Position numbers and translations under genes: made by a program
NCBI GenBank assembly: GCA_947475095.1
Contig: CANJLG010000010.1
Coordinates: forward strand, 1 to 64,000
DNA: 64,000 nt
DNA from: Flavobacteriales bacterium
GTDB lineage: Bacteria > Bacteroidota > Bacteroidia > Flavobacteriales_D > Crocinitomicaceae
Direction of reading: 5' to 3'
Notes under the pieces: generated by a model
The model's input: only the letters and a program-made list of their open reading frames with translations
Databases searched by the model: none
What the model was told of the DNA's origin: nothing
Shown: positions 1 to 64,000 of the stretch, one piece after another
Position numbering within the stretch: the first letter of the stretch is position 1
Layout: the number at the start of each line of letters is the position of its first letter

Positions 1-141
1 AATGAGTTTGTGTTGAAATTCAATGCTATAAAAGTAAAAGAAGGATTCTCCTACAATTCACTTGATAATGAAAAAATGGAAAATGTGGAAAGTTTACGTG
101 AATTAATTCGTGAACACATTGACCCTAATTTTAAGGCGTAA
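1..141 (+). CDS. pseB: C-terminal end of UDP-N-acetylglucosamine 4,6-dehydratase (PseB-like), partial
   Basis: An open frame enters from the left edge and stops 12 bases before the next gene. Its 46 residues include KVKEGFSYNS followed by an amphipathic helix with SLRELI and the ending DPNFKA. This matches the usual C-terminus of inverting 4,6-dehydratases of the PseB/FlaA1 family, where Campylobacter PseB has KVKDGFSYSS. The enzyme carries out the first step from UDP-GlcNAc towards pseudaminic acid in the cytoplasm. The nonulosonate genes directly downstream on the same strand support the call. Only the tail is visible, so the catalytic SDR part cannot be checked. Confidence 0.7.
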   Translation, partial: NEFVLKFNAIKVKEGFSYNSLDNEKMENVESLRELIREHIDPNFKA

Positions 142-153
142 CACCTTTATTTC

Positions 154-1935
154 ATGAACAAATCTCCCTATTATATTATTGAAGTTGCCAATACGCATGG
201 TGGAAACCGTCAATATTTAGACGACCTGATTGCCCAATTCAGTGACCTTTCTGGAAATTTCGGAATAAAATTTCAAGCTTTTTCACCCGACACCATTGCT
301 ACAAAAGACTTTGAATGGTATCCAGTATACCAAGAATTGTACTTTGCTCCCAACGATTGGAAGGAAATTATCAGCGAAGCAAAAAAAAGTAAAGATGTTT
401 GGCTCGATTTATTTGACGCATATGGCGTACAAATTCTCAATGAAAACATTGACAAAATAAAAGGAATAAAATTTCAAAGTTCCGTCTTACAAAATCAAGA
501 AGTTTTTGACCTACTCGCTTCTACCAATTTACAAGAGAAAATAATCATATTAAACATTGCAGCCCAATCCATTGAGGCCATTGAAGCGATAATAGAAAAG
601 GTGAATAATAACTTGAGACCGCAAAAAATAATGTTGGAAATTGGTTTTCAATCCTACCCTACCTTATTAGATGACAGTGGATTGAATAAAATCGCCATCT
701 TAAAAAACCATTTTAAAAACGAAATCGTATTTGCAGACCATACCGAAGGTAAGTCCAACGATGCGCTCACTTTACCATTAATCGCTGTGTTAAATGGCGT
801 TGATGCCATTGAAAAACATGTCATGCTCGACGATCGTGAGACAAAGTACGATCACTTTTCATCCATCACGAAAAAACAATTCGATGAGTTAGTCGCCAAC
901 GTAGATAATTACACTGCCTTAGCCGATAAAGAGTTCATCAATACACGTGAAATTGACTACCTGCATAAAAGTCAAATGAAACCCCTTACAAAAAAACTTT
1001 TAGCTGCTGGAGACTTAATCAGCAGTTCGAGTGACTTAATCTTCAGACGTTCAGGGAAAGATGGTTTAACGTTTAATGAAGTACTCCAACTTCAAGCGGA
1101 GAAGAAAATACTAAGTTCTCCTATTCAAGCGGGTCAAACCATTAATAAATCAGATTTTAAGGAAGCAAAAATTGCAAGCATTATAGCATGCCGATTAAAA
1201 TCATCTCGCTTAAAAGAAAAAGCACTTTTACCCATTGGAAATTTGCCATCGGTAGAATATTGTATAAAAAGTGCCTTGAAATTCAAAGACGTTCACCATA
1301 CCATTCTTGCTAGCTCGACAAATCCTCAAGACGATGAACTGAAAAATCACACCTACCATCCTGATGTTGTTTTCTTTCAAGGAGATCCAGAAGATGTGAT
1401 TGCACGATATTTAAAGATTTGCGATGAAATGGACATCGATGTAATCGTTAGAATCACCGCCGACATGCCATACGTAGATCCGGAAACTTGCCGAATATTG
1501 CTTGCATCTCATTTCGAAAAAGGAGCTGATTATACCACCGGAAAAAGCGCGGCAATAGGCTGCAACCTTGAAATCATTAATGTTTCCGCTCTTCGAAAAA
1601 TAAAAGCCTACTTTACTTCTGCTGATTATTCAGAATACATGACGTGGTATTTTCAAAACAACCCTGAATTTTTCAACTTAAATACCGTTGAATTACCAGT
1701 ACATTTCGTGCGAGATTATCGACTAACATTAGATTATGAAGAAGATTTAATACTCTTTAATAAAATCCATGATCATTTTATAGCCAACGATAAAAAAGAC
1801 TACGAACTAAGTGACATTCTAACATTTTTAGATGCTAATCCTGCCATTGCAGCGATAAATAAAGATTGTCAGTTGAAATACAAAACAGACCAAGCACTTA
1901 TACAGCTACTAAACGAAAAGACCAAGATGAAATGA
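154..1935 (+). CDS. Fusion: nonulosonate synthase (NeuB/PseI-like) plus CMP-nonulosonate cytidylyltransferase (PseF/SpsF-like)
   Basis: This 593-residue protein joins two enzymes usually made separately. Residues about 5-250 form a NeuB-type TIM barrel: EVANTHGGN near the start, IKFQAF, FADHTEG and IEKHV keep the substrate and metal-binding positions. Residues about 270-335 look like the SAF (antifreeze-like) domain. From about residue 338, a nucleotidyltransferase of the SpsF/PseF family begins with IIACRLKSSRLKEKAL, followed by GDPEDVIARY and RITADMPYVDP. Predicted role: condense a 6-carbon amino sugar with phosphoenolpyruvate, then activate the nonulosonic acid as CMP-sugar. The N-terminal domain is clearly more divergent than the second synthase further downstream, so its substrate may differ or it may be partly degenerate. 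The ATG overlaps the following gene by ATGA, which argues for one operon. Confidence 0.85.
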   Translation: MNKSPYYIIEVANTHGGNRQYLDDLIAQFSDLSGNFGIKFQAFSPDTIATKDFEWYPVYQELYFAPNDWKEIISEAKKSKDVWLDLFDAYGVQILNENIDKIKGIKFQSSVLQNQEVFDLLASTNLQEKIIILNIAAQSIEAIEAIIEKVNNNLRPQKIMLEIGFQSYPTLLDDSGLNKIAILKNHFKNEIVFADHTEGKSNDALTLPLIAVLNGVDAIEKHVMLDDRETKYDHFSSITKKQFDELVANVDNYTALADKEFINTREIDYLHKSQMKPLTKKLLAAGDLISSSSDLIFRRSGKDGLTFNEVLQLQAEKKILSSPIQAGQTINKSDFKEAKIASIIACRLKSSRLKEKALLPIGNLPSVEYCIKSALKFKDVHHTILASSTNPQDDELKNHTYHPDVVFFQGDPEDVIARYLKICDEMDIDVIVRITADMPYVDPETCRILLASHFEKGADYTTGKSAAIGCNLEIINVSALRKIKAYFTSADYSEYMTWYFQNNPEFFNLNTVELPVHFVRDYRLTLDYEEDLILFNKIHDHFIANDKKDYELSDILTFLDANPAIAAINKDCQLKYKTDQALIQLLNEKTKMK

Positions 1936-2582
1936 GTAAAAACATATTGTTGTTTACTGATTCCCTTTCTCTTCCCAGGTCACAACCTGAAAACTGCTCC
2001 TTTTCTAATACATGGCCAGAATTATTGCGAAAAAATGGTTATTCCGTTTGTCAAATAGCGATTGGAGGAGCCACATCGACAGAATTACTCAAACAAACTT
2101 TTTATTTTCAATCGCCCAAAAGTGAATTTGACTATGTGATTATCCAAAGCGGCATAGTAGATTGCACACCAAGATTTGCAGGGAAAAACGAATTAAAAGT
2201 AATAAAATCAATTCCATTCTTAGGAAAGTACTTACTTCAAACTTTGAATAAACAGTGGGTCAGGAATCTTCGGCATATTACCTATGTAAAACCTTCGAAG
2301 TTTAAAATGAACATGCAACAATTCATCGACCTATTTCCAACATCAAAGGTGCTATTCTTAAGCATACTTCCTTCAAACAGTGACTATGAGAAAAAAGTCG
2401 GTGGCATCACGAAACGAATAGCGCAATACAATTCCATCTTGCAAGAAACAGGAAGCGTAATTGATTTAAGCGGAATTGAATCAAGTGGAATTATGTCAGA
2501 CTTTCATCACCTAAATGAAAAAGGTCATGCTTATGTATTGCAAAGTATACTTCACAAATTGAATGGACATGGCGAGCTATAA
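1932..2582 (+). CDS. SGNH/GDSL-type hydrolase-like protein in the nonulosonate operon
   Basis: A 216-residue cytoplasmic protein without signal peptide. I start it at the ATG that overlaps the upstream stop as ATGA; the open frame extends further upstream, but that part lies inside the previous gene. Block I is FTDSLSLPR (nucleophile Ser about residue 11), block II has IGGATS, block III is QSGIVDCTPR, and the catalytic Asp and His are in SDFHHLNEKGH (Asp190, His193). These fit the SGNH esterase/acyltransferase fold with degenerate blocks I and III. Enzymes of this type in sugar loci add or remove acyl groups; here acetylation or deacylation of the nonulosonic acid or its precursor is an inference from the neighbours. 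It overlaps the next gene by 20 bases. Confidence 0.65.
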   Translation: MSKNILLFTDSLSLPRSQPENCSFSNTWPELLRKNGYSVCQIAIGGATSTELLKQTFYFQSPKSEFDYVIIQSGIVDCTPRFAGKNELKVIKSIPFLGKYLLQTLNKQWVRNLRHITYVKPSKFKMNMQQFIDLFPTSKVLFLSILPSNSDYEKKVGGITKRIAQYNSILQETGSVIDLSGIESSGIMSDFHHLNEKGHAYVLQSILHKLNGHGEL

Positions 2583-3570
2583 CTGTTTACACAAGCAAGA
2601 AATTACAACGGGAGAATTTGCCATTGTTCCCATTCGATATGAAGATCGTTTGGCAATAATGAAATGGCGAAATGAACAAATGTATCATTTACGGCAAGAA
2701 AAAATACTCACTGAAAACGACCAAGAAGCTTACTTTCAAAACATCATTCATCCCTCATTTAATGAAAAGGCACCAGCCCAAATCTTGTTTTCATTTTTAA
2801 GAAACGAAAAATGCATTGGCTATGGAGGATTAGTTCATATTAATTGGCAAAGCCACCAAGCGGAAGTATCCTTTATCATGGCATCCGAATTAGAAGCCGA
2901 CAATTTTGAAACAAACTGGATCACCTTCCTTCATTTGCTGGAAAAAATAGCCTTTACGGATTTGAATTTGAGTAGCCTATTCACCTATGCCTATGATTTA
3001 CGTCCTCATTTGTACAAAGCCATAGAAAATGTCGGATTTCAGCAGAGCAAACGCTTAGAAAAAGAGCAGCTAATCGAAGGGAAGTTAATAGATGTAGTTA
3101 TTCATACAAAAAAGAATCCCCTCCAACTTCGAGAAGCGACAAAAAATGATGTTGATATTACCTTTCGATGGGCAAGCGATACAAACATCCGTAAATACTC
3201 CTTTCAGCAGGAAGCGATCACCCAAGAAATGCACTATGCTTGGTACAATTCGAAAATAAACGATCCTTCTTGCCTCTACTTACTTTTGGAAAAAGATAGC
3301 GAAGTCATTGGATCCATTCGATATGACATAAACACAGAAAACGAGGCGCTCATTAGTTATTTGATAGACAATAATTACCACGGACATGGTTATGGAAATG
3401 CTATACTATCTTTATCTTTGGGAGTATTAACAGAAAAAAATCCAAGGTTAAAGCAATTAATAGGATTTGTAGTGCCGGAAAATATCGCTTCACGAAAAAT
3501 ATTTGAAAGACAAGGATATTTACTAGATTCGTCTGATCAAAAAAAATTAAAATACATTAAGCAGCTGTAA
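2563..3570 (+). CDS. Tandem GNAT acetyltransferase (PseH-like and PseG-associated GNAT type)
   Basis: The 335 residues contain two GNAT domains of the RimJ/RimL type. Domain 1 (about 17-180) begins FAIVPIRYEDRLAIMKWRN and resembles PseH, the acetyl-CoA-dependent 4-N-acetyltransferase of the pseudaminic pathway. Domain 2 (about 186-330) has LREATKNDVD, the acetyl-CoA loop NNYHGHGYGNA, and VPENIASRKIFERQGY, the pattern commonly seen in GNAT domains attached to PseG-type hydrolases. No PseG hydrolase domain is present here. An alternative ATG lies two codons downstream. The gene overlaps the SGNH gene and is one base from the next synthase, so it is probably co-translated. Which acetyl acceptor each domain uses is not visible. 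Confidence 0.75.
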   Translation: MDMASYNCLHKQEITTGEFAIVPIRYEDRLAIMKWRNEQMYHLRQEKILTENDQEAYFQNIIHPSFNEKAPAQILFSFLRNEKCIGYGGLVHINWQSHQAEVSFIMASELEADNFETNWITFLHLLEKIAFTDLNLSSLFTYAYDLRPHLYKAIENVGFQQSKRLEKEQLIEGKLIDVVIHTKKNPLQLREATKNDVDITFRWASDTNIRKYSFQQEAITQEMHYAWYNSKINDPSCLYLLLEKDSEVIGSIRYDINTENEALISYLIDNNYHGHGYGNAILSLSLGVLTEKNPRLKQLIGFVVPENIASRKIFERQGYLLDSSDQKKLKYIKQL

Positions 3571-3571
3571 T

Positions 3572-4594
3572 ATGGCCAAAAACGAGCACCATGTCTTTGT
3601 AATCGCAGAATTATCCGCCAATCACAACGGAAGTTTAGCAACCGCCATTGAAACAATCCGAGCTGCAAAAAGAGCTGGTGCTGATGCCATTAAATTTCAA
3701 ACCTATACAGCAGACACCCTAACCTTAGATTGCGATGAATCCGATTTCGTGATTAAAGGCGGAACCATTTGGGATGGTAAAAAATTACATGACCTGTACA
3801 AGGAAGCCTACACCCCTTGGGAATGGCACGCACAACTTTTTGAAGTCGCGAAAGAAGAAGGATTAGTTTGTTTTTCTTCCCCCTTTGATAAAAGCGCTGT
3901 AGATTTCCTGGAAACCTTGCACTGTCCTATTTACAAAATTGCTTCCTTTGAAATTACCGACATTCCTTTAATTGAATACGTAGCGAAGCAAGGAAAACCA
4001 ATCATTATTTCAACCGGAATTGCAAGCTATGATGACATTCATTTAGCGGTTGAAACCTGTCGAAAAGTTGGAAATGACAACATCACCTTATTAAAATGTA
4101 CCTCCTCCTACCCTGCTCCAGTTGCAGAGGCTAATTTGGCCATGATGCAACAATTAGCGATCGATTTCAAGGTGAAAATTGGATTATCCGACCATACTTT
4201 AGGTTCTACTGTCCCAGTAATCGCAACGGCATTAGGAGCAAAAGTCATTGAAAAACATTTTATTTTAGACAGATCCATAGGCGGCCCAGACGCCTCCTTT
4301 TCCATGAATGAAATAGAATTCACCGCCATGGTGAAAGCAATACGTGAAGCAGAAGTCGCCGTAGGAACAAGCAGCTATGAATTAAGTCCCAAACAAGTGG
4401 CAGGAAAAGATTTTTCTCGTTCACTCTATGTTGCTGAGGCAATTAATAAAGGAGACATCATTACAGAAGCCACGATAAAAAGCGTTCGTCCAGGTTTTAG
4501 TTTACATCCCAAACACCTACCAGAAATTTTAGGTAAAACAGCGAAACGTGATCTTAAAAAAGGCGAACGAATTAGCTTGAACGACTTCGAGTGA
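3572..4594 (+). CDS. pseI: Pseudaminic acid synthase
   Basis: This 340-residue protein is a full-length NeuB-family synthase. It has VIAELSANHNGS at the start, ADAIKFQTY, FSSPFD, IYKIASFEI, ISTGIAS, LSDHTLGS and IEKHFILDRSIGGPDASFS, the last being typical of PseI rather than NeuB. A C-terminal SAF domain (about 280-340) ends with KKGERISLNDFE. It condenses 6-deoxy-AltdiNAc with phosphoenolpyruvate to give pseudaminic acid. It is the second synthase in the same operon; the other is fused to a cytidylyltransferase upstream. The next DNA downstream is a scar region with mobile-element remnants, so this is probably the operon end. Confidence 0.92.
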   Translation: MAKNEHHVFVIAELSANHNGSLATAIETIRAAKRAGADAIKFQTYTADTLTLDCDESDFVIKGGTIWDGKKLHDLYKEAYTPWEWHAQLFEVAKEEGLVCFSSPFDKSAVDFLETLHCPIYKIASFEITDIPLIEYVAKQGKPIIISTGIASYDDIHLAVETCRKVGNDNITLLKCTSSYPAPVAEANLAMMQQLAIDFKVKIGLSDHTLGSTVPVIATALGAKVIEKHFILDRSIGGPDASFSMNEIEFTAMVKAIREAEVAVGTSSYELSPKQVAGKDFSRSLYVAEAINKGDIITEATIKSVRPGFSLHPKHLPEILGKTAKRDLKKGERISLNDFE

Positions 4595-4609
4595 ATTCTT
4601 GGTTTTTAG

Positions 4610-4717
4610 CATGAAATCATTTTATTGGGACACAAAAGCAGCAAAACGACTGAGATTTACACGCATGTTAGCACAATGAATATTCAAAATATTCGCAGTC
4701 CGTTTGACGATTTATAA
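4610..4717 (+). pseudogene. 3' remnant of a tyrosine recombinase (phage-type integrase)
   Basis: Reading from a stop codon just upstream, this frame encodes LLGHKSSKTTEIYTHV followed by STMNIQNIRSPFDDL and a stop. LLGH with the catalytic Tyr in EIYTHV is the C-terminal signature of Bacteroidota XerC/D-like integrases, and RSPFDDL is their usual tail. No start codon and no upstream catalytic domain (Arg, Lys, His-x-x-Arg) is present, so only the last 35 or so residues survive. It is immediately followed by a truncated BRO-N gene. Confidence 0.8.
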
Positions 4718-4740
4718 AATTTACACACTATATTTATATA

Positions 4741-4983
4741 ATGAATTCTATTAAATTATTTGAAAGTAAAAACATCCGTTCTGTTTGGAATGAAGCTGAA
4801 GAGAAGTGGTATTTCTCAGTACATGATATTGTCCTTGTCTTAACTGATAGCACTGATGTGAAGCAATATGTAAAAAGAATTTTAAGCAGAGAATCTTCTC
4901 TAAAGTTGAAGTGGGGTACAATATGTACCCTAGTTGAAATGGTGGCAGGAGATTTTATAAAAACAATTAAAAACAGCTTATAA
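4741..4983 (+). pseudogene. Truncated BRO-N (prophage antirepressor-like) protein
   Basis: The 80 residues open with SIKLFESKNIRSVWNEAEEK, then WYFSVHDIVLVLTDSTD, the N-terminal half of BRO/KilA-N-neighbour antirepressor-type proteins common in Bacteroidota mobile elements. Full-length relatives run to roughly 200-300 residues; here the match ends around CTLVEMVAGD and the frame closes shortly after with unrelated residues. I treat it as a broken gene, although a short expressed protein cannot be excluded. Confidence 0.65.
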
Positions 4984-4986
4984 CAT

Positions 4987-4995
4987 TACATTTGC
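4987..4995 (+). promoter_or_regulatory. Bacteroidota-type promoter -7 element (TAnnTTTG)
   Basis: TACATTTGC fits the TAnnTTTGC consensus exactly. It lies about 120 bases before the lipoprotein gene and right behind the truncated BRO-N gene. No clear -33 TTG at the usual spacing was identified. It may be the promoter of the following lipoprotein gene or of a gene lost from the scar. Confidence 0.4.
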
Positions 4996-5114
4996 AATAG
5001 GCGGGCGGAATTAATTAATTGAACTTCTGACCTATTTTGTAAATTAGCGCTTGAGAAAGGATATCGAGCAGAATTTGAACAAGAAGACGATAATTTAAAC
5101 AAAACCATAATAAA

Positions 5115-5705
5115 ATGAATAAACTAATATGTTTTCTTATCTGTTTAACAATTGTAATTCAAGGTTGTAATGGACAATCTACACCTAAAAAAGAAATATA
5201 CAATCAAGACTTTAATTGGACAATAACAATCCCTGAAAACTTTCAAAATGTTAGTGTAGAAGAATGGGCAAAAATGCAAAACAAAGGTGCGGATGCAATC
5301 GAAAAAACTTACGATGAAAAAGTTATTAATCGAGCAAAGACCATTTTCGTATTCAAAAGTGATCAACTAAATTACTTTGAATCAAATTATCAACCTTTTG
5401 ACATTTCAATTGATGGAGATTATTTAGAATCTTGCAAAAATGTAAATAATATATTGTTCGAGACTTTTAAAAATCAAATGCCTGGCATAAAGATAGACTC
5501 CACCACTTCAGTTGAAAAAATTAACAATTTGGAATTTCAGACTTTTAAAATGAAAATCGAGTATCCAAATAAAATGGAATTTAACGTAATGATGTATAGT
5601 AGACTTTTTGACAAAAAAGAGTTTACTGTGAATATTATGTACGTTGACAAAAAGAAAGGGGAACAAATGCTTGACTCTTGGAAAAATTCAAAGTTCTCTA
5701 AATAA
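5115..5705 (+). CDS. Lipoprotein of unknown function
   Basis: The 196-residue product begins with a type II signal peptide: Lys near the N-terminus, a hydrophobic stretch and the lipobox IQGC with the modified Cys near residue 18. The rest is a soluble domain with alternating strands (FNWTITIPENF, NNLEFQTFKMKIEYP, FTVNIMYVDKK) ending in a helix with a Trp, which recalls small PsbP- or DUF1795-like domains, but I do not recognise the family. It is preceded by integrase and BRO remnants and followed by an imperfect palindrome, so it looks like accessory DNA dropped into the nonulosonate locus. Confidence 0.6.
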   Translation: MNKLICFLICLTIVIQGCNGQSTPKKEIYNQDFNWTITIPENFQNVSVEEWAKMQNKGADAIEKTYDEKVINRAKTIFVFKSDQLNYFESNYQPFDISIDGDYLESCKNVNNILFETFKNQMPGIKIDSTTSVEKINNLEFQTFKMKIEYPNKMEFNVMMYSRLFDKKEFTVNIMYVDKKKGEQMLDSWKNSKFSK

Positions 5706-5730
5706 TGAAGAAAAATACAGCCACTAACAT

Positions 5731-5822
5731 AGGGCTTATCACAATTTACTTTTGTGGGGTGGAAAAAGTTTTGTTAATTTGAAAGTGTACGAAGCCCAAC
5801 AAAAGCAAACTTCGCAAGCCCT
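5731..5822. repeat. Imperfect palindrome, attC-like in layout
   Basis: AGGGCTT at 5731-5737 pairs with AAGCCCT at 5816-5822. Further inside, CTTTTGTGGG at 5749-5758 pairs with CCCAACAAAAG at 5795-5805 with one unpaired base on the right arm. The two stems are separated by 11 and 10 bases, so the two arms differ in length by one base in each segment. The inner right arm reads GCCCAAC, which fits the integron core RYYYAAC, but no matching GTTRRRY end is found downstream. It could be an integron-like recombination site, a transcript-ending hairpin or another repeat. Confidence 0.35.
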
Positions 5823-5882
5823 CAAAACATTATGTACAAATACATATAGAATTTTTATATTTAGATAAAAAAAACTTAACAC

Positions 5883-6281
5883 ATGAAAAAACTACTACTA
5901 TTATTTGTACTTTCTTTAGCCTTTGCAAATTGTTCGACAAATAATGAAATTCATGAGTATAAAGAAGATTACCCAAAGGAACAAGAAGTAATTGAAGAGC
6001 CACCTGTTACGGTAGATGAAGTCGTTCCGAAATATGATGAGCCAGTTCAAAAAAAGGAGGTAGAAGGTTGGAGCGAAGAATTCAAAAGTATGTTTATGTC
6101 TTCTTGCACCGGCGGAATTAAAAGTAGCAATTTCTCTATCAGTGATTCTGACATCCGAAAAATCTGTGAATGTGAAATTGAAAAAATAAGAAAAGTGTAC
6201 CCCAATCCAAACGAACCATTTGATGCTCAGATTATAATGAAATTAGAGGAGAAGTGTGGTCGTGAGGTTTTAGGTTTGTAA
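5883..6281 (+). CDS. Small lipoprotein with a C-terminal four-cysteine helical domain
   Basis: The 132 residues start with a lipoprotein signal (hydrophobic run ending FANC, Cys about residue 17). Residues 20-65 are acidic and proline-rich, a flexible linker. The C-terminal 65 residues carry SSCTGG, KICECEIEK and EEKCGR, spaced as C, CxC, C in predicted helices. A similar CxC-containing lipoprotein is found near 25.4 kb. Not recognised as a named family. It lies between an imperfect palindrome and a glycosyltransferase gene. Confidence 0.6.
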   Translation: MKKLLLLFVLSLAFANCSTNNEIHEYKEDYPKEQEVIEEPPVTVDEVVPKYDEPVQKKEVEGWSEEFKSMFMSSCTGGIKSSNFSISDSDIRKICECEIEKIRKVYPNPNEPFDAQIIMKLEEKCGREVLGL

Positions 6282-6480
6282 ACCCAAATGGTTCGTTGCC
6301 GTTCTGGCGAAATGGATCATATTTTTTCTATATGTTCTGCGATGAATACGATTAATCGTTAAAATAACAAGAAATTAACCTTAACAAACAGAAAAATGAG
6401 TTACTTGCGCCCTGAAATAACTAACGCGTACCAGTAAACATGCATCATTTTTTGGGTAATAGCCACAATACCAAGCAACT

Positions 6481-7131
6481 ATGTTAAAACAACCAAAAAT
6501 TTCGGTGCTGATGGCTGTCTATAATACCGATTTTTCTTACATCAAAAGAGCAATTGATTCCTTATTACTTCAGGATTTTCAAGATTTCGAGCTCATTATT
6601 ATCGATGATGGCAGTAATTCTACTATTCATGAGTCTTTGTTGCAATATGCTCAGAAAAACGAAGATAAAATAGTCTATATCCGACATAGTAACCGGGGTC
6701 AATCACAATCAATCAATCGCGGTGTTTTAAACAGTGTAGGTGAATTTATAACCATACTAGATGGAGACGATGAATATAAATCGAATCATTTAAGTTCTTG
6801 TCTTCGAGAGATAAAAGAGGAAGATTTGATTTGCTCCACCACTGAAACAATCGTTGATACGAACGATGATTATTTTGTTCCAGATAAAAATGATTTAACA
6901 AAACTCATCCATTTAGATGAAACAGTTCTCTTTGGCACCTTATTCGGACGAAAAAAAGTATTTTCAAGCATTAAATTCAAAAATGGCTTCGCTGCTGATG
7001 CTGATTTTTACGAAAGAGCAGAAACTCAGTTTCGTGTAAAAAAAGTTGACCTAAGAACGTATATTTATCACAGAAACATTCCTAATAGTATTTGTTCGAC
7101 CATTAAAAAAGAGAACCTGATCAATTCTTGA
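6481..7131 (+). CDS. Glycosyltransferase family 2 protein
   Basis: The 216-residue protein is a GT-A type transferase. It has KISVLMAVYN at the N-terminus, FELIIIDDGSN (nucleotide-binding Asp pair), RGQSQSINRG, and the DxD-type metal site ILDGDDEY near residue 100. The family transfers sugars from nucleotide donors, usually in the cytoplasm on lipid-linked glycans or surface proteins. It is shorter than most GT2 enzymes and has no membrane segment. The next gene begins three bases after its stop, so the two are probably co-expressed, and a pseudaminic-acid methylase follows, which suggests work on nonulosonate glycans. Confidence 0.85.
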   Translation: MLKQPKISVLMAVYNTDFSYIKRAIDSLLLQDFQDFELIIIDDGSNSTIHESLLQYAQKNEDKIVYIRHSNRGQSQSINRGVLNSVGEFITILDGDDEYKSNHLSSCLREIKEEDLICSTTETIVDTNDDYFVPDKNDLTKLIHLDETVLFGTLFGRKKVFSSIKFKNGFAADADFYERAETQFRVKKVDLRTYIYHRNIPNSICSTIKKENLINS

Positions 7132-7134
7132 CCT

Positions 7135-7902
7135 ATGGCTTTCGACATTCGCCGTTTTCAACCAAATACTGATGTTATTATGGCATGCCATATTACTGGG
7201 GTGCATGATGTAAATCGCAATACAACGCTTGATAATGATAAGTATGAATTAGTGCGTGATTGGGCTGAATCTGTTGCAGAACAACAACTACAAGGTATAA
7301 TTTTTCATAACAATTTCACCTTGGAAACCTGCGAAAAATTCAAAAATGAATACATTTCATTCATTAAAATAGATTACAACAATCAATTTAATCCCAATGT
7401 CTATCGGTATTTTGTGTACAAAGATTTTCTACAACAGCATGTTCAGCGCTTCAAAAATATATTCGTAACTGACATAACAGATGTCACCTTGGTTAACAAC
7501 CCTTTCATTGATTCCTATTTCATTGAAAATCCGACCGCTATTTTTTGTGGTGACGAACCAAAAATGCTCAACAATGATTGGATGAGGGATCATTCTACCA
7601 ATCTACGAAACAACATCAGCGATTATGCCGAATATGAAAGCAAGTTTGGCTCTGAAACGCTGTTAAATTGTGGCGTAATAGGAAGTAACGCTCCGACATT
7701 CTTTGATTTCATTAAAAAGTTATGCGCTATCCACGAATCTGCCAATAGCGCAAACCAAACAGCTTTTACAGGTGATATGGGAGCATTTAATTATTTAGCA
7801 AGAACACAATTTAATAGGCTTTTGATACACGGAACGCCCGTTAATACCGTATTTAAAATGTACGAAAACGAACGCCAAGATTGCTGGTTTAGGCATAAGT
7901 GA
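7135..7902 (+). CDS. Putative glycosyltransferase-like protein of unknown specificity
   Basis: The 255 residues have no signal peptide or membrane segment. The region around residue 115-135, FKNIFVTDITDVTLVNNPF, resembles the acidic D-x-D site of GT-A nucleotide-sugar transferases, and CGDEPKMLN, TLLNCGVIGS and GDMGAFNYL resemble the acceptor-side motifs of eukaryote-like GT77/GT-A proteins (an N-C-G-x-x-G motif and a later D). I do not recognise a precise family. It is adjacent to the GT2 gene and within the nonulosonate region, which fits a role in assembling the surface glycan. Confidence 0.5.
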   Translation: MAFDIRRFQPNTDVIMACHITGVHDVNRNTTLDNDKYELVRDWAESVAEQQLQGIIFHNNFTLETCEKFKNEYISFIKIDYNNQFNPNVYRYFVYKDFLQQHVQRFKNIFVTDITDVTLVNNPFIDSYFIENPTAIFCGDEPKMLNNDWMRDHSTNLRNNISDYAEYESKFGSETLLNCGVIGSNAPTFFDFIKKLCAIHESANSANQTAFTGDMGAFNYLARTQFNRLLIHGTPVNTVFKMYENERQDCWFRHK

Positions 7903-8140
7903 TTTTTTTTTAGCGCTATCACAAATCATTTTGTTTTGAATCTAAAAATGGTTTAATAGACGAACTGACGTTATGAGTAAGTTTATGAACTGAAAAAAAA
8001 TCATATATCAATGATAAATTAGTATATTTATAAATAAAAGTGGAGACCAGTGACCACTCAAAAAACGGCCTGTCCCAAAAGGTTATTGAGGAGGCGAAAC
8101 CGAAAGCCCTAACGAATAGAATAAATAGAAAGAAAACAGT

Positions 8141-8761
8141 ATGAATTTCAAAACAGAACAAGAAAAATTTTGGGCGGGTGACTTTGGAGACGAATATATT
8201 GGTCGAAATAAAAGCGAAGAATACTTGGCTTCAAACTTGAATTTTTTCTCAAAGGCATTTAATCAACTTGGGCAACCAAAAAGTCTCATTGAATTTGGCG
8301 CTAATATCGGAATGAATTTAAGAGCAATAAAACTCTTGTTCCCTAAAATAGATTTATTTGGCATTGAGATAAATAAAAATGCAGCGGATGAATTAGCTAA
8401 ATTTTTAGGGCAAGAGAATGTGTTTAACGGTTCGATTTTCGAGTTTGAAGCAACTCATAAATGCGATGTCTCATTAATAAAAGGCGTTCTAATTCACATA
8501 AATCCAGAAATGCTTTCATTAGTTTATGAAAAACTTTATACTGCAAGTAACAAATATATTTTGATTTGTGAGTATTATAATCCCTCGCCCGTAAACGTAA
8601 GCTATCGGGGACATAGTGACCGTCTATTTAAAAGGGATTTTGCAGGTGAAATGCTTGAAAAATATGCTGACCTAAAATTAGTTGACTATGGATTTTGCTA
8701 CAAGAGAGATAATGCGTTTCCTCAAGATGATATAACTTGGTTTCTACTTGAAAAGGAATAA
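8141..8761 (+). CDS. Pseudaminic acid biosynthesis-associated methylase
   Basis: This 206-residue SAM-dependent methyltransferase begins KTEQEKFWAGDFGDEYIGR, which, with NLNFFSK and the ending DDITWFLLEK, matches the family named for its co-occurrence with pseudaminic acid genes (TIGR03587). The SAM-binding motif I is LIEFGANIGMNLRA (about residue 50-63), with FGIEINK as motif II. YRGHSDRLFKRDFAGEM is the conserved C-terminal half. The family's methyl acceptor is not established; a sugar or glycan linked to nonulosonic acid is a reasonable guess. It is separated from pseI by the scar region and the two glycosyltransferase genes, and converges on yfhO with only 14 bases between. Confidence 0.88.
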   Translation: MNFKTEQEKFWAGDFGDEYIGRNKSEEYLASNLNFFSKAFNQLGQPKSLIEFGANIGMNLRAIKLLFPKIDLFGIEINKNAADELAKFLGQENVFNGSIFEFEATHKCDVSLIKGVLIHINPEMLSLVYEKLYTASNKYILICEYYNPSPVNVSYRGHSDRLFKRDFAGEMLEKYADLKLVDYGFCYKRDNAFPQDDITWFLLEKE

Positions 8762-8775
8762 AAACGAAGCAAGCC

Positions 8776-11550
8776 CTAATCAATCAACTTACCTTCTTCC
8801 CCCACCTTCATCGATTTTTTGATTTCCATCCCTCCCACTCCAAAGAATGCTAGTAATAGTATAATGGATCCCATTAACGAATATGTACTACCAGTTAGGT
8901 ACGAGCTTGGCTCAAATTTCCAATCAATCTTATGATTTCCAGCTGCTACCTTCACACCACGAAGTAAGTAATTCACCCTAAAATAATTTGTTTTCTTTCC
9001 ATCAATGTAGCAGTTCCAACCATCAGGATAATAAATCTCACTGAATACGATTACACCATCGGATGAATTTTTGGAGGTATAGTTCAATTCGTTGGTGGCA
9101 TAACGGGTCAGACTAACACGTGAATTTGCATCTATTTTATAGGAAGCTGCCAATGCGACCGCTTCTTTATCCGAGGATATAGCTACTGTCTTTGTATCCA
9201 AGGTTCCTAACAACTTCATTTCTTCGTTGGCATTTTTCGCTTTTTTGACAGAAGCAACAAACCAAGCATTTCCATTCGTTTTTGTATTTTCGATGGCCGG
9301 TGTTGCGGCATTACTAATAAAATACTTGGTATTTAGCATATTTAAAATGGGTGTTGATGGATTAACAACAAGGGAACTAAAATCTTTGCTTCCTAATAAC
9401 TGATTGAAAAAATTACTTCGCTCTTGAGGATCTTTTATTTGATTCGCTTGGCTAACTAATTGTCCTGTTGTGTCAGCATTTATAACGGCAGAAATTAGAC
9501 TATTTTGAACCATTGACATTTCATTTAAGATATAGAAATCCACTAATTCCTGATACCTTTTTAATTTCGCACCATGATATCCTCCAATGCTTTTATGATA
9601 AAAACTGGTTTGTGTTTCTGCAATTGGGTTATTAAAATTAAGAACTCGGTAGTTCGAGTTTAAATTAAGCGCCGTAAATGCCGCCATTGTTTCAAGAGTT
9701 TGAGCATCTTCTTGATTGGCATACAAATTTTTAGCCTGCATTTTGGACTTAACCGCGGCTACTTTTGATGGGAAATTTGGAACGTTTTTATTTTCCCGGT
9801 TCAAAATTGATGCATCTGATGGAGTGGAATTATAAGCAATTTCACCATTAATTTTCTCCTCATAACTTTCACTTTCAATGTCATCCGTTAAGTACCTTCG
9901 ACAAACATTGTATTGATCCACAAGCACCAGCAGGGCTAAAGAAGCTACCCAAATTAGTGGATTTCCCTTACGAAGCAGGCACACTAAAACAACACCAGCC
10001 GTTAGAATGAAGAAAATAAATGTTCGTCCGGCATCTTTTTTATAAATGATAACACGCGCACTAGAAATGGCAGATTTCATTTCATTGTAGGAAGAAATAG
10101 TACTTTGCTCCTTTGTTTGCTTAATCATATCGCTAAATTGTTTCTTTTCGTTTTTAGATAAGAAATCTCCTGATAAACTTGGCACTAAATACAAGATGAA
10201 GCCCATAAAAACAACAAGGCCCAATCCGATAAAGTGCATTTTCCGCGTCCCCCTTAAGCCATCTTTTTTAATCAATTTATCCACAAACAACATGGCCATC
10301 ATAGGCGCAATAACCATAACAATGACAAGAATCATCTTGGAATCACGGAATTTATTGTAGGCAGGAAAATGATCAATAAAATAGTTGGAAATCGCTCCAT
10401 CTTTTGCCGCTAATGAAATCGCCAATAAAGTAAGGACAATAACTGGCCATTTTAACGAATCTTTACTAAACAACAAGCCTAAAAGAAATAAAATAGCGAC
10501 CACAGCACCAATATAAATGGCCCCACCGCTAAACTCTTGTTCCCCCCAATAATGACTAACACCCTTTTGAAAGGTATCTGCAAATTTTGGATCAACCTGT
10601 TCCATCACATCTTCGTCTTCAGAGATGCTTGCCACTTTTCCTCCTTTCGCATTTGGAATAAATAGGGACAAGAATTCACCTTTACCGAAATTATATTGTA
10701 AAATATACTCTTTGGTTAAACCGGATACTCCTGCTTTTTCTCTTGGTTTGCCCTCTGGAGTGATGCTTAGGTCTGAGGCGCCACGTGTTGTATAATTCGC
10801 ATACTCATAGGTCGTTAATAAATTACTCATGGTTGGAAGAAAAGCCAAGCATCCGCCCAACATTAAGGCAGGAACAATCTTAAGCAAAGACTTGCCTTGT
10901 TTTTCTAGTAACAAACGAATTCCCTCTGCTACTGCTACCACACCAACAAGAATCATCAAATAATACGTCATTTGAAGGTGATTTGAACTTATGTTGAGGC
11001 TGAGAAAAAAGGCAAACACTAAACTACCAAACAGCCACTTTCCTCTCGTAGCGAGCAGTAAGCCCCCCAAAGTAGGCGCCATATATGAAACCGCGTTGAC
11101 TTTTGTTAAATGGCCAGCACCGAGGTATAAAATATTAAATGTGGCAAAACCAAAGGCAATTGCACCGAGAATTGAAACCCATGGATTCACGCGCAAACAC
11201 ATACCCAATATATAAAACCCAAGCATCGAAACAAACAAGATCCCAGCCGGCGCAGGCAATCCCAAACGTAGTATTTCGGTCACTTTTGCCATTAGATTAC
11301 TCGTATGATCTACACTAATTTGGTAGGCAGGCATTCCGCTAAACATTCCATTTGTCCATAAAGCCTCTTTCCCATTCATCATTCGATAATCTGCAATTTC
11401 CTTAGCAGCGCCTTGATATTGCTTAATATCACTTTGCTTCAAATTATAGTCGCTAAATAAAGGTGAGAAATACAGCCACGATAAGCCAATAAATAAAATG
11501 ATAGCAATCGCGTGCGGCAGTAGTTTTGGTAAAATAGTTTTTATGGTCAT
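8776..11550 (-). CDS. YfhO family membrane protein
   Basis: A 924-residue integral membrane protein of the YfhO type (GT-C-like fold). The first membrane segment spans about residues 12-30, and is followed by a periplasmic loop with SDIKQYQGAAKEIADYR and the acidic/aromatic signature WTNGMFSGMPAY. About a dozen hydrophobic segments follow, up to near residue 550, then a large soluble domain with beta-rich sequence (FSEIYYPDGW, GVKVAAGNHKIDWKF) and a last membrane segment near the C-terminus. YfhO proteins in Gram-positives glycosylate lipoteichoic acid; in Bacteroidota the substrate is unknown. Convergent with the methylase gene and probably transcribed alone. Confidence 0.85.
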   Translation of the reverse strand: MTIKTILPKLLPHAIAIILFIGLSWLYFSPLFSDYNLKQSDIKQYQGAAKEIADYRMMNGKEALWTNGMFSGMPAYQISVDHTSNLMAKVTEILRLGLPAPAGILFVSMLGFYILGMCLRVNPWVSILGAIAFGFATFNILYLGAGHLTKVNAVSYMAPTLGGLLLATRGKWLFGSLVFAFFLSLNISSNHLQMTYYLMILVGVVAVAEGIRLLLEKQGKSLLKIVPALMLGGCLAFLPTMSNLLTTYEYANYTTRGASDLSITPEGKPREKAGVSGLTKEYILQYNFGKGEFLSLFIPNAKGGKVASISEDEDVMEQVDPKFADTFQKGVSHYWGEQEFSGGAIYIGAVVAILFLLGLLFSKDSLKWPVIVLTLLAISLAAKDGAISNYFIDHFPAYNKFRDSKMILVIVMVIAPMMAMLFVDKLIKKDGLRGTRKMHFIGLGLVVFMGFILYLVPSLSGDFLSKNEKKQFSDMIKQTKEQSTISSYNEMKSAISSARVIIYKKDAGRTFIFFILTAGVVLVCLLRKGNPLIWVASLALLVLVDQYNVCRRYLTDDIESESYEEKINGEIAYNSTPSDASILNRENKNVPNFPSKVAAVKSKMQAKNLYANQEDAQTLETMAAFTALNLNSNYRVLNFNNPIAETQTSFYHKSIGGYHGAKLKRYQELVDFYILNEMSMVQNSLISAVINADTTGQLVSQANQIKDPQERSNFFNQLLGSKDFSSLVVNPSTPILNMLNTKYFISNAATPAIENTKTNGNAWFVASVKKAKNANEEMKLLGTLDTKTVAISSDKEAVALAASYKIDANSRVSLTRYATNELNYTSKNSSDGVIVFSEIYYPDGWNCYIDGKKTNYFRVNYLLRGVKVAAGNHKIDWKFEPSSYLTGSTYSLMGSIILLLAFFGVGGMEIKKSMKVGEEGKLID

Positions 11551-11596
11551 GACGTATGATTTGGGATAAAATTAATAGATATTGATATAACTTGTA

Positions 11597-12763
11597 CTAT
11601 TTTGATGGATTAGCATATCGATTTACATCTTCAGCAGAAATCGCATCACTACAAAGAATGATTAATCGTTCGATGATGTTGCGTAATTCGCGAATATTCC
11701 CTGTCCAATCGATGCTTTGCAAAGCAAGATAAGCATCTGGGAGAAACTGTTTTTGTGGAATACCATGTTCATCACATATTTTACCTAAAAAATAATCAGC
11801 TAACAATGGAATGTCATCTTTGCGTTCATTGAGCGATGGTACGTGAATTGGGATTACCGCCAAACGATGAAATAAATCCTCTCTAAATCTCCCTTCTGAA
11901 ATCTCCGTCCTCAAATCCTTGTTTGTTGCTGCTAAGATGCGACAATCAACCTTAATGTCTTTTTCACCACCCACCCGTTGAATTAAATTCTCTTGCAAAG
12001 CACGCAATACTTTTGCCTGAGCACTAAGCGACATATCGCCAATTTCATCCAAAAACAAGGTGCCACCTGAAGCCAATTCAAACTTTCCTTTCTTATCCTT
12101 AACAGCAGAGGTAAAAGCTCCTTTTTCGTGACCAAATAATTCACTTTCAATAAGTTCCGAAGGAATTGCAGCACAATTCACTTCAATAAAAGACGCTTTT
12201 GAGCGATTCGAATTATCGTGTAAAGCACGCGCCACCAATTCCTTTCCTGATCCATTTTGTCCGGTGATAAGGACTCGGGCATCGGAGGGCGCTACTTTCT
12301 CAATCATGGCTAATATTCCTTTTATAGAAGCCGATTCACCAATAATTGAAGTCCCTTTGAATTTGCGAATGGTGGTTTTTAACTGAACGGTTTCACTTAA
12401 TAATTGCCCGCGTTCCTTAACATTCCGAAGGGTAATTAACAAGCGATTGAGGTCTAATGGTTTTTCAATAAAATCAAAGGCGCCATTTTTAATGGCTTGA
12501 ACAGCGGTTTCTACCGTTCCATGTCCACTAATCATGATCATGGGGACATTGATTCCTTCTAATTTCATTTGAGCTTGGACCTCCATCCCATCAACATGGG
12601 GCATTTTTATGTCACAAAAGATCGCATCGTATTCTTTCTTTCGGAGCGCCACTAAAGCCTCTTCACCATTCTCAACCTCATCAACCGAATAGCCCTCAAA
12701 CTCAAAAATTTCACGTAAAGCTCGGCGTATTGCACGCTCATCATCAGCAATTAGTATTCTCAT
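11597..12763 (-). CDS. Sigma-54-type response regulator lacking the C-terminal DNA-binding domain
   Basis: The 388 residues contain a receiver domain (acidic pair Asp7-Asp8, phospho-acceptor Asp51 in IFCDIKMP, conserved Lys in FIEKPLD) and an AAA+ sigma-54 interaction domain. Walker A is present as GQNGSGKE, the sigma-54 contact loop is GAFTSA rather than the usual GAFTGA, Walker B is [11 protein letters not shown], and the Arg-rich end is [14 protein letters not shown]. The protein stops at NRYANPSK, where relatives of the NtrC type carry another 50-70 residues with a Fis-type helix-turn-helix. It lies 3 bases from the upstream pcm gene, so it is likely co-transcribed with it. Without an HTH it may act on sigma-54 RNA polymerase from solution. 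Confidence 0.88.
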
Positions 12764-12766
12764 TCG

Positions 12767-13429
12767 TTATATTTTTTTTACGGTTTGCTCTAACATGGGC
12801 ACAAACTTAAAGGTTCCAAATTCTTCCACCTTCATGTTTTGCTCATCCTCCTTTATGATGCGCAACATTTTTTGTTCAACTCCTTCCCCAACAGGAATTA
12901 CCATTATACCGCCCACTTTCAATTGTGATAGCAATAAACGTGGAATTTCTGGGGCTCCACAGGTAACTAAAATTTTATCAAATGGACCATAGGAAGGCAT
13001 TCCTTTATACCCATCACCAAAAGATAATTTAGCGTTAAAATTAAAAAAAGTAAGCATTGATTTTGCTTTAATGTGCAGTTCCATATGGCGCTCCACAGAA
13101 TAGACCTTTGCGCTCAATTGGCATAATATACAGGTTTGAAAGCCAGAACCTGTTCCAATTTCGAGTACCTTATCGCCCTTAACGATATTCAATAATTGCG
13201 TCTGAAAAGCAACAGTGTATGGATGCGAAATCGTTTGGCCAGAACCAATTTGAAAAGCCATGTTGGTATAAGCTTGTTCATCAAATGCTAAATCCAAAAA
13301 ATAGTGCCTGGGAATCGCATTAAAGGCCGACAAAATTGCAGGGTCTTCAATTCCCATTTTCCCCAACTCCTCTACCAAAAGCTTGCGTTTTCCTTTATGT
13401 CTAAATGTATCTTTTAAATGTTGATTCAT
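12767..13429 (-). CDS. pcm: Protein-L-isoaspartate O-methyltransferase
   Basis: The 220-residue protein matches the PCMT family. It has AFNAIPRHYFL, the substrate region GSGQTISHPYTVAFQTQLL, the SAM motif VLEIGTGSGFQT (about residues 87-98), YSVERH and GDGYKGMPSYGPFDKILVTCGAP. It methylates isoaspartyl residues in damaged proteins in the cytoplasm, starting their repair. It is first in a two-gene minus-strand unit with the response regulator; divergent to the epimerase gene with about 160 bases between them. Confidence 0.93.
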   Translation of the reverse strand: MNQHLKDTFRHKGKRKLLVEELGKMGIEDPAILSAFNAIPRHYFLDLAFDEQAYTNMAFQIGSGQTISHPYTVAFQTQLLNIVKGDKVLEIGTGSGFQTCILCQLSAKVYSVERHMELHIKAKSMLTFFNFNAKLSFGDGYKGMPSYGPFDKILVTCGAPEIPRLLLSQLKVGGIMVIPVGEGVEQKMLRIIKEDEQNMKVEEFGTFKFVPMLEQTVKKI

Positions 13430-13552
13430 TAAATTAACTCTTTGATAAAAATTTGAAAAATAGGTATTTTTCAGTGCATAAAAATAAGCTAAACTTTAAG
13501 GCGAAAAACAAGATAAGTTGATTATTTATAACTTTAGACCATTGAAAACTGC

Positions 13553-13560
13553 TATTTTTG
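13553..13560 (+). promoter_or_regulatory. Promoter -7 element upstream of the sugar epimerase gene
   Basis: TATTTTTG fits TAnnTTTG and lies 27 bases before the ATG of the epimerase gene, giving a short leader. No TTG at 17-23 bases upstream was found, so the -33 half is unsupported. Confidence 0.45.
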
Positions 13561-13587
13561 TTTTTAACTATTAAGTTTAGTAAGTAG

Positions 13588-14556
13588 ATGCAAATTTTAG
13601 TAAGCGGAGGAGCAGGTTTTATCGGATCAAATATGTGCGACGCACTTTTAGCACTTCATCATAAAGTCATTTGCTTAGATAATTTTTTAACCGGTAAAAA
13701 ATCAAACGTATCTGAAGCCTTAAACCATCCTAATTTTTCACTCATTGAGGGAGACATCAGAGATCTTCAAACTTGTGAATTGGCGGTGAAGGATTGTGAT
13801 CTCGTACTGCATTTAGCGGCTTTAGGCTCTGTTCCAAGATCAATCAACGATCCCATTACAACGAACGATATTAACATTAACGGACTTTTAAACATGCTCA
13901 CTGCAACAAAAAATGCAGGAATAAAGCGTTTTGTCTTTGCCTCTAGTAGTTCCACGTATGGTGATTCTGCCACCCTGCCAAAAATTGAGGATCAAATTGG
14001 TCGACCACTTTCTCCGTATGCAGTTACAAAATATGTAGGTGAATTATATGCCGATGTTTTTGCAAAAAATTATGGAATAGAATACATTGGCTTACGCTAT
14101 TTTAATGTGTTTGGAAGAAGACAAGACCCACAAGGCGCCTATGCAGCGGTTATTCCGAAATTTATAAGCCAACTATTGAATCATGAAACACCAATTATCA
14201 ATGGTGATGGTTCCTTTTCACGGGATTTTACCTATATTGATAATGTGGTGGAACTAAATATTCAAGCATTACTAACCCAGAACAAAAGCGCTATTAACCA
14301 AATCTATAATGTAGCCTGTGGTGAAGCGACCAGCTTAAATTCCTTGTTCACTATTCTTCGGGATGAAATGGGATTGCTAGACCAAGGCGTGAAAGCCATT
14401 GAACCAATCTACGAAAAGATTAGAGTTGGAGACATCCCACATTCCCTTGCTTCCATAGAAAAAGCCAAGCAATTACTACATTATACACCAGAAATTTCTG
14501 TAGAAGAAGGAATTAAAAGAACGGTTGCATGGTATATAAAGGATAGCAAGAAGTAA
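13588..14556 (+). CDS. NAD-dependent epimerase, UDP-GlcNAc/UDP-Glc 4-epimerase (WbpP-like)
   Basis: The 322-residue extended SDR enzyme starts with the Rossmann motif VSGGAGFIGSN, has LHLAALGSVPRS, the catalytic Ser triplet FASSSSTYG and the YxxxK pair in SPYAVTKYVGE. The stretch FGRRQDPQGAYAAVIPKF is characteristic of UDP-N-acetylhexosamine 4-epimerases of the WbpP/TviC/Gne group. It interconverts C4 epimers of UDP-activated sugars for surface polysaccharides. It is not part of the nonulosonate operon. Substrate preference (GlcNAc versus Glc or uronic acid) cannot be settled from motifs alone. Confidence 0.85.
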   Translation: MQILVSGGAGFIGSNMCDALLALHHKVICLDNFLTGKKSNVSEALNHPNFSLIEGDIRDLQTCELAVKDCDLVLHLAALGSVPRSINDPITTNDININGLLNMLTATKNAGIKRFVFASSSSTYGDSATLPKIEDQIGRPLSPYAVTKYVGELYADVFAKNYGIEYIGLRYFNVFGRRQDPQGAYAAVIPKFISQLLNHETPIINGDGSFSRDFTYIDNVVELNIQALLTQNKSAINQIYNVACGEATSLNSLFTILRDEMGLLDQGVKAIEPIYEKIRVGDIPHSLASIEKAKQLLHYTPEISVEEGIKRTVAWYIKDSKK

Positions 14557-14577
14557 GAAAAATACTATCTTTAAGGC

Positions 14578-16104
14578 ATGCAAGAACAAAAATCTGCTTC
14601 CTTAACTAAAATAATTGGCGCTTCCTCTCTAGGCACCATGATTGAGTGGTACGATTTCTATATATTCGGAAGCCTTGCCACTGTCATTTCAACGAAATTT
14701 TTTCCGCAAGACAATCCAACGGCTGCTTTTCTTAGCACCTTAGCCACATTCGCTGCAGGTTTTGTTGTTCGTCCTTTCGGCGCGCTTTTTTTTGGTCGAC
14801 TTGGGGATTTAATCGGCCGAAAATACACCTTCATGGTCACTTTAGTGCTCATGGGTGGCGCCACCTTTTTGATTGGGTGTATCCCATCGTATGAATCCAT
14901 CGGGTTTCTTGCGCCAATCCTTGTTCTTGTATTGAGATTACTTCAAGGTTTAGCTTTAGGTGGCGAATACGGAGGCGCTGCGACCTATGTGGCAGAACAT
15001 TCGCCATTAAATAAAAGAGGTTTTATGACTTCTTGGATTCAAACTACAGCAACAATTGGTTTATTTGTTTCGCTTCTCGTGATCATGGGAACAAGAAGTA
15101 TCTTATCAACAGAAGAATTTAACGATTGGGGTTGGCGAATTCCTTTTTGGGTATCCATTTTACTTGTGATACTCTCGTATTTTATCCGAAAAAAAATGGA
15201 TGAATCGCCCGTTTTTCTGAAAGCAAAAGCGGCAGGGAAAACCGCTAAAAATCCAATAAAAGAAAGCTTTGGAAAAAAACAGAATTTTAAGTTTGTCCTA
15301 TTAGCCTTGTTTGGTGCAACGATGGGACAAGGTGTAATTTGGTATACCGGACAATTCTATGCCATGAGCTTCATGGAAAAAACAATGAATATTGACAAAG
15401 AACAAGTCGATAGCTTACTATTTATTGCGCTACTTTGCGGCACGCCTTTCTTTATCGTATTTGGTTGGTTAAGCGACAAAATTGGACGGAAATGGATCAT
15501 GATGGCAGGCATGTTACTCGCTATTTTGGCGTATCGCCCGATATATGAATCCATGTATCAAACGACAAATCCAAAGAATAAAACAGAGGTTCTGACAAAA
15601 ACACAGGGGACACACGTAATAAAAGGGCAGACAAACGATTCGATTTATGTAAGCACAAAGCACTACACCGATGGAACCATTCAAACCGCTACAACAAAAA
15701 TAAAATTGTCCGAAGGAAAGCCTGTGGTCAAAAATGGGAAAATTCAATCCGAGATAAAAAACAATATCCATATTAACGATCACGATAAATACTGGTTGAT
15801 CTTCTTAGTTTTTATCCAAGTGATTTTTGTTACGATGGTTTATGGTCCAATTGCAGCCTTTTTAGTGGAATTATTCCCTACAAAAATCAGATATACCTCT
15901 ATGAGTTTACCCTATCACATTGGAAATGGTGTGTTTGGAGGATTATTACCCGCAGTTGCAACGTATTTAGTGACCAATGCCAAAGATACCGGACACCCTC
16001 AATGGTATTTACAAGGATTATGGTATCCCATTGGAGTTGCTTCGGTGTGCCTGATTATTGGCATCATCTATATACGTTCAACGACAAAAAATTTAGACGA
16101 ATAA
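14578..16104 (+). CDS. MFS transporter of the metabolite:H+ symporter type, with a periplasmic-loop-like insert
   Basis: A 508-residue 12-segment transporter. It has SLGTMIEWYDFYIFGSLA at the N-terminus and the loop motif GRLGDLIGRKYTF, both hallmarks of the MHS (ProP/ShiA-like) branch, and a repeat loop motif GWLSDKIGRKW in the second half. Residues about 320-401 form a hydrophilic insert rich in Thr and Lys between membrane segments, which normal family members (about 430 residues) lack. Likely substrates are small osmolytes or organic acids. A small membrane protein gene begins one base after its stop. Confidence 0.88.
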   Translation: MQEQKSASLTKIIGASSLGTMIEWYDFYIFGSLATVISTKFFPQDNPTAAFLSTLATFAAGFVVRPFGALFFGRLGDLIGRKYTFMVTLVLMGGATFLIGCIPSYESIGFLAPILVLVLRLLQGLALGGEYGGAATYVAEHSPLNKRGFMTSWIQTTATIGLFVSLLVIMGTRSILSTEEFNDWGWRIPFWVSILLVILSYFIRKKMDESPVFLKAKAAGKTAKNPIKESFGKKQNFKFVLLALFGATMGQGVIWYTGQFYAMSFMEKTMNIDKEQVDSLLFIALLCGTPFFIVFGWLSDKIGRKWIMMAGMLLAILAYRPIYESMYQTTNPKNKTEVLTKTQGTHVIKGQTNDSIYVSTKHYTDGTIQTATTKIKLSEGKPVVKNGKIQSEIKNNIHINDHDKYWLIFLVFIQVIFVTMVYGPIAAFLVELFPTKIRYTSMSLPYHIGNGVFGGLLPAVATYLVTNAKDTGHPQWYLQGLWYPIGVASVCLIIGIIYIRSTTKNLDE

Positions 16105-16105
16105 C

Positions 16106-16333
16106 ATGAATAAAATAAAACGAATCTTAGGGATAGCCTGGCTTTTTATGGCTGTGATAGTTGCTTATTACGGCATTGCAGCGCTCGGGATTCCGAAATT
16201 TGCAAGTGGAAAACAAGAAGACTTTGTTTTTGCAAGTATTATTTGTTTTGTCTTACTTCCAATTGTGGTAATTGGTCTCTTGATATTTGGAAAATACTCC
16301 CTACAAGGTGAATACGACGATGATAAAAACTAG
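16106..16333 (+). CDS. Small two-segment membrane protein paired with the MFS transporter
   Basis: The 75 residues have a short basic N-terminus (MNKIKRI), a membrane segment at about 8-29, a loop with PKFASGKQEDF and a second segment at about 42-63, ending in an acidic tail GEYDDDKN. It starts one base after the MFS gene's stop, so it is almost certainly co-translated. Small proteins next to MHS transporters are frequent in Bacteroidota and may help in assembly or activity. No family name is recognised with certainty. Confidence 0.7.
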   Translation: MNKIKRILGIAWLFMAVIVAYYGIAALGIPKFASGKQEDFVFASIICFVLLPIVVIGLLIFGKYSLQGEYDDDKN

Positions 16334-16336
16334 TTC

Positions 16337-17098
16337 TTACTTAATCGTAATTCCCACCGGACAATGATCAGATCCGAGGATGTCATTGTAAATTTCAGTG
16401 GCAGAAATACGATTGAGAAAAGCTTCCGATGCAAGAAAATAATCGATTCTCCAACCTACATTTTTTTCGCGAGCTCCAGCGCGGTAACTCCACCAGGAAT
16501 ACTTCGTTAATTCCGGATTAAAATATCGGAAGGTATCTTGCAATCCAGCTTCAACAAATCGATTCATGCCATCAATTTCTTCTTGCATATAACCAGCTGC
16601 TTTATTATAATTTTCCTTAGGTCGAGCTAAATCAATGGCTTGGTGCGCAACGTTTAAGTCACCACAGATAACTACAGGCTTCGTTTCTTCACATTTTTTT
16701 AGATAAGCCAAGAAATCAGCATCCCATTGTTGACGATAAGGTAATCTTGCTAATTCACTTCCTGAATTTGGGACATACACACATACTAAAAAGAAATCAT
16801 CAAACTCAGCTTTCACAATTCTACCCTCGTGATCGTGCTCATCAATACCCATGTCATATTGAATTGATAAAGGCGCTTTTTTACTTAAAATAGCTGTTCC
16901 TGAGTATCCTTTTTTGTCTGCTGCATTCGCAAAGACATGATATCCTGACAAGCCTGCAACAGCAATTGCCACCTGCTCAGCATCCGCTTTTGTTTCTTGT
17001 AAACAAATAACATCAGGAGAAATGGCTTGCATATCCTGAATAAAATTTTTCGATACTATGGCTCGGATTCCATTCACATTAAACGATATAATTTTCAT
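16337..17098 (-). CDS. xth: Exodeoxyribonuclease III (AP endonuclease)
   Basis: This 253-residue enzyme of the exonuclease III/APE1 family has SFNVNGIRAI with the conserved Asn, CLQETKAD with the metal-binding Glu, GYSGTAILSKK, GDLNVAH with catalytic Asp and Asn, and the terminal GSDHCPVG with the catalytic His. It cleaves DNA at abasic sites and removes damaged 3' ends in base excision repair. Its start is 3 bases from the preceding beta-barrel gene on the same strand, making it the last gene of a four-gene run. It converges with the MFS/small membrane protein pair, 3 bases apart. Confidence 0.93.
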   Translation of the reverse strand: MKIISFNVNGIRAIVSKNFIQDMQAISPDVICLQETKADAEQVAIAVAGLSGYHVFANAADKKGYSGTAILSKKAPLSIQYDMGIDEHDHEGRIVKAEFDDFFLVCVYVPNSGSELARLPYRQQWDADFLAYLKKCEETKPVVICGDLNVAHQAIDLARPKENYNKAAGYMQEEIDGMNRFVEAGLQDTFRYFNPELTKYSWWSYRAGAREKNVGWRIDYFLASEAFLNRISATEIYNDILGSDHCPVGITIK

Positions 17099-17101
17099 GA
17101 T

Positions 17102-18133
17102 TTAAAATTTTGCTTGTAAAAATAGTGTGCCTATTACTGAGTTTAGACCTGCTTTATTATGCAATAGTTTCGCCTCAGAACCTAAGCTAAAGGATTCATT
17201 CAGCTTATATTTAATTCCCATACTTGTCCCAATAAAATGAAAGCCGTGGTTGTCATAGAATTGATTTATCATAATTTCTGAAACATCCCTAAAATACTCT
17301 AATCTTGCATTTACTGAAAAAGAAGGCAGGATTTCATAGGCCAGAATTGAATTAATTTGCCACCATTGTGTTAATTTATTGTCTAACACTTGCAAGCCAA
17401 GATAGCCACAACTTTGAAATTTTAGCTTACCCCAGGCCCGTTCCACATTCACTTCGTTAAACAAACGCCAAGTCTTTGACTTGTCTAACTTCGTCTGTTC
17501 ATTTCCTAAATAAAGCGACCAATTAAGAATTAACTTCTTGGGTGTCCAATGTAGCAATGACCCAAATGCAGGAAGGTATTTTTTTGATGGCAAATGCTGG
17601 TAACCATTAACGAGATAAGCGTACCATGACAATTTATCGCTTACTTTAAAATTAGCCCTTAATCCTGACAAATAATAAGGCGTATATTCTGCTGAAAGAC
17701 TTCGGGTATACATCAACTGCTGACCAGAAATAGCGGTTTCTTGTGTATACGGTGAGGAAAAAATACCTATATCCAATTGTTTGAATTTTTTTCCATGCAT
17801 GTTTTTACCAAGATACGATTCAAAAATCCATCGAGTACCTTTACTTTCATTCGCGTAATTAGCATCCATATACGTTCCAAAAGCAGGAGTGAATTGTAGA
17901 TAGTAATCTTTCTTAAAGAACCCTAAACTCAGGTATGCGAAATTTACAGACAACTTATTGTACTGATTTGACGAAACAAACAAGGAATTACTATTGACCG
18001 ATGGATTGTGAAAGTCTTTCGCATAGTAAAGATCCAAATAACCAGATATGGCGACACTATCCAGCTTTTTCTGGCTTAAGGAATAAGTAGAACTTAAGAG
18101 ACAAAGCGCAAAGAAAAGATAGGTGAATCGCAT
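17102..18133 (-). CDS. Outer-membrane beta-barrel porin-like protein (OmpL/BBP2 type)
   Basis: The 343-residue product has a signal peptide ending around TYSLSQ, then SGYLDLYYAKDF, typical of the BBP2 (OmpL-like) porin family in Bacteroidota. Later segments such as GTYMDANYAN, YTRSLSAEYTPYYLSG and NARLEYFRDV alternate as amphipathic strands, and the C-terminus ends with Phe (FLQAKF), as expected for recognition by BAM. Ligand unknown. It sits between a head-GIN lipoprotein gene and xth in a tight run, suggesting co-transcription with envelope genes. Confidence 0.78.
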   Translation of the reverse strand: MRFTYLFFALCLLSSTYSLSQKKLDSVAISGYLDLYYAKDFHNPSVNSNSLFVSSNQYNKLSVNFAYLSLGFFKKDYYLQFTPAFGTYMDANYANESKGTRWIFESYLGKNMHGKKFKQLDIGIFSSPYTQETAISGQQLMYTRSLSAEYTPYYLSGLRANFKVSDKLSWYAYLVNGYQHLPSKKYLPAFGSLLHWTPKKLILNWSLYLGNEQTKLDKSKTWRLFNEVNVERAWGKLKFQSCGYLGLQVLDNKLTQWWQINSILAYEILPSFSVNARLEYFRDVSEIMINQFYDNHGFHFIGTSMGIKYKLNESFSLGSEAKLLHNKAGLNSVIGTLFLQAKF

Positions 18134-18142
18134 TAGTTATTG

Positions 18143-18889
18143 TTAATTTTTATCAATTAATTTTCCTTTACCATACTCGTGCTTACTAATCGCTGTAGGT
18201 AATCCATAATACCAAATATCGCCAATGCCATTGATTTCCACTTTTAATTTACAATTGTTAGCATTTATTTTTTGAATGGTGGATGAACTCGAAATGAAAT
18301 TGATTGAATCTCTCACTTGAAGATCTCGTGCCTCCACAAAACCATTTCCCAATAATTGATAATTGGCGGTATTCGTTTTTCCACGAAGCACCAAATCGCC
18401 CCAACCATTTGTGAGATCGGTTCGAATATCCAAGGCATTTACCAACAAATCCATCGATCCACCGCCATCACGAATTGTTACCGTTAGGTAATTGACATTC
18501 AAAGTATCGGCACAGCTTAGTGTTTCTGTTCCTTCGAATAGAATATTCACAAGTGAAGTGAAATGAATTTCAACCTCCACCACTTCATACTTTCTAAAAA
18601 AATTACATTTATTGTTGTTGCTAATCGATACTAGCCCGTCTTCCGCTTGAACATTTATAAACCCAATTAGGTTCTCTCCGCCTTTAATCACAATCTTATT
18701 GGTAGAATCTTGAATTAGTTTATACGAAATATGTTCTTTCAAAAACAAGCGATTAAAATCACCGAGTTGAATTTCTTTCACTGCAAACGAGCCTGATTTT
18801 TTCCAACAAGGTCGTTCACTCGCTTTTCGACACGAAATCAAAACCAATAGCAGTAAGAAGGGCCAAACAGACCTTTTTATTTTTTCCAT
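18143..18889 (-). CDS. Lipoprotein with head-GIN domain (DUF2807)
   Basis: The 248 residues start with a lipoprotein signal (LLLVLISC lipobox, Cys about residue 20). From about residue 35 there is a repetitive beta structure: EIQLGDFNRLFLKE, IVIKGGENLIG, GTETLSCADTLNVNYLTVTIRDGGG and the later NGIGDIWYYG. This is the head domain of GIN-type proteins that is frequent in Bacteroidota surface lipoproteins. Its function is not known. It overlaps the PagL-like gene upstream by 13 bases and lies 9 bases from the beta-barrel gene, so all are one transcription unit. Confidence 0.8.
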   Translation of the reverse strand: MEKIKRSVWPFLLLLVLISCRKASERPCWKKSGSFAVKEIQLGDFNRLFLKEHISYKLIQDSTNKIVIKGGENLIGFINVQAEDGLVSISNNNKCNFFRKYEVVEVEIHFTSLVNILFEGTETLSCADTLNVNYLTVTIRDGGGSMDLLVNALDIRTDLTNGWGDLVLRGKTNTANYQLLGNGFVEARDLQVRDSINFISSSSTIQKINANNCKLKVEINGIGDIWYYGLPTAISKHEYGKGKLIDKN

Positions 18890-19953
18890 GTTTTAAACGT
18901 ATAACCAAGTCCAAATTCAAAATAATCTGCCCGTGCAAAATGCGTTTTAAGACTAAAATTAGCCATTAAACCATTCCGAAATTGATAGCGACAGCCAATT
19001 CGATGATACAAAAAATCTTCTGGTTTGTATTTATCACGAAGATACGTCCCCATTCCGAAAACAAAATGAAATTTATCGAAAGGAACCAAATAGGCCGCGT
19101 ACAAACCAACTTGAATAATCGACAATTGCGTTTTCTGTGTATACGGCAAATAAGCCATAATTGCTTGCTTCGAAATGATGTCAAGATCTACTTCCATTCC
19201 TGCTTTTTGATTAAAAAATCGTCGTGCAGCAATATTAATTGCGTAAACTGGATACTTTTTCCCACCAATTGGCATCACTTCTTTCATGGAATAAATTCCC
19301 ATTGCACTGAGCTCTATGCGTTTTTGGAATTTCATTTCAGTAGGTTCAATGGGCAAGGCTTTACGAAAAACATAGGCATATCCAAGCGAAAGATAAGGCA
19401 TGTTGATGCCATAATTTGGCACCTTAAACGATCCGTTACTAAAATGCGTGATATCTAGCCCCAAAACGATTGAATGATTCTTAAAACGGTACGTACTTTT
19501 TACCGCAAAATTCATCATTGGATTAAAGTGCGTGCTTACGGCAACATTTTTAGGATTATTGATTGGATCATAAATTTTATTGGTGTATCCAAGGCCACAA
19601 CCTAAGCGAAACGCCATTTCATAGTTTTTATACTTCACCAATGGTAATTCTGAAAACCCGTAAAGTCCGACGTAATTTCCGAGTAGCTCTTTATTACCCA
19701 CAGAACCGATAAACAGCGTCGTTCCTACAGTCGGATATCGGTATTTAACATGCCATAATTTACTTCCTCTTGTATGGATGAAATAGGTAAACTCAAGCGC
19801 TTTTGCGGTTTCTTGCGGTAAATGAGCCATAACACCACGATGCGCAGCTAAAAAGCCTATTTTTGACCTAAATTCAAAACCCGCATCATTCATTTGTCCA
19901 ATCAGTTGATTGGTAATGAAAAAGAATAAAAAAGAAAAGACAATCTTTCTCAT
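18877..19953 (-). CDS. Lipid A 3-O-deacylase-like (PagL / acyloxyacyl hydrolase family) outer-membrane protein
   Basis: I begin the protein at the ATG 6 bases after a -7 element; the upstream in-frame TTG lies inside the promoter. This gives 358 residues with a signal peptide ending near QLIGQ. The PagL-like barrel (about 30-190) has EFTYFIHTRGSKLW, GLYGFSELPLVKY, LGCGLGYTNK and the catalytic region GLDITHFSNGSFKVPNYG with the conserved His and Ser. Such enzymes remove an acyl chain from lipid A. A second barrel-like half (about 210-350) is longer than the enterobacterial PagL. It heads the four-gene minus-strand run. Confidence 0.78.
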   Translation of the reverse strand: MRKIVFSFLFFFITNQLIGQMNDAGFEFRSKIGFLAAHRGVMAHLPQETAKALEFTYFIHTRGSKLWHVKYRYPTVGTTLFIGSVGNKELLGNYVGLYGFSELPLVKYKNYEMAFRLGCGLGYTNKIYDPINNPKNVAVSTHFNPMMNFAVKSTYRFKNHSIVLGLDITHFSNGSFKVPNYGINMPYLSLGYAYVFRKALPIEPTEMKFQKRIELSAMGIYSMKEVMPIGGKKYPVYAINIAARRFFNQKAGMEVDLDIISKQAIMAYLPYTQKTQLSIIQVGLYAAYLVPFDKFHFVFGMGTYLRDKYKPEDFLYHRIGCRYQFRNGLMANFSLKTHFARADYFEFGLGYTFKTWKK

Positions 19954-19959
19954 GGTAGA

Positions 19960-19967
19960 CAAAGTTA
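19960..19967 (-). promoter_or_regulatory. Promoter -7 element, leaderless arrangement, PagL-like gene
   Basis: On the minus strand TAACTTTG fits TAnnTTTG and ends 6 bases before the ATG, so the transcript probably starts at or near the start codon. It is divergent to the mazG -7 element 16 bases away. Confidence 0.6.
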
Positions 19968-19982
19968 ATCAATGAATTTAGA

Positions 19983-19990
19983 TAATTTTG
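19983..19990 (+). promoter_or_regulatory. Promoter -7 element, leaderless arrangement, mazG
   Basis: TAATTTTG fits TAnnTTTG and lies 6 bases before the mazG ATG, which predicts a leaderless mRNA. No ribosome binding site can fit. It overlaps the -33 region expected for the divergent PagL-like promoter. Confidence 0.6.
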
Positions 19991-19996
19991 TAAAAT

Positions 19997-20779
19997 ATGG
20001 ATGCTAGACTGAAAGCTTTTGAGCGATTACTAATTATCATGGATGAACTTCGGGAGAAATGCCCTTGGGATCAAAAACAAACCTTTGAATCACTTCGCAA
20101 TTTAACCATTGAAGAAACGTATGAATTAGCAGATGCTATTACTACGGGAAATCTGAATGAAATCAAAGGTGAAATTGGCGACCTATTTCTACACCTAGTT
20201 TTTTACTGCAAACTAGGGAACGAAGCCGGAGCATTTGATGTTACATCCGTATTAGATGCCATTTGTGAGAAATTGATCCATCGTCATCCACACATTTACA
20301 GCGATACAATCGTCCAAGACGAGGACGAAGTGAAGGCAAATTGGGAAAAATTAAAATTAAAAGAAGGAAGGAAATCTGTTTTAGAGGGCGTTCCCTCCTC
20401 GCTCCCATCCCTTGTTAAAGCCACAAGAATTCAGGAAAAAGTAAAGGGAATTGGTTTTGAATGGTCGGATAAAAAAGACGTTTGGAAAAAAGTACAAGAA
20501 GAACTGGAAGAATTGCAAGCTGAAGTAACCCAAGATTCTGACGAAAAAGAAGCTGAATTTGGAGATGTATTATTTTCCTTGGTTAATTATGCGCGATACA
20601 TCGGTGTTTCACCAGAAAGTGCCCTAGCAAAAACCAATGCCAAATTTATCAATCGCTTTCAATTAATGGAAAAATTCATTCAAGAAGACAATCAAGAAAT
20701 CCAAGATATGAACCTCGCTGAGATGGATCTTTATTGGGAAAAAGCCAAAATTTCAATTCAAACAAAACAACAATTATGA
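19997..20779 (+). CDS. mazG: Nucleoside triphosphate pyrophosphohydrolase
   Basis: The 260-residue protein has the tandem MazG arrangement. The first domain has CPWDQKQTFESLRN, LTIEETYELADAI, and EIKGEIGDLFLHLVFY with the metal-binding E-x-x-E and E-x-x-D sites; the second has FEWSDKKDVWKKVQEELEEL and EFGDVLFSLVNYAR. It hydrolyses nucleoside triphosphates to monophosphates and pyrophosphate, cleaning the nucleotide pool. Its stop overlaps the start of the next gene as ATGA, so the MscS-like gene is translated with it. The promoter sits 6 bases upstream. Confidence 0.93.
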   Translation: MDARLKAFERLLIIMDELREKCPWDQKQTFESLRNLTIEETYELADAITTGNLNEIKGEIGDLFLHLVFYCKLGNEAGAFDVTSVLDAICEKLIHRHPHIYSDTIVQDEDEVKANWEKLKLKEGRKSVLEGVPSSLPSLVKATRIQEKVKGIGFEWSDKKDVWKKVQEELEELQAEVTQDSDEKEAEFGDVLFSLVNYARYIGVSPESALAKTNAKFINRFQLMEKFIQEDNQEIQDMNLAEMDLYWEKAKISIQTKQQL

Positions 20780-21258
20780 CTTATCAATTCATTCATACCG
20801 CTATTTTAATTGCATTCATTATTATAGTCAAGTTATTTGCAAGCAAAGCTGTTAATCGCATATTAGTTCGCTTAGACAATGACCTAAAGCGTAAGAAAAT
20901 TACCATGCGCATCATCAATTTGTTTTCATTGATCTTTATGATAATTGGATTAGCAGCAATTTGGAACATTGATCGTTCACAATTAATGGTGTTTATCACC
21001 TCATTAATTACCGTGCTTGGCATTGCTTTTTTTGCTCAATGGTCGATTTTAGCAAACATCACCTCAAGTTTGATTTTATTCTTTAACCACCCCGTAAAAA
21101 TTGGTCAACGGATTTGTGTTTTAGATAAAGAATATGAAATTGAAGGGAAATTAATCGATATCTCCTTCTACTTTCTTTATATAAAATCAGATGCAGACGA
21201 GTTAATCACCATACCGACTTCTGTTGCATTGCAAAAAACCATTGTAATTAAAGGTTAA
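20776..21258 (+). CDS. Small MscS-type mechanosensitive channel-like protein
   Basis: I start at the ATG overlapping the mazG stop, giving 160 residues; an earlier in-frame start lies inside mazG. Hydrophobic segments are at about 3-22, 45-63 and 68-88. The third has the Ala/Gly/Ser-rich pore-helix style of MscS (GIAFFAQWSILANITSSLIL), followed by FNHPVKIGQRICV, the start of the beta domain, which ends soon after at TVALQ/TIVIKG. It is shorter than MscS (about 280 residues) because the C-terminal vestibule is missing. This compact form recurs in Bacteroidota. Confidence 0.7.
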   Translation: MTYQFIHTAILIAFIIIVKLFASKAVNRILVRLDNDLKRKKITMRIINLFSLIFMIIGLAAIWNIDRSQLMVFITSLITVLGIAFFAQWSILANITSSLILFFNHPVKIGQRICVLDKEYEIEGKLIDISFYFLYIKSDADELITIPTSVALQKTIVIKG

Positions 21259-21262
21259 TTCC

Positions 21263-21312
21263 TGGTATTCGATTCTAAAATCGTCACGGGTATCGCCATC
21301 TTTCGCTAAGAA
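21263..21312. repeat. Fragment duplicated from the 3' part of lhgO
   Basis: These 50 bases match 22611-22660 inside lhgO at 47 positions by my count. On the minus strand they would encode GDTRDDFRIEY, as lhgO does. The fragment begins 4 bases after the stop codon of the intervening acyltransferase gene. It looks like a leftover of an insertion or recombination that put the acyltransferase between mscS-like and lhgO genes. Confidence 0.8.
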
Positions 21313-21316
21313 ACTA

Positions 21317-22417
21317 CTACCGCCTTAAACTCAAAATAGGTTTTTCGAAATAGCGATACGAAAGCATACTGACCAAAACAGTTGACGAAAATGTAATAAG
21401 CATAAAAATAATAAGCGATAAGGAGGTATCTATTTTAATATGATGTAACAAATAATATTGATACAACATGTGAATGGCAATTATATGAAATACATATAAA
21501 CCATAACTTCGGGCACCTAAATAATTTAGCAACTTGCTTTTTATCACTATTCCTGACTCAGCAGAAATAAATAAGCAAATAATCAGCGTAAATACCAATG
21601 CAATAATGGTGGGTTTAAAAACGAAAGAAAACTCAGTAGGTTCAGGAATCAATTGATCGTGAAAAATAATCATCAGAATAAGACCTAACAAACAAAGCTT
21701 TAAATTCCACTTCCCGATTTTTTGAAGCATGGAATTTAGCTTGACATTGTTAAAAACAAAGACATAGGCCAATATACCGCCGCAAGAAAAATAGTCTAAA
21801 TTCGTAAATAGATCGTTTGTTTCAATGACTAAATTTGTAGAATAAAAACTTTCATATCCCCGTGAAATCCAAGCGATGAAAACACTAAAAAGCAACATTC
21901 TAAACACATTCTTTGATGATAGAAAAAAGAACAATAAGCCCCATACAATATAAAAATGTTCCTCAATACAAAGCGACCAAAACACGGAAAGCGGTGTAGT
22001 TTTGGGAAATTGATCCATCATTATCATTTTATAATTTTCTAAAAATGTAAATGAAAATCTCCAGTCAAAATCATATCCTCCCCCAACCATATGAAGGCCC
22101 AAATCTTGTTTTAAGTCAAAAGGCAATATAAATGCAACAAGCACCATCAGGAAGAATAAGGGCCAAATTCGGAATGCTCTTCGTTTATAAAAATTCAATA
22201 AATTAATCCTATTTGAATTGGCTTTTTCCAAAAAAAGTAAATAGGATATTAAAAATCCGCTCAAGACAAAGAAAAAAGATACTCCAATACCACCGCCTGA
22301 TTTAATTACTAAAAAGTTAGGGAACTTAGCATCTAAAGGAATGTGGAGCAAATAAACTTTTAGAAAAGCAAAAAAACGAAGTGCGTCTATAGACTGAAAA
22401 TGTTCTCTTTTTATCAT
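21317..22417 (-). CDS. Acyltransferase family 3 membrane protein (OafA/YrhL type)
   Basis: The 366-residue integral membrane protein has the family's first segment with FFAFLKVYLLHI, FFFVLSGFLISYLL, the loop RRAFRIWPLFFL, and WSLCIEEHFYIVWG, the glutamate-rich signature of O-acetyltransferases, plus YGLYVFHIIAIHM. About ten membrane segments are expected. It transfers acyl groups to surface or periplasmic sugars; the acceptor cannot be inferred. It is flanked on its 3' side by a copy of part of lhgO, and upstream by lhgO itself. Confidence 0.85.
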   Translation of the reverse strand: MIKREHFQSIDALRFFAFLKVYLLHIPLDAKFPNFLVIKSGGGIGVSFFFVLSGFLISYLLFLEKANSNRINLLNFYKRRAFRIWPLFFLMVLVAFILPFDLKQDLGLHMVGGGYDFDWRFSFTFLENYKMIMMDQFPKTTPLSVFWSLCIEEHFYIVWGLLFFFLSSKNVFRMLLFSVFIAWISRGYESFYSTNLVIETNDLFTNLDYFSCGGILAYVFVFNNVKLNSMLQKIGKWNLKLCLLGLILMIIFHDQLIPEPTEFSFVFKPTIIALVFTLIICLFISAESGIVIKSKLLNYLGARSYGLYVFHIIAIHMLYQYYLLHHIKIDTSLSLIIFMLITFSSTVLVSMLSYRYFEKPILSLRR

Positions 22418-22498
22418 GAGATCATTAGCGAATTATGTTAATTAAAAGAGCATTCAAACTAAGTGATACCTCAAAATTAAAGAAATAAATCAACTTTA

Positions 22499-23713
22499 TT
22501 AATCCCTAAGCTTAAAGTGTAGATTCGCTTCATTCGCGATGTATTCCCCAATGGCTAAACATGCCGTAGCAGCTGGAGAAGGTGCATTTAGAACATGAAT
22601 AGAATTCCCATGGTATTCGATTCTAAAATCGTCTCGGGTATCGCCATCTTGCGCTAATAACAACGCACGAACCCCTGCCCTCCCCGGTTTAAGATCTTCC
22701 ATTGTCAAACTTGGAATCATGCGTTGAAGCGTTTTTAAAAACAACTTTTTTGAAAAGGCACGACGATATTCATTGATACCAAAAGCCATATTATTAAAAA
22801 ACAATTTCCAAGTCCCTTTATACGTTAAGGCATCCCAAGTATCGCGAAAGGAAAAATCCGTTTTTCCATAGCCTTCCCGTTTAAACGTAAACACGGCATT
22901 GGGTCCACATTCAATATCACCATTTGTCATTCTCGTAAAATGCACCCCTAAAAAAGGGAAATCAGGATTGGGAACAGGATAAATTAAATTTTTCACCTTA
23001 TGACTAGCTTCATGCGTAAGTTCATAATAGTCACCTCTAAATCCAACTACTTGTTCTTTTAGTTGAACGCCGTCTTTTCTCGCCAAACGATCCGCTTGAA
23101 GTCCTGCGCAAAACACCAAATAAACCGCTTCAAATTCACCTTTATTGGTTTGTAATGTGCTTACCTTTTCATTTTTCGTAATCGATTGCACCTCGTGTCC
23201 AAGAAAAACAGCACTCAAGGGATTAATCGCCAGTGCCAATTCAACCATTTTTTGGGTAGCAGCACGAAAATCAATGATACCAGTACAAGGAACCCACAGT
23301 CCACCAATTGATTCAACAAAAGGTTCAATTTCCCTCACTTCAGCGGCGCTTATCTTTTTTAGTCCCTCAATTTTGTTTTCCAAACCAGTTTGATACACGC
23401 GTTCCATGTTAGCGAGCTCACTTTCATGCGTTGCAACAACAACCTTTCCGCAAACATCGTGTGCTATTCCATGCTCCTTAGCAAATTCAACCAATTCTTT
23501 TCTACCCTCGATGCAGTTTTTCGCTTTTAATGATCCCGGCTTGTAGTACAAACCAGAATGAAGCACCCCAGAGTTGTGGCCCGTTTGATGATCGGCTAGA
23601 ATTTCCTCTTTTTCAAATAGCGCAATTAGCAGCGTAGGATTTTGTTTTTGGACTTTATAAAAAGTGGCTGCACCGACAATCCCTCCACCAATAATTGCTA
23701 TATCAAATTTCAT
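22499..23713 (-). CDS. lhgO: L-2-hydroxyglutarate oxidase
   Basis: This 404-residue flavoprotein has the FAD dinucleotide motif IAIIGGGIVGAAT near the N-terminus, LFEKEEILADHQTGHNSGVLHSGLYYKPGSLKA (the LhgO signature region, broken here across residues), and the C-terminal GRAGVRALLL followed by LNAPSPAATACLAIGEYI. It oxidises L-2-hydroxyglutarate to 2-oxoglutarate at the membrane. The gene has its own promoter 14 bases upstream. Part of its 3' coding sequence is repeated after the next gene. Confidence 0.93.
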   Translation of the reverse strand: MKFDIAIIGGGIVGAATFYKVQKQNPTLLIALFEKEEILADHQTGHNSGVLHSGLYYKPGSLKAKNCIEGRKELVEFAKEHGIAHDVCGKVVVATHESELANMERVYQTGLENKIEGLKKISAAEVREIEPFVESIGGLWVPCTGIIDFRAATQKMVELALAINPLSAVFLGHEVQSITKNEKVSTLQTNKGEFEAVYLVFCAGLQADRLARKDGVQLKEQVVGFRGDYYELTHEASHKVKNLIYPVPNPDFPFLGVHFTRMTNGDIECGPNAVFTFKREGYGKTDFSFRDTWDALTYKGTWKLFFNNMAFGINEYRRAFSKKLFLKTLQRMIPSLTMEDLKPGRAGVRALLLAQDGDTRDDFRIEYHGNSIHVLNAPSPAATACLAIGEYIANEANLHFKLRD

Positions 23714-23727
23714 ATTGAAAGTTTTGA

Positions 23728-23735
23728 CAAAAGTA
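23728..23735 (-). promoter_or_regulatory. Promoter -7 element of lhgO
   Basis: On the minus strand TACTTTTG fits TAnnTTTG and lies 14 bases before the lhgO ATG, giving a short leader. No matching -33 TTG was confirmed. Confidence 0.5.
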
Positions 23736-23763
23736 CATACGATAAGAGAATTGAGACACGGAA

Positions 23764-23925
23764 ATGGAAAATTTTATGAGAATTGAATCCACATCGCTTC
23801 GCCTAGGCGAAAAAACAAAATTCTATTTGGCAAGTGAATGGCATCAAAAAAAATATTTACATGAGCTTTGTAACATCCTTGGTCTGGATTTTGGGAATAT
23901 TATAATAATTCGGGAGTACGAATAG
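23764..23925 (+). CDS. Small ORF (53 residues), possibly a gene fragment
   Basis: An ATG-started 53-residue frame contains SLRLGEKTKFYLASEWHQKK and ends with FGNIIIIREYE. Its stop lies 2 bases before the next frame's ATG, so the two may have been parts of one gene, or be translationally coupled. It has no signal peptide or membrane segment. I do not recognise it. A palindrome TCGCCTAGGCGA sits near its start. It may be a degraded piece of a larger reading frame. Confidence 0.3.
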   Translation: MENFMRIESTSLRLGEKTKFYLASEWHQKKYLHELCNILGLDFGNIIIIREYE

Positions 23926-23927
23926 GA

Positions 23928-24332
23928 ATGACAGCCACACAACTCTTACATAAAACCGCTATTAGTTCAACAATTTCATTTCAGAAATTCCTTAATAATT
24001 TCGGAAATAAAATACCAACAAATTATTCCACCCAAACCGTAGATTTTACATTATCATTAGGACAATTAGTTCTTCCCAAAACCTATAAAAAATTTAACCA
24101 AACCAACGTAAACGTAATGGTTGAAATGTTAGCACAAACACATCCTGCCAATGGCAACACCTTTCTAGATATTGCTCCAGTTCTTCAATTTATTTTTAAA
24201 AGCAGGGCAAGATTAGACATTGCATATAGACGACAATTATTCAGTTCAATATACAGAACACAAGCGAATGGAATTGTAGTCAACTTTCAGTATGCTTTCT
24301 TTAATCTTGAAAAAAAAATGATTCTCGAATAG
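23928..24332 (+). CDS. Hypothetical protein resembling the C-terminal strands of a beta-barrel protein
   Basis: The 134 residues lack a signal peptide. The segments VDFTLSLGQLVLPKTYKKF, NVNVMVEMLAQTH, LDIAPVLQFIFKSRARLDIAY and IVVNFQYAFF alternate polar and apolar residues like the last strands of an outer-membrane barrel. A complete barrel would need an N-terminal export signal, which is missing. I read it as a probable 3' fragment of a broken outer-membrane protein gene, with the small ORF just upstream as another piece. Low confidence about function. Confidence 0.35.
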   Translation: MTATQLLHKTAISSTISFQKFLNNFGNKIPTNYSTQTVDFTLSLGQLVLPKTYKKFNQTNVNVMVEMLAQTHPANGNTFLDIAPVLQFIFKSRARLDIAYRRQLFSSIYRTQANGIVVNFQYAFFNLEKKMILE

Positions 24333-24457
24333 GTTTTAAAATCATCTACTAAAATTAACTTTTCACTTCTTTAATCCCTATATTTATGAACTAATTAATG
24401 TTGGTTGCTTCACAGACTGACGTTAGCATTCATTGTAACAAATATCGTCCTAAAAAT

Positions 24458-25252
24458 ATGGCAAAATATCTGACATCAAGATTACTACTTGTTTTTCTAT
24501 GCAAGTTTTTTTATAACTGGGCTTTTAATACAAAATTTCAATTACTCCAATTTTTCAATTTTAGTGACGGTTATATTTTAGATACTTTAAGTTATCTAAT
24601 GTTGTTTTTGATATTATGTTTGGGGCTTATTACAATTAACTTGCTTTTTTCAATACTTCATATTTCTGAAGAAATTCCTTTTGAAGAGATTATTAAAAAA
24701 GTTAGGGATAAAGGTTTATTAAATACTTGTGTGATTTACTTCAAAAATTTTTGGACAATATTAAGTAACAATTTTAAAATTGAAACTAGAGCAGAAAAGT
24801 ATCCGAATCTATTCCTTGTTTTTGTTTTGATCTTTTTGCCATTTTCAAAAGGCAATCCTATTCTGAATAACTATTATGGGATTTACAAAGAATATGAAAT
24901 TGATGACCAAGATAATCGAACCAACTACATAGAAAATCAAAACTATATTGTTCACAAAAGTAGGAAAAACGAAATAAGAGGTAGAATGAATAGTTTAGAA
25001 GAAAATTCTAAAGAAGATGAACCATATTTTGATGTAAATAAAAGAGGTTACTTATTTGTTCAAGCAGGTTTAATTGACGGTTACAAAACCTTTTACAAAG
25101 AGTATGACGGCTTGTTGCCCTATATTGAATGTTTGTTTTTTTCAGCGTTAGAAAAGCTCATAAACACAATAATGTATTTTTTTATACCATTTATAATCTT
25201 TATTACAATATATCATTTCAAATATGACCACAGTAAAACAATAAACAACTAA
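24458..25252 (+). CDS. Orphan membrane protein of unknown function
   Basis: I use the ATG at 24458 rather than the earlier one at 24398, because the leading 20 codons look non-coding. The 264-residue product has hydrophobic segments at about 8-25, 43-68, 115-130 and a C-terminal one at about 235-255, with a central hydrophilic domain containing NYIENQNYIVHKSRKNEIRG and DVNKRGYLFVQAGLIDGY. It is rich in Phe, Ile and Asn and more AT-rich than its neighbours, as expected of recently acquired DNA. No family is recognised. Confidence 0.5.
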   Translation: MAKYLTSRLLLVFLCKFFYNWAFNTKFQLLQFFNFSDGYILDTLSYLMLFLILCLGLITINLLFSILHISEEIPFEEIIKKVRDKGLLNTCVIYFKNFWTILSNNFKIETRAEKYPNLFLVFVLIFLPFSKGNPILNNYYGIYKEYEIDDQDNRTNYIENQNYIVHKSRKNEIRGRMNSLEENSKEDEPYFDVNKRGYLFVQAGLIDGYKTFYKEYDGLLPYIECLFFSALEKLINTIMYFFIPFIIFITIYHFKYDHSKTINN

Positions 25253-25336
25253 CATCCAATAATTATAGACCTTATTGATTTGTGTTATTTAAAAATAACT
25301 ACTATCTTTAGTGCCTAACCTTAAAATTATAGCTTT

Positions 25337-25606
25337 ATGAAAATGAAATATTTACTAATCGGAATGATAAGCATCGCGGTATCCTCTTGTGGTGGAGGAT
25401 TAGAGTCGCAGGTAAAAAAACTAGCAGAAAAGGAATGTGAGTGTGAAAAACTCAAAGGAAAGGAAGAAAATGACTGCGAAGATGAGGGTGAAGATATGGA
25501 AAAAGATTTAGAAAAAGCAATGAAAGATGCAGGAATAAAGAGCTCTGAAGAAAGGGAATTGAAGGAGCTTTATAAAGATACATACAAGGATTGCAAAGGT
25601 AAATAA
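25337..25606 (+). CDS. Small cysteine-containing lipoprotein
   Basis: The 89 residues have a lipoprotein signal ending VSSC (Cys about 18), followed by GGGLESQVKKLAEKECECEK and two acidic-basic helices up to KDCKGK. The CxC and two single Cys residues in a helical, highly charged context echo the C-terminal domain of the lipoprotein near 6.0 kb. Function unknown. A strong hairpin terminator follows the stop. Confidence 0.6.
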   Translation: MKMKYLLIGMISIAVSSCGGGLESQVKKLAEKECECEKLKGKEENDCEDEGEDMEKDLEKAMKDAGIKSSEERELKELYKDTYKDCKGK

Positions 25607-25642
25607 GATCGTTAACAGTAGCTCACCAACACCCATAAATTT

Positions 25643-25672
25643 ATAGAGCCAATAGCCCACTATTGGCTCTAT
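25643..25672. terminator. Hairpin terminator
   Basis: A perfect 13-base-pair stem (ATAGAGCCAATAG and its complement) with a CCCA loop, followed by a T-rich stretch. It ends the transcript of the small lipoprotein gene just upstream. Confidence 0.85.
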
Positions 25673-25786
25673 TTCTTTTAATAGAACTAAAAATTAACGT
25701 TTAAGAGAGTTTGCGAATACTAGCAATTAATACCTAGAAGTTTAAGTACTTTGAGTTATTTTAAAACAATATGACCAAAGGAACTG

Positions 25787-25795
25787 TACCTTTGC
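25787..25795 (+). promoter_or_regulatory. Promoter -7 element, leaderless arrangement, helicase gene
   Basis: TACCTTTGC fits TAnnTTTGC exactly and is only 3 bases before the helicase ATG, so transcription would begin at or inside the start codon. No room for a ribosome binding site. Confidence 0.6.
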
Positions 25796-25798
25796 AAT

Positions 25799-27121
25799 AT
25801 GATCAAAGATACCCCAGGCGTTTCCACAATACTTTCATCGATTGGTTTCACGTCATTAAATCCCCTGCAAGAAGAAACACTTCAGAAAAGTAAGGAGAAT
25901 GATAATGTAATGATCTTATCGCAGACGGGTTCTGGAAAAACATTCGCTTTTTTATTGCCCCTTTTCTTGAGACTTGATGTTAATGTAAAAAATGTTCAGG
26001 CACTTATAATCGTTCCATCTAGAGAATTAGCGATGCAGATTGAAAGTGTTTTCCGCTCCATGAAAACCAACCATAAAGTATTAACATGCTACGGAGGACA
26101 TTCAATTCAGGTTGAAAAGAAAAGCTTAATTGAATCGCCTAGCTTACTGATAGGAACCCCAGGAAGAATTTGTGACCATATTTCCCAAAATACAATCAAT
26201 TTATCACGCGTTTCCCAATTAGTCGTTGACGAATACGATAAAAGTTTGGAATTTGGATTTGAAGAACAGCTAAAATTTATCTACCATAAGTTAGATGGCT
26301 TAAAATATACTACACTCGTTTCAGCGACAGAACACAAAGAATTCCCTCCCTACTTTGCTTTTCGAAACCCTGCTATGGTAAACTATCTCGATAGCTCAGT
26401 AGCTCCAGCTATCACTTTTTATCATGTGCCAGTTAAAACGTATACTAAACTGGATAGCTTATTCCAATTACTGTGCTCCTTTAAAGGAGCTTTAACGATT
26501 GTGTTTTGTAATTTCCGAGAAGCAACCGAAACGGTTTGTCACTATTTAAAAACGAAACAATATGATTCCATCATCTACCATGGAGGATTGGAACAAGATG
26601 ATCGAGAAAAAGCCCTGTTAAAGTTTAGAAATGGGACCTTTCATACGCTCATTTGTACAGATTTAGGTTCGAGAGGCCTAGATATTCCTGCTATTCAACA
26701 TGTTGTGCATTTCCAATTTCCCCAAAACGAAGAAGCCTTTATTCATCGCAATGGAAGGACGGCTAGAATGACTGCAAATGGCTCTTCGTATTTACTCGTT
26801 AATAAAGAAGAAAATAAACCTGAATATCTTAGTTTTTCAACCGAAGAATTTATAATGCCAACTGAAATAATATCGCCTCTTCAAAGCCCATGGATAACTT
26901 TATATTTTAGCGGAGGAAAAAAAGATAAAATCAATAAAATTGATCTTGTCGGATTTTTGAGTCAGAAAGGAGGCTTAGCGAAAGAAGATATTGGCTTAAT
27001 AAATGTGCAAGATTTTTGCAGCTATGTTGCTGTTAAGACTAATTCAGAAAACCAACTCTTAGCTAAAATTCGAATTGAAAAAGTGAAAGGTAAAAAGTTA
27101 AAAATTGACATTGCACGATAA
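25799..27121 (+). CDS. DEAD-box-type RNA helicase with DbpA RNA-binding domain (motif II reads DEYD)
   Basis: The 440-residue protein has the RecA helicase core: SQTGSGKT (Walker A), VPSREL, TPGR, motif II as VVDEYDKS instead of DEAD, SAT, and motif VI HRNGRTAR. The second half includes LICTDLGSRGLDIP. Residues about 365-440 (LYFSGGKKDKINKIDLVGFL to GKKLKIDIAR) match the C-terminal RNA-binding domain of DbpA. DbpA acts in 50S assembly by binding 23S rRNA hairpin 92. The Y in the DEAD position is unusual but within the tolerated range of D-E-x-D. Confidence 0.88.
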   Translation: MIKDTPGVSTILSSIGFTSLNPLQEETLQKSKENDNVMILSQTGSGKTFAFLLPLFLRLDVNVKNVQALIIVPSRELAMQIESVFRSMKTNHKVLTCYGGHSIQVEKKSLIESPSLLIGTPGRICDHISQNTINLSRVSQLVVDEYDKSLEFGFEEQLKFIYHKLDGLKYTTLVSATEHKEFPPYFAFRNPAMVNYLDSSVAPAITFYHVPVKTYTKLDSLFQLLCSFKGALTIVFCNFREATETVCHYLKTKQYDSIIYHGGLEQDDREKALLKFRNGTFHTLICTDLGSRGLDIPAIQHVVHFQFPQNEEAFIHRNGRTARMTANGSSYLLVNKEENKPEYLSFSTEEFIMPTEIISPLQSPWITLYFSGGKKDKINKIDLVGFLSQKGGLAKEDIGLINVQDFCSYVAVKTNSENQLLAKIRIEKVKGKKLKIDIAR

Positions 27122-27215
27122 AATAAATAGATTAATCAGATACAGGGGGCAATTAGTGTAACTTTTAGCATTAATTTTACTTAAACAAATCAAATTTTTT
27201 AATTTGTTCGTTCAT

Positions 27216-29255
27216 ATGATTAAAATTCTACCGCTATTTCTTGGTTTATTTTTGACCATTTCCAACATCACAGCACAAGTTGACCCATGCATCACCACCG
27301 ATAAAAAACAACTCAAAGCAATTGAGGTCATCAAAAAAGAAAGCGATTTTAATAAAGTAAGTATTCTTTTAAAAGAGGCTATTAAAAACTATCCGGAAAA
27401 TGCAGAATTGCATTTTATATATGCCCAAAGAACGTACTCATTTGCTATGGTATGCTTTGACAAGCAAGAAACAGAGGCCAAAGGAGAACAAAATCTAAAA
27501 CTGGCCTATATCCTATTCCAATTAACTCAAAAAAAATGCAAGAACTTTAATGCCGATTGCCCCTATTACCTAGGTTCAATTTTATTATCCAATGGAGATA
27601 AAAAAAATGCAGCCATCAAACTGAACGAATTTATCGATTTTCCGCAAGATGATTTTACCCGATTACCCAGTGACAACAGCACAAAAAGAGAACAAGTTCA
27701 GAAATTTTTGTCCGATTATATGGCTGAAAAAGCGTTATTAGATAATCCTGTACCTTTCGAACCAAAACTAGTGGCTAATGTCAGCACGGCTTCCGATGAA
27801 TACTTCCCAATGATTTCGCCAGATAATGACTTGCTGTTTTTTACTCGAAAAGTGGACCGAACAAATCTTGGTGATATTGCCATAAATATTAGAGAAGAGT
27901 TTACGGTGGCAAGTAGGAATAATGTATCAAGTAATTTCTCAAGTGGCGAGCCACTGCCTAAGCCATTTAATGACGGGACTTTTGCTAATTATGGTACCGC
28001 AAGCTTATCCGTTGATAATAAGGAAATGATTATTTGTGCCTGTAAAAACGAAGTTGTGTATAAGCAAAACTACCTTAATTGCGATTTATATACAACCACC
28101 TTCAAACGAAGTGGCAAAGGTGGAAACGACTTTTCATGGTCGCCATTAATTAATATGGGACCAGGGATAAATACCATAGATGGATGGGAAGCACAACCAG
28201 CTCTTTCAGCAGATGGTAAATTACTTTTTTATACAACTCTAAGAAAAGGTTCTCGCGATAATGATATTTATTACTGTGAGCGACAAATAGATGGCTCTTG
28301 GGGCATAGGGAAACCCTTTGATGTAGTTAATACAGCAGGGAAAGATAAAAGTCCCTTTTTTCACCAAGATGGTGAAACTTTGTATTTTGTATCAACCACT
28401 ACAGAAAATAGAAAAGGAGCTGGTGGCTTGGATATTTTCTATATTAGAAAGGAAAATGGAACATGGACAGCACCCAAAAACATTGGCGTACCTATTAATA
28501 CAACGTATGATGAATTGGGACTTTTTGTATCAACAAATGGAAAATTAGCCTATTATTCGAGTATGCAAGACGGAAATTGGAACATCTTTTCTTTCGAGTT
28601 ATACCCAGAAGCACGCCCCAAAGAAGTTGTTATTCTGAAGGGTGAATTAAAAGACGAGAATAACAAAGCGATTTCCAATGCCGAAGTGGTCATAACAAAC
28701 CATGAAACTGGAGAAAAATCAACCTTCAAAGTAAACGGTGATGATGGAAAATATGCGGCAGTTGTAAAAATAAATACACCCGGAGATCTAACGCTGACTG
28801 TAAAAAAGGATGGATATGCTTTTAATGCCGTCGTAATTGACTCCAACACCATAAACGTTAAAAAAGAAGCGATTCCAAAAACTAACTTTATTTTAGAAGA
28901 ACTTAAAGAGGGAAAAAATTATAGCATAAACGACATTCTATTTGCCCCTAATTCATATGAAATTCCGAATCGTTCAAAAATAATATTGGCAGGGTTTAGT
29001 GATTATCTAAAGGATAATATGTCAATTAAAATTGCCATTCATGGACATACAGACGATAAAGGAGACGATAATACAAATTTAATTTTATCATCAAACAGAG
29101 CAGAAGCAGTTAAAAACTACTTAATCGAAAAAGGCATAGACGGAAAACGGCTCAGTTCAAAAGGATTCGGTGAACAAAAACCCAAAGAATTAAATGACAG
29201 TGAAGAAAATAGAAAGATAAACCGAAGAACTGAATTCCAGCTTTTGAAAGAATAA
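27216..29255 (+). CDS. PorE-like outer-membrane protein: TPR, PD40 propeller, carboxypeptidase-like and OmpA domains
   Basis: I start at MIKILPLFLG, the second Met of the frame, giving 679 residues with a signal peptide ending SNITAQ. A helical TPR-like region lies at about 20-150. PD40 repeats with NVSTASDEYFPMISPDND, EAQPALSADGKLLFY, and DKSPFFHQDGETLYFVS occupy about 175-470. A CarboxypepD_reg-like domain (LKDENNKAISNAEVVI) follows, then a C-terminal OmpA domain with IAIHGHTDDKG and NRRTEFQLL. This order is that of PorE, which tethers the T9SS core to peptidoglycan. A second such gene lies at 53 kb. Confidence 0.85.
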   Translation: MIKILPLFLGLFLTISNITAQVDPCITTDKKQLKAIEVIKKESDFNKVSILLKEAIKNYPENAELHFIYAQRTYSFAMVCFDKQETEAKGEQNLKLAYILFQLTQKKCKNFNADCPYYLGSILLSNGDKKNAAIKLNEFIDFPQDDFTRLPSDNSTKREQVQKFLSDYMAEKALLDNPVPFEPKLVANVSTASDEYFPMISPDNDLLFFTRKVDRTNLGDIAINIREEFTVASRNNVSSNFSSGEPLPKPFNDGTFANYGTASLSVDNKEMIICACKNEVVYKQNYLNCDLYTTTFKRSGKGGNDFSWSPLINMGPGINTIDGWEAQPALSADGKLLFYTTLRKGSRDNDIYYCERQIDGSWGIGKPFDVVNTAGKDKSPFFHQDGETLYFVSTTTENRKGAGGLDIFYIRKENGTWTAPKNIGVPINTTYDELGLFVSTNGKLAYYSSMQDGNWNIFSFELYPEARPKEVVILKGELKDENNKAISNAEVVITNHETGEKSTFKVNGDDGKYAAVVKINTPGDLTLTVKKDGYAFNAVVIDSNTINVKKEAIPKTNFILEELKEGKNYSINDILFAPNSYEIPNRSKIILAGFSDYLKDNMSIKIAIHGHTDDKGDDNTNLILSSNRAEAVKNYLIEKGIDGKRLSSKGFGEQKPKELNDSEENRKINRRTEFQLLKE

Positions 29256-29612
29256 TTACTTCGTGAAATTTTTCTTTTCCCTAATCCTTGCAGATTTACC
29301 AGTACGTTCTCTGAAATAAAATATCCTAGCACGCCTAACTGCACCTCGCTTAACGATAGAAACAGTGTCTAAAAATGGGGATGAAATTGGAAAAATTCGC
29401 TCTACTCCAATATTTCCTGACATTTTACGAACAGTAAAGGTTTCAGTAAGACCGCTACCTCGTCGTTGCAAAACAACGCCCTGAAATTGCTGGATTCGCT
29501 CTTTTAATCCTTCTTTAATTTTATAGGACACTATTACTGTATCTCCAGCTCCAAACAATGGTAAATCATTGGCTGCAACTAATTCTTTTTGAATTTCACT
29601 TATAAAGTTCAT
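29256..29612 (-). CDS. rplS: 50S ribosomal protein L19
   Basis: The 118-residue protein has GDTVIVSYKIKEG, IQQFQGVVLQRRGSGLTETFTVRKMS, GVERIFPISSPFLD and RRARIFYFRERTGKSARIREK, the L19 core. It sits at the 30S-50S interface. In many bacteria rplS follows rpsP-rimM-trmD; here it is alone, almost 19 kb from rpsP. Its stop touches the end of the PorE-like gene convergently. Confidence 0.96.
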   Translation of the reverse strand: MNFISEIQKELVAANDLPLFGAGDTVIVSYKIKEGLKERIQQFQGVVLQRRGSGLTETFTVRKMSGNIGVERIFPISSPFLDTVSIVKRGAVRRARIFYFRERTGKSARIREKKNFTK

Positions 29613-29753
29613 GACAATTATTTTTAAACCGTTTATCGCTAACGGGGGTGCAATATTACAAAATATATCTTAAAAAATTAAACGAATTGAATAAAAAATT
29701 ATGCTTAACTAAATTTAGAATCAATAAAGAACGATATTCCTCACTCTAACTAA

Positions 29754-30266
29754 TCAAATATAGAGGTAAACCATATAAATACCAAGGCTTAGTAAGGCGT
29801 AGATAACAACGATTTGAATATTAATTGATGAGAAATAGTTTGGCTTAGCTTTAACAGATTTAGATGATGCTGATGACGATGGTTTTTTCTCGGTATTCAT
29901 TTCCTTTTTAATGTTAGTTTTAATGGGAGGTGTTTTTTCAGTTGCTCGCAATGGTTTTGATACTGCCAATGGCGGTTTGATTGGTTTGATTGGTTTTTTT
30001 TCATTTGTTAGATCGAGTTGATACCTTGACCATTTGAGCTCATAGTTCGCACCCAAAATTACAATGTCGCCTAATCCCAACATAGTATAGCCATTCAATC
30101 TTACACCATTTACGAAGGTGCCGCTTTTTGAATTTAAGTCTGTAATAAAAACATTGTTATTAGCATCACAGAATAATTCAAGATGAAACAATTCAATATC
30201 AACATTGTCGATTACCAAATCATTTTCCTCCGAGCGCCCTATTCGTAAATGAATTTTACTTTCCAT
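29754..30266 (-). CDS. FHA-domain protein with a C-terminal membrane anchor
   Basis: I start at ATG MESKIHL (170 residues); the upstream in-frame TTG is less likely. The N-terminal FHA domain (about 1-85) has LRIGRSEENDLVID, IELFHLELFCD (His at the phosphothreonine loop), LNSKSGTFVNGVRL and GDIVILG. A linker of Lys and Pro (about 90-145) leads to a membrane segment of about 18 residues at the C-terminus. It would bind a phosphothreonine partner on the cytoplasmic side. Divergently oriented to parA. Confidence 0.85.
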   Translation of the reverse strand: MESKIHLRIGRSEENDLVIDNVDIELFHLELFCDANNNVFITDLNSKSGTFVNGVRLNGYTMLGLGDIVILGANYELKWSRYQLDLTNEKKPIKPIKPPLAVSKPLRATEKTPPIKTNIKKEMNTEKKPSSSASSKSVKAKPNYFSSINIQIVVIYALLSLGIYMVYLYI

Positions 30267-30433
30267 AGTAGATAAAAACAACTTTGTTCTTTGCCAATTT
30301 TAATTTAAATGAGGTCATAATGAACATTTAAAACAATTATAAACAAATTTAACGAAATTCAGTTAATAAAATCATTGGTATAAGTTAATTTATCTAGTAA
30401 ACTTAAATTAATTTTATAGAATAAATAATTAGT

Positions 30434-31246
30434 ATGGGGAAGGTAATCGCAATTGCAAACCAGAAAGGCGGTGTTGGTAAAACTACTACAGCAATTAACT
30501 TAGGCGGATGCTTAGGGGTATTGGAATATAAAACATTAATTATTGATGCAGATCCTCAAGCTAATTCTACATCAGGTACAGGCTTTGATCCAAAGTCAGT
30601 GCGTAATATTTATGACTGCTTAGTGAACGAATTGCACCCTAAAGATGCAATTTTAAAAACACAAAATCCAAACTTAGATATACTACCATCACACATTGAT
30701 CTAGTTGGTGCAGAATTAGAAATGATTAATTTACCTAATAGAGAATACCTTCTTGAAAAAGCACTCGCAAAAATAAAAGATGATTATGATTTTATTTTAA
30801 TCGATTGTTCTCCTTCCCTTGGCCTGATAACAATCAATGCCTTAGTCGCTGCGGATTCGGTCATGATTCCTGTACAATGTGAATATTTTGCCCTTGAAGG
30901 ACTGAGTAAGTTATTAAATACGATCAAAATTGTGCAGGCGAGGTTAAAACCTAATCTTGAAATTGAAGGAATGGTCTTGACCATGTACGATACTCGCCTA
31001 AGATTAGCAAATCAAGTTGTTGATGAAGTAAAAACACACTTTCAAGAACTCGTATTCGATACAATTATCCATAGAAATACCACCTTAACCGAAGCTTCTA
31101 GCCATGGGGCAACTGTAATTATGCATGATGCTGCATCAAGGGGAACTATAAATTACCTTAATTTTGCTCGTGAGCTTTTACAGAAGAATAATCTGACGAA
31201 AATTGGCAACGAAGAAAAAATAATTGAACTTGATAATGAGCAATAA
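30434..31246 (+). CDS. parA: Chromosome-partitioning ATPase ParA/Soj
   Basis: The 270-residue protein opens with the deviant Walker A motif AIANQKGGVGKTTTAINLG (Lys11 and Lys16) followed by LIIDADPQANST and LIDCSPSLGLIT. It is the ATPase that, with ParB, segregates chromosome origins by binding DNA in its ATP form. The ParB gene overlaps its end by 11 bases. It begins the conserved Bacteroidota operon parA-parB-DUF5683-dapB-lepB-wbqC, all on the plus strand. Confidence 0.95.
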   Translation: MGKVIAIANQKGGVGKTTTAINLGGCLGVLEYKTLIIDADPQANSTSGTGFDPKSVRNIYDCLVNELHPKDAILKTQNPNLDILPSHIDLVGAELEMINLPNREYLLEKALAKIKDDYDFILIDCSPSLGLITINALVAADSVMIPVQCEYFALEGLSKLLNTIKIVQARLKPNLEIEGMVLTMYDTRLRLANQVVDEVKTHFQELVFDTIIHRNTTLTEASSHGATVIMHDAASRGTINYLNFARELLQKNNLTKIGNEEKIIELDNEQ

Positions 31247-32126
31247 CTCAAAAAAACAACCCGCACTTGGTAGAGGTTTAGGGGCGCTATTAACAAATGT
31301 TGATACTGACATCACCTCCTTAACGGGCGCCACGCTTGGATCAATATCATTACTCCCCATCCATTCTATTGAAACAAATCCGTTTAATCCGCGTGAACAC
31401 TTTCAAAAAGAAGCCTTAGAAGAGTTAGCAGTTTCTATTGCTACCCATGGGATTATTCAGCCACTCACCGTGCGGAAATTAGGCCGTGATAAATATCAAC
31501 TCATCTCGGGTGAAAGACGATTTAGAGCTGCTCAATTAGCGGGATTAATCGAAGTTCCAGCCTACATACGCATCGCTAACGACCAAGCAATGTTGGAAAT
31601 GGCGCTCGTTGAAAATATCCAACGGGAAGATCTAAACGCCATTGAAATAGGAATATCGTATCAACGATTAATTGAAGAATGCTCCTTAACTCAAGAACAG
31701 TTGGGTGAAAAAATATCCAAGTCAAGGTCGAATGTTACGAATCACTTGCGCTTGTTAAAATTACCCGCCAATATCCAAGCAGGTGTTAGGGATGGTTTCG
31801 TTTCTATGGGACACGCAAGAGCTTTGGTGGCTGTGTCAGACGAACACGAACAAATTGCCCTTTTTCATCAAGTGATGGAAGAAAATCTGTCGGTTAGAGA
31901 CCTCGAGAAATTACTTAAAAATCAGCGAAGGGAAATTACTACGCCTACTCAACATAATCAAGTCAAACTTTCTTCCATTCAAATGGTTTTTATCGAAGAA
32001 TTGGAAAAACGACTAGCCTCTTCGGTTAATATTCAAAAAAATAATAAAGGGCAAGGAAAATTAATCGTTACCTTTAAATCAGATGACGATTTTAAACGTA
32101 TTGTATCTCTACTAAACGGAGAATGA
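31236..32126 (+). CDS. parB: Chromosome-partitioning protein ParB/Spo0J
   Basis: I take the ATG at MSNNSKK within the parA end, giving 296 residues. The N-terminal GRGLGALL tail activates ParA. The ParB/Srx domain has ETNPFNPREHF, GERRFRAAQLAG and ALVENIQREDLN; the HTH region has LTQEQLGEKISKSRSNVTNHLRLL. It binds parS sites as a clamp that uses CTP. A parS site (consensus TGTTTCACGTGAAACA) was not spotted in the window by eye. It is overlapped with the next gene by 4 bases. Confidence 0.95.
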   Translation: MSNNSKKQPALGRGLGALLTNVDTDITSLTGATLGSISLLPIHSIETNPFNPREHFQKEALEELAVSIATHGIIQPLTVRKLGRDKYQLISGERRFRAAQLAGLIEVPAYIRIANDQAMLEMALVENIQREDLNAIEIGISYQRLIEECSLTQEQLGEKISKSRSNVTNHLRLLKLPANIQAGVRDGFVSMGHARALVAVSDEHEQIALFHQVMEENLSVRDLEKLLKNQRREITTPTQHNQVKLSSIQMVFIEELEKRLASSVNIQKNNKGQGKLIVTFKSDDDFKRIVSLLNGE

Positions 32127-32665
32127 AAAACCTTTTACTGCTTATTGGACTGTTACCGTATTTTTATATCGCCCAAGTGGATCCGATAAAAAATGTCGAT
32201 TCTAGCACCTATCATTTCAAAAAAGCCATGCTTTTATCTGCTTGTTTACCTGGTGCAGGACAAGCCTATAATTCTAAAAAAATGATTAATGGAAAAAAAA
32301 ATGCCTATTGGAAAGTTCCCATAATTTATGCAGGTTTAGGTGCTACTGGTTATTTTTTGATTTCAAATCAGATAATGAAAAATCAACTAAAACAAGAATA
32401 TACCTTAAGGCAAAGTGGTGGAGGAAGTCAAGATTGGGCTCAATATGACGACCAGGCCGTACTTTCAATTTACCAACAATACTTAGATTGGCGCGATTTA
32501 TCAATTTTAGCATTTGGTGCCGTTTATTTCATTCAAATTATTGATGCTGGTATTGAATCACATTTTATTAATTTTGATGTCAGTAATAATCTCACCTTAT
32601 CTGTCGATCCTACTTTAATGAATCTAAAATCTCCAGGTTTTAGTTTAAAAATGACCTTCCGTTAA
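32123..32665 (+). CDS. DUF5683 membrane protein of the parAB operon
   Basis: The 180 residues start with a signal or anchor (LLLIGLLPYFYIAQ), followed by KKAMLLSACLPGAGQAYNSKK, the hallmark of DUF5683 proteins, a membrane segment around IIYAGLGATGYFLI and another around ILAFGAVYFIQIIDA. Function unknown. It overlaps parB by 4 bases, and its place between parB and dapB is conserved in Bacteroidota. Confidence 0.8.
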   Translation: MKNLLLLIGLLPYFYIAQVDPIKNVDSSTYHFKKAMLLSACLPGAGQAYNSKKMINGKKNAYWKVPIIYAGLGATGYFLISNQIMKNQLKQEYTLRQSGGGSQDWAQYDDQAVLSIYQQYLDWRDLSILAFGAVYFIQIIDAGIESHFINFDVSNNLTLSVDPTLMNLKSPGFSLKMTFR

Positions 32666-32676
32666 TTTAAATCGCT

Positions 32677-32685
32677 TATTTTTGC
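32677..32685 (+). promoter_or_regulatory. Promoter -7 element, leaderless arrangement, dapB
   Basis: TATTTTTGC fits TAnnTTTGC and lies 5 bases before the dapB ATG. It suggests that dapB-lepB-wbqC can also be transcribed from here, besides read-through from parAB. Confidence 0.5.
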
Positions 32686-32690
32686 TTCCT

Positions 32691-33410
32691 ATGAACATTG
32701 CGCTAATCGGATATGGGAAAATGGGGAAAGCCATTGAGAAAATTGCGATTGAGAAAGGTCACCAAATCACAGCAATTGTTGATAGTAAAAATCCAATTGA
32801 ATTACTGAAGATCAACAACATTGATGTGGCCATAGAATTCACACGTCCGGAATTAGCCCGTAAACACATGGTTTATTGTTTAGAGATAGGCCTACCGATT
32901 GTTGTTGGAACTACCGCTTGGAAAGAAGATCTTCCTGCGATTACAGATATGGTCAACAAACAGAATGGATCCTTAGTGCATGCCAGTAATTTTAGCATTG
33001 GTGTTAATTTATTCTTTGAAATGAATAAAAAACTTGCGAAAATTATGGAGGCTCACCCTGCCTACAAGTTAGAAATGACAGAAATTCATCACACCCAAAA
33101 ATTAGATAAGCCAAGTGGCACAGCAGTAACCCTTGCGGAAGAAATTATCGAACAGAATACAAATTATAAACATTGGCGCTTAGCAGAAGACAATAAACTA
33201 GTTAATGAAAATGAATTTTTTATTCATGCTTTACGGGAAGAAAATGTTCCTGGAACACATTTAATTAGCTACGAATCACAGATCGATAGCATTCATTTCG
33301 AACATATTGCTCATTCTAGAGATGGTTTCGCTCTTGGTGCTATTGTCGCTGCTGAATGGCTTCAAAATAAAAAAGGTATTTTTACCATGAAAGATGTTTT
33401 ACAACATTAA
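32691..33410 (+). CDS. dapB: 4-hydroxy-tetrahydrodipicolinate reductase
   Basis: I use ATG at MNIALIGYG; the upstream TTG lies in the promoter. The 239-residue enzyme has the NAD(P)-binding motif IALIGYGKMGKAI, VVGTTAW, ASNFSIGVNLFF and the catalytic EIHHTQKLDKPSGTAVTLAEE, with His-His and Lys. It reduces tetrahydrodipicolinate intermediates for lysine and diaminopimelate synthesis. It is somewhat shorter than the E. coli enzyme, as usual in Bacteroidota. lepB follows 13 bases later. Confidence 0.95.
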   Translation: MNIALIGYGKMGKAIEKIAIEKGHQITAIVDSKNPIELLKINNIDVAIEFTRPELARKHMVYCLEIGLPIVVGTTAWKEDLPAITDMVNKQNGSLVHASNFSIGVNLFFEMNKKLAKIMEAHPAYKLEMTEIHHTQKLDKPSGTAVTLAEEIIEQNTNYKHWRLAEDNKLVNENEFFIHALREENVPGTHLISYESQIDSIHFEHIAHSRDGFALGAIVAAEWLQNKKGIFTMKDVLQH

Positions 33411-33423
33411 ATTTATATAACAT

Positions 33424-35277
33424 ATGAGCTTTTTATTCTTTTATCTCTTAATCTTAGTTCACCCCTACCTCGCCATGTGGTGGAAATCTTTTCCAAAAGC
33501 TGGTCGCAAGTCATGGGAAGCATTAATTCCTGGTTATAATTACTTTGTGGTTTTTAAAATCACGTGCGGAAAACCCTTTTGGGCGATTTTGATGCTCTTT
33601 CCAGGGGTTCATTTGGTGATGCTCGCAGTTGCAAATGCAAGTTATTTAAAGCGATTTGGCTACTATTCCTTTACCGATACATTACAGGCCATCTTTTTTC
33701 CATACCTTTTAAGCTTTAAAGCGACTAGCGATAAGGCCGTTTTTGGCAAGGAAACGAATTGGTCAAATTCTAAAGAAATTGAAACTAGAAAATGGAGCGA
33801 TCATATTGCTTTATTCCTTTCTTTACCAATCATTGGGCATATCCTCACAATTGCAATAAGTGCCGTATCGCGCGATAAACCTGGAAATAAATCTCGCGTG
33901 AAAGAATGGGGGGATTCCATTATTTTTGCCCTAGTTGCTGCAAGTATTATTAGAACGTACGTTTTTGAACCTTTTCAAATTCCAACGGGATCAATGGAAA
34001 AAACGATGCTGGTAGGGGATTTTTTATTCGTAAACAAATTAGCCTACGGATCTAAAGTTCCCGTTACCCCACTCTCCTACCCACTGGTGCACAACAATGT
34101 TCCTTGGATAAATATTCAATCCTATACGCTTTTGGAAAAAGGAAGCTATTTTCGCTTGCCTGGATTTGGTAAGGTAGAACGAAATGATGTGGTCGTTTTT
34201 AATTACCCTTCTGGTGATACTGCCATCTATGATCCCCGAGTACCGGAAGGATTGATGGGCCACGATTACCACGGTGTGCTCATTTCAGAAGCGCTTTATT
34301 ATTGGAGTAAGAAAAAAAATGCGCCTGATCCAAGGGATTCTGCCTATATTGATTTTCTGAATAAGAATGGCCAAGACTTTATCACCAATATTAACTATTG
34401 GAAAAAAGCGGCGAGACAAGGAATGGTAAATGGAGAAACCTACAGTCGAGGGGGCATGCCCGAAAATGGATTAGAGTACATTGAACATAAAGGACTTATT
34501 TACAGACCCGTAGATAAAAGAGAAAACTATATCAAGCGCTGCGTTGGTATTCCTGGAGATTTTCTTGAAGTTAAAAGTTCAATATTATATGTAAACGGCA
34601 AACCCGGATGGATAGCACCAAACCAATGCCTACAATACAAAGTAATGAAAAGTAATCTTGCTTTTCCAATGCAAAATGAAATGTGTGAGCGTTTTGGTCT
34701 TGAAAATGACCCCAATGGTGCTAGGATTGATTTTGAAGATCGATACCCAGATTTTTACTTACTTAACCTTACCCTCGCAGAAAAGAGTAATATTCAAAAA
34801 GCTTTTCCACAAGCGAAATTTGAAATTTATATCCCAACGGAAAGAGCTGATAAATACGGAGCCAAACCTACGGTAGCACAAATGATTGAAAACTTAAATA
34901 TTTATCCTAAGGACTTCTATGTCAACAATACCATGACAGATTTTGAAAAATTCCAAGTACCATCAAAAGGACAAACGATTGCCATATCAAAAAACAATAT
35001 TGCATGGTATCGCCGAATCATTACAGCCTATGAAGGTCATTCCTTGGAAGAGAAAAAAGATGGTTCAATTTACATTGATGGGAAGAAAGTGACTAGCTAC
35101 ACCTTTGGCATGAATTACTATTGGTTAATGGGAGACAATCGCTATAATTCAGCAGATTCTAGAGTTTGGGGATTTGTACCTGAAGACCATGTTGTTGGTA
35201 GAGCTTCTGTCGTTTGGTTTTCCAAAAGCCCTTATAAAGGCATCAGATGGGATAGATTGTTTAAGCTAATCAAGTAA
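33424..35277 (+). CDS. lepB: Signal peptidase I, long Bacteroidota type
   Basis: The 617 residues begin with a hydrophobic region (about 1-145 with several membrane segments, DUF5684-like). The peptidase part starts with SIIFALVAASIIRTYVFEPFQIPTGSMEKTM, with catalytic Ser in PTGSM; the general-base Lys lies in ENYIKRCVGIPGDFLEV, and YWLMGDNRYNSADSR is the conserved GDNR box. The long insert between the Ser and Lys boxes (about 340 bases-equivalent of extra residues) makes the protein about twice the E. coli length. It cleaves Sec signal peptides. Confidence 0.93.
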   Translation: MSFLFFYLLILVHPYLAMWWKSFPKAGRKSWEALIPGYNYFVVFKITCGKPFWAILMLFPGVHLVMLAVANASYLKRFGYYSFTDTLQAIFFPYLLSFKATSDKAVFGKETNWSNSKEIETRKWSDHIALFLSLPIIGHILTIAISAVSRDKPGNKSRVKEWGDSIIFALVAASIIRTYVFEPFQIPTGSMEKTMLVGDFLFVNKLAYGSKVPVTPLSYPLVHNNVPWINIQSYTLLEKGSYFRLPGFGKVERNDVVVFNYPSGDTAIYDPRVPEGLMGHDYHGVLISEALYYWSKKKNAPDPRDSAYIDFLNKNGQDFITNINYWKKAARQGMVNGETYSRGGMPENGLEYIEHKGLIYRPVDKRENYIKRCVGIPGDFLEVKSSILYVNGKPGWIAPNQCLQYKVMKSNLAFPMQNEMCERFGLENDPNGARIDFEDRYPDFYLLNLTLAEKSNIQKAFPQAKFEIYIPTERADKYGAKPTVAQMIENLNIYPKDFYVNNTMTDFEKFQVPSKGQTIAISKNNIAWYRRIITAYEGHSLEEKKDGSIYIDGKKVTSYTFGMNYYWLMGDNRYNSADSRVWGFVPEDHVVGRASVVWFSKSPYKGIRWDRLFKLIK

Positions 35278-35864
35278 TGCCCATTTTTCCGAGTGCGTAT
35301 TTCCCTTCAATTGGGTACCTTAAATTATTGAATAAATTTCAAGATGCACAAATTGATCTTCATGAAAATTTTATTAAACAAAGCATTCGAAACAGGTGCG
35401 AAATAGTAAGTGCCAATGGACGACTTAAATTAATCGTTCCTATACAGCATAACAAATTAACAAAAATTAGCTCAGGAGAAATTAAAATAGACTACACCGA
35501 CAGTTGGCAAAAAAACCATTGCCGAACCATCCAATCTGCCTATGCCCATGCCCCCTATTTTGAAGATTATTTTCCAGCCGTAAAAGATTGCATCATGGAA
35601 AATCATGACTTACTTTGCCATAAGAATATGGCCATATTAGCTCTTTTTGGTGAGTTACTAGACCTTCAATTTAGCCATCAATTAGCAGATACATATACTA
35701 AAGAAGCGAAGGATGACTTTCGCTCACATGATTTTTTTCTTGCAGAAGAAGGTTTTAAACCATACCAACAAGTCTTCAGTTATACAAATAAATTTGAGCC
35801 CAACCTTTCATTACTGGATTTACTATTCAATGAAGGGCCTTTTGCAAGAAATTGGATAATCTAG
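35277..35864 (+). CDS. WbqC family protein
   Basis: The 195 residues have FPSAYFPSIGYLKLLNKF, QSIRNRCEIVSANGRLKLIVPI, and DYTDSWQKNHCRTIQSAYAHAPYFEDY, all signature parts of WbqC-like proteins. Genes of this family occur in O-antigen loci and in the conserved lepB-linked position of Bacteroidota. The biochemical role is not established. The start codon overlaps the lepB stop by one base, so it is translated together with it. Confidence 0.85.
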   Translation: MPIFPSAYFPSIGYLKLLNKFQDAQIDLHENFIKQSIRNRCEIVSANGRLKLIVPIQHNKLTKISSGEIKIDYTDSWQKNHCRTIQSAYAHAPYFEDYFPAVKDCIMENHDLLCHKNMAILALFGELLDLQFSHQLADTYTKEAKDDFRSHDFFLAEEGFKPYQQVFSYTNKFEPNLSLLDLLFNEGPFARNWII

Positions 35865-35941
35865 TAGTACTCAATACCCAAAGAAGATTAATTATTGTTA
35901 GAAAGAATAGGTAAATAGTAAGAAATCAAAAAAATGTAACT

Positions 35942-35949
35942 TAACTTTG
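35942..35949 (+). promoter_or_regulatory. Promoter -7 element of the beta-barrel gene at 36 kb
   Basis: TAACTTTG fits TAnnTTTG and is 29 bases before the ATG of the next gene. A -33 element at the right spacing was not found. Confidence 0.45.
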
Positions 35950-35978
35950 TAAAACTATTCTTCATTAACTTTTAACGT

Positions 35979-36659
35979 ATGAAATCAAAACTATTTTTAA
36001 GTTTATTGTTGGTGTTCCTTATTTCCAATCTACAAAGTCAAGTAAGTTTAAGTTTAGGAACAGGCGTTTTAAAGGGATTTGGAGTTCCTAAAACGTTCTA
36101 TGGCTTTCAAGGTGGATTTGAATTACCCAAAAACAACGACGTTACCTTTTACGCCAGATTAGGATATTATTTTCCAAGGAATGAAGGCGAGACCATGACG
36201 GCCAATGTTACTGCTATTGATTTAACCACTAGTCCGTATAACCTAAGTGTAAATTACCTAAGCTCCACTAACTATACAACCATAGAAGGGGGGACACGCT
36301 ATTATCTTGGTAATGACTATGATAATGGGTTTTCAATTTATGGTGGAAGCAACTTCATGCTAATCATTAATTCGGTTAAAAACAACTACGAAAAATTTGA
36401 TTATACAGGACAGTATGAATGGGAGAATAATTATGAACTTCCCCAAAATACGGAAGATAAAGGAAAAATTATAAGCATTGCCTTAGGTCTACAAGGTGGA
36501 GTGAAATATACATTTCCAGCAAGAGGAACAATATATGCCGACCTTACAGGAAGCTATGCGCTATTTGGAAAGGCAAGTAATCAGACAGCGGCTAATTCTA
36601 ATCTTTACGCCCCTATGATTTTTTCTTTCAATGTAGGATATCGTAAAGATTTATATTAA
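35979..36659 (+). CDS. Outer-membrane beta-barrel protein
   Basis: The 226 residues have a signal peptide ending LISNLQSQ and then alternating strand sequence throughout: VSLSLGTGVLKGFG, VTFYARLGYYF, TIEGGTRYYLG, FSIYGGSNFML, GGVKYTFPARG and a C-terminal FNVGYRKDLY. Such proteins form 8-10-stranded barrels in the outer membrane. Ligand unknown. Its stop overlaps the aroK stop by 4 bases on the other strand. Confidence 0.65.
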   Translation: MKSKLFLSLLLVFLISNLQSQVSLSLGTGVLKGFGVPKTFYGFQGGFELPKNNDVTFYARLGYYFPRNEGETMTANVTAIDLTTSPYNLSVNYLSSTNYTTIEGGTRYYLGNDYDNGFSIYGGSNFMLIINSVKNNYEKFDYTGQYEWENNYELPQNTEDKGKIISIALGLQGGVKYTFPARGTIYADLTGSYALFGKASNQTAANSNLYAPMIFSFNVGYRKDLY

Positions 36660-37180
36660 GATCCTTTAATCTTCCTGATTAGTTGATTCGCTAGTTCTTC
36701 AATGGGTAAGTCACCATTGATCACATAATCAGCTTTTTGATAAAAAATTTCCCGTTCTTTTAATAAACTGGTAATGGTTTCTACTAATTCTTCGTTGGGA
36801 ACAGCGGAAATTAGTGGTCGATCGTGTTTCTGATCTAATAAGCGAGCATATAACACCGAAGGACTGCACTCCAAGTAAATAACCAGTCCTATTTTTAAAA
36901 GGGTTTCTAAATTATTATTGTGGCAGGGTAAGCCCCCACCGACTGCACAAACAAATGAGCTTTCTGCTGATACTAAGTTTAGCCAATCCGATTCTTTCTG
37001 CCGAAAATACTCCCATGAATGCTGTTGGACGATCTCAGTCACAGATTTCCCTTCCATCCGCTCAATTACGTCATCAGAATCGATAAACGAGTAAGCCAAT
37101 TGAGTTGCTAGGAGTTTACCTAAGGTAGTTTTACCAGCAGCCATGAAACCAATAAGAAATATTCGATTTTGGGAATCCAA
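36656..37180 (-). CDS. aroK: Shikimate kinase
   Basis: The 174-residue kinase has the Walker A motif FMAAGKTTLGKLLA, the substrate-binding FIDSDDVIER, FRQKES, the GGG motif VCAVGGGLPCH and the LID region RLLDQKHDRPLI. It phosphorylates shikimate at C3 in the aromatic amino acid pathway. It is a single gene on the minus strand, directly upstream (in the opposite direction) of the tRNA-Lys gene. Confidence 0.93.
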   Translation of the reverse strand: MDSQNRIFLIGFMAAGKTTLGKLLATQLAYSFIDSDDVIERMEGKSVTEIVQQHSWEYFRQKESDWLNLVSAESSFVCAVGGGLPCHNNNLETLLKIGLVIYLECSPSVLYARLLDQKHDRPLISAVPNEELVETITSLLKEREIFYQKADYVINGDLPIEELANQLIRKIKGS

Positions 37181-37280
37181 TCTATTAAGTTTAAAAATTG
37201 AAAATCAATGAATTAAAGAATTTAAGCTAAAAAATAGCGAATTTACCAATTTAATGATTTGATAAACAAAATAATCAATG

Positions 37281-37289
37281 TATATTTGC
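37281..37289 (+). promoter_or_regulatory. Promoter -7 element of tRNA-Lys
   Basis: TATATTTGC fits TAnnTTTGC and ends 14 bases before the first base of the mature tRNA, as expected for a tRNA gene with a short leader. Confidence 0.6.
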
Positions 37290-37303
37290 ACCCCAAATTG
37301 ATT

Positions 37304-37376
37304 GATTCCTTAGCTCAGCTGGTAGAGCAATACACTTTTAATGTATGGGCCCTGGGTTCGAATCCCAGAGGGATCA
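37304..37376 (+). tRNA. tRNA-Lys (anticodon TTT)
   Basis: The cloverleaf folds by hand: acceptor arm GATTCCT with AGGGATC (one T-G pair), D arm GCTC/GAGC with loop AGCTGGTA, anticodon arm ATACA/TGTAT with loop CTTTTAA, anticodon TTT, and T arm CTGGG/CCCAG with TTCGAAT. The discriminator base is A. CCA is not encoded. The last 16 bases and the terminator are repeated downstream. Confidence 0.95.
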
Positions 37377-37377
37377 C

Positions 37378-37428
37378 AAAAAGAGAGTGAGAAACAGAGC
37401 GAGAGCGATGATTTCTCACTCTCTTTTT
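37378..37428. terminator. Terminator hairpin after tRNA-Lys
   Basis: A perfect 17-base-pair stem made of AAAAAGAGAGTGAGAAA and its complement encloses a 17-base loop and ends with a T run. The hairpin starts 2 bases after the tRNA. It works in either direction by symmetry. Its sequence, with degenerate copies, is the core of the repeat patch that follows. Confidence 0.85.
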
Positions 37429-37786
37429 ACTTCGTTCTCTTTCTGTTTCTTTTAGATAAATAAAGCCCAAACTATGCGTAGCATAGTGGACGCTATGCTT
37501 GGACTGAGCCAAAGACAGGGTTCATGAAATAATCCCAGAGGGATCACAAAAAGAGAGTGAGAAACAGAGCGAGAGCGATGATTTCTTACTCTCTTTTTAC
37601 TTCGAACTCATTCTCTTTCTCTTTCTGTTATTTTTTATAGCGAGAGCGATGATTTCTTACTCTCTTTTTACTTCGAACTCATTCTCATTACCTTCGGTGC
37701 TCCTGCGTGGTCTCTTTCTGTTATTTTTTATTGCGAGAGCGATGATTTCTCACTCTCTTTTTACTTCGAACTCGTTCTCTTTCTCG
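37399..37786 (+). repeat. Four direct copies of the tRNA terminator-loop unit
   Basis: The core GCGAGAGCGATGATTTCT followed by (C/T)ACTCTCTTTTTACTTCG is found at about 37399, 37569, 37640 and 37733, and once more at 38655. Spacing is irregular (170, 71 and 93 bases). The region has no convincing coding frame. Between the third and fourth copies (37688-37714) is an inverted copy of a 27-30 base element that also interrupts the copy at 38655. The array fills the otherwise gene-free 420 bases between tRNA-Lys and the next lipoprotein gene. Confidence 0.85.
37495..37562 (+). repeat. 68-base direct repeat including a tRNA-Lys 3' end copy (copy 1)
   Basis: This block begins ATGCTTGGACTGAGCC and includes the final 16 bases of tRNA-Lys (37531-37546) and the left arm of its terminator. 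It matches copy 2 at 38556-38623 at all but one base by my count. The two copies bracket the orphan lipoprotein gene. Confidence 0.85.
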
Positions 37787-37846
37787 TTCTTCTTATCAAT
37801 CTGACGGGCTTTTTTCATGTCTCTATTTCCGATTGTATTTCTTTTG

Positions 37847-38293
37847 TTATTTCTTCACTTTAAACGAGTCCAATGTATGAGATAAAGCTTCTAATTTATT
37901 GGATAACTCTTCATTATCGATATTTATTTGATCCTTTATTTGATCACAAGAATCAAATGTATTATGAAGGATATCCATTTGACGGTCATATTCATCATCT
38001 TTAATTTTTTGAATAGAATCTAGGTTTTGTTTTATTTTAACATCTAATGCTTTTCTAAATGTTGATTTATAAAATTCATATAAAGTTTCACAATCTATAT
38101 TTTCATCATTCCACATTTTACAATATTTATCAGCTTCTTGTTTTAAACCATATATTCCAGCTTCGCTTAATTCTCGCAATGTAGAATAAAAAAAATCATC
38201 TTTGCATTTATTTCGTGGTTTCGGTTTGCTTGAACAGTTTACAAAACATAAAGCAATTAACACAAAATAAAAAATTGTTTTTATTGATTTCAT
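37847..38293 (-). CDS. Orphan lipoprotein between tRNA-tail repeats
   Basis: The 148 residues start with a lipoprotein signal (FVLIALCFVNC, Cys about 20). The mature part is highly charged and helical, with Cys in RNKCKDDF, DKYCKMW, DCETLYEFY and SCDQIKDQ, then a coiled-coil-like C-terminus. No recognised family. It is AT-rich and flanked on both sides by copies of the tRNA-Lys 3' end, which suggests it arrived with a small integrated element. Confidence 0.55.
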   Translation of the reverse strand: MKSIKTIFYFVLIALCFVNCSSKPKPRNKCKDDFFYSTLRELSEAGIYGLKQEADKYCKMWNDENIDCETLYEFYKSTFRKALDVKIKQNLDSIQKIKDDEYDRQMDILHNTFDSCDQIKDQINIDNEELSNKLEALSHTLDSFKVKK

Positions 38294-38555
38294 ATTTTAA
38301 TTTTATCAAATTTAGTTTAAATTGATAGATCATAAAAAAAACATAATTTAAGGGTAGGTTTATATAGTAATAAATTTCCTTCTAAACGGCAACATCATAT
38401 AACTCAATTGGACAATAATTGATCAGTCATTAGGACTGTTTTCAGATTTGATTTTCTCATTCTGATGGGATTCTTCTTTTTCAGAGCGAGAATTGAAAAT
38501 TGAGAATGATGAGGCCAGAATAAAAAACCATTAACTGCGAAGCAGTTTGGGTTTC

Positions 38556-38700
38556 ATGCTTGGACTGAGCCAAAGACAGGGTTCATGAAATACTCCCAGA
38601 GGGATCACAAAAAGAGAGTGAGACCACTCATCAGGAGCACCGAAGGTAAACAGAGCGAGAGCGATGATTTCTTTCTCTCTTTTTACTTCATACTCGTTCT
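38556..38700 (+). repeat. Second copy of the tRNA-tail repeat, with an inserted short element
   Basis: The first 68 bases (38556-38623) equal copy 1 except at one position. The tRNA 3' end copy is at 38593-38607. After the terminator left arm, about 25 bases starting ACCACTCATCAGGAGC are inserted, then the terminator-loop unit resumes at 38655. The rest of the 520-base gene-free stretch 38294-38814 shows only AT-rich sequence and a short palindrome ACTGCGAAGCAGT near 38534. Confidence 0.85.
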
Positions 38701-38725
38701 GTTCCACATTCTAACATAAACACCA

Positions 38726-38757
38726 AAAAAAAAGCGAGTCTCTCCTCGCTTTTTTTG
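38726..38757. terminator. Bidirectional hairpin terminator
   Basis: An A-tract plus GCGAG pairs with CTCGC plus a T-tract around a TCTCTC loop. It lies 58 bases past the stop of the minus-strand gene at 38815 and fits as its terminator. Confidence 0.75.
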
Positions 38758-38814
38758 ATGCATTCAAGTTTGTTTTTGTTCTTATTAAGGCATATGTTTT
38801 TTAGTGTTACAACA

Positions 38815-39201
38815 CTAATCACCAAGCGGCTCAAAAACATACGTAGCAGGCGCTAAATCACAAAAATGACCTTCATAAGTAGTTGATTTGACAACAATCT
38901 TTGTAGGCATCTGTTCTTCATTTAAAGGATTTGCATAAATGATTATGACATTTTTATTATCTCCATCATCGTTAAAATAATAATAAAAATTTCCGTCTTT
39001 ATTTTTTGTGCAGATAAATTCAAAATCATCACAAGCAAAACTTTCAGTAGATTCTCTTGTCATATAAATAGTTAAGGTATTTTCAAGCACCTCACCAATT
39101 TCAAAATAGGGATTTGAATAATCTTCGTTTAAATAATGCTGCCCGAAACTTACAGAAGTAAAAAGAAATAAAAATGATAAAAGTGAGATTAATTTTTTCA
39201 T
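38815..39201 (-). CDS. Secreted protein of unknown function
   Basis: The 128 residues have a standard signal peptide ending VSFGQ and a small mature domain with FACDDFEFIC and HFCDLAP, whose cysteines may form disulfides, and beta-strand-like segments (FYYYFNDDGDN, VIIIYANPL, KIVVKSTTYEG). Exported to the periplasm or beyond. Not recognised as a named family. A hairpin terminator follows its stop. Confidence 0.55.
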   Translation of the reverse strand: MKKLISLLSFLFLFTSVSFGQHYLNEDYSNPYFEIGEVLENTLTIYMTRESTESFACDDFEFICTKNKDGNFYYYFNDDGDNKNVIIIYANPLNEEQMPTKIVVKSTTYEGHFCDLAPATYVFEPLGD

Positions 39202-39388
39202 AGTAATAAAGTATTAGATTGAGAATTAAAAAATTTAAAATAGTAATGTCTTAACTAAATTTCAGGACATGTAAAGTTATCAATTTTAGTTATTTCAAGC
39301 AGTAATTTACAATTTTTTAATATCCTATTAGAAAACTGAACACATGCCAACACGATTGACCGATAAAAATCGGACTATATTTTCTTTC

Positions 39389-39412
39389 TTCTTTTGTATT
39401 GATACAAAAGAA
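39389..39412. repeat. Palindromic repeat in the gene-free stretch before the TonB-like gene
   Basis: TTCTTTTGTAT and its complement ATACAAAAGAA flank a TG spacer. A second small hairpin, CCGAT/ATCGG, lies at about 39360. Palindromes like this followed by AACGAAAAATCAAGG are scattered in Bacteroidota genomes. The stretch 39202-39631 shows nothing else that I can support; a 70-residue ORF there is likely spurious. Confidence 0.55.
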
Positions 39413-39631
39413 CGAAAAATCAAGGATCGATAGAGCAACAAGCGGAATGAACTCATCGACCAAATCTATAATAATCTCAGAATTCATAAAGATTCTTACG
39501 CAATTGATTTTTTTTTTTATCGGACACTACTATTTTCAATCATTAATTTTTGTTACCAAAATATCGCAAGTACCTAATAATCTTTGTAACTTTCCCTCGG
39601 GGAAAAATTAGTTAAACTAGATAAAACATTC

Positions 39632-40411
39632 ATGTTTCTATTTATAGATCGATATAAGTTGGGTATAGTAATCGCCTTTGGTGTTTACATTAGTTTCTTT
39701 GTTTACCTAGAAATGCAAACATATAGGCGTTATTTCCCTATTCCTTCCTACAGCGATAAGCAAGAATTTGAAGTTCAACCTGATGAATTATTAATTACAC
39801 CAGAACAAGTTCAAATAGAACAAAACTATAATTCAGGTGATCTAAAAAATATTTCAAGAGATCAAAACGATACACGCGAGCGCTCTAATGAAAATTGGAA
39901 GGAAAATAATGCGACAAGTAATAGCAGTACTAATCAACAATCAATCGAAGACTACGAAAAAAGTTTATTCGAATCATCGGGAGGAGCATCGAAAAGAGAA
40001 ACGATTTTAAAAGAAATGGAGCAGCGAAAAAATGATCAAAAAAATGATCAAAAAAATCCTGTAGCCAAGAACGATGATAAGAACCAAAATAATGGTGGGA
40101 AAACTGCTTATGCTGGAAATGTCATGGTCGATTGGTCCTTAGCACAACGAACTGCTCACTTAAATAATAATTGGTATGTTCGAAACCCAGGATATACCTG
40201 TGGTTACGGATCATCTGGAAAAGTAACAGTTCAAATTAAGGTAAATCAAAATGGCGATGTGATTCAAGCGGTCGTTTTATCTTCCTCTGGAGCAAATGCA
40301 TGCATGACACAACAAGCTTTAAAATATGCTAAATTATCCCGCTTTAATTATTCAAGCACAGCATCAACTAGCCAAGTTGGTACGATCACGTATACCTTTG
40401 TTTCTCAATAA
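39632..40411 (+). CDS. Energy transducer TonB-like protein
   Basis: The 259 residues begin with a short cytoplasmic tail and a membrane segment (about 10-27, GIVIAFGVYISFFVYL). A long Gln/Asn/Glu-rich periplasmic linker follows (about 40-155). The C-terminal 90 residues have RNPGYTCGYGSSGKVTVQIKVNQNGDVIQAVVLSSS and GTITYTFVSQ, the fold of the TonB C-terminal domain. It would link the proton gradient to outer-membrane receptors such as the TonB-dependent receptor at 49 kb. The linker lacks the usual Pro-rich repeats. Confidence 0.78.
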   Translation: MFLFIDRYKLGIVIAFGVYISFFVYLEMQTYRRYFPIPSYSDKQEFEVQPDELLITPEQVQIEQNYNSGDLKNISRDQNDTRERSNENWKENNATSNSSTNQQSIEDYEKSLFESSGGASKRETILKEMEQRKNDQKNDQKNPVAKNDDKNQNNGGKTAYAGNVMVDWSLAQRTAHLNNNWYVRNPGYTCGYGSSGKVTVQIKVNQNGDVIQAVVLSSSGANACMTQQALKYAKLSRFNYSSTASTSQVGTITYTFVSQ

Positions 40412-40428
40412 AACCTTACTGCCCTTTC

Positions 40429-41745
40429 TTACGATACGATTTCGCCATATAAATCGAAATGATCAGCACTTGTAATTTGAATATCAGCAAAATCCCCTAT
40501 TCGAATAAAATTTTCCGCTGTTTTCTTTACCAAAACTTCATTGTCTACTTCGGGAGAGTCAAATTCTGTTCGTCCAATGAAATAATCTCCCTCAACACGA
40601 TCAAAAAGTACTGAGAATGTTTTCCCAACTTTAAGCTGATTCAATTCGTAACTAATACCTGCCTGCAATTCCATTATGGCATCTGCTCGTTCTTTTTTAA
40701 CCTTAGCTGGAACATCATCCTCTAATAAGTATGCTGAGGTATTTTCTTCATGAGAATAGGTAAATATCCCTAAACGATCAAATTTACTGCGTTTAACCCA
40801 CTCATACATTTCTTGAAAATCAGCCTCCGTTTCACCTGGATATCCAGCAATCAGTGTTGTTCGTAATGCAATCCCGGGAACTTTAGCACGAATATCCGAA
40901 ATCAATGCTTCCGTTTTCTCACGTGTAGTTCCCCTTTTCATCGATTGCAAGATACGTGTTGATCCGTGCTGCAAAGGCATGTCTAAATAATTACAAATAT
41001 TCTTCTTTTCCCTCATTACGTCCAATACCTCCATCGGAAAACCACTTGGGAAAGCATAATGCAAGCGAATCCAAGCGATTCCTTCCACTTCAGACAATTG
41101 TGTTAACAAATCTGCTAATGCGCGCTTTTTGTACAAATCCAAACCATAATATGTTAAATCTTGTGCGATTAACATTAACTCCTTCACCCCTTTTGCTGCG
41201 AGTGATTTTGCTTGAAGTATCAAAGCTTCAATTGGAGTAGAAAGATGCTTGCCCCGCATAATTGGAATGGCGCAGAAAGAACAAGGGCGATCACAACCCT
41301 CCGCAATCTTAAAATAAGCATAATGAGAGGGTGTCGTTAATAAACGCTCGCCCACTAATTCGTGCTTGTAATCAGCTTTTAATGTTTTCAGTAACCTTGG
41401 TAAATCACGTGTGCCAAAATAAGCATCAACCTCCGGAATTTCCTTTTCTAAATCATCTTTATATCGTTCCGAGAGACAGCCTGTTACGTAAACCTTATCG
41501 ACTAAACCTTCCTTTTTTGCTTCTGCAAAACGGATTATGGTATCGATGGATTCCTGCTTAGCATTATCAATGAAGCCACAGGTGTTGATAATCACAACAG
41601 ACGAATCGTCGCGCATCGATTCATGTTCAACATCAAAATTATTTGCTTTCAGTTGTGCCATTAGAACCTCTGAATCATAAAGATTCTTCGAACATCCTAG
41701 CGTAACAACATTAACTTTATTCTTCTTTAAGGTTTTTGTTTTCAT
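40429..41745 (-). CDS. rimO: Ribosomal protein S12 methylthiotransferase
   Basis: The 438-residue protein has the three domains of RimO: an N-terminal UPF0004 domain (VNVVTLGCSKNLYDSE, with Cys in TCGFIDNA and VTGCLSERY for the second [4Fe-4S] cluster), a radical SAM core with CDRPCSFC, and a C-terminal TRAM domain (about 375-438). It methylthiolates Asp of ribosomal protein S12. The RimO rather than MiaB call rests on GCSKNLYDSE, RGKHLSTP and overall length. Own promoter 15 bases upstream. Confidence 0.93.
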   Translation of the reverse strand: MKTKTLKKNKVNVVTLGCSKNLYDSEVLMAQLKANNFDVEHESMRDDSSVVIINTCGFIDNAKQESIDTIIRFAEAKKEGLVDKVYVTGCLSERYKDDLEKEIPEVDAYFGTRDLPRLLKTLKADYKHELVGERLLTTPSHYAYFKIAEGCDRPCSFCAIPIMRGKHLSTPIEALILQAKSLAAKGVKELMLIAQDLTYYGLDLYKKRALADLLTQLSEVEGIAWIRLHYAFPSGFPMEVLDVMREKKNICNYLDMPLQHGSTRILQSMKRGTTREKTEALISDIRAKVPGIALRTTLIAGYPGETEADFQEMYEWVKRSKFDRLGIFTYSHEENTSAYLLEDDVPAKVKKERADAIMELQAGISYELNQLKVGKTFSVLFDRVEGDYFIGRTEFDSPEVDNEVLVKKTAENFIRIGDFADIQITSADHFDLYGEIVS

Positions 41746-41760
41746 GTATTAATCTTACTA

Positions 41761-41768
41761 CAAAGGTA
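41761..41768 (-). promoter_or_regulatory. Promoter -7 element of rimO
   Basis: On the minus strand TACCTTTG fits TAnnTTTG and is 15 bases before the rimO ATG. A -33 TTG is not clearly placed. Confidence 0.5.
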
Positions 41769-41856
41769 AACCAACAAAATGAAAAGAATAGCTATTTTTA
41801 AACAATTGAAATTATTTAGCGATTTTAAACTTAATGGTATTAATTTTATATTCTAA

Positions 41857-42312
41857 ATGAAAAATTCGATAATGAAATTTATTCTCATTTTAATTTGTAG
41901 TAGCCTTTTTGTAGCGTGTAAATGCCATAAAAAGATAGTAGAACAAAATAACATGAACAACGAAGAAGCACTTCTTATCGGCAAAGTAGAAATGCATAGT
42001 GATTCATCCGATGTGATTAAGATAGAAGATGCGAAAATTGTTGGGAACAAGTTAGAAATCAAGGTAAGTTATGGTGGTGGTTGCGAAAATCATTCGTTTG
42101 AATTAATCGGCAGTCCAAACATTTCGAAATCACTCCCCCCTATCCGATCGATTCAATTGATCCATCGTGCTAATAAAGATGCCTGTAAAGCCCTTATCAT
42201 TAAAGAGATGGCTTTTGATATTTCTGCTTTTACTTATAAAAAAGAAAGCGGGGATGCTATTTACCTGCAATTAGATGGCTGGGATGCAAAACTACTTTAC
42301 ACTTACCCTTGA
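41857..42312 (+). CDS. Lipoprotein of unknown function upstream of the TlyA-like gene
   Basis: The 151-residue product has a lipoprotein signal with lipobox FVAC (Cys about residue 21), then KCHKKIVEQNN. The mature part is a small beta domain (KIEDAKIVGNKLEIKVSYGGGCENHSFEL, YLQLDGWDAKLLYTYP), similar in style to NigD-like or DUF folds of Bacteroidota lipoproteins. An alternate ATG is 5 codons downstream. It ends 3 bases before the next gene's ATG, so likely co-transcribed. Confidence 0.6.
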   Translation: MKNSIMKFILILICSSLFVACKCHKKIVEQNNMNNEEALLIGKVEMHSDSSDVIKIEDAKIVGNKLEIKVSYGGGCENHSFELIGSPNISKSLPPIRSIQLIHRANKDACKALIIKEMAFDISAFTYKKESGDAIYLQLDGWDAKLLYTYP

Positions 42313-42315
42313 TTG

Positions 42316-43053
42316 ATGGACATTAGGCTTGATAAATTATTAGTTGACCGAGATTTAGCTCAAAATAGGACGAAAGCTGAAGAAATAATCACAACATACG
42401 GGGTGCTCGTCAATGGTAAACTTTTCAATAAGATTGGAAAGAAATTCCCCATTGATGCCGAAATTAGATTGGTGATTTCTGATGATCGATGGTCTTCTAT
42501 TCACGCTCAAAAATTAATTGAAGCGCTCTCGAAATGGAAATTAAATATAAAAAATACTTCGTGGTTAGAAATAGCCATGGAGCCATGCGCAGCCTCTGAG
42601 GTACTTCTTAGCGAAGGTGCAAAAAATAGCATTTGTCTAATCGAACATAATGTTTTAATAAAAGAACGATTTAAAGATCAAAAAAATCTTGTTCTCTTAC
42701 AGAATACTCCCTTGAGATCCTTATCGAATGAACTGATCCCTAAGCCATTAGATGGAATGATTATCGATACGCTAACTCCGCTAAATGAAGTTCTTCCATT
42801 TATCACTCCTTTCCTTCGCCCTAAGGGAATTGCTATTCTGATTATTAAGCCCCAAATTGAATTAGATAAGTCGAAACTTAACAAAATAGGAACGATAGCA
42901 CAAAGTAAATACTTTCCTTTTTTAAAGGAGCAGTGTATTGAACTTGCCTTGAGAAACCAGTTAGTTTTAACAGATTATAAGTTGTCGCCGCTGCTTGGCG
43001 AAAATGGAAATAAAGAATTTATGGGCTTGTTCTTCAAAAAAGATAGTGCCTAA
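42316..43053 (+). CDS. TlyA-like rRNA methyltransferase/hemolysin family protein with a degraded SAM motif
   Basis: The 245 residues have an N-terminal S4 RNA-binding domain (MDIRLDKLLVDRDLAQNRTKAEEII to VNGKLFNKIGKKF) and an FtsJ-like Rossmann domain. The usual SAM-binding GASTGGFT is replaced by LEIAMEPCAASEVLLSEGA, and the DV or D of the second strand is replaced by CLIEHN. The C-terminal IIKPQIEL motif, ending in Lys-Pro-Gln, is kept. The frame is open and intact, so the protein may be expressed but has probably lost or changed methyltransferase activity. Confidence 0.78.
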   Translation: MDIRLDKLLVDRDLAQNRTKAEEIITTYGVLVNGKLFNKIGKKFPIDAEIRLVISDDRWSSIHAQKLIEALSKWKLNIKNTSWLEIAMEPCAASEVLLSEGAKNSICLIEHNVLIKERFKDQKNLVLLQNTPLRSLSNELIPKPLDGMIIDTLTPLNEVLPFITPFLRPKGIAILIIKPQIELDKSKLNKIGTIAQSKYFPFLKEQCIELALRNQLVLTDYKLSPLLGENGNKEFMGLFFKKDSA

Positions 43054-43060
43054 ATCTTAG

Positions 43061-43173
43061 GCACCGTGCATCTCGATCCGCCTAGGCGGACTCGATGCCC
43101 TTTAAGTGAATTGAACTAAGACTTTGGTACCGTGCCTCTCGACTCCGCTCGATGCCCATTAAGTGAATCGACC
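43061..43173. repeat. Two degenerate direct copies in the 540-base gene-free stretch
   Basis: A unit reading roughly ACCGTGC-(A/C)TCTCGA...CTCGATGCCC followed by TTAAGTGAAT is found at 43064-43112 and 43129-43171. The first copy contains the palindrome TCCGCCTAGGCGGA. Further on, at about 43195-43217, is GAGCCTGTCGAAGGG, a piece of a widespread Bacteroidota dispersed repeat. The stretch 43054-43591 otherwise contains the A/T-rich hairpin listed next and a promoter. Confidence 0.65.
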
Positions 43174-43310
43174 GACTTGTGCTGAGCCTGGACTCCCCAG
43201 AGCCTGTCGAAGGGCCGAAGTAAGTCGAGAGACACTTATATAGAAATCACCGAAAGGGTCAAGTCTTAGAATTGGAGAGAATGAACGCATGCCACTTTCG
43301 AGTTTTTTTG

Positions 43311-43361
43311 CTACTTTTTTTGCGGACCTTCGAGAGCCTCAGTCTCCTCAAAAAAAAGTAG
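43311..43361. repeat. Large inverted repeat in a gene-free stretch
   Basis: CTACTTTTTTTG pairs with CAAAAAAAAGTAG, separated by about 26 bases including CCTTCGAGAGCC. The flanking GTCAAGG resembles the tail of the palindromic repeat near 39.4 kb. It could act as a terminator or be a repetitive element. Confidence 0.5.
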
Positions 43362-43553
43362 GGTAAGTAGCAGCGAAGCTAAAAAAGTCAAGGCCGAATA
43401 CTTTCGCCACGTCGTTCGCTAATATCAAACCCATTAAGGGTTATCAACTACAATACACATTAATCGATTTAAACAAAGATCATTAAGTCCGGTATCTCAA
43501 AATAATATTAACCCTTAATCCGGGGATTATTTGATAGAACTTGAACAATTAAC

Positions 43554-43562
43554 TATTTTTGC
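43554..43562 (+). promoter_or_regulatory. Promoter with -33 TTG and -7 TAnnTTTG
   Basis: TATTTTTGC fits the -7 consensus, and a TTG at 43531-43533 lies 20 bases upstream, within the 17-23 spacing known for Bacteroidota. The start codon of the next gene is 29 bases further on. Confidence 0.6.
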
Positions 43563-43591
43563 ACACTTAATATCTTTCCATAAAGAAAAAT

Positions 43592-43957
43592 ATGACCATC
43601 GATAAACTTTTTAATGCCATTACTGATATTGAATTTCAATACAAACGATTCATCAAAACAAAAGAATTTGAAGATGAATCCCTTATGCGTTTTGATATCA
43701 TCTCGGCAGAAATTTGCCAGCAAATAATTAAAATGGCCTTAAATGATGCCATTACCGAAGAGGCAAAAAATTTAGGTAGGATTGAAATTAATTATCTACC
43801 ACAAGTAGGTTTTGGAAGAAAGGTGTTGAATGCTCTTACCTTTGGTTACTCGACTAAAAAATACCTTCAAAAAGAACGGCTAAACTATTTGTATGGAGCT
43901 ATTCATGCTCGCAATAGATTATTTCAACTGGTTGAATTGCATTTGAAAGAAGAGTAA
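43592..43957 (+). CDS. Conserved-looking protein of unknown function
   Basis: The 121 residues form a cytoplasmic, mainly helical protein with no signal or membrane segment. Sequence features are IEFQYKRFIKTKEFED, SAEICQQIIKMALND, PQVGFGRKVLNALTFGYS and ARNRLFQLVELHLKEE. I do not recognise a family. It has a good promoter and balanced codons, so I regard it as a real gene. It converges on the CotH-like gene. Confidence 0.5.
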   Translation: MTIDKLFNAITDIEFQYKRFIKTKEFEDESLMRFDIISAEICQQIIKMALNDAITEEAKNLGRIEINYLPQVGFGRKVLNALTFGYSTKKYLQKERLNYLYGAIHARNRLFQLVELHLKEE

Positions 43958-43964
43958 AAAAAAT

Positions 43965-46217
43965 CTAACGCTTTACAATAGAACGAGTGGTTTGAATGCC
44001 ATTTTGTTCAATCGATAAAAAATAAAGTCCACTCTTCCAATCAGGAGTATTTACCGTATAGGTATTCGAAAAAACGTTATCCGATAAGATCGTACGCCCT
44101 TGTATATCTATTACTGAAAAGACCATTTCAAGGTCTAATCCTGGTTCAATAATGAAATAGTCTTGGAAAGGAACCGGATACACGTTAGCGGCAACACCTT
44201 GCTCATTAATACCAACAAAGCAATTATTTGATGCGTCGAATGTTGGTGCGGCAGTCGCAAAAACTAAGCCGCCATCCGGACATCTTGCATAAGAAATATC
44301 GGTTGTTTGAAAACTAAATCCAACCGCATCGTACATCGTAAGTCCATTGCTAAAATAGATGCTCTCACCCGTAGAACCGAGCTTAAAATTGGTATGTAAA
44401 CCAACTTGATTGGTATCGTCATCTGCCCAAATAATTAAATAATCATTGGGAAGAATAATACTACCAGCGGGAAACGACCATTTCATATAATTTGTAGCAT
44501 TATCGGATAAATAAAGTCCAGATAAATCAAAGGCGCTGCTTGTTGTGTTGTATAACTCAATCCAATCATCACTTTCGTCATAATTATCAAAAGCCGTTGT
44601 GGAGTTAGAAGCCATGATTTCGTTTATCAAGACATTTCCAACTTGAGGTATCGGAACGGATAAGGCCAAGGAATGGAACTCATGTTCTGCGCGTTGTGGA
44701 CTAAATAATCCGGCCACATTATTATCAGCATAAATATAATACTCAAATACAGGTCCATCTGCTGAAACTTGGTATCCATAAACATGGTCTCCCGATATTC
44801 CATCACCATGTGCTCCATCATCAAACATTAATACGCGATTAAATTTCAATGGATGAGAGGTCCGATAACCTAAATAAACTTCTGTTTCGTTCGAACAAGT
44901 TGCCGTAATATAAAACGTAGAATTAATCGTAGGTGAAAGAACACTTGAAGCGTAAGCTGTAATCACTGGGGCAACAAGTAAATAATTCGCATTGGTAGTT
45001 AAGTAAGAAATCCTAGCTGCCATGAGTGCTTGAATACCAGGAATGGAGCCACCACCCCCTCCTCCACTCGCTACTGAGGTAGTCAAAGAATTAGTAAATT
45101 GAGCAAAGGTGTAGAACTTATAAGGATCGGCTTGAACAGACGAATTAATGGTGGTGCGTAATGAGTTAGCGCTTGTTAAATAATCGCCCGATATAAAAAT
45201 TTCTTGTACAATGGTTCGTAAATGCGCCATATACATTCGTTTATACATAGGATCACCAAGGATTTTCTTTATTAATGGATGAATCGAAGAAGTGCTATTT
45301 GACATAGGGTCTAGGGTTGTCGAAACGGTAGTTCCGGAACCTGTTCCGCCTGGAAAACCGCCAAAACTCATGTTTAAATCCCAAACAGTAGTCACAAAAC
45401 GATCATTGATGTCGCGGTATAAATAATAATTTTGCCGAAATGCCCCGTTGTATGAATCTAAATTAACCAAGACGTTATTATAGGCTAACATCCATATAGC
45501 GCGGTCAATATCTAACTTTGTTTCTATCTGCGTGAAATTATTATTCAGTACGGTAATCATATCCACTAAGTCGGACCAACCATAGGTAGATTTTAACTCA
45601 TAACCCTGAACATAAGAAGCTGTATCGCTATTAATGTAGTTTAGATCAGGGCTAATGGTACTTCCTGGACCAGCACCTCCAACGGGATTACATTTAAAAA
45701 AAGATCCGTCTGAGCTATAAAAATGTGCTGCATTAAAATCGTCTGAAATATCTTCAGCGTTGGAATATAATCCACGCAATCCACCATTGATATAAACATT
45801 CGCAAAATTCGCTTTTGGACAATCCATGTACTGCTCTAAAATGGCGTAGGATAATACCTCACGGATCATAGAAGGATCGCGGTAGCCATTTTGCAATTTG
45901 ATGTCAACATAACCTAAATAATCTTGACTCCCCTTAATGTAATCCAATTTGATATGAAATGGATTTTTATTATTAGTTGGATTGTAGGTACTGTTTCCTT
46001 TGTATTTAACCCCAACACTATCAAACGAAACCCCGTTAATCCTGACAGAATCTGCCACAATATAGGATTCCGTTGTTGCCGCAGCATCTAATTGAGCATC
46101 CCAATTCGAAAAGGAGAAAAATAGTTCGATATTCTGGATCACGCTTCTATCGTAGAAGTTTTGAGAAATAGAATTAAATGATAGTAAGAGTGAGAAATAA
46201 ATTAAGGTAGATTTCAT
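43965..46217 (-). CDS. Surface/secreted CotH-kinase and lamin-tail domain protein with T9SS sorting domain
   Basis: The 750 residues have a signal peptide ending SISQN, a CotH kinase domain (about 50-400: GVKYKGNSTYNPTNNKNPFHIKLD, YRDPSMIREVLSY, TTVWDLNMSFGG), a beta-sandwich region, a lamin-tail domain (about 535-655: VLINEIMASNS, DWIELYNTTSSAFDLSG, LYLSDN) and a type A T9SS sorting domain (about 675-750, with ANVYPVPFQDYF and KSGLYFLSIEQNG, ending SIVKR). It is exported by T9SS and fixed to the surface or released. CotH kinases phosphorylate other proteins in spores; whether this one is active is unknown. Confidence 0.88.
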   Translation of the reverse strand: MKSTLIYFSLLLSFNSISQNFYDRSVIQNIELFFSFSNWDAQLDAAATTESYIVADSVRINGVSFDSVGVKYKGNSTYNPTNNKNPFHIKLDYIKGSQDYLGYVDIKLQNGYRDPSMIREVLSYAILEQYMDCPKANFANVYINGGLRGLYSNAEDISDDFNAAHFYSSDGSFFKCNPVGGAGPGSTISPDLNYINSDTASYVQGYELKSTYGWSDLVDMITVLNNNFTQIETKLDIDRAIWMLAYNNVLVNLDSYNGAFRQNYYLYRDINDRFVTTVWDLNMSFGGFPGGTGSGTTVSTTLDPMSNSTSSIHPLIKKILGDPMYKRMYMAHLRTIVQEIFISGDYLTSANSLRTTINSSVQADPYKFYTFAQFTNSLTTSVASGGGGGGSIPGIQALMAARISYLTTNANYLLVAPVITAYASSVLSPTINSTFYITATCSNETEVYLGYRTSHPLKFNRVLMFDDGAHGDGISGDHVYGYQVSADGPVFEYYIYADNNVAGLFSPQRAEHEFHSLALSVPIPQVGNVLINEIMASNSTTAFDNYDESDDWIELYNTTSSAFDLSGLYLSDNATNYMKWSFPAGSIILPNDYLIIWADDDTNQVGLHTNFKLGSTGESIYFSNGLTMYDAVGFSFQTTDISYARCPDGGLVFATAAPTFDASNNCFVGINEQGVAANVYPVPFQDYFIIEPGLDLEMVFSVIDIQGRTILSDNVFSNTYTVNTPDWKSGLYFLSIEQNGIQTTRSIVKR

Positions 46218-46437
46218 TAAAGTAGGATTAGTAACTAATTAATCATTGAATAGATTGATTGTTTAGATGCTCAAATTTACAAAAACCTTCGAATTAGTTA
46301 ATATTAATTTAACATTGAGGGTTTTTTACCAATAATTAAAAGACTTAGACAAACTAATTATGGTTAAATTTAGATATTGACACAGTTTTTGTTCAAAATT
46401 ACTGTCCAAATTAACAACAACAGTAAAATAATAGGTT

Positions 46438-46445
46438 TACATTTG
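46438..46445 (+). promoter_or_regulatory. Promoter -7 element of the GH3 gene
   Basis: TACATTTG fits TAnnTTTG and lies 14 bases before the ATG of the next gene. No -33 TTG could be placed with confidence. Confidence 0.5.
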
Positions 46446-46459
46446 AAACAAACAACATT

Positions 46460-47629
46460 ATGATAAAAATATTCCTATCAAGTTTTCTTATTATTACAAT
46501 CGGACACGGGTGTGCACAAACGCCACAGAAAACAGAAATCAAAGAACAGAAAATTGAAGTGAAAGCAGATATAAAGCAAAAAGAAATAATTTTGAATTTT
46601 GAATTAAAAGATTATTTATCTGAAAATCAAGATCTTACCAACGAAGTTTTGCGAATTTTTAATTCATTAGATGACACTGCTATTGTAGCTCAATTAATAA
46701 TGCCAGCAGCAGGGCGTTTAGGATTACCAAAAGACTCCGTCATAAAACTCATTAATAAGCGAATTATAGGAGGTATATTGATGTTAAACGGCACAAAAGA
46801 AGAATTCACCTCTTGGATTAAATCATTTGAAAAATTAAACAAAGAAATTGGGAACTTACCTTTCCTTTATAGCGCCGATGCAGAACCAAGTTTGGTAAAT
46901 AAAAAGATTATTGGATCTGCGCCTGTAAAGAAAGCGGCCGAAACCTCCTCTATTGAGGAAGTCATAGCAACCTCGCTTTCCATTTCAAAAGACCTCAATG
47001 AAATCGGAATAAATTATAACTTCGCTCCGGTAGTAGATGTAGCTGGAAATGCAACCGTTGGTTACCGTGGCTTTGGATCTAAACCCGAGCAACTAAAGTC
47101 TTGGTCATTGGCCTTTATTGAAAACACCCAAAAACAAAATATAGTAGCTACCGCTAAACATTTCCCGGGTCACGGATTAGTGAGTGGAGATACACATAAA
47201 GAACTACAAACAATTAATGGCGAAATGTTGGAAGTAAAAAATTACCCTGCATTAATTGAAAATGGTGTGCTCTCAATTATGATCGCACATATCGCTGTTC
47301 GGAATAATGCGAAATATGATACACAAGGATTACCTTCAACACTTTCCGAAAAGATTGTAACTAAATTACTCAGAGACAGTCTAGGATTTAAAGGATTAAT
47401 CGTAACAGATGCCATGAATATGGGTGGTGTAAAAAATGTTCCATTATCTTCAAGCAAAGCGGTAAGAGCAGGTTGTGATATTATCTTAATGCCTGCAGAT
47501 GTAACAAAAACACATGCCGAATTATTGAATTTATACCGCAAAGATCCACTTTTTAAACAACGTGTGGATGAATCTGCAAAGCGAATAATTCGAATGAAAA
47601 TTGCTTTAGGTCTAATAAAACCTAATTGA
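46460..47629 (+). CDS. Glycoside hydrolase family 3 beta-N-acetylhexosaminidase (NagZ-like), lipoprotein
   Basis: The 389-residue product has a lipoprotein-type signal (FLIITIGHGC, Cys about 18). The GH3 TIM barrel has YNFAPVVDVAG, TAKHFPGHGLVSGDTHKEL with the family-specific His and Asp dyad, and the nucleophile region LIVTDAMNMGG. The C-terminal GH3 domain is absent, as in NagZ. It removes GlcNAc from muropeptides or glycans, probably in the periplasm because of the lipid anchor. Its 3' end overlaps rimM by 8 bases on the other strand. Confidence 0.88.
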   Translation: MIKIFLSSFLIITIGHGCAQTPQKTEIKEQKIEVKADIKQKEIILNFELKDYLSENQDLTNEVLRIFNSLDDTAIVAQLIMPAAGRLGLPKDSVIKLINKRIIGGILMLNGTKEEFTSWIKSFEKLNKEIGNLPFLYSADAEPSLVNKKIIGSAPVKKAAETSSIEEVIATSLSISKDLNEIGINYNFAPVVDVAGNATVGYRGFGSKPEQLKSWSLAFIENTQKQNIVATAKHFPGHGLVSGDTHKELQTINGEMLEVKNYPALIENGVLSIMIAHIAVRNNAKYDTQGLPSTLSEKIVTKLLRDSLGFKGLIVTDAMNMGGVKNVPLSSSKAVRAGCDIILMPADVTKTHAELLNLYRKDPLFKQRVDESAKRIIRMKIALGLIKPN

Positions 47630-48149
47630 TATACAAATCAATAAGACCCTCAGGAGCGTTTATTTCAAGTATGCTATCGGTCCGTCTTACCCGATGAATT
47701 AAGCCATCAAATATTGGAATTAAAATTTCAAGGCCATTAAAATCAATCTTTAATAAGGGATTAGCGGCATGGTCAATTACCTCGATGATTATGCCTATGT
47801 TTCCCTTTTTCATGTCTATAACTTGAAATCCAAGCACCTCATGATCATAAAAGGAATCCTCACCTAAATCCGGCAATGAGGTTTCTGGAATATAAATATT
47901 TTTTTTCAAGAGTCTTTTGGCTGCGGCCTCATCGTCCACACCCTTAAATTTAACGGTAATAAATCCTTTATTTTTTAACTTAACATGTTCGATAAAAAAT
48001 GGAGTTAAACAGGAATCAATATCTAGAACAAACATTGAACTTTCAAGGTATTCACTCGAATCAGTAACGTCTAAAAACAAAGAGACCTCACCTTTAAATC
48101 CGTGAAGTCTCGCTACTTGTCCTATATAAATACAATCTTCTTTTTGCAT
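47622..48149 (-). CDS. rimM: 16S rRNA processing protein RimM
   Basis: I start at ATG MQKEDCIYIGQ (175 residues). A longer in-frame extension exists upstream, but it is the Lys/Arg-rich out-of-frame reading of the S16 tail. The N-terminal barrel has IYIGQVARLHGFKGEVSLF, the middle has FIEHVKLKNKGFITVKFKGVDD, and the C-terminal PRC-barrel has DLGEDSFYDHEVLGFQVI and LLKIDFNGLEILIPIFD. It assists 30S head maturation. It follows rpsP after 4 bases. Confidence 0.93.
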   Translation of the reverse strand: MQKEDCIYIGQVARLHGFKGEVSLFLDVTDSSEYLESSMFVLDIDSCLTPFFIEHVKLKNKGFITVKFKGVDDEAAAKRLLKKNIYIPETSLPDLGEDSFYDHEVLGFQVIDMKKGNIGIIIEVIDHAANPLLKIDFNGLEILIPIFDGLIHRVRRTDSILEINAPEGLIDLYIN

Positions 48150-48153
48150 GCAA

Positions 48154-48855
48154 TTATTCAGCGGCAGGTGCCTCTTCAGCACTTGACTCGTCTGCTTCTG
48201 GCGTCTCTTCAGCAACTGCTTCTTCTGTAACCGCCTCTTCAGCAACAACTTCTTCTGCAACCGCTTCTTCAGCAACCGCCTCTTCAGCAACTACTTCTTC
48301 TGCAACAACTTCTTCTGCAACCGCTTCGTCTGCAACAGCTTCTTCAGCTACTACTTCGTCTGAAACCGCTTCGTCAGCAACTACTTCTTCTTCAATAACT
48401 GTATTCTTAGCTTCTATCATAGCCGCTTTAGCAATATTTGCTTCTACTTCGGCCTTCATTCTATTTGCCTTTTCTTTACTTGCAGATTTAGAAAGTGAAT
48501 CTTTTTTACCTTCAATCTTTCCGTCTTTTTCTTGAAGCCATTGAGTAAATTTCGCTTCTGCTTGTTCTAATGTTAAAGCGCCTTTTGCTACTCCTTTTAA
48601 TAAATGGTTCTTATGAAGAACACCTTTATAGGATAAAATAGCGCGAGCCGTTTCAGACATTTCAGCACCTTTTTGAAGCCATGCTAATGTGTTATCGAAA
48701 TTAATATCGATCACAGCAGGATTAGCTACTGGATTATACGTTCCTAATTTTTCAATGAATCTACCATCTCTTTTCGCTCTGCTATCTGCTGCTACTAAGT
48801 GAAAAAAAGCTTTTCCTTTTTTTCCGTGACGTTGAAGTCTAATTCGTGTTGCCAT
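48154..48855 (-). CDS. rpsP: 30S ribosomal protein S16 with a long acidic repeat tail
   Basis: The first 85 residues are the S16 core: RIRLQRHGKKGKAFFHLVAADSRAKRDGRF and EKLGTYNPVANP. A Bacteroidota-type extension (about 86-140) carries KGALTLEQAEAKFTQW, followed by roughly 75 residues of near-perfect five-residue repeats such as VAEEA, VADEA and VAEEV, ending SSAEEAPAAE. The total of 233 residues is far beyond the 80-90 of E. coli S16. The tail is almost all Glu, Ala, Val and Asp. It is transcribed with rimM. Confidence 0.95.
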   Translation of the reverse strand: MATRIRLQRHGKKGKAFFHLVAADSRAKRDGRFIEKLGTYNPVANPAVIDINFDNTLAWLQKGAEMSETARAILSYKGVLHKNHLLKGVAKGALTLEQAEAKFTQWLQEKDGKIEGKKDSLSKSASKEKANRMKAEVEANIAKAAMIEAKNTVIEEEVVADEAVSDEVVAEEAVADEAVAEEVVAEEVVAEEAVAEEAVAEEVVAEEAVTEEAVAEETPEADESSAEEAPAAE

Positions 48856-48874
48856 ATTTTATTTTTTACAATTT

Positions 48875-48889
48875 GAGGTCCGAAACCTC
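48875..48889 (-). promoter_or_regulatory. Small hairpin in the rpsP leader
   Basis: GAGGT pairs with ACCTC around a CCGAA loop within the 57-base leader of rpsP. It might serve in autoregulation, as ribosomal protein leaders often do, but the stem is short. Confidence 0.3.
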
Positions 48890-48912
48890 GGTTTATAATT
48901 TATTTTAAGGGT

Positions 48913-48921
48913 GCAAAGATA
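48913..48921 (-). promoter_or_regulatory. Promoter -7 element of rpsP-rimM
   Basis: On the minus strand TATCTTTGC fits TAnnTTTGC exactly and lies 57 bases upstream of the rpsP ATG. The leader between them carries the small hairpin. Confidence 0.55.
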
Positions 48922-48973
48922 GACTTTTTATTTTGGGTTTAAATACATTGAACCCTATTTTTAAGAAAAATAG

Positions 48974-51376
48974 TTAATTCCGATCTAATTTATAGGTGTA
49001 TTGCACCATAAGGCATCGAGGCTGTTCTATTTTTAAGGGCCGTAAAGAGTAACTGCGATTGAATATATTACTTGCAATCAAGGCGACTTTATGAGAAGGG
49101 CTAAAGGTGTATGAAAGGCGCGTATCAAAAATCCAATTACCGAAGCGATGTGAATTAAAATAGTCCATGTAACGTATGTTTTGCTTATCGCCTCCAGAAT
49201 TGGCGGTGGTTTCCTCAAAATCCTTAATAATCGCGTCCATATTCACAATCTTACTAAAATACTTCGCGCTCACACCGAGCGAAAATTTAGAAAAAATCGT
49301 TGCTTCAGCATCAAATTTAAGATTATGTAAAAAGCGGTATTTTAATATTTGACTTGCCGAATCCATCGATGTTGTATTGTAGCTGTATTGTCGATTTATA
49401 TCATCAACAGCATAAACATAATCAGGATTGAGCGTCTTTGGAACAATATAATTGTAGCCTGTCAAAAAAGTGAGTTCGAAATTTTTTGAAAACTTCGCTG
49501 TACCAACAAATGAAATATCGATTCCAATCACACGCGAAGCCCCTGTATTAAGAAATTTGAATCCCGCAAAGGATGCTGGAGCATTAGCGACATCCCAAAT
49601 GCCAAACATATATTCAATCGTATTTTGATATTCCTGCCAAAAAGCTGCAGCATCTAAATACGCCAACATTTTTCCCAATTTAATCCCTTGCTTGAAACCG
49701 ACTTCAGCATTCCAACTACTTTCGGGTAATAAATCTGGGTTAGGAAAAACGCCAAAATTACCAACACCTGTTTTTATAAATCGCTCGGTAATGGTTGGAA
49801 ATCGATATCCTTGTCCAAACGAAGCCCTAAGATATGATTCTTGATAAATTTTTAGGTTGGCGCCCGCTCTAAAAATCGGCTTAAAAGCAGTTACATTATT
49901 ATTGAGCTGAAAATATTCTAAACGAGCACCTGCGGAAAGTGTAAGCAGCTTCTCAACCTTATGTTCAATTTGAGTGTAGGCCGATAAATTTAATAATTGG
50001 TTATTTGGCGATCCAGAACCCACATAAATGTTAGCGAACGAATTGGTAAATGTAGAGGTGATCCCTCCAATGAAATCGATGCCTTTTAATTGCGCATACG
50101 ACTTTTGGAACATATAATCAGCGTAATAAGTGGTGGCTGAGTTGGATTGATTGGCAGTCCGCTTATTGTCAGCATGTAAAATTCGTGTTCTTAAATAATG
50201 ACGACCATCGGTTTCGGTTAGAAATTGTACAAATGGATCGATGTTAAAAATAAATTGATCTTGTAAAAATACAGCCCCAGGATAGGCTCGGTATAAGCCA
50301 GATGAATCATCTAACCAAGCAAATGACATATTACTTCTCGCCACCATGATATTCCCATTGACACCATAGTTTAATCCTTTGATTTTTTTGGAACGATATC
50401 TCAAGTTAAAATTCAAACGTGCTCGCTGAGAAGCCATTTGTTTATCGGTAAAATTAGAGATGGTGTCAATGACATATTGTCCCGGTTTTGGAGCTCCAAT
50501 ATACCCATGATCATAATTTACATTAGCTCCCAAAACAACATCTAGGTTTCCTTTTTTTTCTGAATGCAAGATATTTACGCCTGAAATTAAGGGAACTCCT
50601 GTCCACCAAGCTGCCCCATCAATTGAAGGATTGGAATAAAATCCTGAATACAGGTTCACTTTCGTTAACGGCTTTGCCTTAGGATAAGCCGTTCGGATAT
50701 GAATTGAACCAGACAAGGCAGAACTTCCAGATAATACGGAAGCGGCTCCTTTAATGACCTCAATTTGGCTAATATTCTCAACAGGTATAAATCCCCATTC
50801 AGGTCGTCCAGCATCTCCAGAAAGCATCGGCATATCATCAACCATAACGGCTACCTTTGAACCTACGCCAAAAGTAAAGCCACTTCCACCTCTTATCTGT
50901 GGTTCACCATCCAAAATATTTAATCCGGGTGTTTGATCCAAAGCGGTTTCGATACTTCTTGTATTTTTATTTTCAATCAGCTCAGGCTTCAATACTACCA
51001 TCGTGACAGTTTGTTCCTCTAAGGGCTTATCAAATTTTCCAACACTAACCTTTACTTGCTCAAATTCCAACACAAAAGGCTCCAAGGTAATGTTATGCTT
51101 AAGAACCTGACCTTCAATGAGTAGATGATTTGATGTATCGGATTTCATTCCAGAATACTTGCAAAGCAATTTGATATTACCAGCTGGTAAAGACAAAGTG
51201 TAATTCCCTTGATCATCGCTTACTGCGCCAATCGTAATGTCTTTCTTATAAATCACAGATGCACCAACAATTACATTGCCCTTTGCATCCAACACTCTTC
51301 CTTCTATTGTTCCATTTTGTGCGAAACAAGAAAAGGAATAGAAAAAACTAAATAAGATGGAAAAACGAAAAACCAT
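48974..51376 (-). CDS. TonB-dependent outer-membrane receptor with N-terminal carboxypeptidase-like domain
   Basis: This 800-residue receptor has a signal peptide ending SCFAQ, a CarboxypepD_reg-like domain (about 22-100, GTIEGRVLDAKGNVIVGASVIY), a plug with TRSIETALDQTPGLNILDGEPQIRGGSGFTFG split over the usual boxes and VEVIKGAASVLSGSSALSG, and a barrel to the end with YRFPTITERF and a C-terminal YTYKLDRN. It takes up a ligand using TonB. Ligand is not evident; the shape is closest to receptors for iron chelates, cobalamin or copper. It is 6 bases from the 319-residue secreted protein gene upstream. Confidence 0.9.
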   Translation of the reverse strand: MVFRFSILFSFFYSFSCFAQNGTIEGRVLDAKGNVIVGASVIYKKDITIGAVSDDQGNYTLSLPAGNIKLLCKYSGMKSDTSNHLLIEGQVLKHNITLEPFVLEFEQVKVSVGKFDKPLEEQTVTMVVLKPELIENKNTRSIETALDQTPGLNILDGEPQIRGGSGFTFGVGSKVAVMVDDMPMLSGDAGRPEWGFIPVENISQIEVIKGAASVLSGSSALSGSIHIRTAYPKAKPLTKVNLYSGFYSNPSIDGAAWWTGVPLISGVNILHSEKKGNLDVVLGANVNYDHGYIGAPKPGQYVIDTISNFTDKQMASQRARLNFNLRYRSKKIKGLNYGVNGNIMVARSNMSFAWLDDSSGLYRAYPGAVFLQDQFIFNIDPFVQFLTETDGRHYLRTRILHADNKRTANQSNSATTYYADYMFQKSYAQLKGIDFIGGITSTFTNSFANIYVGSGSPNNQLLNLSAYTQIEHKVEKLLTLSAGARLEYFQLNNNVTAFKPIFRAGANLKIYQESYLRASFGQGYRFPTITERFIKTGVGNFGVFPNPDLLPESSWNAEVGFKQGIKLGKMLAYLDAAAFWQEYQNTIEYMFGIWDVANAPASFAGFKFLNTGASRVIGIDISFVGTAKFSKNFELTFLTGYNYIVPKTLNPDYVYAVDDINRQYSYNTTSMDSASQILKYRFLHNLKFDAEATIFSKFSLGVSAKYFSKIVNMDAIIKDFEETTANSGGDKQNIRYMDYFNSHRFGNWIFDTRLSYTFSPSHKVALIASNIFNRSYSLRPLKIEQPRCLMVQYTYKLDRN

Positions 51377-51382
51377 TAAAAA

Positions 51383-52342
51383 TTAATCTACGATAAATTT
51401 AAGGGTACCGGCCTTACCCGAAAGTAATTGATAACGTGCGAAATGCACACCAGAATGAAGTTTAACAGACACGTTATTTTTCATAGCCCCTTCAAATTCT
51501 ATTCCGCCAAGCACATTAACGATAGATAGTTGTCCGTCAATAATTTGGTCAGAAAAAAATTGTACACCTGAAGCATCAGAATAATTTACTGTTAATGATT
51601 TGTCAGTATTAGCAGTAATTCCTGCACCCGAATTATAAATCAATTGGATATCATCGATCAATACTTCGTCATTGGCAGCTCCAACACCTGGCGTTGAATT
51701 GGTAGCAAAGGTAACGAGTATGTATTCCGCTATAAGTCCAGGAGTTACAGTTGGTACAAAAGGAGCAGAAAATCGAGCCCAAGCCCCATTCGTAGGACTG
51801 TAGTTAAGAGCAGCATCAGCCAAAACATGCGGTTGAGATGAAGCATCTATTGGATCGCGCGTATCGTAAGCGTCGTGAACAATGGCATGTACTCTGGCCA
51901 TTTGACTACCCGACCCTGCTTGGGTATATTTTGCCCAAAATACGATAGAATCAGGAATACTTGCACAAGTCTCAGAAAAGTTAGGATCTGCAATCGAGGA
52001 ATAGTTATAGTTTGCTGCATTGGAAGGTGTTGTACTACCCATGTTAATGCGTCCGCAAGTCATGGTGCCATTGGCTGTAATTCCTAAAACGGAAGTCGAC
52101 CAGATGCGTGCGCAATACATTCCTGAAGCCCCAGCTCTGATGCTCGAAGATCGCTCAAGTTGCTTATTCGCAAATCCAGCGAAACTTCCTGATCCTGTTT
52201 TAAATCCGTTCCAATTATCTGGTTCTTCGGTGGGAGCACCCACGTTCGACCATAACTCGAGGTTACTGTTAGCAATTTGAGTTTGCCCAAAAAGAAAACC
52301 AATAAACAATGTAAACGCTAAGAAAGTAGTAATTTTGGTCAT
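51383..52342 (-). CDS. Secreted beta-sandwich protein with T9SS-like C-terminus, upstream of a TonB receptor
   Basis: The 319-residue protein has a signal peptide ending LFGQ and a mature domain that starts with IANSNLELWSNVGAPTEEPDNWNGF, like PCMD or carbohydrate-binding-like domains of Bacteroidota, followed by SIVFWAKYTQ-like and EVLIDDIQLIYN strands. The last 80 residues (LTVNYSDASGVQFFS, SIVNVLGG, SGVHFARYQLLSG, LKFIVD) have the look of a degenerate type A T9SS sorting domain. It is probably delivered to the surface, where it could capture ligand for the receptor made from the same transcript. Confidence 0.65.
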   Translation of the reverse strand: MTKITTFLAFTLFIGFLFGQTQIANSNLELWSNVGAPTEEPDNWNGFKTGSGSFAGFANKQLERSSSIRAGASGMYCARIWSTSVLGITANGTMTCGRINMGSTTPSNAANYNYSSIADPNFSETCASIPDSIVFWAKYTQAGSGSQMARVHAIVHDAYDTRDPIDASSQPHVLADAALNYSPTNGAWARFSAPFVPTVTPGLIAEYILVTFATNSTPGVGAANDEVLIDDIQLIYNSGAGITANTDKSLTVNYSDASGVQFFSDQIIDGQLSIVNVLGGIEFEGAMKNNVSVKLHSGVHFARYQLLSGKAGTLKFIVD

Positions 52343-52456
52343 AATTTATAATTTAAGATTATAACAAATATAAATAAAATACGATAGCTTGATCCAAAAA
52401 TAAACTAAAATTAACCTTAATCTTATCTCTACTTTAGCAAAATATTAAGAACTGAA

Positions 52457-53065
52457 ATGATTTCAACAGAAAAATATCCGATAATGGAACACTTTTTCAC
52501 CATTCAAGGTGAGGGAACCTATTCAGGCAGAGCAGCTTATTTCATTCGTATTGCAGGTTGTGATGTTGGCTGCGTTTGGTGCGATGTTAAAGAAAGTTGG
52601 GATAAAGACCAGCATACAACCATGACCATCAAAGAAATTATTGAAAAAATTACTGAAAGCAAAACAGATTTTGTTGTCATTACTGGAGGCGAACCAGCGA
52701 TGTATGACTTACGTCCATTGGTTGATCAATTGAAATCGCTGGGAATTACCATAGCGATAGAAACATCTGGTTGTTATCCGTTGCAAGGCGATGTAGACTG
52801 GTATTGTTTTTCACCAAAAAAGTTCAAAGCGCCCTGTGATGAAGCTTATTTGCGAGCAAATGAATTAAAAGTAATCATAAGCCATCCCTCCGATTTAGAA
52901 TGGGCGAATAAGCATGCTGAAAAAGTGTTGGATAGCTGTCATTTATTTCTTCAACCCGAATGGTCAAAGACTGAAAAATTACTACCTTTAATAATAAGTT
53001 ATGTGAAGGGTAACCTGAAGTGGAAAATCTCGTTACAGACGCATAAATACATGAATATTCCATAA
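52457..53065 (+). CDS. queE: 7-carboxy-7-deazaguanine synthase
   Basis: The 202-residue radical SAM enzyme has FFTIQGEGTYSGRAAYFIRIAG and the cluster-binding CDVGCVWCDVKESW, giving a CxxxCxxC motif. VITGGEP is the radical SAM SAM-binding loop, and the C-terminal FLQPEWS is typical. It makes CDG, the core of queuosine in tRNA. It is short compared with the E. coli enzyme, as usual in this phylum. It is on the plus strand and followed 9 bases later by a PorE-like gene. Confidence 0.92.
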   Translation: MISTEKYPIMEHFFTIQGEGTYSGRAAYFIRIAGCDVGCVWCDVKESWDKDQHTTMTIKEIIEKITESKTDFVVITGGEPAMYDLRPLVDQLKSLGITIAIETSGCYPLQGDVDWYCFSPKKFKAPCDEAYLRANELKVIISHPSDLEWANKHAEKVLDSCHLFLQPEWSKTEKLLPLIISYVKGNLKWKISLQTHKYMNIP

Positions 53066-53074
53066 AATTTATCC

Positions 53075-55096
53075 ATGCCTAGAATTTTACTCCTTTTATT
53101 TTCGATTCTTTTTCTAAATTTTTCCCTTTATTCTCAATTTAAATATTCTACAAAGAGTAAGAAAGCCATTAAGCTGCTGGAGGAAGCACAAAAAGCACCC
53201 GGTGCGAGCTTAGATCCAAAAACAAGAGGTCCCAATTACAGAGAAGGCCTTGTAATTTTGCAACAATCCTTAAAAAAGGATCCAAACTTTTGGGAAGCGC
53301 ACATCCTATCTGCACAATTTAATATGAATTTAAATTTATATAAGCAAGCTATTTACCATTATGAAAGTGCCTTAAAACTGAATCCAGCGCATTCACGCTA
53401 TGGATCTACACATTACTATTTATCAACACTTTACTTAGCGGAGGGGAATTATGAAAAGGCAATAAAATATGCTGATGTCCTCATGAAAAATTCAAATGCA
53501 AGCGAAGAATTTTTAAAAAATGCAAACGACATTAAACAGAATGCGAATTTCGCTATTCATGCCCTTAAAAACCCCAAAAAATTTGAGCCTGTTAATGCGG
53601 GCAGTGGAATAAACACCGCCGATCCAGAATATTACCCAACCATCACGGTAGACGGAAAAACCTTGTTATTTACAAGAAGAATAGCAGATAATCGTGTGAA
53701 AGGCTACCAAGAGCAAGAAGATTTTTTCATTTCCAATTTGGGAAATGATAGTGTATGGAAAAGATCAATTCCCATGACAAATAATGTAAATACAGTAAAT
53801 AATGAGGGTGCTCCAACGATTTCAGCAGATGGAAAGAGTTTAATATTCGTCGCTTGCTCTGATGAAACAGGCACATACTATGGGGAAAATAGAATTGGAA
53901 AAGGAAGTTGCGATTTATTTTATACCAAAAAACTTGGCAATAGCTGGATGAATCCGATAAATTTACCGGGCGGGGTAAATTCTTCTCATTGGGAATCCCA
54001 ACCTTCACTTTCGGCGGATGGCCAAACGCTCTATTTTATAAGAGGTTTACGAGGAAAAAATGCAAATGGGAATGCAGATATCTATGTCTCATATTTGCAA
54101 ACTAATGGTAATTGGGGTAATGCACTTCGATTATCCGATGTGATTAATACGCCATTTTCAGAGGAATCAGTTTGCATACATCCGGATGGGAAGACACTCT
54201 ATTTTGCCTCTAAGGGGCATGTTGGAATGGGAGGCTCTGATTTGTTTGTAAGCAAAATGGATGCGAACGGTAATTGGGGAAAACCAATGAATCTAGGTTA
54301 TCCAATCAATACCATGTTTGACGAAAATTCATTACTCGTTTCTCCTACCGGTGACATAGCATTTTTTGCATCTGACAGAACCGGAGGCTATGGTGATTTA
54401 GACATTTATTACTTTGTGTTACCAGAAGAATATAGACCTACTAAAACCTTATATTTTGACGGGACTGTTTTTGATCAATTAACCCGATTGCCATTGCCAG
54501 GCCATTTTCAACTGACCGATATTGAAAGTGGGGAGCTTATCATTATTTCTGATGCCGATAAAGTAGACGGGTCTTTTATGGTTGCTTTACCCGTTAATAG
54601 AGAATATGCAATTGAAGTAACACAAAATGGATATGCACCCTATTCGCTTAATTTTAATTTAAAAATACCGGATGGATCGGATCATTATCATTTAGACATT
54701 CCTATGAACCCCTTAACAAGTTCAACAGAAAATATACTCGCGAATGTATTTTTCGACTTAGGAAAAGCCACCTTGCGCAAAGAGTCCGCAATAGAATTAA
54801 AAAACTTAGGCGCTTTCATGAAGCGCAATCCAGTCATAAAAATTGAATTGGGTGGACATACCGATTCGAGAGGAAATGATGCTGATAATTTGGCGCTTTC
54901 TACTGAACGAGCAAAAACAGTCTATAATTACTTAATTACAAACGAAGGGATTTCAGCCAATCGCTTAAGTTTTAAAGGATATGGCGAAACACAAGTCATT
55001 ATGTCGGACAAAACTATTGAATCCCTAAAGTCAATAGAGGAAAAGGAAATAGCGCATCAAAAAAACAGACGAACAGTATACAAAATAATAAATTAA
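53075..55096 (+). CDS. PorE-like protein: TPR, PD40 propeller and OmpA domains (second copy)
   Basis: The 673 residues start with a signal peptide ending SLYSQ. TPR-like helices are at about 30-160 (DPNFWEAHILSAQFNMNLNLY, YKQAIYHYESALKLNPA). PD40 repeats follow at about 175-450 (DPEYYPTITVDGKTLLFTRR, EGAPTISADGKSLIF, ESQPSLSADGQTLYFIRG, EESVCIHPDGKTLYFAS). A regulatory beta domain and a C-terminal OmpA domain (IELGGHTDSRGND, QKNRRTVYKI) complete it. Domain order as in the protein at 27 kb. Its stop overlaps the next gene's ATG by one base. Confidence 0.85.
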   Translation: MPRILLLLFSILFLNFSLYSQFKYSTKSKKAIKLLEEAQKAPGASLDPKTRGPNYREGLVILQQSLKKDPNFWEAHILSAQFNMNLNLYKQAIYHYESALKLNPAHSRYGSTHYYLSTLYLAEGNYEKAIKYADVLMKNSNASEEFLKNANDIKQNANFAIHALKNPKKFEPVNAGSGINTADPEYYPTITVDGKTLLFTRRIADNRVKGYQEQEDFFISNLGNDSVWKRSIPMTNNVNTVNNEGAPTISADGKSLIFVACSDETGTYYGENRIGKGSCDLFYTKKLGNSWMNPINLPGGVNSSHWESQPSLSADGQTLYFIRGLRGKNANGNADIYVSYLQTNGNWGNALRLSDVINTPFSEESVCIHPDGKTLYFASKGHVGMGGSDLFVSKMDANGNWGKPMNLGYPINTMFDENSLLVSPTGDIAFFASDRTGGYGDLDIYYFVLPEEYRPTKTLYFDGTVFDQLTRLPLPGHFQLTDIESGELIIISDADKVDGSFMVALPVNREYAIEVTQNGYAPYSLNFNLKIPDGSDHYHLDIPMNPLTSSTENILANVFFDLGKATLRKESAIELKNLGAFMKRNPVIKIELGGHTDSRGNDADNLALSTERAKTVYNYLITNEGISANRLSFKGYGETQVIMSDKTIESLKSIEEKEIAHQKNRRTVYKIIN

Positions 55097-56016
55097 TGCA
55101 TTTAATAAGAGTTCTTCGTCCAATTAATTTAGCCATCATTGTTTTTACCATGCTGGGCGTAGCATATTATATTCATTCAACCAATTCATTTCAATTCGTT
55201 CATTTCCATGCATTCGATTTTAGTTTATTAATTTTCTCAACCATATTAATTGCGGCAGCTGGGAATATCATTAACGACTATTTTGATATAAAAGCAGATC
55301 GAATAAATAAGCCTGATTCATTAATTATTGGAAAATATATTAAAAAAAGGTGGGCGATTTTATTACACTGGATTTTTAATGGCGTAGCAGTAGCCATCTC
55401 GATTTATTTAAGTGTAAAGTATAAATCGCTATGGTTTATATTTATTCATGTTGTTAGCGGTAATTTACTCTGGTATTATAGCCTAATATTAAAAAAGAAA
55501 ATAATAAGTGGAAATATTGTTATTGCCATTATGACCGGAATAATCCCTCTATTAACAGTACTCTTCTTTAAGGTAAGTAATGAATCAAACAGTGCATTTT
55601 CTCCCTATCATGCTGATACTTGGTCCGTTTTCATCAACTATAATCTGATTTATCTTGTCGCCATTTGCGCCTTTTTTTTAAACCTTTCAAGAGAAATAAT
55701 TAAAGATATTCAAGACGTGAAAGGGGATAAAGAAATACAAGTAAAATCATTGCCTATGGTAATCGGCGAACAAAAAGCGTATTGGCTAGCCGCTGTAATA
55801 GCACAATTAAGTGGAATTTGCTGCCTTGTCGCTTTTTTATTTTTTAAGGCTTCATTCACAAATGAACCCATAATATGGTTGATTTTACTCATAAGTGCTG
55901 GATTTAATTTATTATTATTTCTCTTTCCCTTTATTCAAACATTAACTATGAAACATTGTAGTCTTTTGATTAAATTAACGCTTTTTATAGGCATTTGCGC
56001 ACTCTATTTTTCTTAA
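55096..56016 (+). CDS. UbiA-type prenyltransferase
   Basis: The 306-residue membrane protein has the first Asp-rich motif NDYFDIKADRINKPDS (NDxxDxxxD) and the second REIIKDIQDVKGDKEI (DxxDxxxD), plus 7-9 membrane segments. It transfers a prenyl chain to an aromatic or polyol acceptor. In Bacteroidota such genes next to maf are often labelled geranylgeranylglycerol-phosphate geranylgeranyltransferase, but the acceptor cannot be read from the sequence. It forms part of the queE-PorE-ubiA-maf run. Confidence 0.83.
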   Translation: MHLIRVLRPINLAIIVFTMLGVAYYIHSTNSFQFVHFHAFDFSLLIFSTILIAAAGNIINDYFDIKADRINKPDSLIIGKYIKKRWAILLHWIFNGVAVAISIYLSVKYKSLWFIFIHVVSGNLLWYYSLILKKKIISGNIVIAIMTGIIPLLTVLFFKVSNESNSAFSPYHADTWSVFINYNLIYLVAICAFFLNLSREIIKDIQDVKGDKEIQVKSLPMVIGEQKAYWLAAVIAQLSGICCLVAFLFFKASFTNEPIIWLILLISAGFNLLLFLFPFIQTLTMKHCSLLIKLTLFIGICALYFS

Positions 56017-56020
56017 TGAC

Positions 56021-56584
56021 GTGAAAATTATACTTGGCTCACAATCACCTAGAAGGCAAGAACTTTTAAGTGCGCTCGGATTTGAATTCGAAATAGCGAT
56101 CCCCAATATTGATGAAGTGTATCCTCCGAACACTCCTATTGATAAAGTTGCAGCATACATAGCTAAAAAAAAAGCTGAGGCCTTATCGGGAAGAATAAGT
56201 GAAAATAGTATATTGATTTGTGCAGATACTGTTGTCGTTTTAGATGGCGAAATAATTGGAAAACCTGCAAATTATACCGAAGCGAAAGAAATGCTAGAAA
56301 GGCTATCAGGCCGGACACATAAAGTAATAACTTCCTATTGCATCGTTAATAAAGCTGAATACCATTGCAATTCAGTTGAAACCTTCGTAACATTCAATGC
56401 GCTAAAAGAAGCGGAAATACAGTATTATTTAGAAAATGGGAATCCCTACGATAAAGCCGGTGGATATGGTATTCAGGATTGGATTGGCTGTATTGCTGTT
56501 CATAAAATCGTTGGCTCATATACCAACGTTATGGGTTTTCCAACAGCAGAGATCTTTAATGAACTTAAAAAGTTAGGCGCATAA
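56021..56584 (+). CDS. maf: Maf family nucleoside triphosphate pyrophosphatase
   Basis: The 187-residue protein has IILGSQSPRRQELLSALGF with the conserved SxxRR, DEVYPPNTP, ICADTVVVLDGEIIGKP, and GYGIQDW. Maf proteins hydrolyse non-canonical dTTP/UTP-type nucleotides. The start is GTG; the ATG 5 bases upstream leads to a stop at once. It is 4 bases after the UbiA stop, so it is the last gene of that run. Confidence 0.9.
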   Translation: MKIILGSQSPRRQELLSALGFEFEIAIPNIDEVYPPNTPIDKVAAYIAKKKAEALSGRISENSILICADTVVVLDGEIIGKPANYTEAKEMLERLSGRTHKVITSYCIVNKAEYHCNSVETFVTFNALKEAEIQYYLENGNPYDKAGGYGIQDWIGCIAVHKIVGSYTNVMGFPTAEIFNELKKLGA

Positions 56585-56627
56585 AAAAAGGCGATTACTC
56601 TCCTCCTTTTATAAATATACTTCATAG

Positions 56628-57953
56628 TTATTTAATTACTTCAAACATCACCCTACGATTTTTCGCATCGCGAACTTCGTTATCATCATCACTTTGTATT
56701 TCAATGCTATTAACTTTAGCTCCATTTGGCACCACCACTAAACGATCTTCTGAAATACCTTCGCGCTCAAAATAAGATTTAATAGCATCTGCTCTTTGTC
56801 TTGCCATATTTACTAATTCCGGGTTTTGATCAGAAAGCTCATCTTCCTTTTCATCGTTGTGACCAATGATATTAATTCGAATTTTTGGATCCTTTTTCAT
56901 GGCAGCAATAATGAAATTAAATGCCTCTTTACCAGAAGGAGTATAGGATTTCTTGCCAAATCCAAAATATGCCACTTGCGCCTGTATTTTTTGATCAATT
57001 GTCATCTTATCGTTAAGAATAGGTGTTTTATCAAAAATTAAAGTCGAATAAGAATCTGCTATATTAACCGTGTCAGAGGCGTAGCAATTACACTCCTCTT
57101 TGTTAGCAACCTCTTTAATTCGAACATTATCAATAAAGTAGTATGCATGCGGTAGAACTTCTGTTTCACTGTCTTTAGGTTTTTTCTGAACCTCAACTTT
57201 TGTTTCATCATTCGTTTCAAAATTTCCTATTATGATGCAAGTCTCACCTCCTTTAGCTTCATACATAGCACATACTTTTTCCCAGCCATAAAAACCAGAA
57301 TAAATTTTATTTTTATAATTTGATAAAGTACGACCAACCTGTCTTGTAATTAAACCGCAATCATCAATATTATCAGGAGCCTCATCGTCATATTGTGTAT
57401 CAAATAACATTTGTATATTATTTGAAGCATATTTTGAAGATTCGGCCAGTGAAATTGAAAACTCAACACAATATTTCATTCCTTTGGTCATGGTTATGTT
57501 ATCTTTACCTGTTTTAAAAGGGATCGTAATGTAGGATCGTTCTTTGGCTAGTTTTCCAGGCTTGTATACTACAATTCCAGCAAATCCATCTCCTCCACCA
57601 GCAAGGTCTTTATCAAATAAATTTTTATCTCCTTCTGTCAAACGTTCAAATGATGCTGTTATAGGATCCTCCTTACCATAAAGATTTTGCCCAATACCAA
57701 AATCACCTTCAGAATTTTTATTAAAAATATCGGCAGGAATCCCTTTTGGGTGGAACTTAACGTCTTTTAACAATGAAATCTGCATTGGTTCAGAAATTGT
57801 GGCCTCATCTTTAAATACTTCAAAAGTAAAATTCAAAAAAGCTTTCGTTTTGTCACCTTTACCTTTACGCTGTTGTGCATTAAGGGAAAAACCTTGCAGG
57901 ATAATCAAACTCAGTACAATAGAAAGTTTGAAAAGTGTGGAACTAAATTTCAT
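56628..57953 (-). CDS. OmpA family protein with a unique N-terminal domain
   Basis: I start at MKFSSTLF, giving 441 residues. The signal peptide ends GFSLNAQ. Residues about 30-290 are a domain with [33 protein letters not shown] and [15 protein letters not shown], not recognised, which resembles jelly-roll-like carbohydrate domains of Bacteroidota proteins. The C-terminal OmpA domain has [15 protein letters not shown] and [12 protein letters not shown], which binds peptidoglycan. The His-Asn of GHND replaces the usual GHTD. The gene's start overlaps the hemE end by 11 bases. Confidence 0.8.
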
Positions 57954-58974
57954 AATTTTTAACAGTTTTAATGAATACTTTAACCTTTTCAGGGTCAATA
58001 TCAGGATAAACTCCGTGACCCAAATTTACAATATGTCTTTGACTTTTAAACGATTTTAACAAATTTAATGTCTCTTTTTCAATAATTTCATTTGGGGCAT
58101 ATAAAAGACAGGGATCTAAATTACCTTGTAATGTCTTTGACTCCCCTACTAATTCTCTTGCTATTGCTATATCCATGTTCCAATCGAGACCAATTGTAGT
58201 GCACTGAACAGCGCTAATTTCAGGTAAAGAAGCAACTGCACCTTTCGAAAATACTGTAAAGGGAACATTCGGGAACGCTTCGACAATCATATTAATATAG
58301 TTTAAACCAAAAATTTGGTATTGCTCTCTGCCCAAAATACCTGCCCAAGAATCAAATAATTGCAAGGCATCAGCACCAGCTTCAAGTTGCAATTTGAGGT
58401 AGGTAATTGTTACTTCGGCAATCCGGCTTAACAATTCATGTGCCACAGCTGGCTGAGTATATAAAAACTTTCTAGATTCAGAAAACGTCTTGGATCCTTT
58501 TCCTTCTACCATATAACAAAGGATTGTCCATGGGGCACCTGCAAAGCCAATTAAAGGTACTCGTCCATTTAGTTCTCGCTTTGTAATCTTTAGCGCTTCA
58601 AAAACGTAGGAAAGTCGATCAGCAACATCTATATTTTTATCCAATAAATCTAATTGGCCTTTTGAGCGAATTGTATTTTCAAACCAAGGTCCTTTTTGTT
58701 CCAACATTTGATACGGTAAGCCCATGGCTTCCGGTACAACTAGAATGTCAGAAAAAATTATGGCGGCATCTACATCCAAATGATCAATTGGTTGAATAGT
58801 AACCTCTGCAGCCAATGCAGGTGTTTCCACTAATTCTTTAAAGCCAGATAAGGTGGCACGAAGCGCTCTATATTCTGGTAAAATACGCCCTGCTTGCCGC
58901 ATTAACCAAACAGGATAGCGTTCAATTGCTTCTCCCCTTGCAGCACGCAGAAATAAATCATTTTTAAATTCCAT
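57943..58974 (-). CDS. hemE: Uroporphyrinogen decarboxylase
   Basis: I use the ATG at [11 protein letters not shown] (343 residues); the upstream TTG lies within the promoter. It has [19 protein letters not shown] with the catalytic Arg, [14 protein letters not shown] with the key Asp, [17 protein letters not shown] and [10 protein letters not shown]. It converts uroporphyrinogen III to coproporphyrinogen III in haem synthesis. A -7 element 5 bases before the ATG predicts a leaderless mRNA. It is followed by the OmpA gene in the same transcript. Confidence 0.95.
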
Positions 58975-58979
58975 CGATG

Positions 58980-58988
58980 GCAAAGGTA
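58980..58988 (-). promoter_or_regulatory. Promoter -7 element, leaderless arrangement, hemE
   Basis: On the minus strand TACCTTTGC fits TAnnTTTGC exactly and ends 5 bases before the hemE ATG. The preceding ung gene ends 42 bases upstream of it. Confidence 0.6.
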
Positions 58989-59030
58989 ATTATTCGGTTT
59001 AAAACCCCAATTTTTTATAATTATTAATCT

Positions 59031-59696
59031 TTACCAAGCGATTGGCTTCTTGCCAACTACCTTTAAATATTGGTTTGCCTTACTAAAGTGTTGACAACCA
59101 TAAAAGCCACGATAAACAGATAATGGAGAAGGATGAGGAGCTGTAAGAATCAAATGTTTGGATTGGTCAATCAATGGAATTTTTTGTTGCGCCCTTGCTC
59201 CCCATAGCATAAAAACAAGGTGCTGACTTTCGGTAGAAATTAGTTCAATAATCGCATCTGTAAATTTCTCCCACCCTATCTTTGAATGGCTATCTGGCTT
59301 ACCTTCTTCAACAGTAAGGATTGTATTTAGTAACAAAACGCCTTGTTTAGCCCATGCAGATAAATTACCATTTACAGGTATTTCTTTACCAATATCGCTC
59401 TTTAATTCAGTGTAAATATTTTTCAAACTTTTGGGAATAGGAGAAAGAGGACTAACTGAAAAACAAAGCCCATTTGCAAAACTCTTTGTTGGATATGGGT
59501 CTTGGCCAAGAATGACCACCTTAACATTCTCTTTAGAAGTTAAATTAAATGCGGAAAAAACGTCGCTTTTAGGCGGGAAGATTTTGTCTGGCTTAGCTTG
59601 GTATTGTAAATCAATAATTTCGCACAAGCCTTTAAAGTAGACTTTCATTTCATCATCAAGTGCATCGAACCATCCTTTTTGGAGCAAGCTTTGCAC
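59031..59696 (-). CDS. ung: Uracil-DNA glycosylase
   Basis: The 221-residue enzyme has VVILGQDPYPTKS with the catalytic Asp66 and the water-activating loop, GVLLLNTILTVEEGKP, FMLWGARAQ and the leucine loop region APHPSPLSVYRGFYGC. It removes uracil from DNA. The start is GTG, 2 bases after the acyltransferase gene's stop, so the two are translated from one transcript. Confidence 0.95.
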   Translation of the reverse strand: MQSLLQKGWFDALDDEMKVYFKGLCEIIDLQYQAKPDKIFPPKSDVFSAFNLTSKENVKVVILGQDPYPTKSFANGLCFSVSPLSPIPKSLKNIYTELKSDIGKEIPVNGNLSAWAKQGVLLLNTILTVEEGKPDSHSKIGWEKFTDAIIELISTESQHLVFMLWGARAQQKIPLIDQSKHLILTAPHPSPLSVYRGFYGCQHFSKANQYLKVVGKKPIAW

Positions 59697-59698
59697 GC

Positions 59699-61030
59699 TT
59701 ATGATTTTAAAATCGAATGAATAGAACGTTTTAATCGATCGGCAGTATCGTTAAAAGAGGATAAATCGAGCTTTCGAACTTTTAGATAGCGATAACAATG
59801 TATCGCATGAATTTTCCATGCATAGGCCATAAAAGCATAAAACCAAATAAAAAAGTAATAGGAAAAGGCAATTAAATATGCATAAACTGAACCTAGACAT
59901 GCAAAATAATGGGCAATTAAAAAAATAAAAGGAATATTGACTATACCAACAAGAGCGAGTAGTATGATTAATTTAGAGGAACCCCAAAAGACAGGTCGCT
60001 TAAATACTTTTTCGACAAATCGTTTCACCAGTAAATACCATAAACCAGCATGAATTAGACCTAGTAAAGCAAAGGGCAAACTAACTAACATTATTAGTAA
60101 GCGTTTAGGAATGCCCCAACTTTTACTTGCGTTAAGGTAACGTTCATTTTCAGAAATGTTTAAAGAAGCTAAACCATTAAAATAAGCCGTAATTTCGGAT
60201 TTAAGGGGCTCTAATTGCACTAACTCTTCTTCTGATTTATCGTTTAATGATTTAGCTAGCTGCCTTCCATACTGATAGCGTTGCTCTAAAGAATATGAAT
60301 CGTCATAACACAAAGGATCCATACCCTGCCTAGTTAATTTCATCGCATGATCATGAAATTCTAACCACTCTTGATTTTCAACATGGATAATACTATTTTT
60401 AATATCGGCCTCTAAAATTGCCGTTAAAACAGAAATAATGCGACTTGGATTTTCTTCATAATCGCTGCGGTAGTCATTTAAGCAAATAGGATCGGCAGAA
60501 GCCAGTAATAATTCACTTCTTGCCATATTTGGGGCAGAATAATTACACCCAATGCCATTTACATAAACTTTATGCTCCCATTTCATTGCTTCTAAGGCAG
60601 AAAAACCAATGCGAAAAGCTCCTTTTTTAATGGGTTTAACACGTCTTATAAATACCTCATCGGTAAATCCTTCACCAAAAATTAATATATTTCCATTCTT
60701 CCTTATCAGTTCGCTTGTCTTCAAGAACACTTGCTTATTTTTTTCACGTGTATCACCACCATCTAATTGGCGATAAATTGGCAACATGTGAGCAGCGGTA
60801 AATATTGGTTTAAATATCGTTTTGAATACATCCGCTCTTGCCATAAAATGAACAACTCGCTTCCCATAAAGTGCAATCGCAAGAGGATCCATAAATGCTG
60901 CGGGGTGATTACTAACATAAATGGTTCTACCTAATCCTTTTCTTTTTATATTAAGTGTCCTAACCTTCTTAAAATAAAGGCGAAAACCTAAATTAAATAA
61001 TATATAAAAGGTTAAATAAAGAATTTTCAT
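59699..61030 (-). CDS. PlsC-type lysophospholipid acyltransferase-like membrane protein
   Basis: I start at MKILYLTFY (443 residues); an upstream TTG overlaps the promoter. The acyltransferase part has VSNHPAAFMDPLAIAL with the HX4D motif, ILIFGEGFTDE for the later EG motif, and FRIGFSAL. A second half contains two or three membrane segments at about 310-420 (LIMLVSLPFALLGLIHAGLW, IILLALVGIVNIPFIFLIAH), which goes beyond the 240 residues of a plain PlsC. Likely role: acylation of lysophosphatidate or a related lipid. It is the first gene of the pair with ung. Confidence 0.83.
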   Translation of the reverse strand: MKILYLTFYILFNLGFRLYFKKVRTLNIKRKGLGRTIYVSNHPAAFMDPLAIALYGKRVVHFMARADVFKTIFKPIFTAAHMLPIYRQLDGGDTREKNKQVFLKTSELIRKNGNILIFGEGFTDEVFIRRVKPIKKGAFRIGFSALEAMKWEHKVYVNGIGCNYSAPNMARSELLLASADPICLNDYRSDYEENPSRIISVLTAILEADIKNSIIHVENQEWLEFHDHAMKLTRQGMDPLCYDDSYSLEQRYQYGRQLAKSLNDKSEEELVQLEPLKSEITAYFNGLASLNISENERYLNASKSWGIPKRLLIMLVSLPFALLGLIHAGLWYLLVKRFVEKVFKRPVFWGSSKLIILLALVGIVNIPFIFLIAHYFACLGSVYAYLIAFSYYFFIWFYAFMAYAWKIHAIHCYRYLKVRKLDLSSFNDTADRLKRSIHSILKS

Positions 61031-61033
61031 AGT

Positions 61034-61041
61034 CAAAAATA
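61034..61041 (-). promoter_or_regulatory. Promoter -7 element, leaderless arrangement, PlsC-like gene
   Basis: On the minus strand TATTTTTG fits TAnnTTTG and ends 3 bases before the ATG. Confidence 0.5.
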
Positions 61042-61186
61042 GCCAAAAACAATTAAATAGAGAACATATAAAAGTACATCGTAAAGGGCATTAGTTTCAA
61101 TTAACAATTACTATGGTAAAACTTTTGGCTTATCGTTCATTTCAATTAGCGCGATATGAATAACTTAGTACTCAAGAAATTTGACG

Positions 61187-62152
61187 ATGAAAACAATTGG
61201 GATATTTTGCGGTGGCTTTTCCTCCGAATATGAAATTTCACTAAAAAGTGCAGATACAATTAAAAAACATTTACCTGACTCCTATTTAAGCTATAAGATT
61301 ATTGTTTCAAAGGGAAAATGGGAAGTAGAAATGGAACAAGAAAATGTACCATTCGATCTAAATGATTGCAGTTTTTTTATCGGTGATACAAAAAAAATAA
61401 TCGATGCTGCAATTGTCTACATTCATGGGGATCCTGGAGAAAATGGTAAAATACAAGCCATGCTTGAACTTCATGGTATTCAATATATTAATTCAGGGCC
61501 TTTAGCCTCCGCATTATCTTTCGATAAATGGTACTGCAATCAATTTTTAAGAGCCTTTAACATTCCCGTAGCAAAATCATTATTTTTATCGAAAGTTGAC
61601 CAATATCATCCGAGTGAAATAGTTGAATCATTGGGCTTACCGATATTTATTAAACCATCAGATTCCGGTTCCTCGTATGGAATATCGAAAGTCAAAATAA
61701 TCGAAGATATACCGAAGGCTTTACAGTTTGCATTCAACGAAGGAAGAACTGTTATCATTGAATCTTTTTTAGATGGAATTGAGGTTACATGTGGTGTTTA
61801 TCGATCATCTAATGGACTTGTTGCTCTTCCATTAACAGAGATTGTTTCAGAAAACGAGTTTTTTGATTTCGAAGCAAAATACCAAGGGAAGTCAAGTGAA
61901 ATTACTCCCGCTCGTATTTCTGAGGAGCTTAAGATTGAGGTACAAGCGATGGCGAAAAAAATATATGAACTATTACAACTTAAATCCATCGCTAGAATTG
62001 ATTTTATGCTCGTTAATAATCAGCCATATGTTATTGAGGTAAATACCACACCAGGGTTTTCTGCAGCATCAATCGTTCCTCAAATGCTATCATCAGCAGG
62101 AATTTCATTAGGTGATTTTTGGGGAGAAATTATTTCTATTGAATTGAATTGA
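61187..62152 (+). CDS. ddl: D-alanine--D-alanine ligase
   Basis: I use ATG MKTIGIFCGGFSSEYEIS (321 residues), two codons into the frame. The ATP-grasp ligase has IGIFCGGFSSEYEISLKSA, VYIHGDPGENGKIQA, the substrate loop IKPSDSGSSYGISKV, GVEVTCGVY and IARIDFMLVNNQPYVIEVNTTPGFS. It makes D-Ala-D-Ala for peptidoglycan. It converges with dacB, whose product removes the same residue, 6 bases apart. Confidence 0.95.
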   Translation: MKTIGIFCGGFSSEYEISLKSADTIKKHLPDSYLSYKIIVSKGKWEVEMEQENVPFDLNDCSFFIGDTKKIIDAAIVYIHGDPGENGKIQAMLELHGIQYINSGPLASALSFDKWYCNQFLRAFNIPVAKSLFLSKVDQYHPSEIVESLGLPIFIKPSDSGSSYGISKVKIIEDIPKALQFAFNEGRTVIIESFLDGIEVTCGVYRSSNGLVALPLTEIVSENEFFDFEAKYQGKSSEITPARISEELKIEVQAMAKKIYELLQLKSIARIDFMLVNNQPYVIEVNTTPGFSAASIVPQMLSSAGISLGDFWGEIISIELN

Positions 62153-62158
62153 ATTGAC

Positions 62159-63610
62159 TTAATATTCTGCCAAAGCATTTAATACTACCGCCATTTTATT
62201 TATTAATTGAGAGGTAGAGCAAGAATAATTGTTTACACAAAAAGAAAAGGCTACTTTTTTTCCAGAAATCGTTTCCACGTAGCCAGCATACGCTTTAACT
62301 TTATTGAGAGTGCCGCTTTTAGCTATAACCCTTCCCTGACCAACTTGACCTTTACATATATTTCTTAAGGTTCCTGATACGCCAGCGACAGGTAAAGTTG
62401 ATTTAAAATCAAGAAAGTTGGGCGATTTATACATAAATTCTAATAAGTCACAAAAATTAGTTGCTGAAATGGCATTTAAGCGAGATAACCCGCTTCCATC
62501 ATTAATTTTCATATTTGTAAGGTTTATTTTTTGATCCCAATAACCCCTCAGTACTTTTAAACTTGAGCTGGTCGATCCATCACCAGTTTTAGCATAGCCT
62601 AAATAATCTAGTAAGCCTTCGGCGAAAAGATTTACACTTTTGAGATTTGTCCAGTATGCGACATCTTTAATACTCTTTCCTGGTTGAGAAAATAGCAAAT
62701 GAAAATTTTCAGAATAATCATTTTCTAACTTAGGAGATAATAACCTATATCCATTTGCTCTATTGTCAACTGTTATACCTTTTTGCTTTAAAACCGCCGT
62801 CCATTCCTTGGCTAACTGATATTCCGAATCGGGCAAACTTCCTTTTACTTGAAAAGCATTTCTATTCGCGGGGATAGTGCCTCTTGCTTTTCTATTTAAT
62901 GAAAAAATCTTCCCATCTATATAACAATCATCACTACTACTTGCCACCGCAGTAACAGCACAATTCATTACTAAACTATCAACCTTCGGAAATATAGTTA
63001 CTAACTTGGCTTTGCTACCAGCACCACCAGTTTGAAAATTAAGTTTTATCATGTTGTCATATAAATTAATGCCTGCATGAGGCGCCCCGAAGTAATTACC
63101 AATATCATCGTCTTTCCAACCAATTGGCGGACCGTCGTAACCATAAGCTGAACCATCCGCAATAACAGCTCCTTCGATTCCTTTAATGCCCATTAAAATA
63201 ATAGAATCCGTCCAATTAGATAAGAAATCAAATTCGTGTCCTTCAGAATTAAAATAAGAACTTCCCATTGACACATCACCCGACCCTCTAATCCATAAAT
63301 TACCATGTAAAATACCATTTTGATCAATTGGGCCATCCGCATATATTCGTGTTACGGGAGTATAATTTTTACCCAGAACCTCAAAAGCGGTTGCAGTTGT
63401 AAAGAGCTTAGTTGTAGAGGCAGTAACGAGTGAACTATCTTTCATATATGAACCGATTATTGAATCTGATTCCAAATCGATAGCCAAAAAAGATAAACGC
63501 CCTGATTTCATTATGGGATCAGCCGCAAAAAGATTGATAGCCTTTTGAGCCTTTTGAGCATTAGCATTAATTAGGAAAAATAATGAAAATAATAAAATGT
63601 ATTTTTGCAA
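62159..63610 (-). CDS. dacB: D-alanyl-D-alanine carboxypeptidase/endopeptidase, PBP4 type
   Basis: The 483-residue protein starts with a signal peptide MQKYILLFSLFFLINANAQ. The motifs are SxxK in TASTTKLFTTA, SxN-like in GSGLSRLNAIS, and KTG-like in IAKSGTLNKVKAYAGY. The inserted domains of PBP4 are present. It trims or cleaves cross-links in peptidoglycan. I find no in-frame ATG between the last upstream stop and this position; the start codon is TTG. Confidence 0.9.
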   Translation of the reverse strand: MQKYILLFSLFFLINANAQKAQKAINLFAADPIMKSGRLSFLAIDLESDSIIGSYMKDSSLVTASTTKLFTTATAFEVLGKNYTPVTRIYADGPIDQNGILHGNLWIRGSGDVSMGSSYFNSEGHEFDFLSNWTDSIILMGIKGIEGAVIADGSAYGYDGPPIGWKDDDIGNYFGAPHAGINLYDNMIKLNFQTGGAGSKAKLVTIFPKVDSLVMNCAVTAVASSSDDCYIDGKIFSLNRKARGTIPANRNAFQVKGSLPDSEYQLAKEWTAVLKQKGITVDNRANGYRLLSPKLENDYSENFHLLFSQPGKSIKDVAYWTNLKSVNLFAEGLLDYLGYAKTGDGSTSSSLKVLRGYWDQKINLTNMKINDGSGLSRLNAISATNFCDLLEFMYKSPNFLDFKSTLPVAGVSGTLRNICKGQVGQGRVIAKSGTLNKVKAYAGYVETISGKKVAFSFCVNNYSCSTSQLINKMAVVLNALAEY

Positions 63611-63688
63611 AATCTGATTTTTCTTGTAAAAATCGATATTTAATTTAATTATTCATAGTTAATTTCTTAAATCCACAGGAAAACTTTT

Positions 63689-64000
63689 ATGTCGGATACA
63701 AAAAAAATTAAAATATTGAGAATAATTAATCGCTTTAACATAGGCGGGCCTGTTTATAATGCCATTTTACTGAGTGCATATATGCCCGAAGAATATGACA
63801 CCTTGCTGATTGGTGGCTTACCGGAAAAAAATGAAGAAAATTCAACATATATAGCAGAAAAATATGGTGTTAATCCACTATTAATTTCAGAAATGCAGCG
63901 GGAACCGAATTTTAAAAACGACCGAAAAGCCCTCAAGAAAATAAAAGAAATTATCTTAGCCTATCAACCTGACATTGTACATACCCATGCCTCAAAAGCA
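63689..64000 (+). CDS. Glycosyltransferase family 4 protein, N-terminal part (runs off the window)
   Basis: The first 104 residues are visible. KIKILRIINRFNIGGPVYNAILLS is the typical GT4 N-terminus, followed by YDTLLIGGLPEKNEEN and YQPDIVHTHASKA at the end, which is the end of the first Rossmann-like half. The family uses nucleotide sugars and a GT-B fold. The donor-binding half lies outside the window. It starts about 80 bases after the divergent dacB start. Confidence 0.85.
   Translation, partial: MSDTKKIKILRIINRFNIGGPVYNAILLSAYMPEEYDTLLIGGLPEKNEENSTYIAEKYGVNPLLISEMQREPNFKNDRKALKKIKEIILAYQPDIVHTHASKA

Follow-up and report, generated by a model that had tools for sequence, protein, structure and literature searches.

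A NeuB-like barrel fused to an SpsF-type cytidylyltransferase in pseudaminic-type gene clusters: a putative CMP-nonulosonate synthetase that probably makes no sugar from PEP

What is the function of a protein that joins a NeuB-type barrel to a cytidylyltransferase, when a canonical pseudaminic acid synthase is encoded a short distance downstream? The question is raised by the beginning of the window, the whole 64,000-nucleotide stretch of Flavobacteriales DNA analysed here (contig CANJLG010000010.1), in which the following features were read; NeuB* designates the NeuB-like N-terminal half of the fusion.

1..141, + strand: C-terminal part of the inverting UDP-GlcNAc 4,6-dehydratase PseB, whose gene is cut by the start of the contig
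154..1935, + strand: NeuB*-cytidylyltransferase fusion, 593 aa, single uninterrupted frame
154..927, + strand: NeuB*-type TIM barrel, aa 1-258 of the fusion (Pfam NeuB, residue counts, structural match)
979..1161, + strand: SAF-like (antifreeze-type) domain, aa ~276-336 (model alignment; R299 corresponds to Arg314 of NmNeuB)
1162..1935, + strand: SpsF-type cytidylyltransferase domain, aa 337-593 (Pfam CTP_transf_3, invariant motifs, 6oew match)
1932..2582, + strand: SGNH/GDSL-like hydrolase, its start overlapping the fusion stop (ATGA)
2563..3570, + strand: tandem GNAT acetyltransferase with a PseH-like second half (Pfam Acetyltransf_3 and Acetyltransf_4)
3572..4594, + strand: canonical pseudaminic acid synthase PseI (TIGR03586, 506.1 bits, cut-off 340.25; canonical residues)

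Gene order in the window is PseB, fusion, SGNH-like hydrolase, tandem GNAT, and PseI, with PseI lying 1.6 kb downstream of the fusion. Translation of bases 1-141 is identical to the end of a 336-aa PseB homologue in locus L038, whose genome is 95% identical to the window across the first 4.6 kb. Judged by its sequence, the synthase at 3572-4594 is likely to be the PEP-condensing enzyme of the locus; with PseI present, the condensation step is therefore already covered. The source genome (2.56 Mb in 67 contigs, 98.7% complete) contains a single match to the PseF model, located on another contig and reaching 37.9 bits (cut-off 205.7), and there appears to be no evident candidate for the CMP step of the locus besides the fusion.

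The SGNH/GDSL-like protein matches Pfam Lipase_GDSL_2 with an E value of 4.7e-5 and 24.4 bits, below the cut-off of 32.9, and homologues lie close to the fusion in a number of loci. A fused esterase domain of the SGNH/GDSL kind occurs on some NeuA enzymes; by analogy, the protein at 1932-2582 may be an O-acetylesterase of the sugar. The second half of the tandem GNAT protein scores 52.9 bits against the PseH model TIGR03585 (cut-off 93.1), and in locus L022, a shorter GNAT protein and a formyltransferase occupy the place of the tandem GNAT.

The original prediction described a NeuB/PseI-type barrel, an apparent SAF domain, and an SpsF/PseF-type nucleotidyltransferase in one 593-residue frame, and this architecture was borne out: the ORF is uninterrupted, and 39 intact single frames of the same kind were found elsewhere. 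A frame-error artefact was considered and rejected, since 39/44 related loci are intact single frames and the fusion is full-length in 5/59 relatives. In a profile search, Pfam NeuB matches aa 38-255 (72.3 bits, cut-off 22.1) and CTP_transf_3 matches aa 342-527 (74.3 bits, cut-off 22.6), while the SAF domain has no Pfam match in the 593-aa protein. An AlphaFold2 model built from 33 aligned fusions (pLDDT 91.1, pTM 0.72) aligns through residues 1-336 with Neisseria meningitidis NeuB (NmNeuB) chains to residue 349, SAF domain included (4ipj: Z 28.8, rmsd 3.3, 320 aligned); hence, a SAF-like domain to which Pfam is blind is present, complete with an equivalent of Arg314. For residues 337-576 of the model, the structural match is 6oew, a cytidylyltransferase from Leptospira (Z 27.3, rmsd 2.5, 234 aligned). 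Twelve cytidylyltransferase residues are invariant in 33/33 aligned fusions (R347, S350, R352, K356, R433, T435, D437, P439, R523, T525, D527, and D531), and the predicted nucleotidyltransferase role of the C-terminal half is thus supported by profile, motifs, and structure. This domain is of the SpsF type; it is not PseF by sequence, and the PseF model TIGR03584 is absent from the NCBIfam matches of the fusion at E 0.001. Profile searching, the check proposed for the prediction, therefore gave a divided answer: both halves exceed their Pfam cut-offs, but the SAF domain is missed, and the NeuB half stays far below the curated cut-offs for NeuB_NnaB (72.2 bits, cut-off 399.65) and for PseI (TIGR03586, 68.6 bits, cut-off 340.25).

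NmNeuB positions (counted on the 1xuu chain) were mapped via PseI onto 40 fusions and 40 canonical synthases. The fusions, which include several near copies, comprise the window and 39 of the 44 loci, leaving out three fragments (L071, L076, and L079, the last holding only the C-terminal part of the fusion) and two split loci (L080, L081); the canonical rows are PseI matches of >150 bits and <420 aa. Kept in 40/40 fusions are E25, H30, K53, Q55, K129, Y186, H215, E234, H236, D247, and R314 in NmNeuB numbering, as well as F112. In fusion numbering, the metal and sugar residues kept are E10, H15, K39, Q41, K106, Y168, H196, E220, H222, and D233, with the conservation of D233 perhaps inflated because the N-terminal scan pattern covers it. 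Replaced in 40/40 are T110 (D), G131 (Q), E134 (V/I), S154 (N), T155 (I/V), C182 (G), N184 (Q), and S213 (A); the PEP-pocket and nearby positions concerned are D85, Q108, V111, N134, G164, Q166, and A194 of the fusion. Position 132 varies: 17 fusions keep Ser, and the other 23 have Ala, Val, or Pro there. Canonical synthases, by comparison, carry Ser/Thr at 110, an acid at 134, Cys at 182, Ser/Thr at 184, and Ser at 213, each in 40/40. E134, H236, and the STG stretch at 154-156 have specific roles in NeuB, H236 as a metal ligand.

According to PMC7371886, positions 110, 129, 131, 132, 182, and 184 lie around PEP. Of the 13 catalytic-site residues listed in PMC6795526, eight are kept in 40/40 fusions (E25, Q55, F112, K129, Y186, H215, E234, R314) and three are replaced in 40/40 (T110, N184, S213), N74 and F288 being unscored. 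The Gly/Phe specificity position, numbered 132 in PMC7371886 and 133 on the 1xuu chain, is Ser in 40/40 fusions. The prediction that conserved metal and active-site motifs remain in both halves is thus right about the C-terminal half and, in the N-terminal half, about the metal and sugar residues, but wrong about most of the PEP pocket there; catalytic residues divide along the same line on alignment, with most PEP-pocket positions and position 134 replaced in 40/40. Such a pattern would be expected of a barrel that binds a sugar product and a metal, but no longer the PEP phosphate. Residue loss was read from an alignment at ~22% identity, and at this level it does not prove loss of activity; because K129 is kept in 40/40, some anion or carbonyl binding on its side may remain.

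The same fusion was sought in other genomes, as had been proposed, and proved widespread. It is full-length in 5/59 relatives searched, with one more represented by a piece at a contig end, and a scan of one genome per species using two peptide patterns, one per fusion half, returned 44 loci: 39 intact single frames, two split, and three cut by contig ends. Within Bacteroidota, many carriers are Flavobacteriales, and the genera represented in the phylum include Flavobacterium, Gillisia, Mucilaginibacter, and Adhaeribacter. Firmicutes (Geosporobacter, Anaerosolibacter, Anaerobacillus, and Schinkia), Proteobacteria (Pusillimonas and Castellaniella), and metagenome-assembled genomes under names such as Brocadia and Ignavibacteriae carry it as well, and the architecture is frequent enough to be regarded as a family. 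In the two split loci, L080 and L081, the halves are encoded by two intact genes, each with start and stop codons of its own, and these look like later splits of the fusion, because they nest within the fusion clade of the NeuB tree. Schinkia azotoformans encodes a triple fusion of NeuB*, cytidylyltransferase, and aldo-keto reductase (L068:9971-12637, 888 aa). Carriage by plasmids or phage was set aside: only 1/29 plasmid records with a match covers >80% of the query, at 20% identity (Azospirillum), and the single phage match covers the C-terminal half only. The literature searches, with subscription journals and databases such as InterPro outside their scope, found neither a description of a NeuB-cytidylyltransferase fusion nor biochemistry for this family.

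The company kept by the fusion is that of a pseudaminic-type pathway. A PseB- or PseI-like neighbour is present in 43/44 loci, the one without either (L071) being a 4-kb piece; a PseI-like synthase (>=150 bits) lies within the fetched locus in 38/44 and a PseB-like gene (>180 bits) in 37/44. Of the six loci without PseI, five have <=2.5 kb after the fusion, and L072 has PseI ~15 kb on. The frame before the fusion, where there is one (42 loci), is PseC in 22, PseB in five, PseI in two, and another gene in 13. In G012, a relative without the fusion, the row runs PseB, PseC, one more gene, PseF, tandem GNAT, and PseI; this PseF is bona fide (273 bits, cut-off 205.7), and the fusion sits in the region that it holds in G012.

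Profile counts across 41 fusion genomes, drawn from 34 of the 44 loci and seven further genomes, found PseI over its cut-off in 37 and PseF in one (Gillisia, L075). Four fusion genomes are without PseI over cut-off: in three of them (G001, G063, G092), a contig end lies close to the fusion; in the fourth (G085/L069), a different NeuB adjoins it. Among 199 genomes of the order, the source genome included, PseI exceeds its cut-off in 40; PseF is present in 21, of which 19 are among those 40, and the full-length fusion in nine, all among the 40. No genome of the 199 has both fusion and PseF (hypergeometric p 0.0011, uncorrected for relatedness), an exclusion that is weaker than it appears, because 8/9 fusion genomes come from one genus. 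Twelve of the 40 PseI genomes have neither PseF nor fusion; ten were inspected, and in eight of the ten the region fetched encodes an SpsF-like cytidylyltransferase.

NeuB* also occurs unfused. In clusters of the order, NeuB paralogs adjoin SpsF-like cytidylyltransferases and a canonical synthase (L082, L083, L086, L101); all four share a GFQ stretch at 182-184 and S213A and have no acid at 134. Two further paralogs with GFQ or GVQ (L084, L088) keep Asp at 134, and L084 keeps Ser213. K129 is lost in 4/6 unfused paralogs (L082, L083, L086, L101), and Met replaces Arg314 in L086 and L101; since the residues are not uniform at K129, Arg314, and Ser213, the unfused paralogs need not all share one function. 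G057 and G039 encode a different fusion, in which NeuB extends to residue 246 and the cytidylyltransferase begins at residue 295; it keeps Asp at 134 and has Glu for S154 and Ala for S213.

A NeuB tree of 53 rows has a supported branch (99/95) that parts all 20 canonical synthases, together with two odd paralogs, from every NeuB*, whether fused, split, or unfused; support for the fusion clade is 100/100. In a cytidylyltransferase tree of 43 rows, 28 NeuB*-paired domains form one group (92/90), separate from the PseF rows; two of the 21 fusions chosen for this tree (L056, L073) were missed by the motif search and are absent. The cytidylyltransferase of L085, a locus with an odd NeuB paralog, also belongs to the 92/90 group. 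An exception is L088, in which the nearby cytidylyltransferase lies in the PseF branch, as does that near the odd paralog of L089. The two trees broadly match. On these trees, the pairing of NeuB* and cytidylyltransferase seems older than the fusion. Two odd paralogs may be noted separately. That of L089 (2846-3913) adjoins a PseF-like gene, and both of its metal histidines align with Gln and Arg; it is perhaps a further, degenerate NeuB partner, though its branch is long and its alignment unsure. A second, in L085 (6410-7429), lies between PseC and the cytidylyltransferase gene and has K53 and K129 replaced with the two metal histidines kept.

Selection on the two halves was compared in six close pairs among the window, L038, L039, and L040 and in the more distant pair L046/L062. 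In the close pairs, dN/dS is 0.04-0.10 for the N-terminal half, 0.05-0.10 for the C-terminal half, and 0.04-0.06 for PseI; it is 0.07-0.18 for the SGNH gene and 0.18-0.31 for the GNAT protein, the tandem GNAT (2563-3570) thus exceeding the fusion and PseI several times over. For L046/L062, dN/dS is 0.16 in the N-terminal half and 0.12 in the C-terminal half, and dN is 0.14 versus 0.05. The N-terminal half is therefore constrained, yet changes somewhat faster than the C-terminal half over longer distances. What the computation itself shows is thus the architecture, the co-occurrence pattern, the replaced residues, the purifying selection, and a pairing of NeuB* with cytidylyltransferases that extends beyond the fusion.

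The reading we prefer, with a probability of roughly 60%, is that the fusion acts as a CMP-nonulosonate synthetase and that its NeuB-type barrel has been repurposed and does not make sugar from PEP. The C-terminal half would do the job of PseF, converting CTP and a nonulosonate to CMP-nonulosonate, and the nonulosonate would be made by the separate PseI next door. NeuB* would be a NeuB-family paralog that has kept the metal site and the sugar-side residues and lost most of the phosphate/PEP side together with acidic 134; because of this division, it most likely binds the finished nonulosonate (or a six-carbon precursor) instead of condensing PEP, and would present, hold, or modify the sugar for the attached cytidylyltransferase. 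CMP transfer, loss of PEP condensation, and sugar binding by the fusion are what we infer. Two cases sit awkwardly with the preferred reading: the Gillisia fusion genome (L075) also has PseF over its cut-off, and L069/G085 lacks PseI over its cut-off, with a different NeuB beside the fusion. An annotation scheme that counts NeuB and NeuA/PseF homologues would score NeuB* as a synthase, although it probably makes no sugar, and would leave the true CMP step hidden behind it; if NeuB* is a binding domain, it would offer a natural example of tethered free-sugar handling.

Known systems resemble the fusion in parts. It has the fold of PseI/NeuB (PF03102, TIGR03586, TIGR03569; 8h2c, 1xuu), barrel and SAF domain alike, and keeps their metal histidines, the residues on the sugar side, and the arginine of the SAF domain, but differs in the replacement of most PEP-pocket positions and acidic 134, in scores far below the family cut-offs, in carrying a cytidylyltransferase, and in its place outside the canonical synthases in the tree. 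With the SpsF-type cytidylyltransferase of the CMP-legionaminic acid step in Bacillus subtilis (and with 6oew), it has in common the C-terminal domain, its motifs, and the predicted reaction, although here the domain is attached to NeuB* and its gene lies in a cluster of pseudaminic type. PseF (TIGR03584) matches it in gene-order region and predicted step, whereas the C-terminal half belongs to a different cytidylyltransferase branch. Among published proteins, Vibrio sp. B9-25K2 likewise has an SpsF-kind cytidylyltransferase, assigned by homology to the CMP step, with an auxiliary domain, encoded after PseC in a cluster with no NeuA homologue, as here; its partner, however, is an aldo-keto reductase, and the L068 protein carries both partners (PMC7371886). 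A Leptospira NulO synthase with a C-terminal phosphatase-like domain is also a NulO synthase fusion, but the second domain differs, and it has no cytidylyltransferase (PMC3438082). SpsF-like genes of Clostridium pseudaminic clusters are assigned as pseF by homology in PMC13317340; a B. subtilis spsF mutant, according to PMC7439481, still made legionaminic acid with none on the spore, and complementation failed. By analogy, the published SpsF cases support a CMP role for the C-terminal half and leave room for sugar-tailoring partners.

The original prediction made the N-terminal half the synthase of the pathway, with the free sugar passing directly to the other site. Against that role stand the canonical PseI 1.6 kb downstream (506 bits), PseI over its cut-off in 37/41 fusion genomes, and the replacement of T110, G131, C182, N184, S213, and E134 in 40/40. 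A broader version, in which a truly bifunctional protein condenses PEP with a (second) aldose and passes the product to its C-terminal half while PseI serves another sugar, draws on a complete NeuB fold under purifying selection and on metal and sugar residues, Lys129, and SAF arginine kept in 40/40; it is nevertheless demoted to a quite improbable reading because PseI is nearby and the PEP pocket is mostly replaced, with an Asp where Ser/Thr 110 lines PEP and with 134 changed in 40/40. PseI accompanies most fusions (38/44 loci, 37/41 genomes), and fused and unfused NeuB* alike fall outside the canonical synthases in the 53-row tree. A functionless N-terminal half in the course of decay is scarcely credible: its low match to the NeuB/PseI models and the L046/L062 dN (0.14 against 0.05) would fit, but the half is not decaying, since purifying selection acts on it (six close pairs with dN/dS of 0.04-0.10), 11 metal- and sugar-side positions are fixed in 40/40, distribution is wide, and two split loci keep it as a separate intact gene.

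A less likely reading takes NeuB* for a novel metal-dependent enzyme with the nonulosonate as its substrate, such as an epimerase or isomerase that would convert the sugar to an isomer of pseudaminic acid ahead of CMP transfer; it might then be an undescribed NeuB branch that has given up PEP condensation, for example, a C-epimerase on the finished nonulosonate, hard-wired to an SpsF-type synthetase, and the clusters would make a pseudaminic acid isomer rather than Pse5Ac7Ac. New polar residues fixed in 40/40 (D85, Q108, N134, Q166) point this way, as does the third, aldo-keto reductase domain of the Schinkia fusion (L068), although such a reductase was seen in only one fusion locus (not every neighbour was classified). 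NeuB dimers are domain-swapped, and an unlikely proposal makes NeuB* a scaffold, in which domain-swapped pairing with PseI holds the cytidylyltransferase by the real synthase for channelling between two proteins. The modelled SAF-like domain, an Arg314 equivalent in 40/40, and a synthase partner encoded nearby in 38/44 loci agree with such a scaffold, for which the conserved metal site and sugar pocket of NeuB* would nonetheless be needless. For a nonulosonate-modifying NeuB*, the Vibrio B9-25K2 strain again provides a parallel (PMC7371886): the organism with the SpsF-aldo-keto reductase fusion makes a sugar of PseAc2 mass that differs in retention time and MS/MS from the Moritella viscosa sugar and is suspected to be an epimer or to have its N-acetyl groups placed elsewhere, but no NeuB-type domain is mentioned there for the Vibrio protein.

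Other steps of the pathway also depart from the standard set. A profile search found no PseG over its cut-off in the source genome (G000) or in G021, G007, G060, and G012, and the best PseC-like aminotransferase of the source genome, on another contig, reaches 276.9 bits (cut-off 423.5); two pathway steps (PseG and PseC) are thus without a standard gene there. NeuB* as a substitute for missing PseG was considered and rejected, since G049, G069, and G084 have both PseG over its cut-off and the fusion, and G012 has neither. Further into the window, positions 13588-14556 encode a nucleotide-sugar epimerase that scores 378 bits against the model for TviC of Vi polysaccharide (cut-off 760), which it resembles, and homologues of this epimerase, at ~66% identity, lie near NeuB genes of four relatives (L033, L034, L036, L037).
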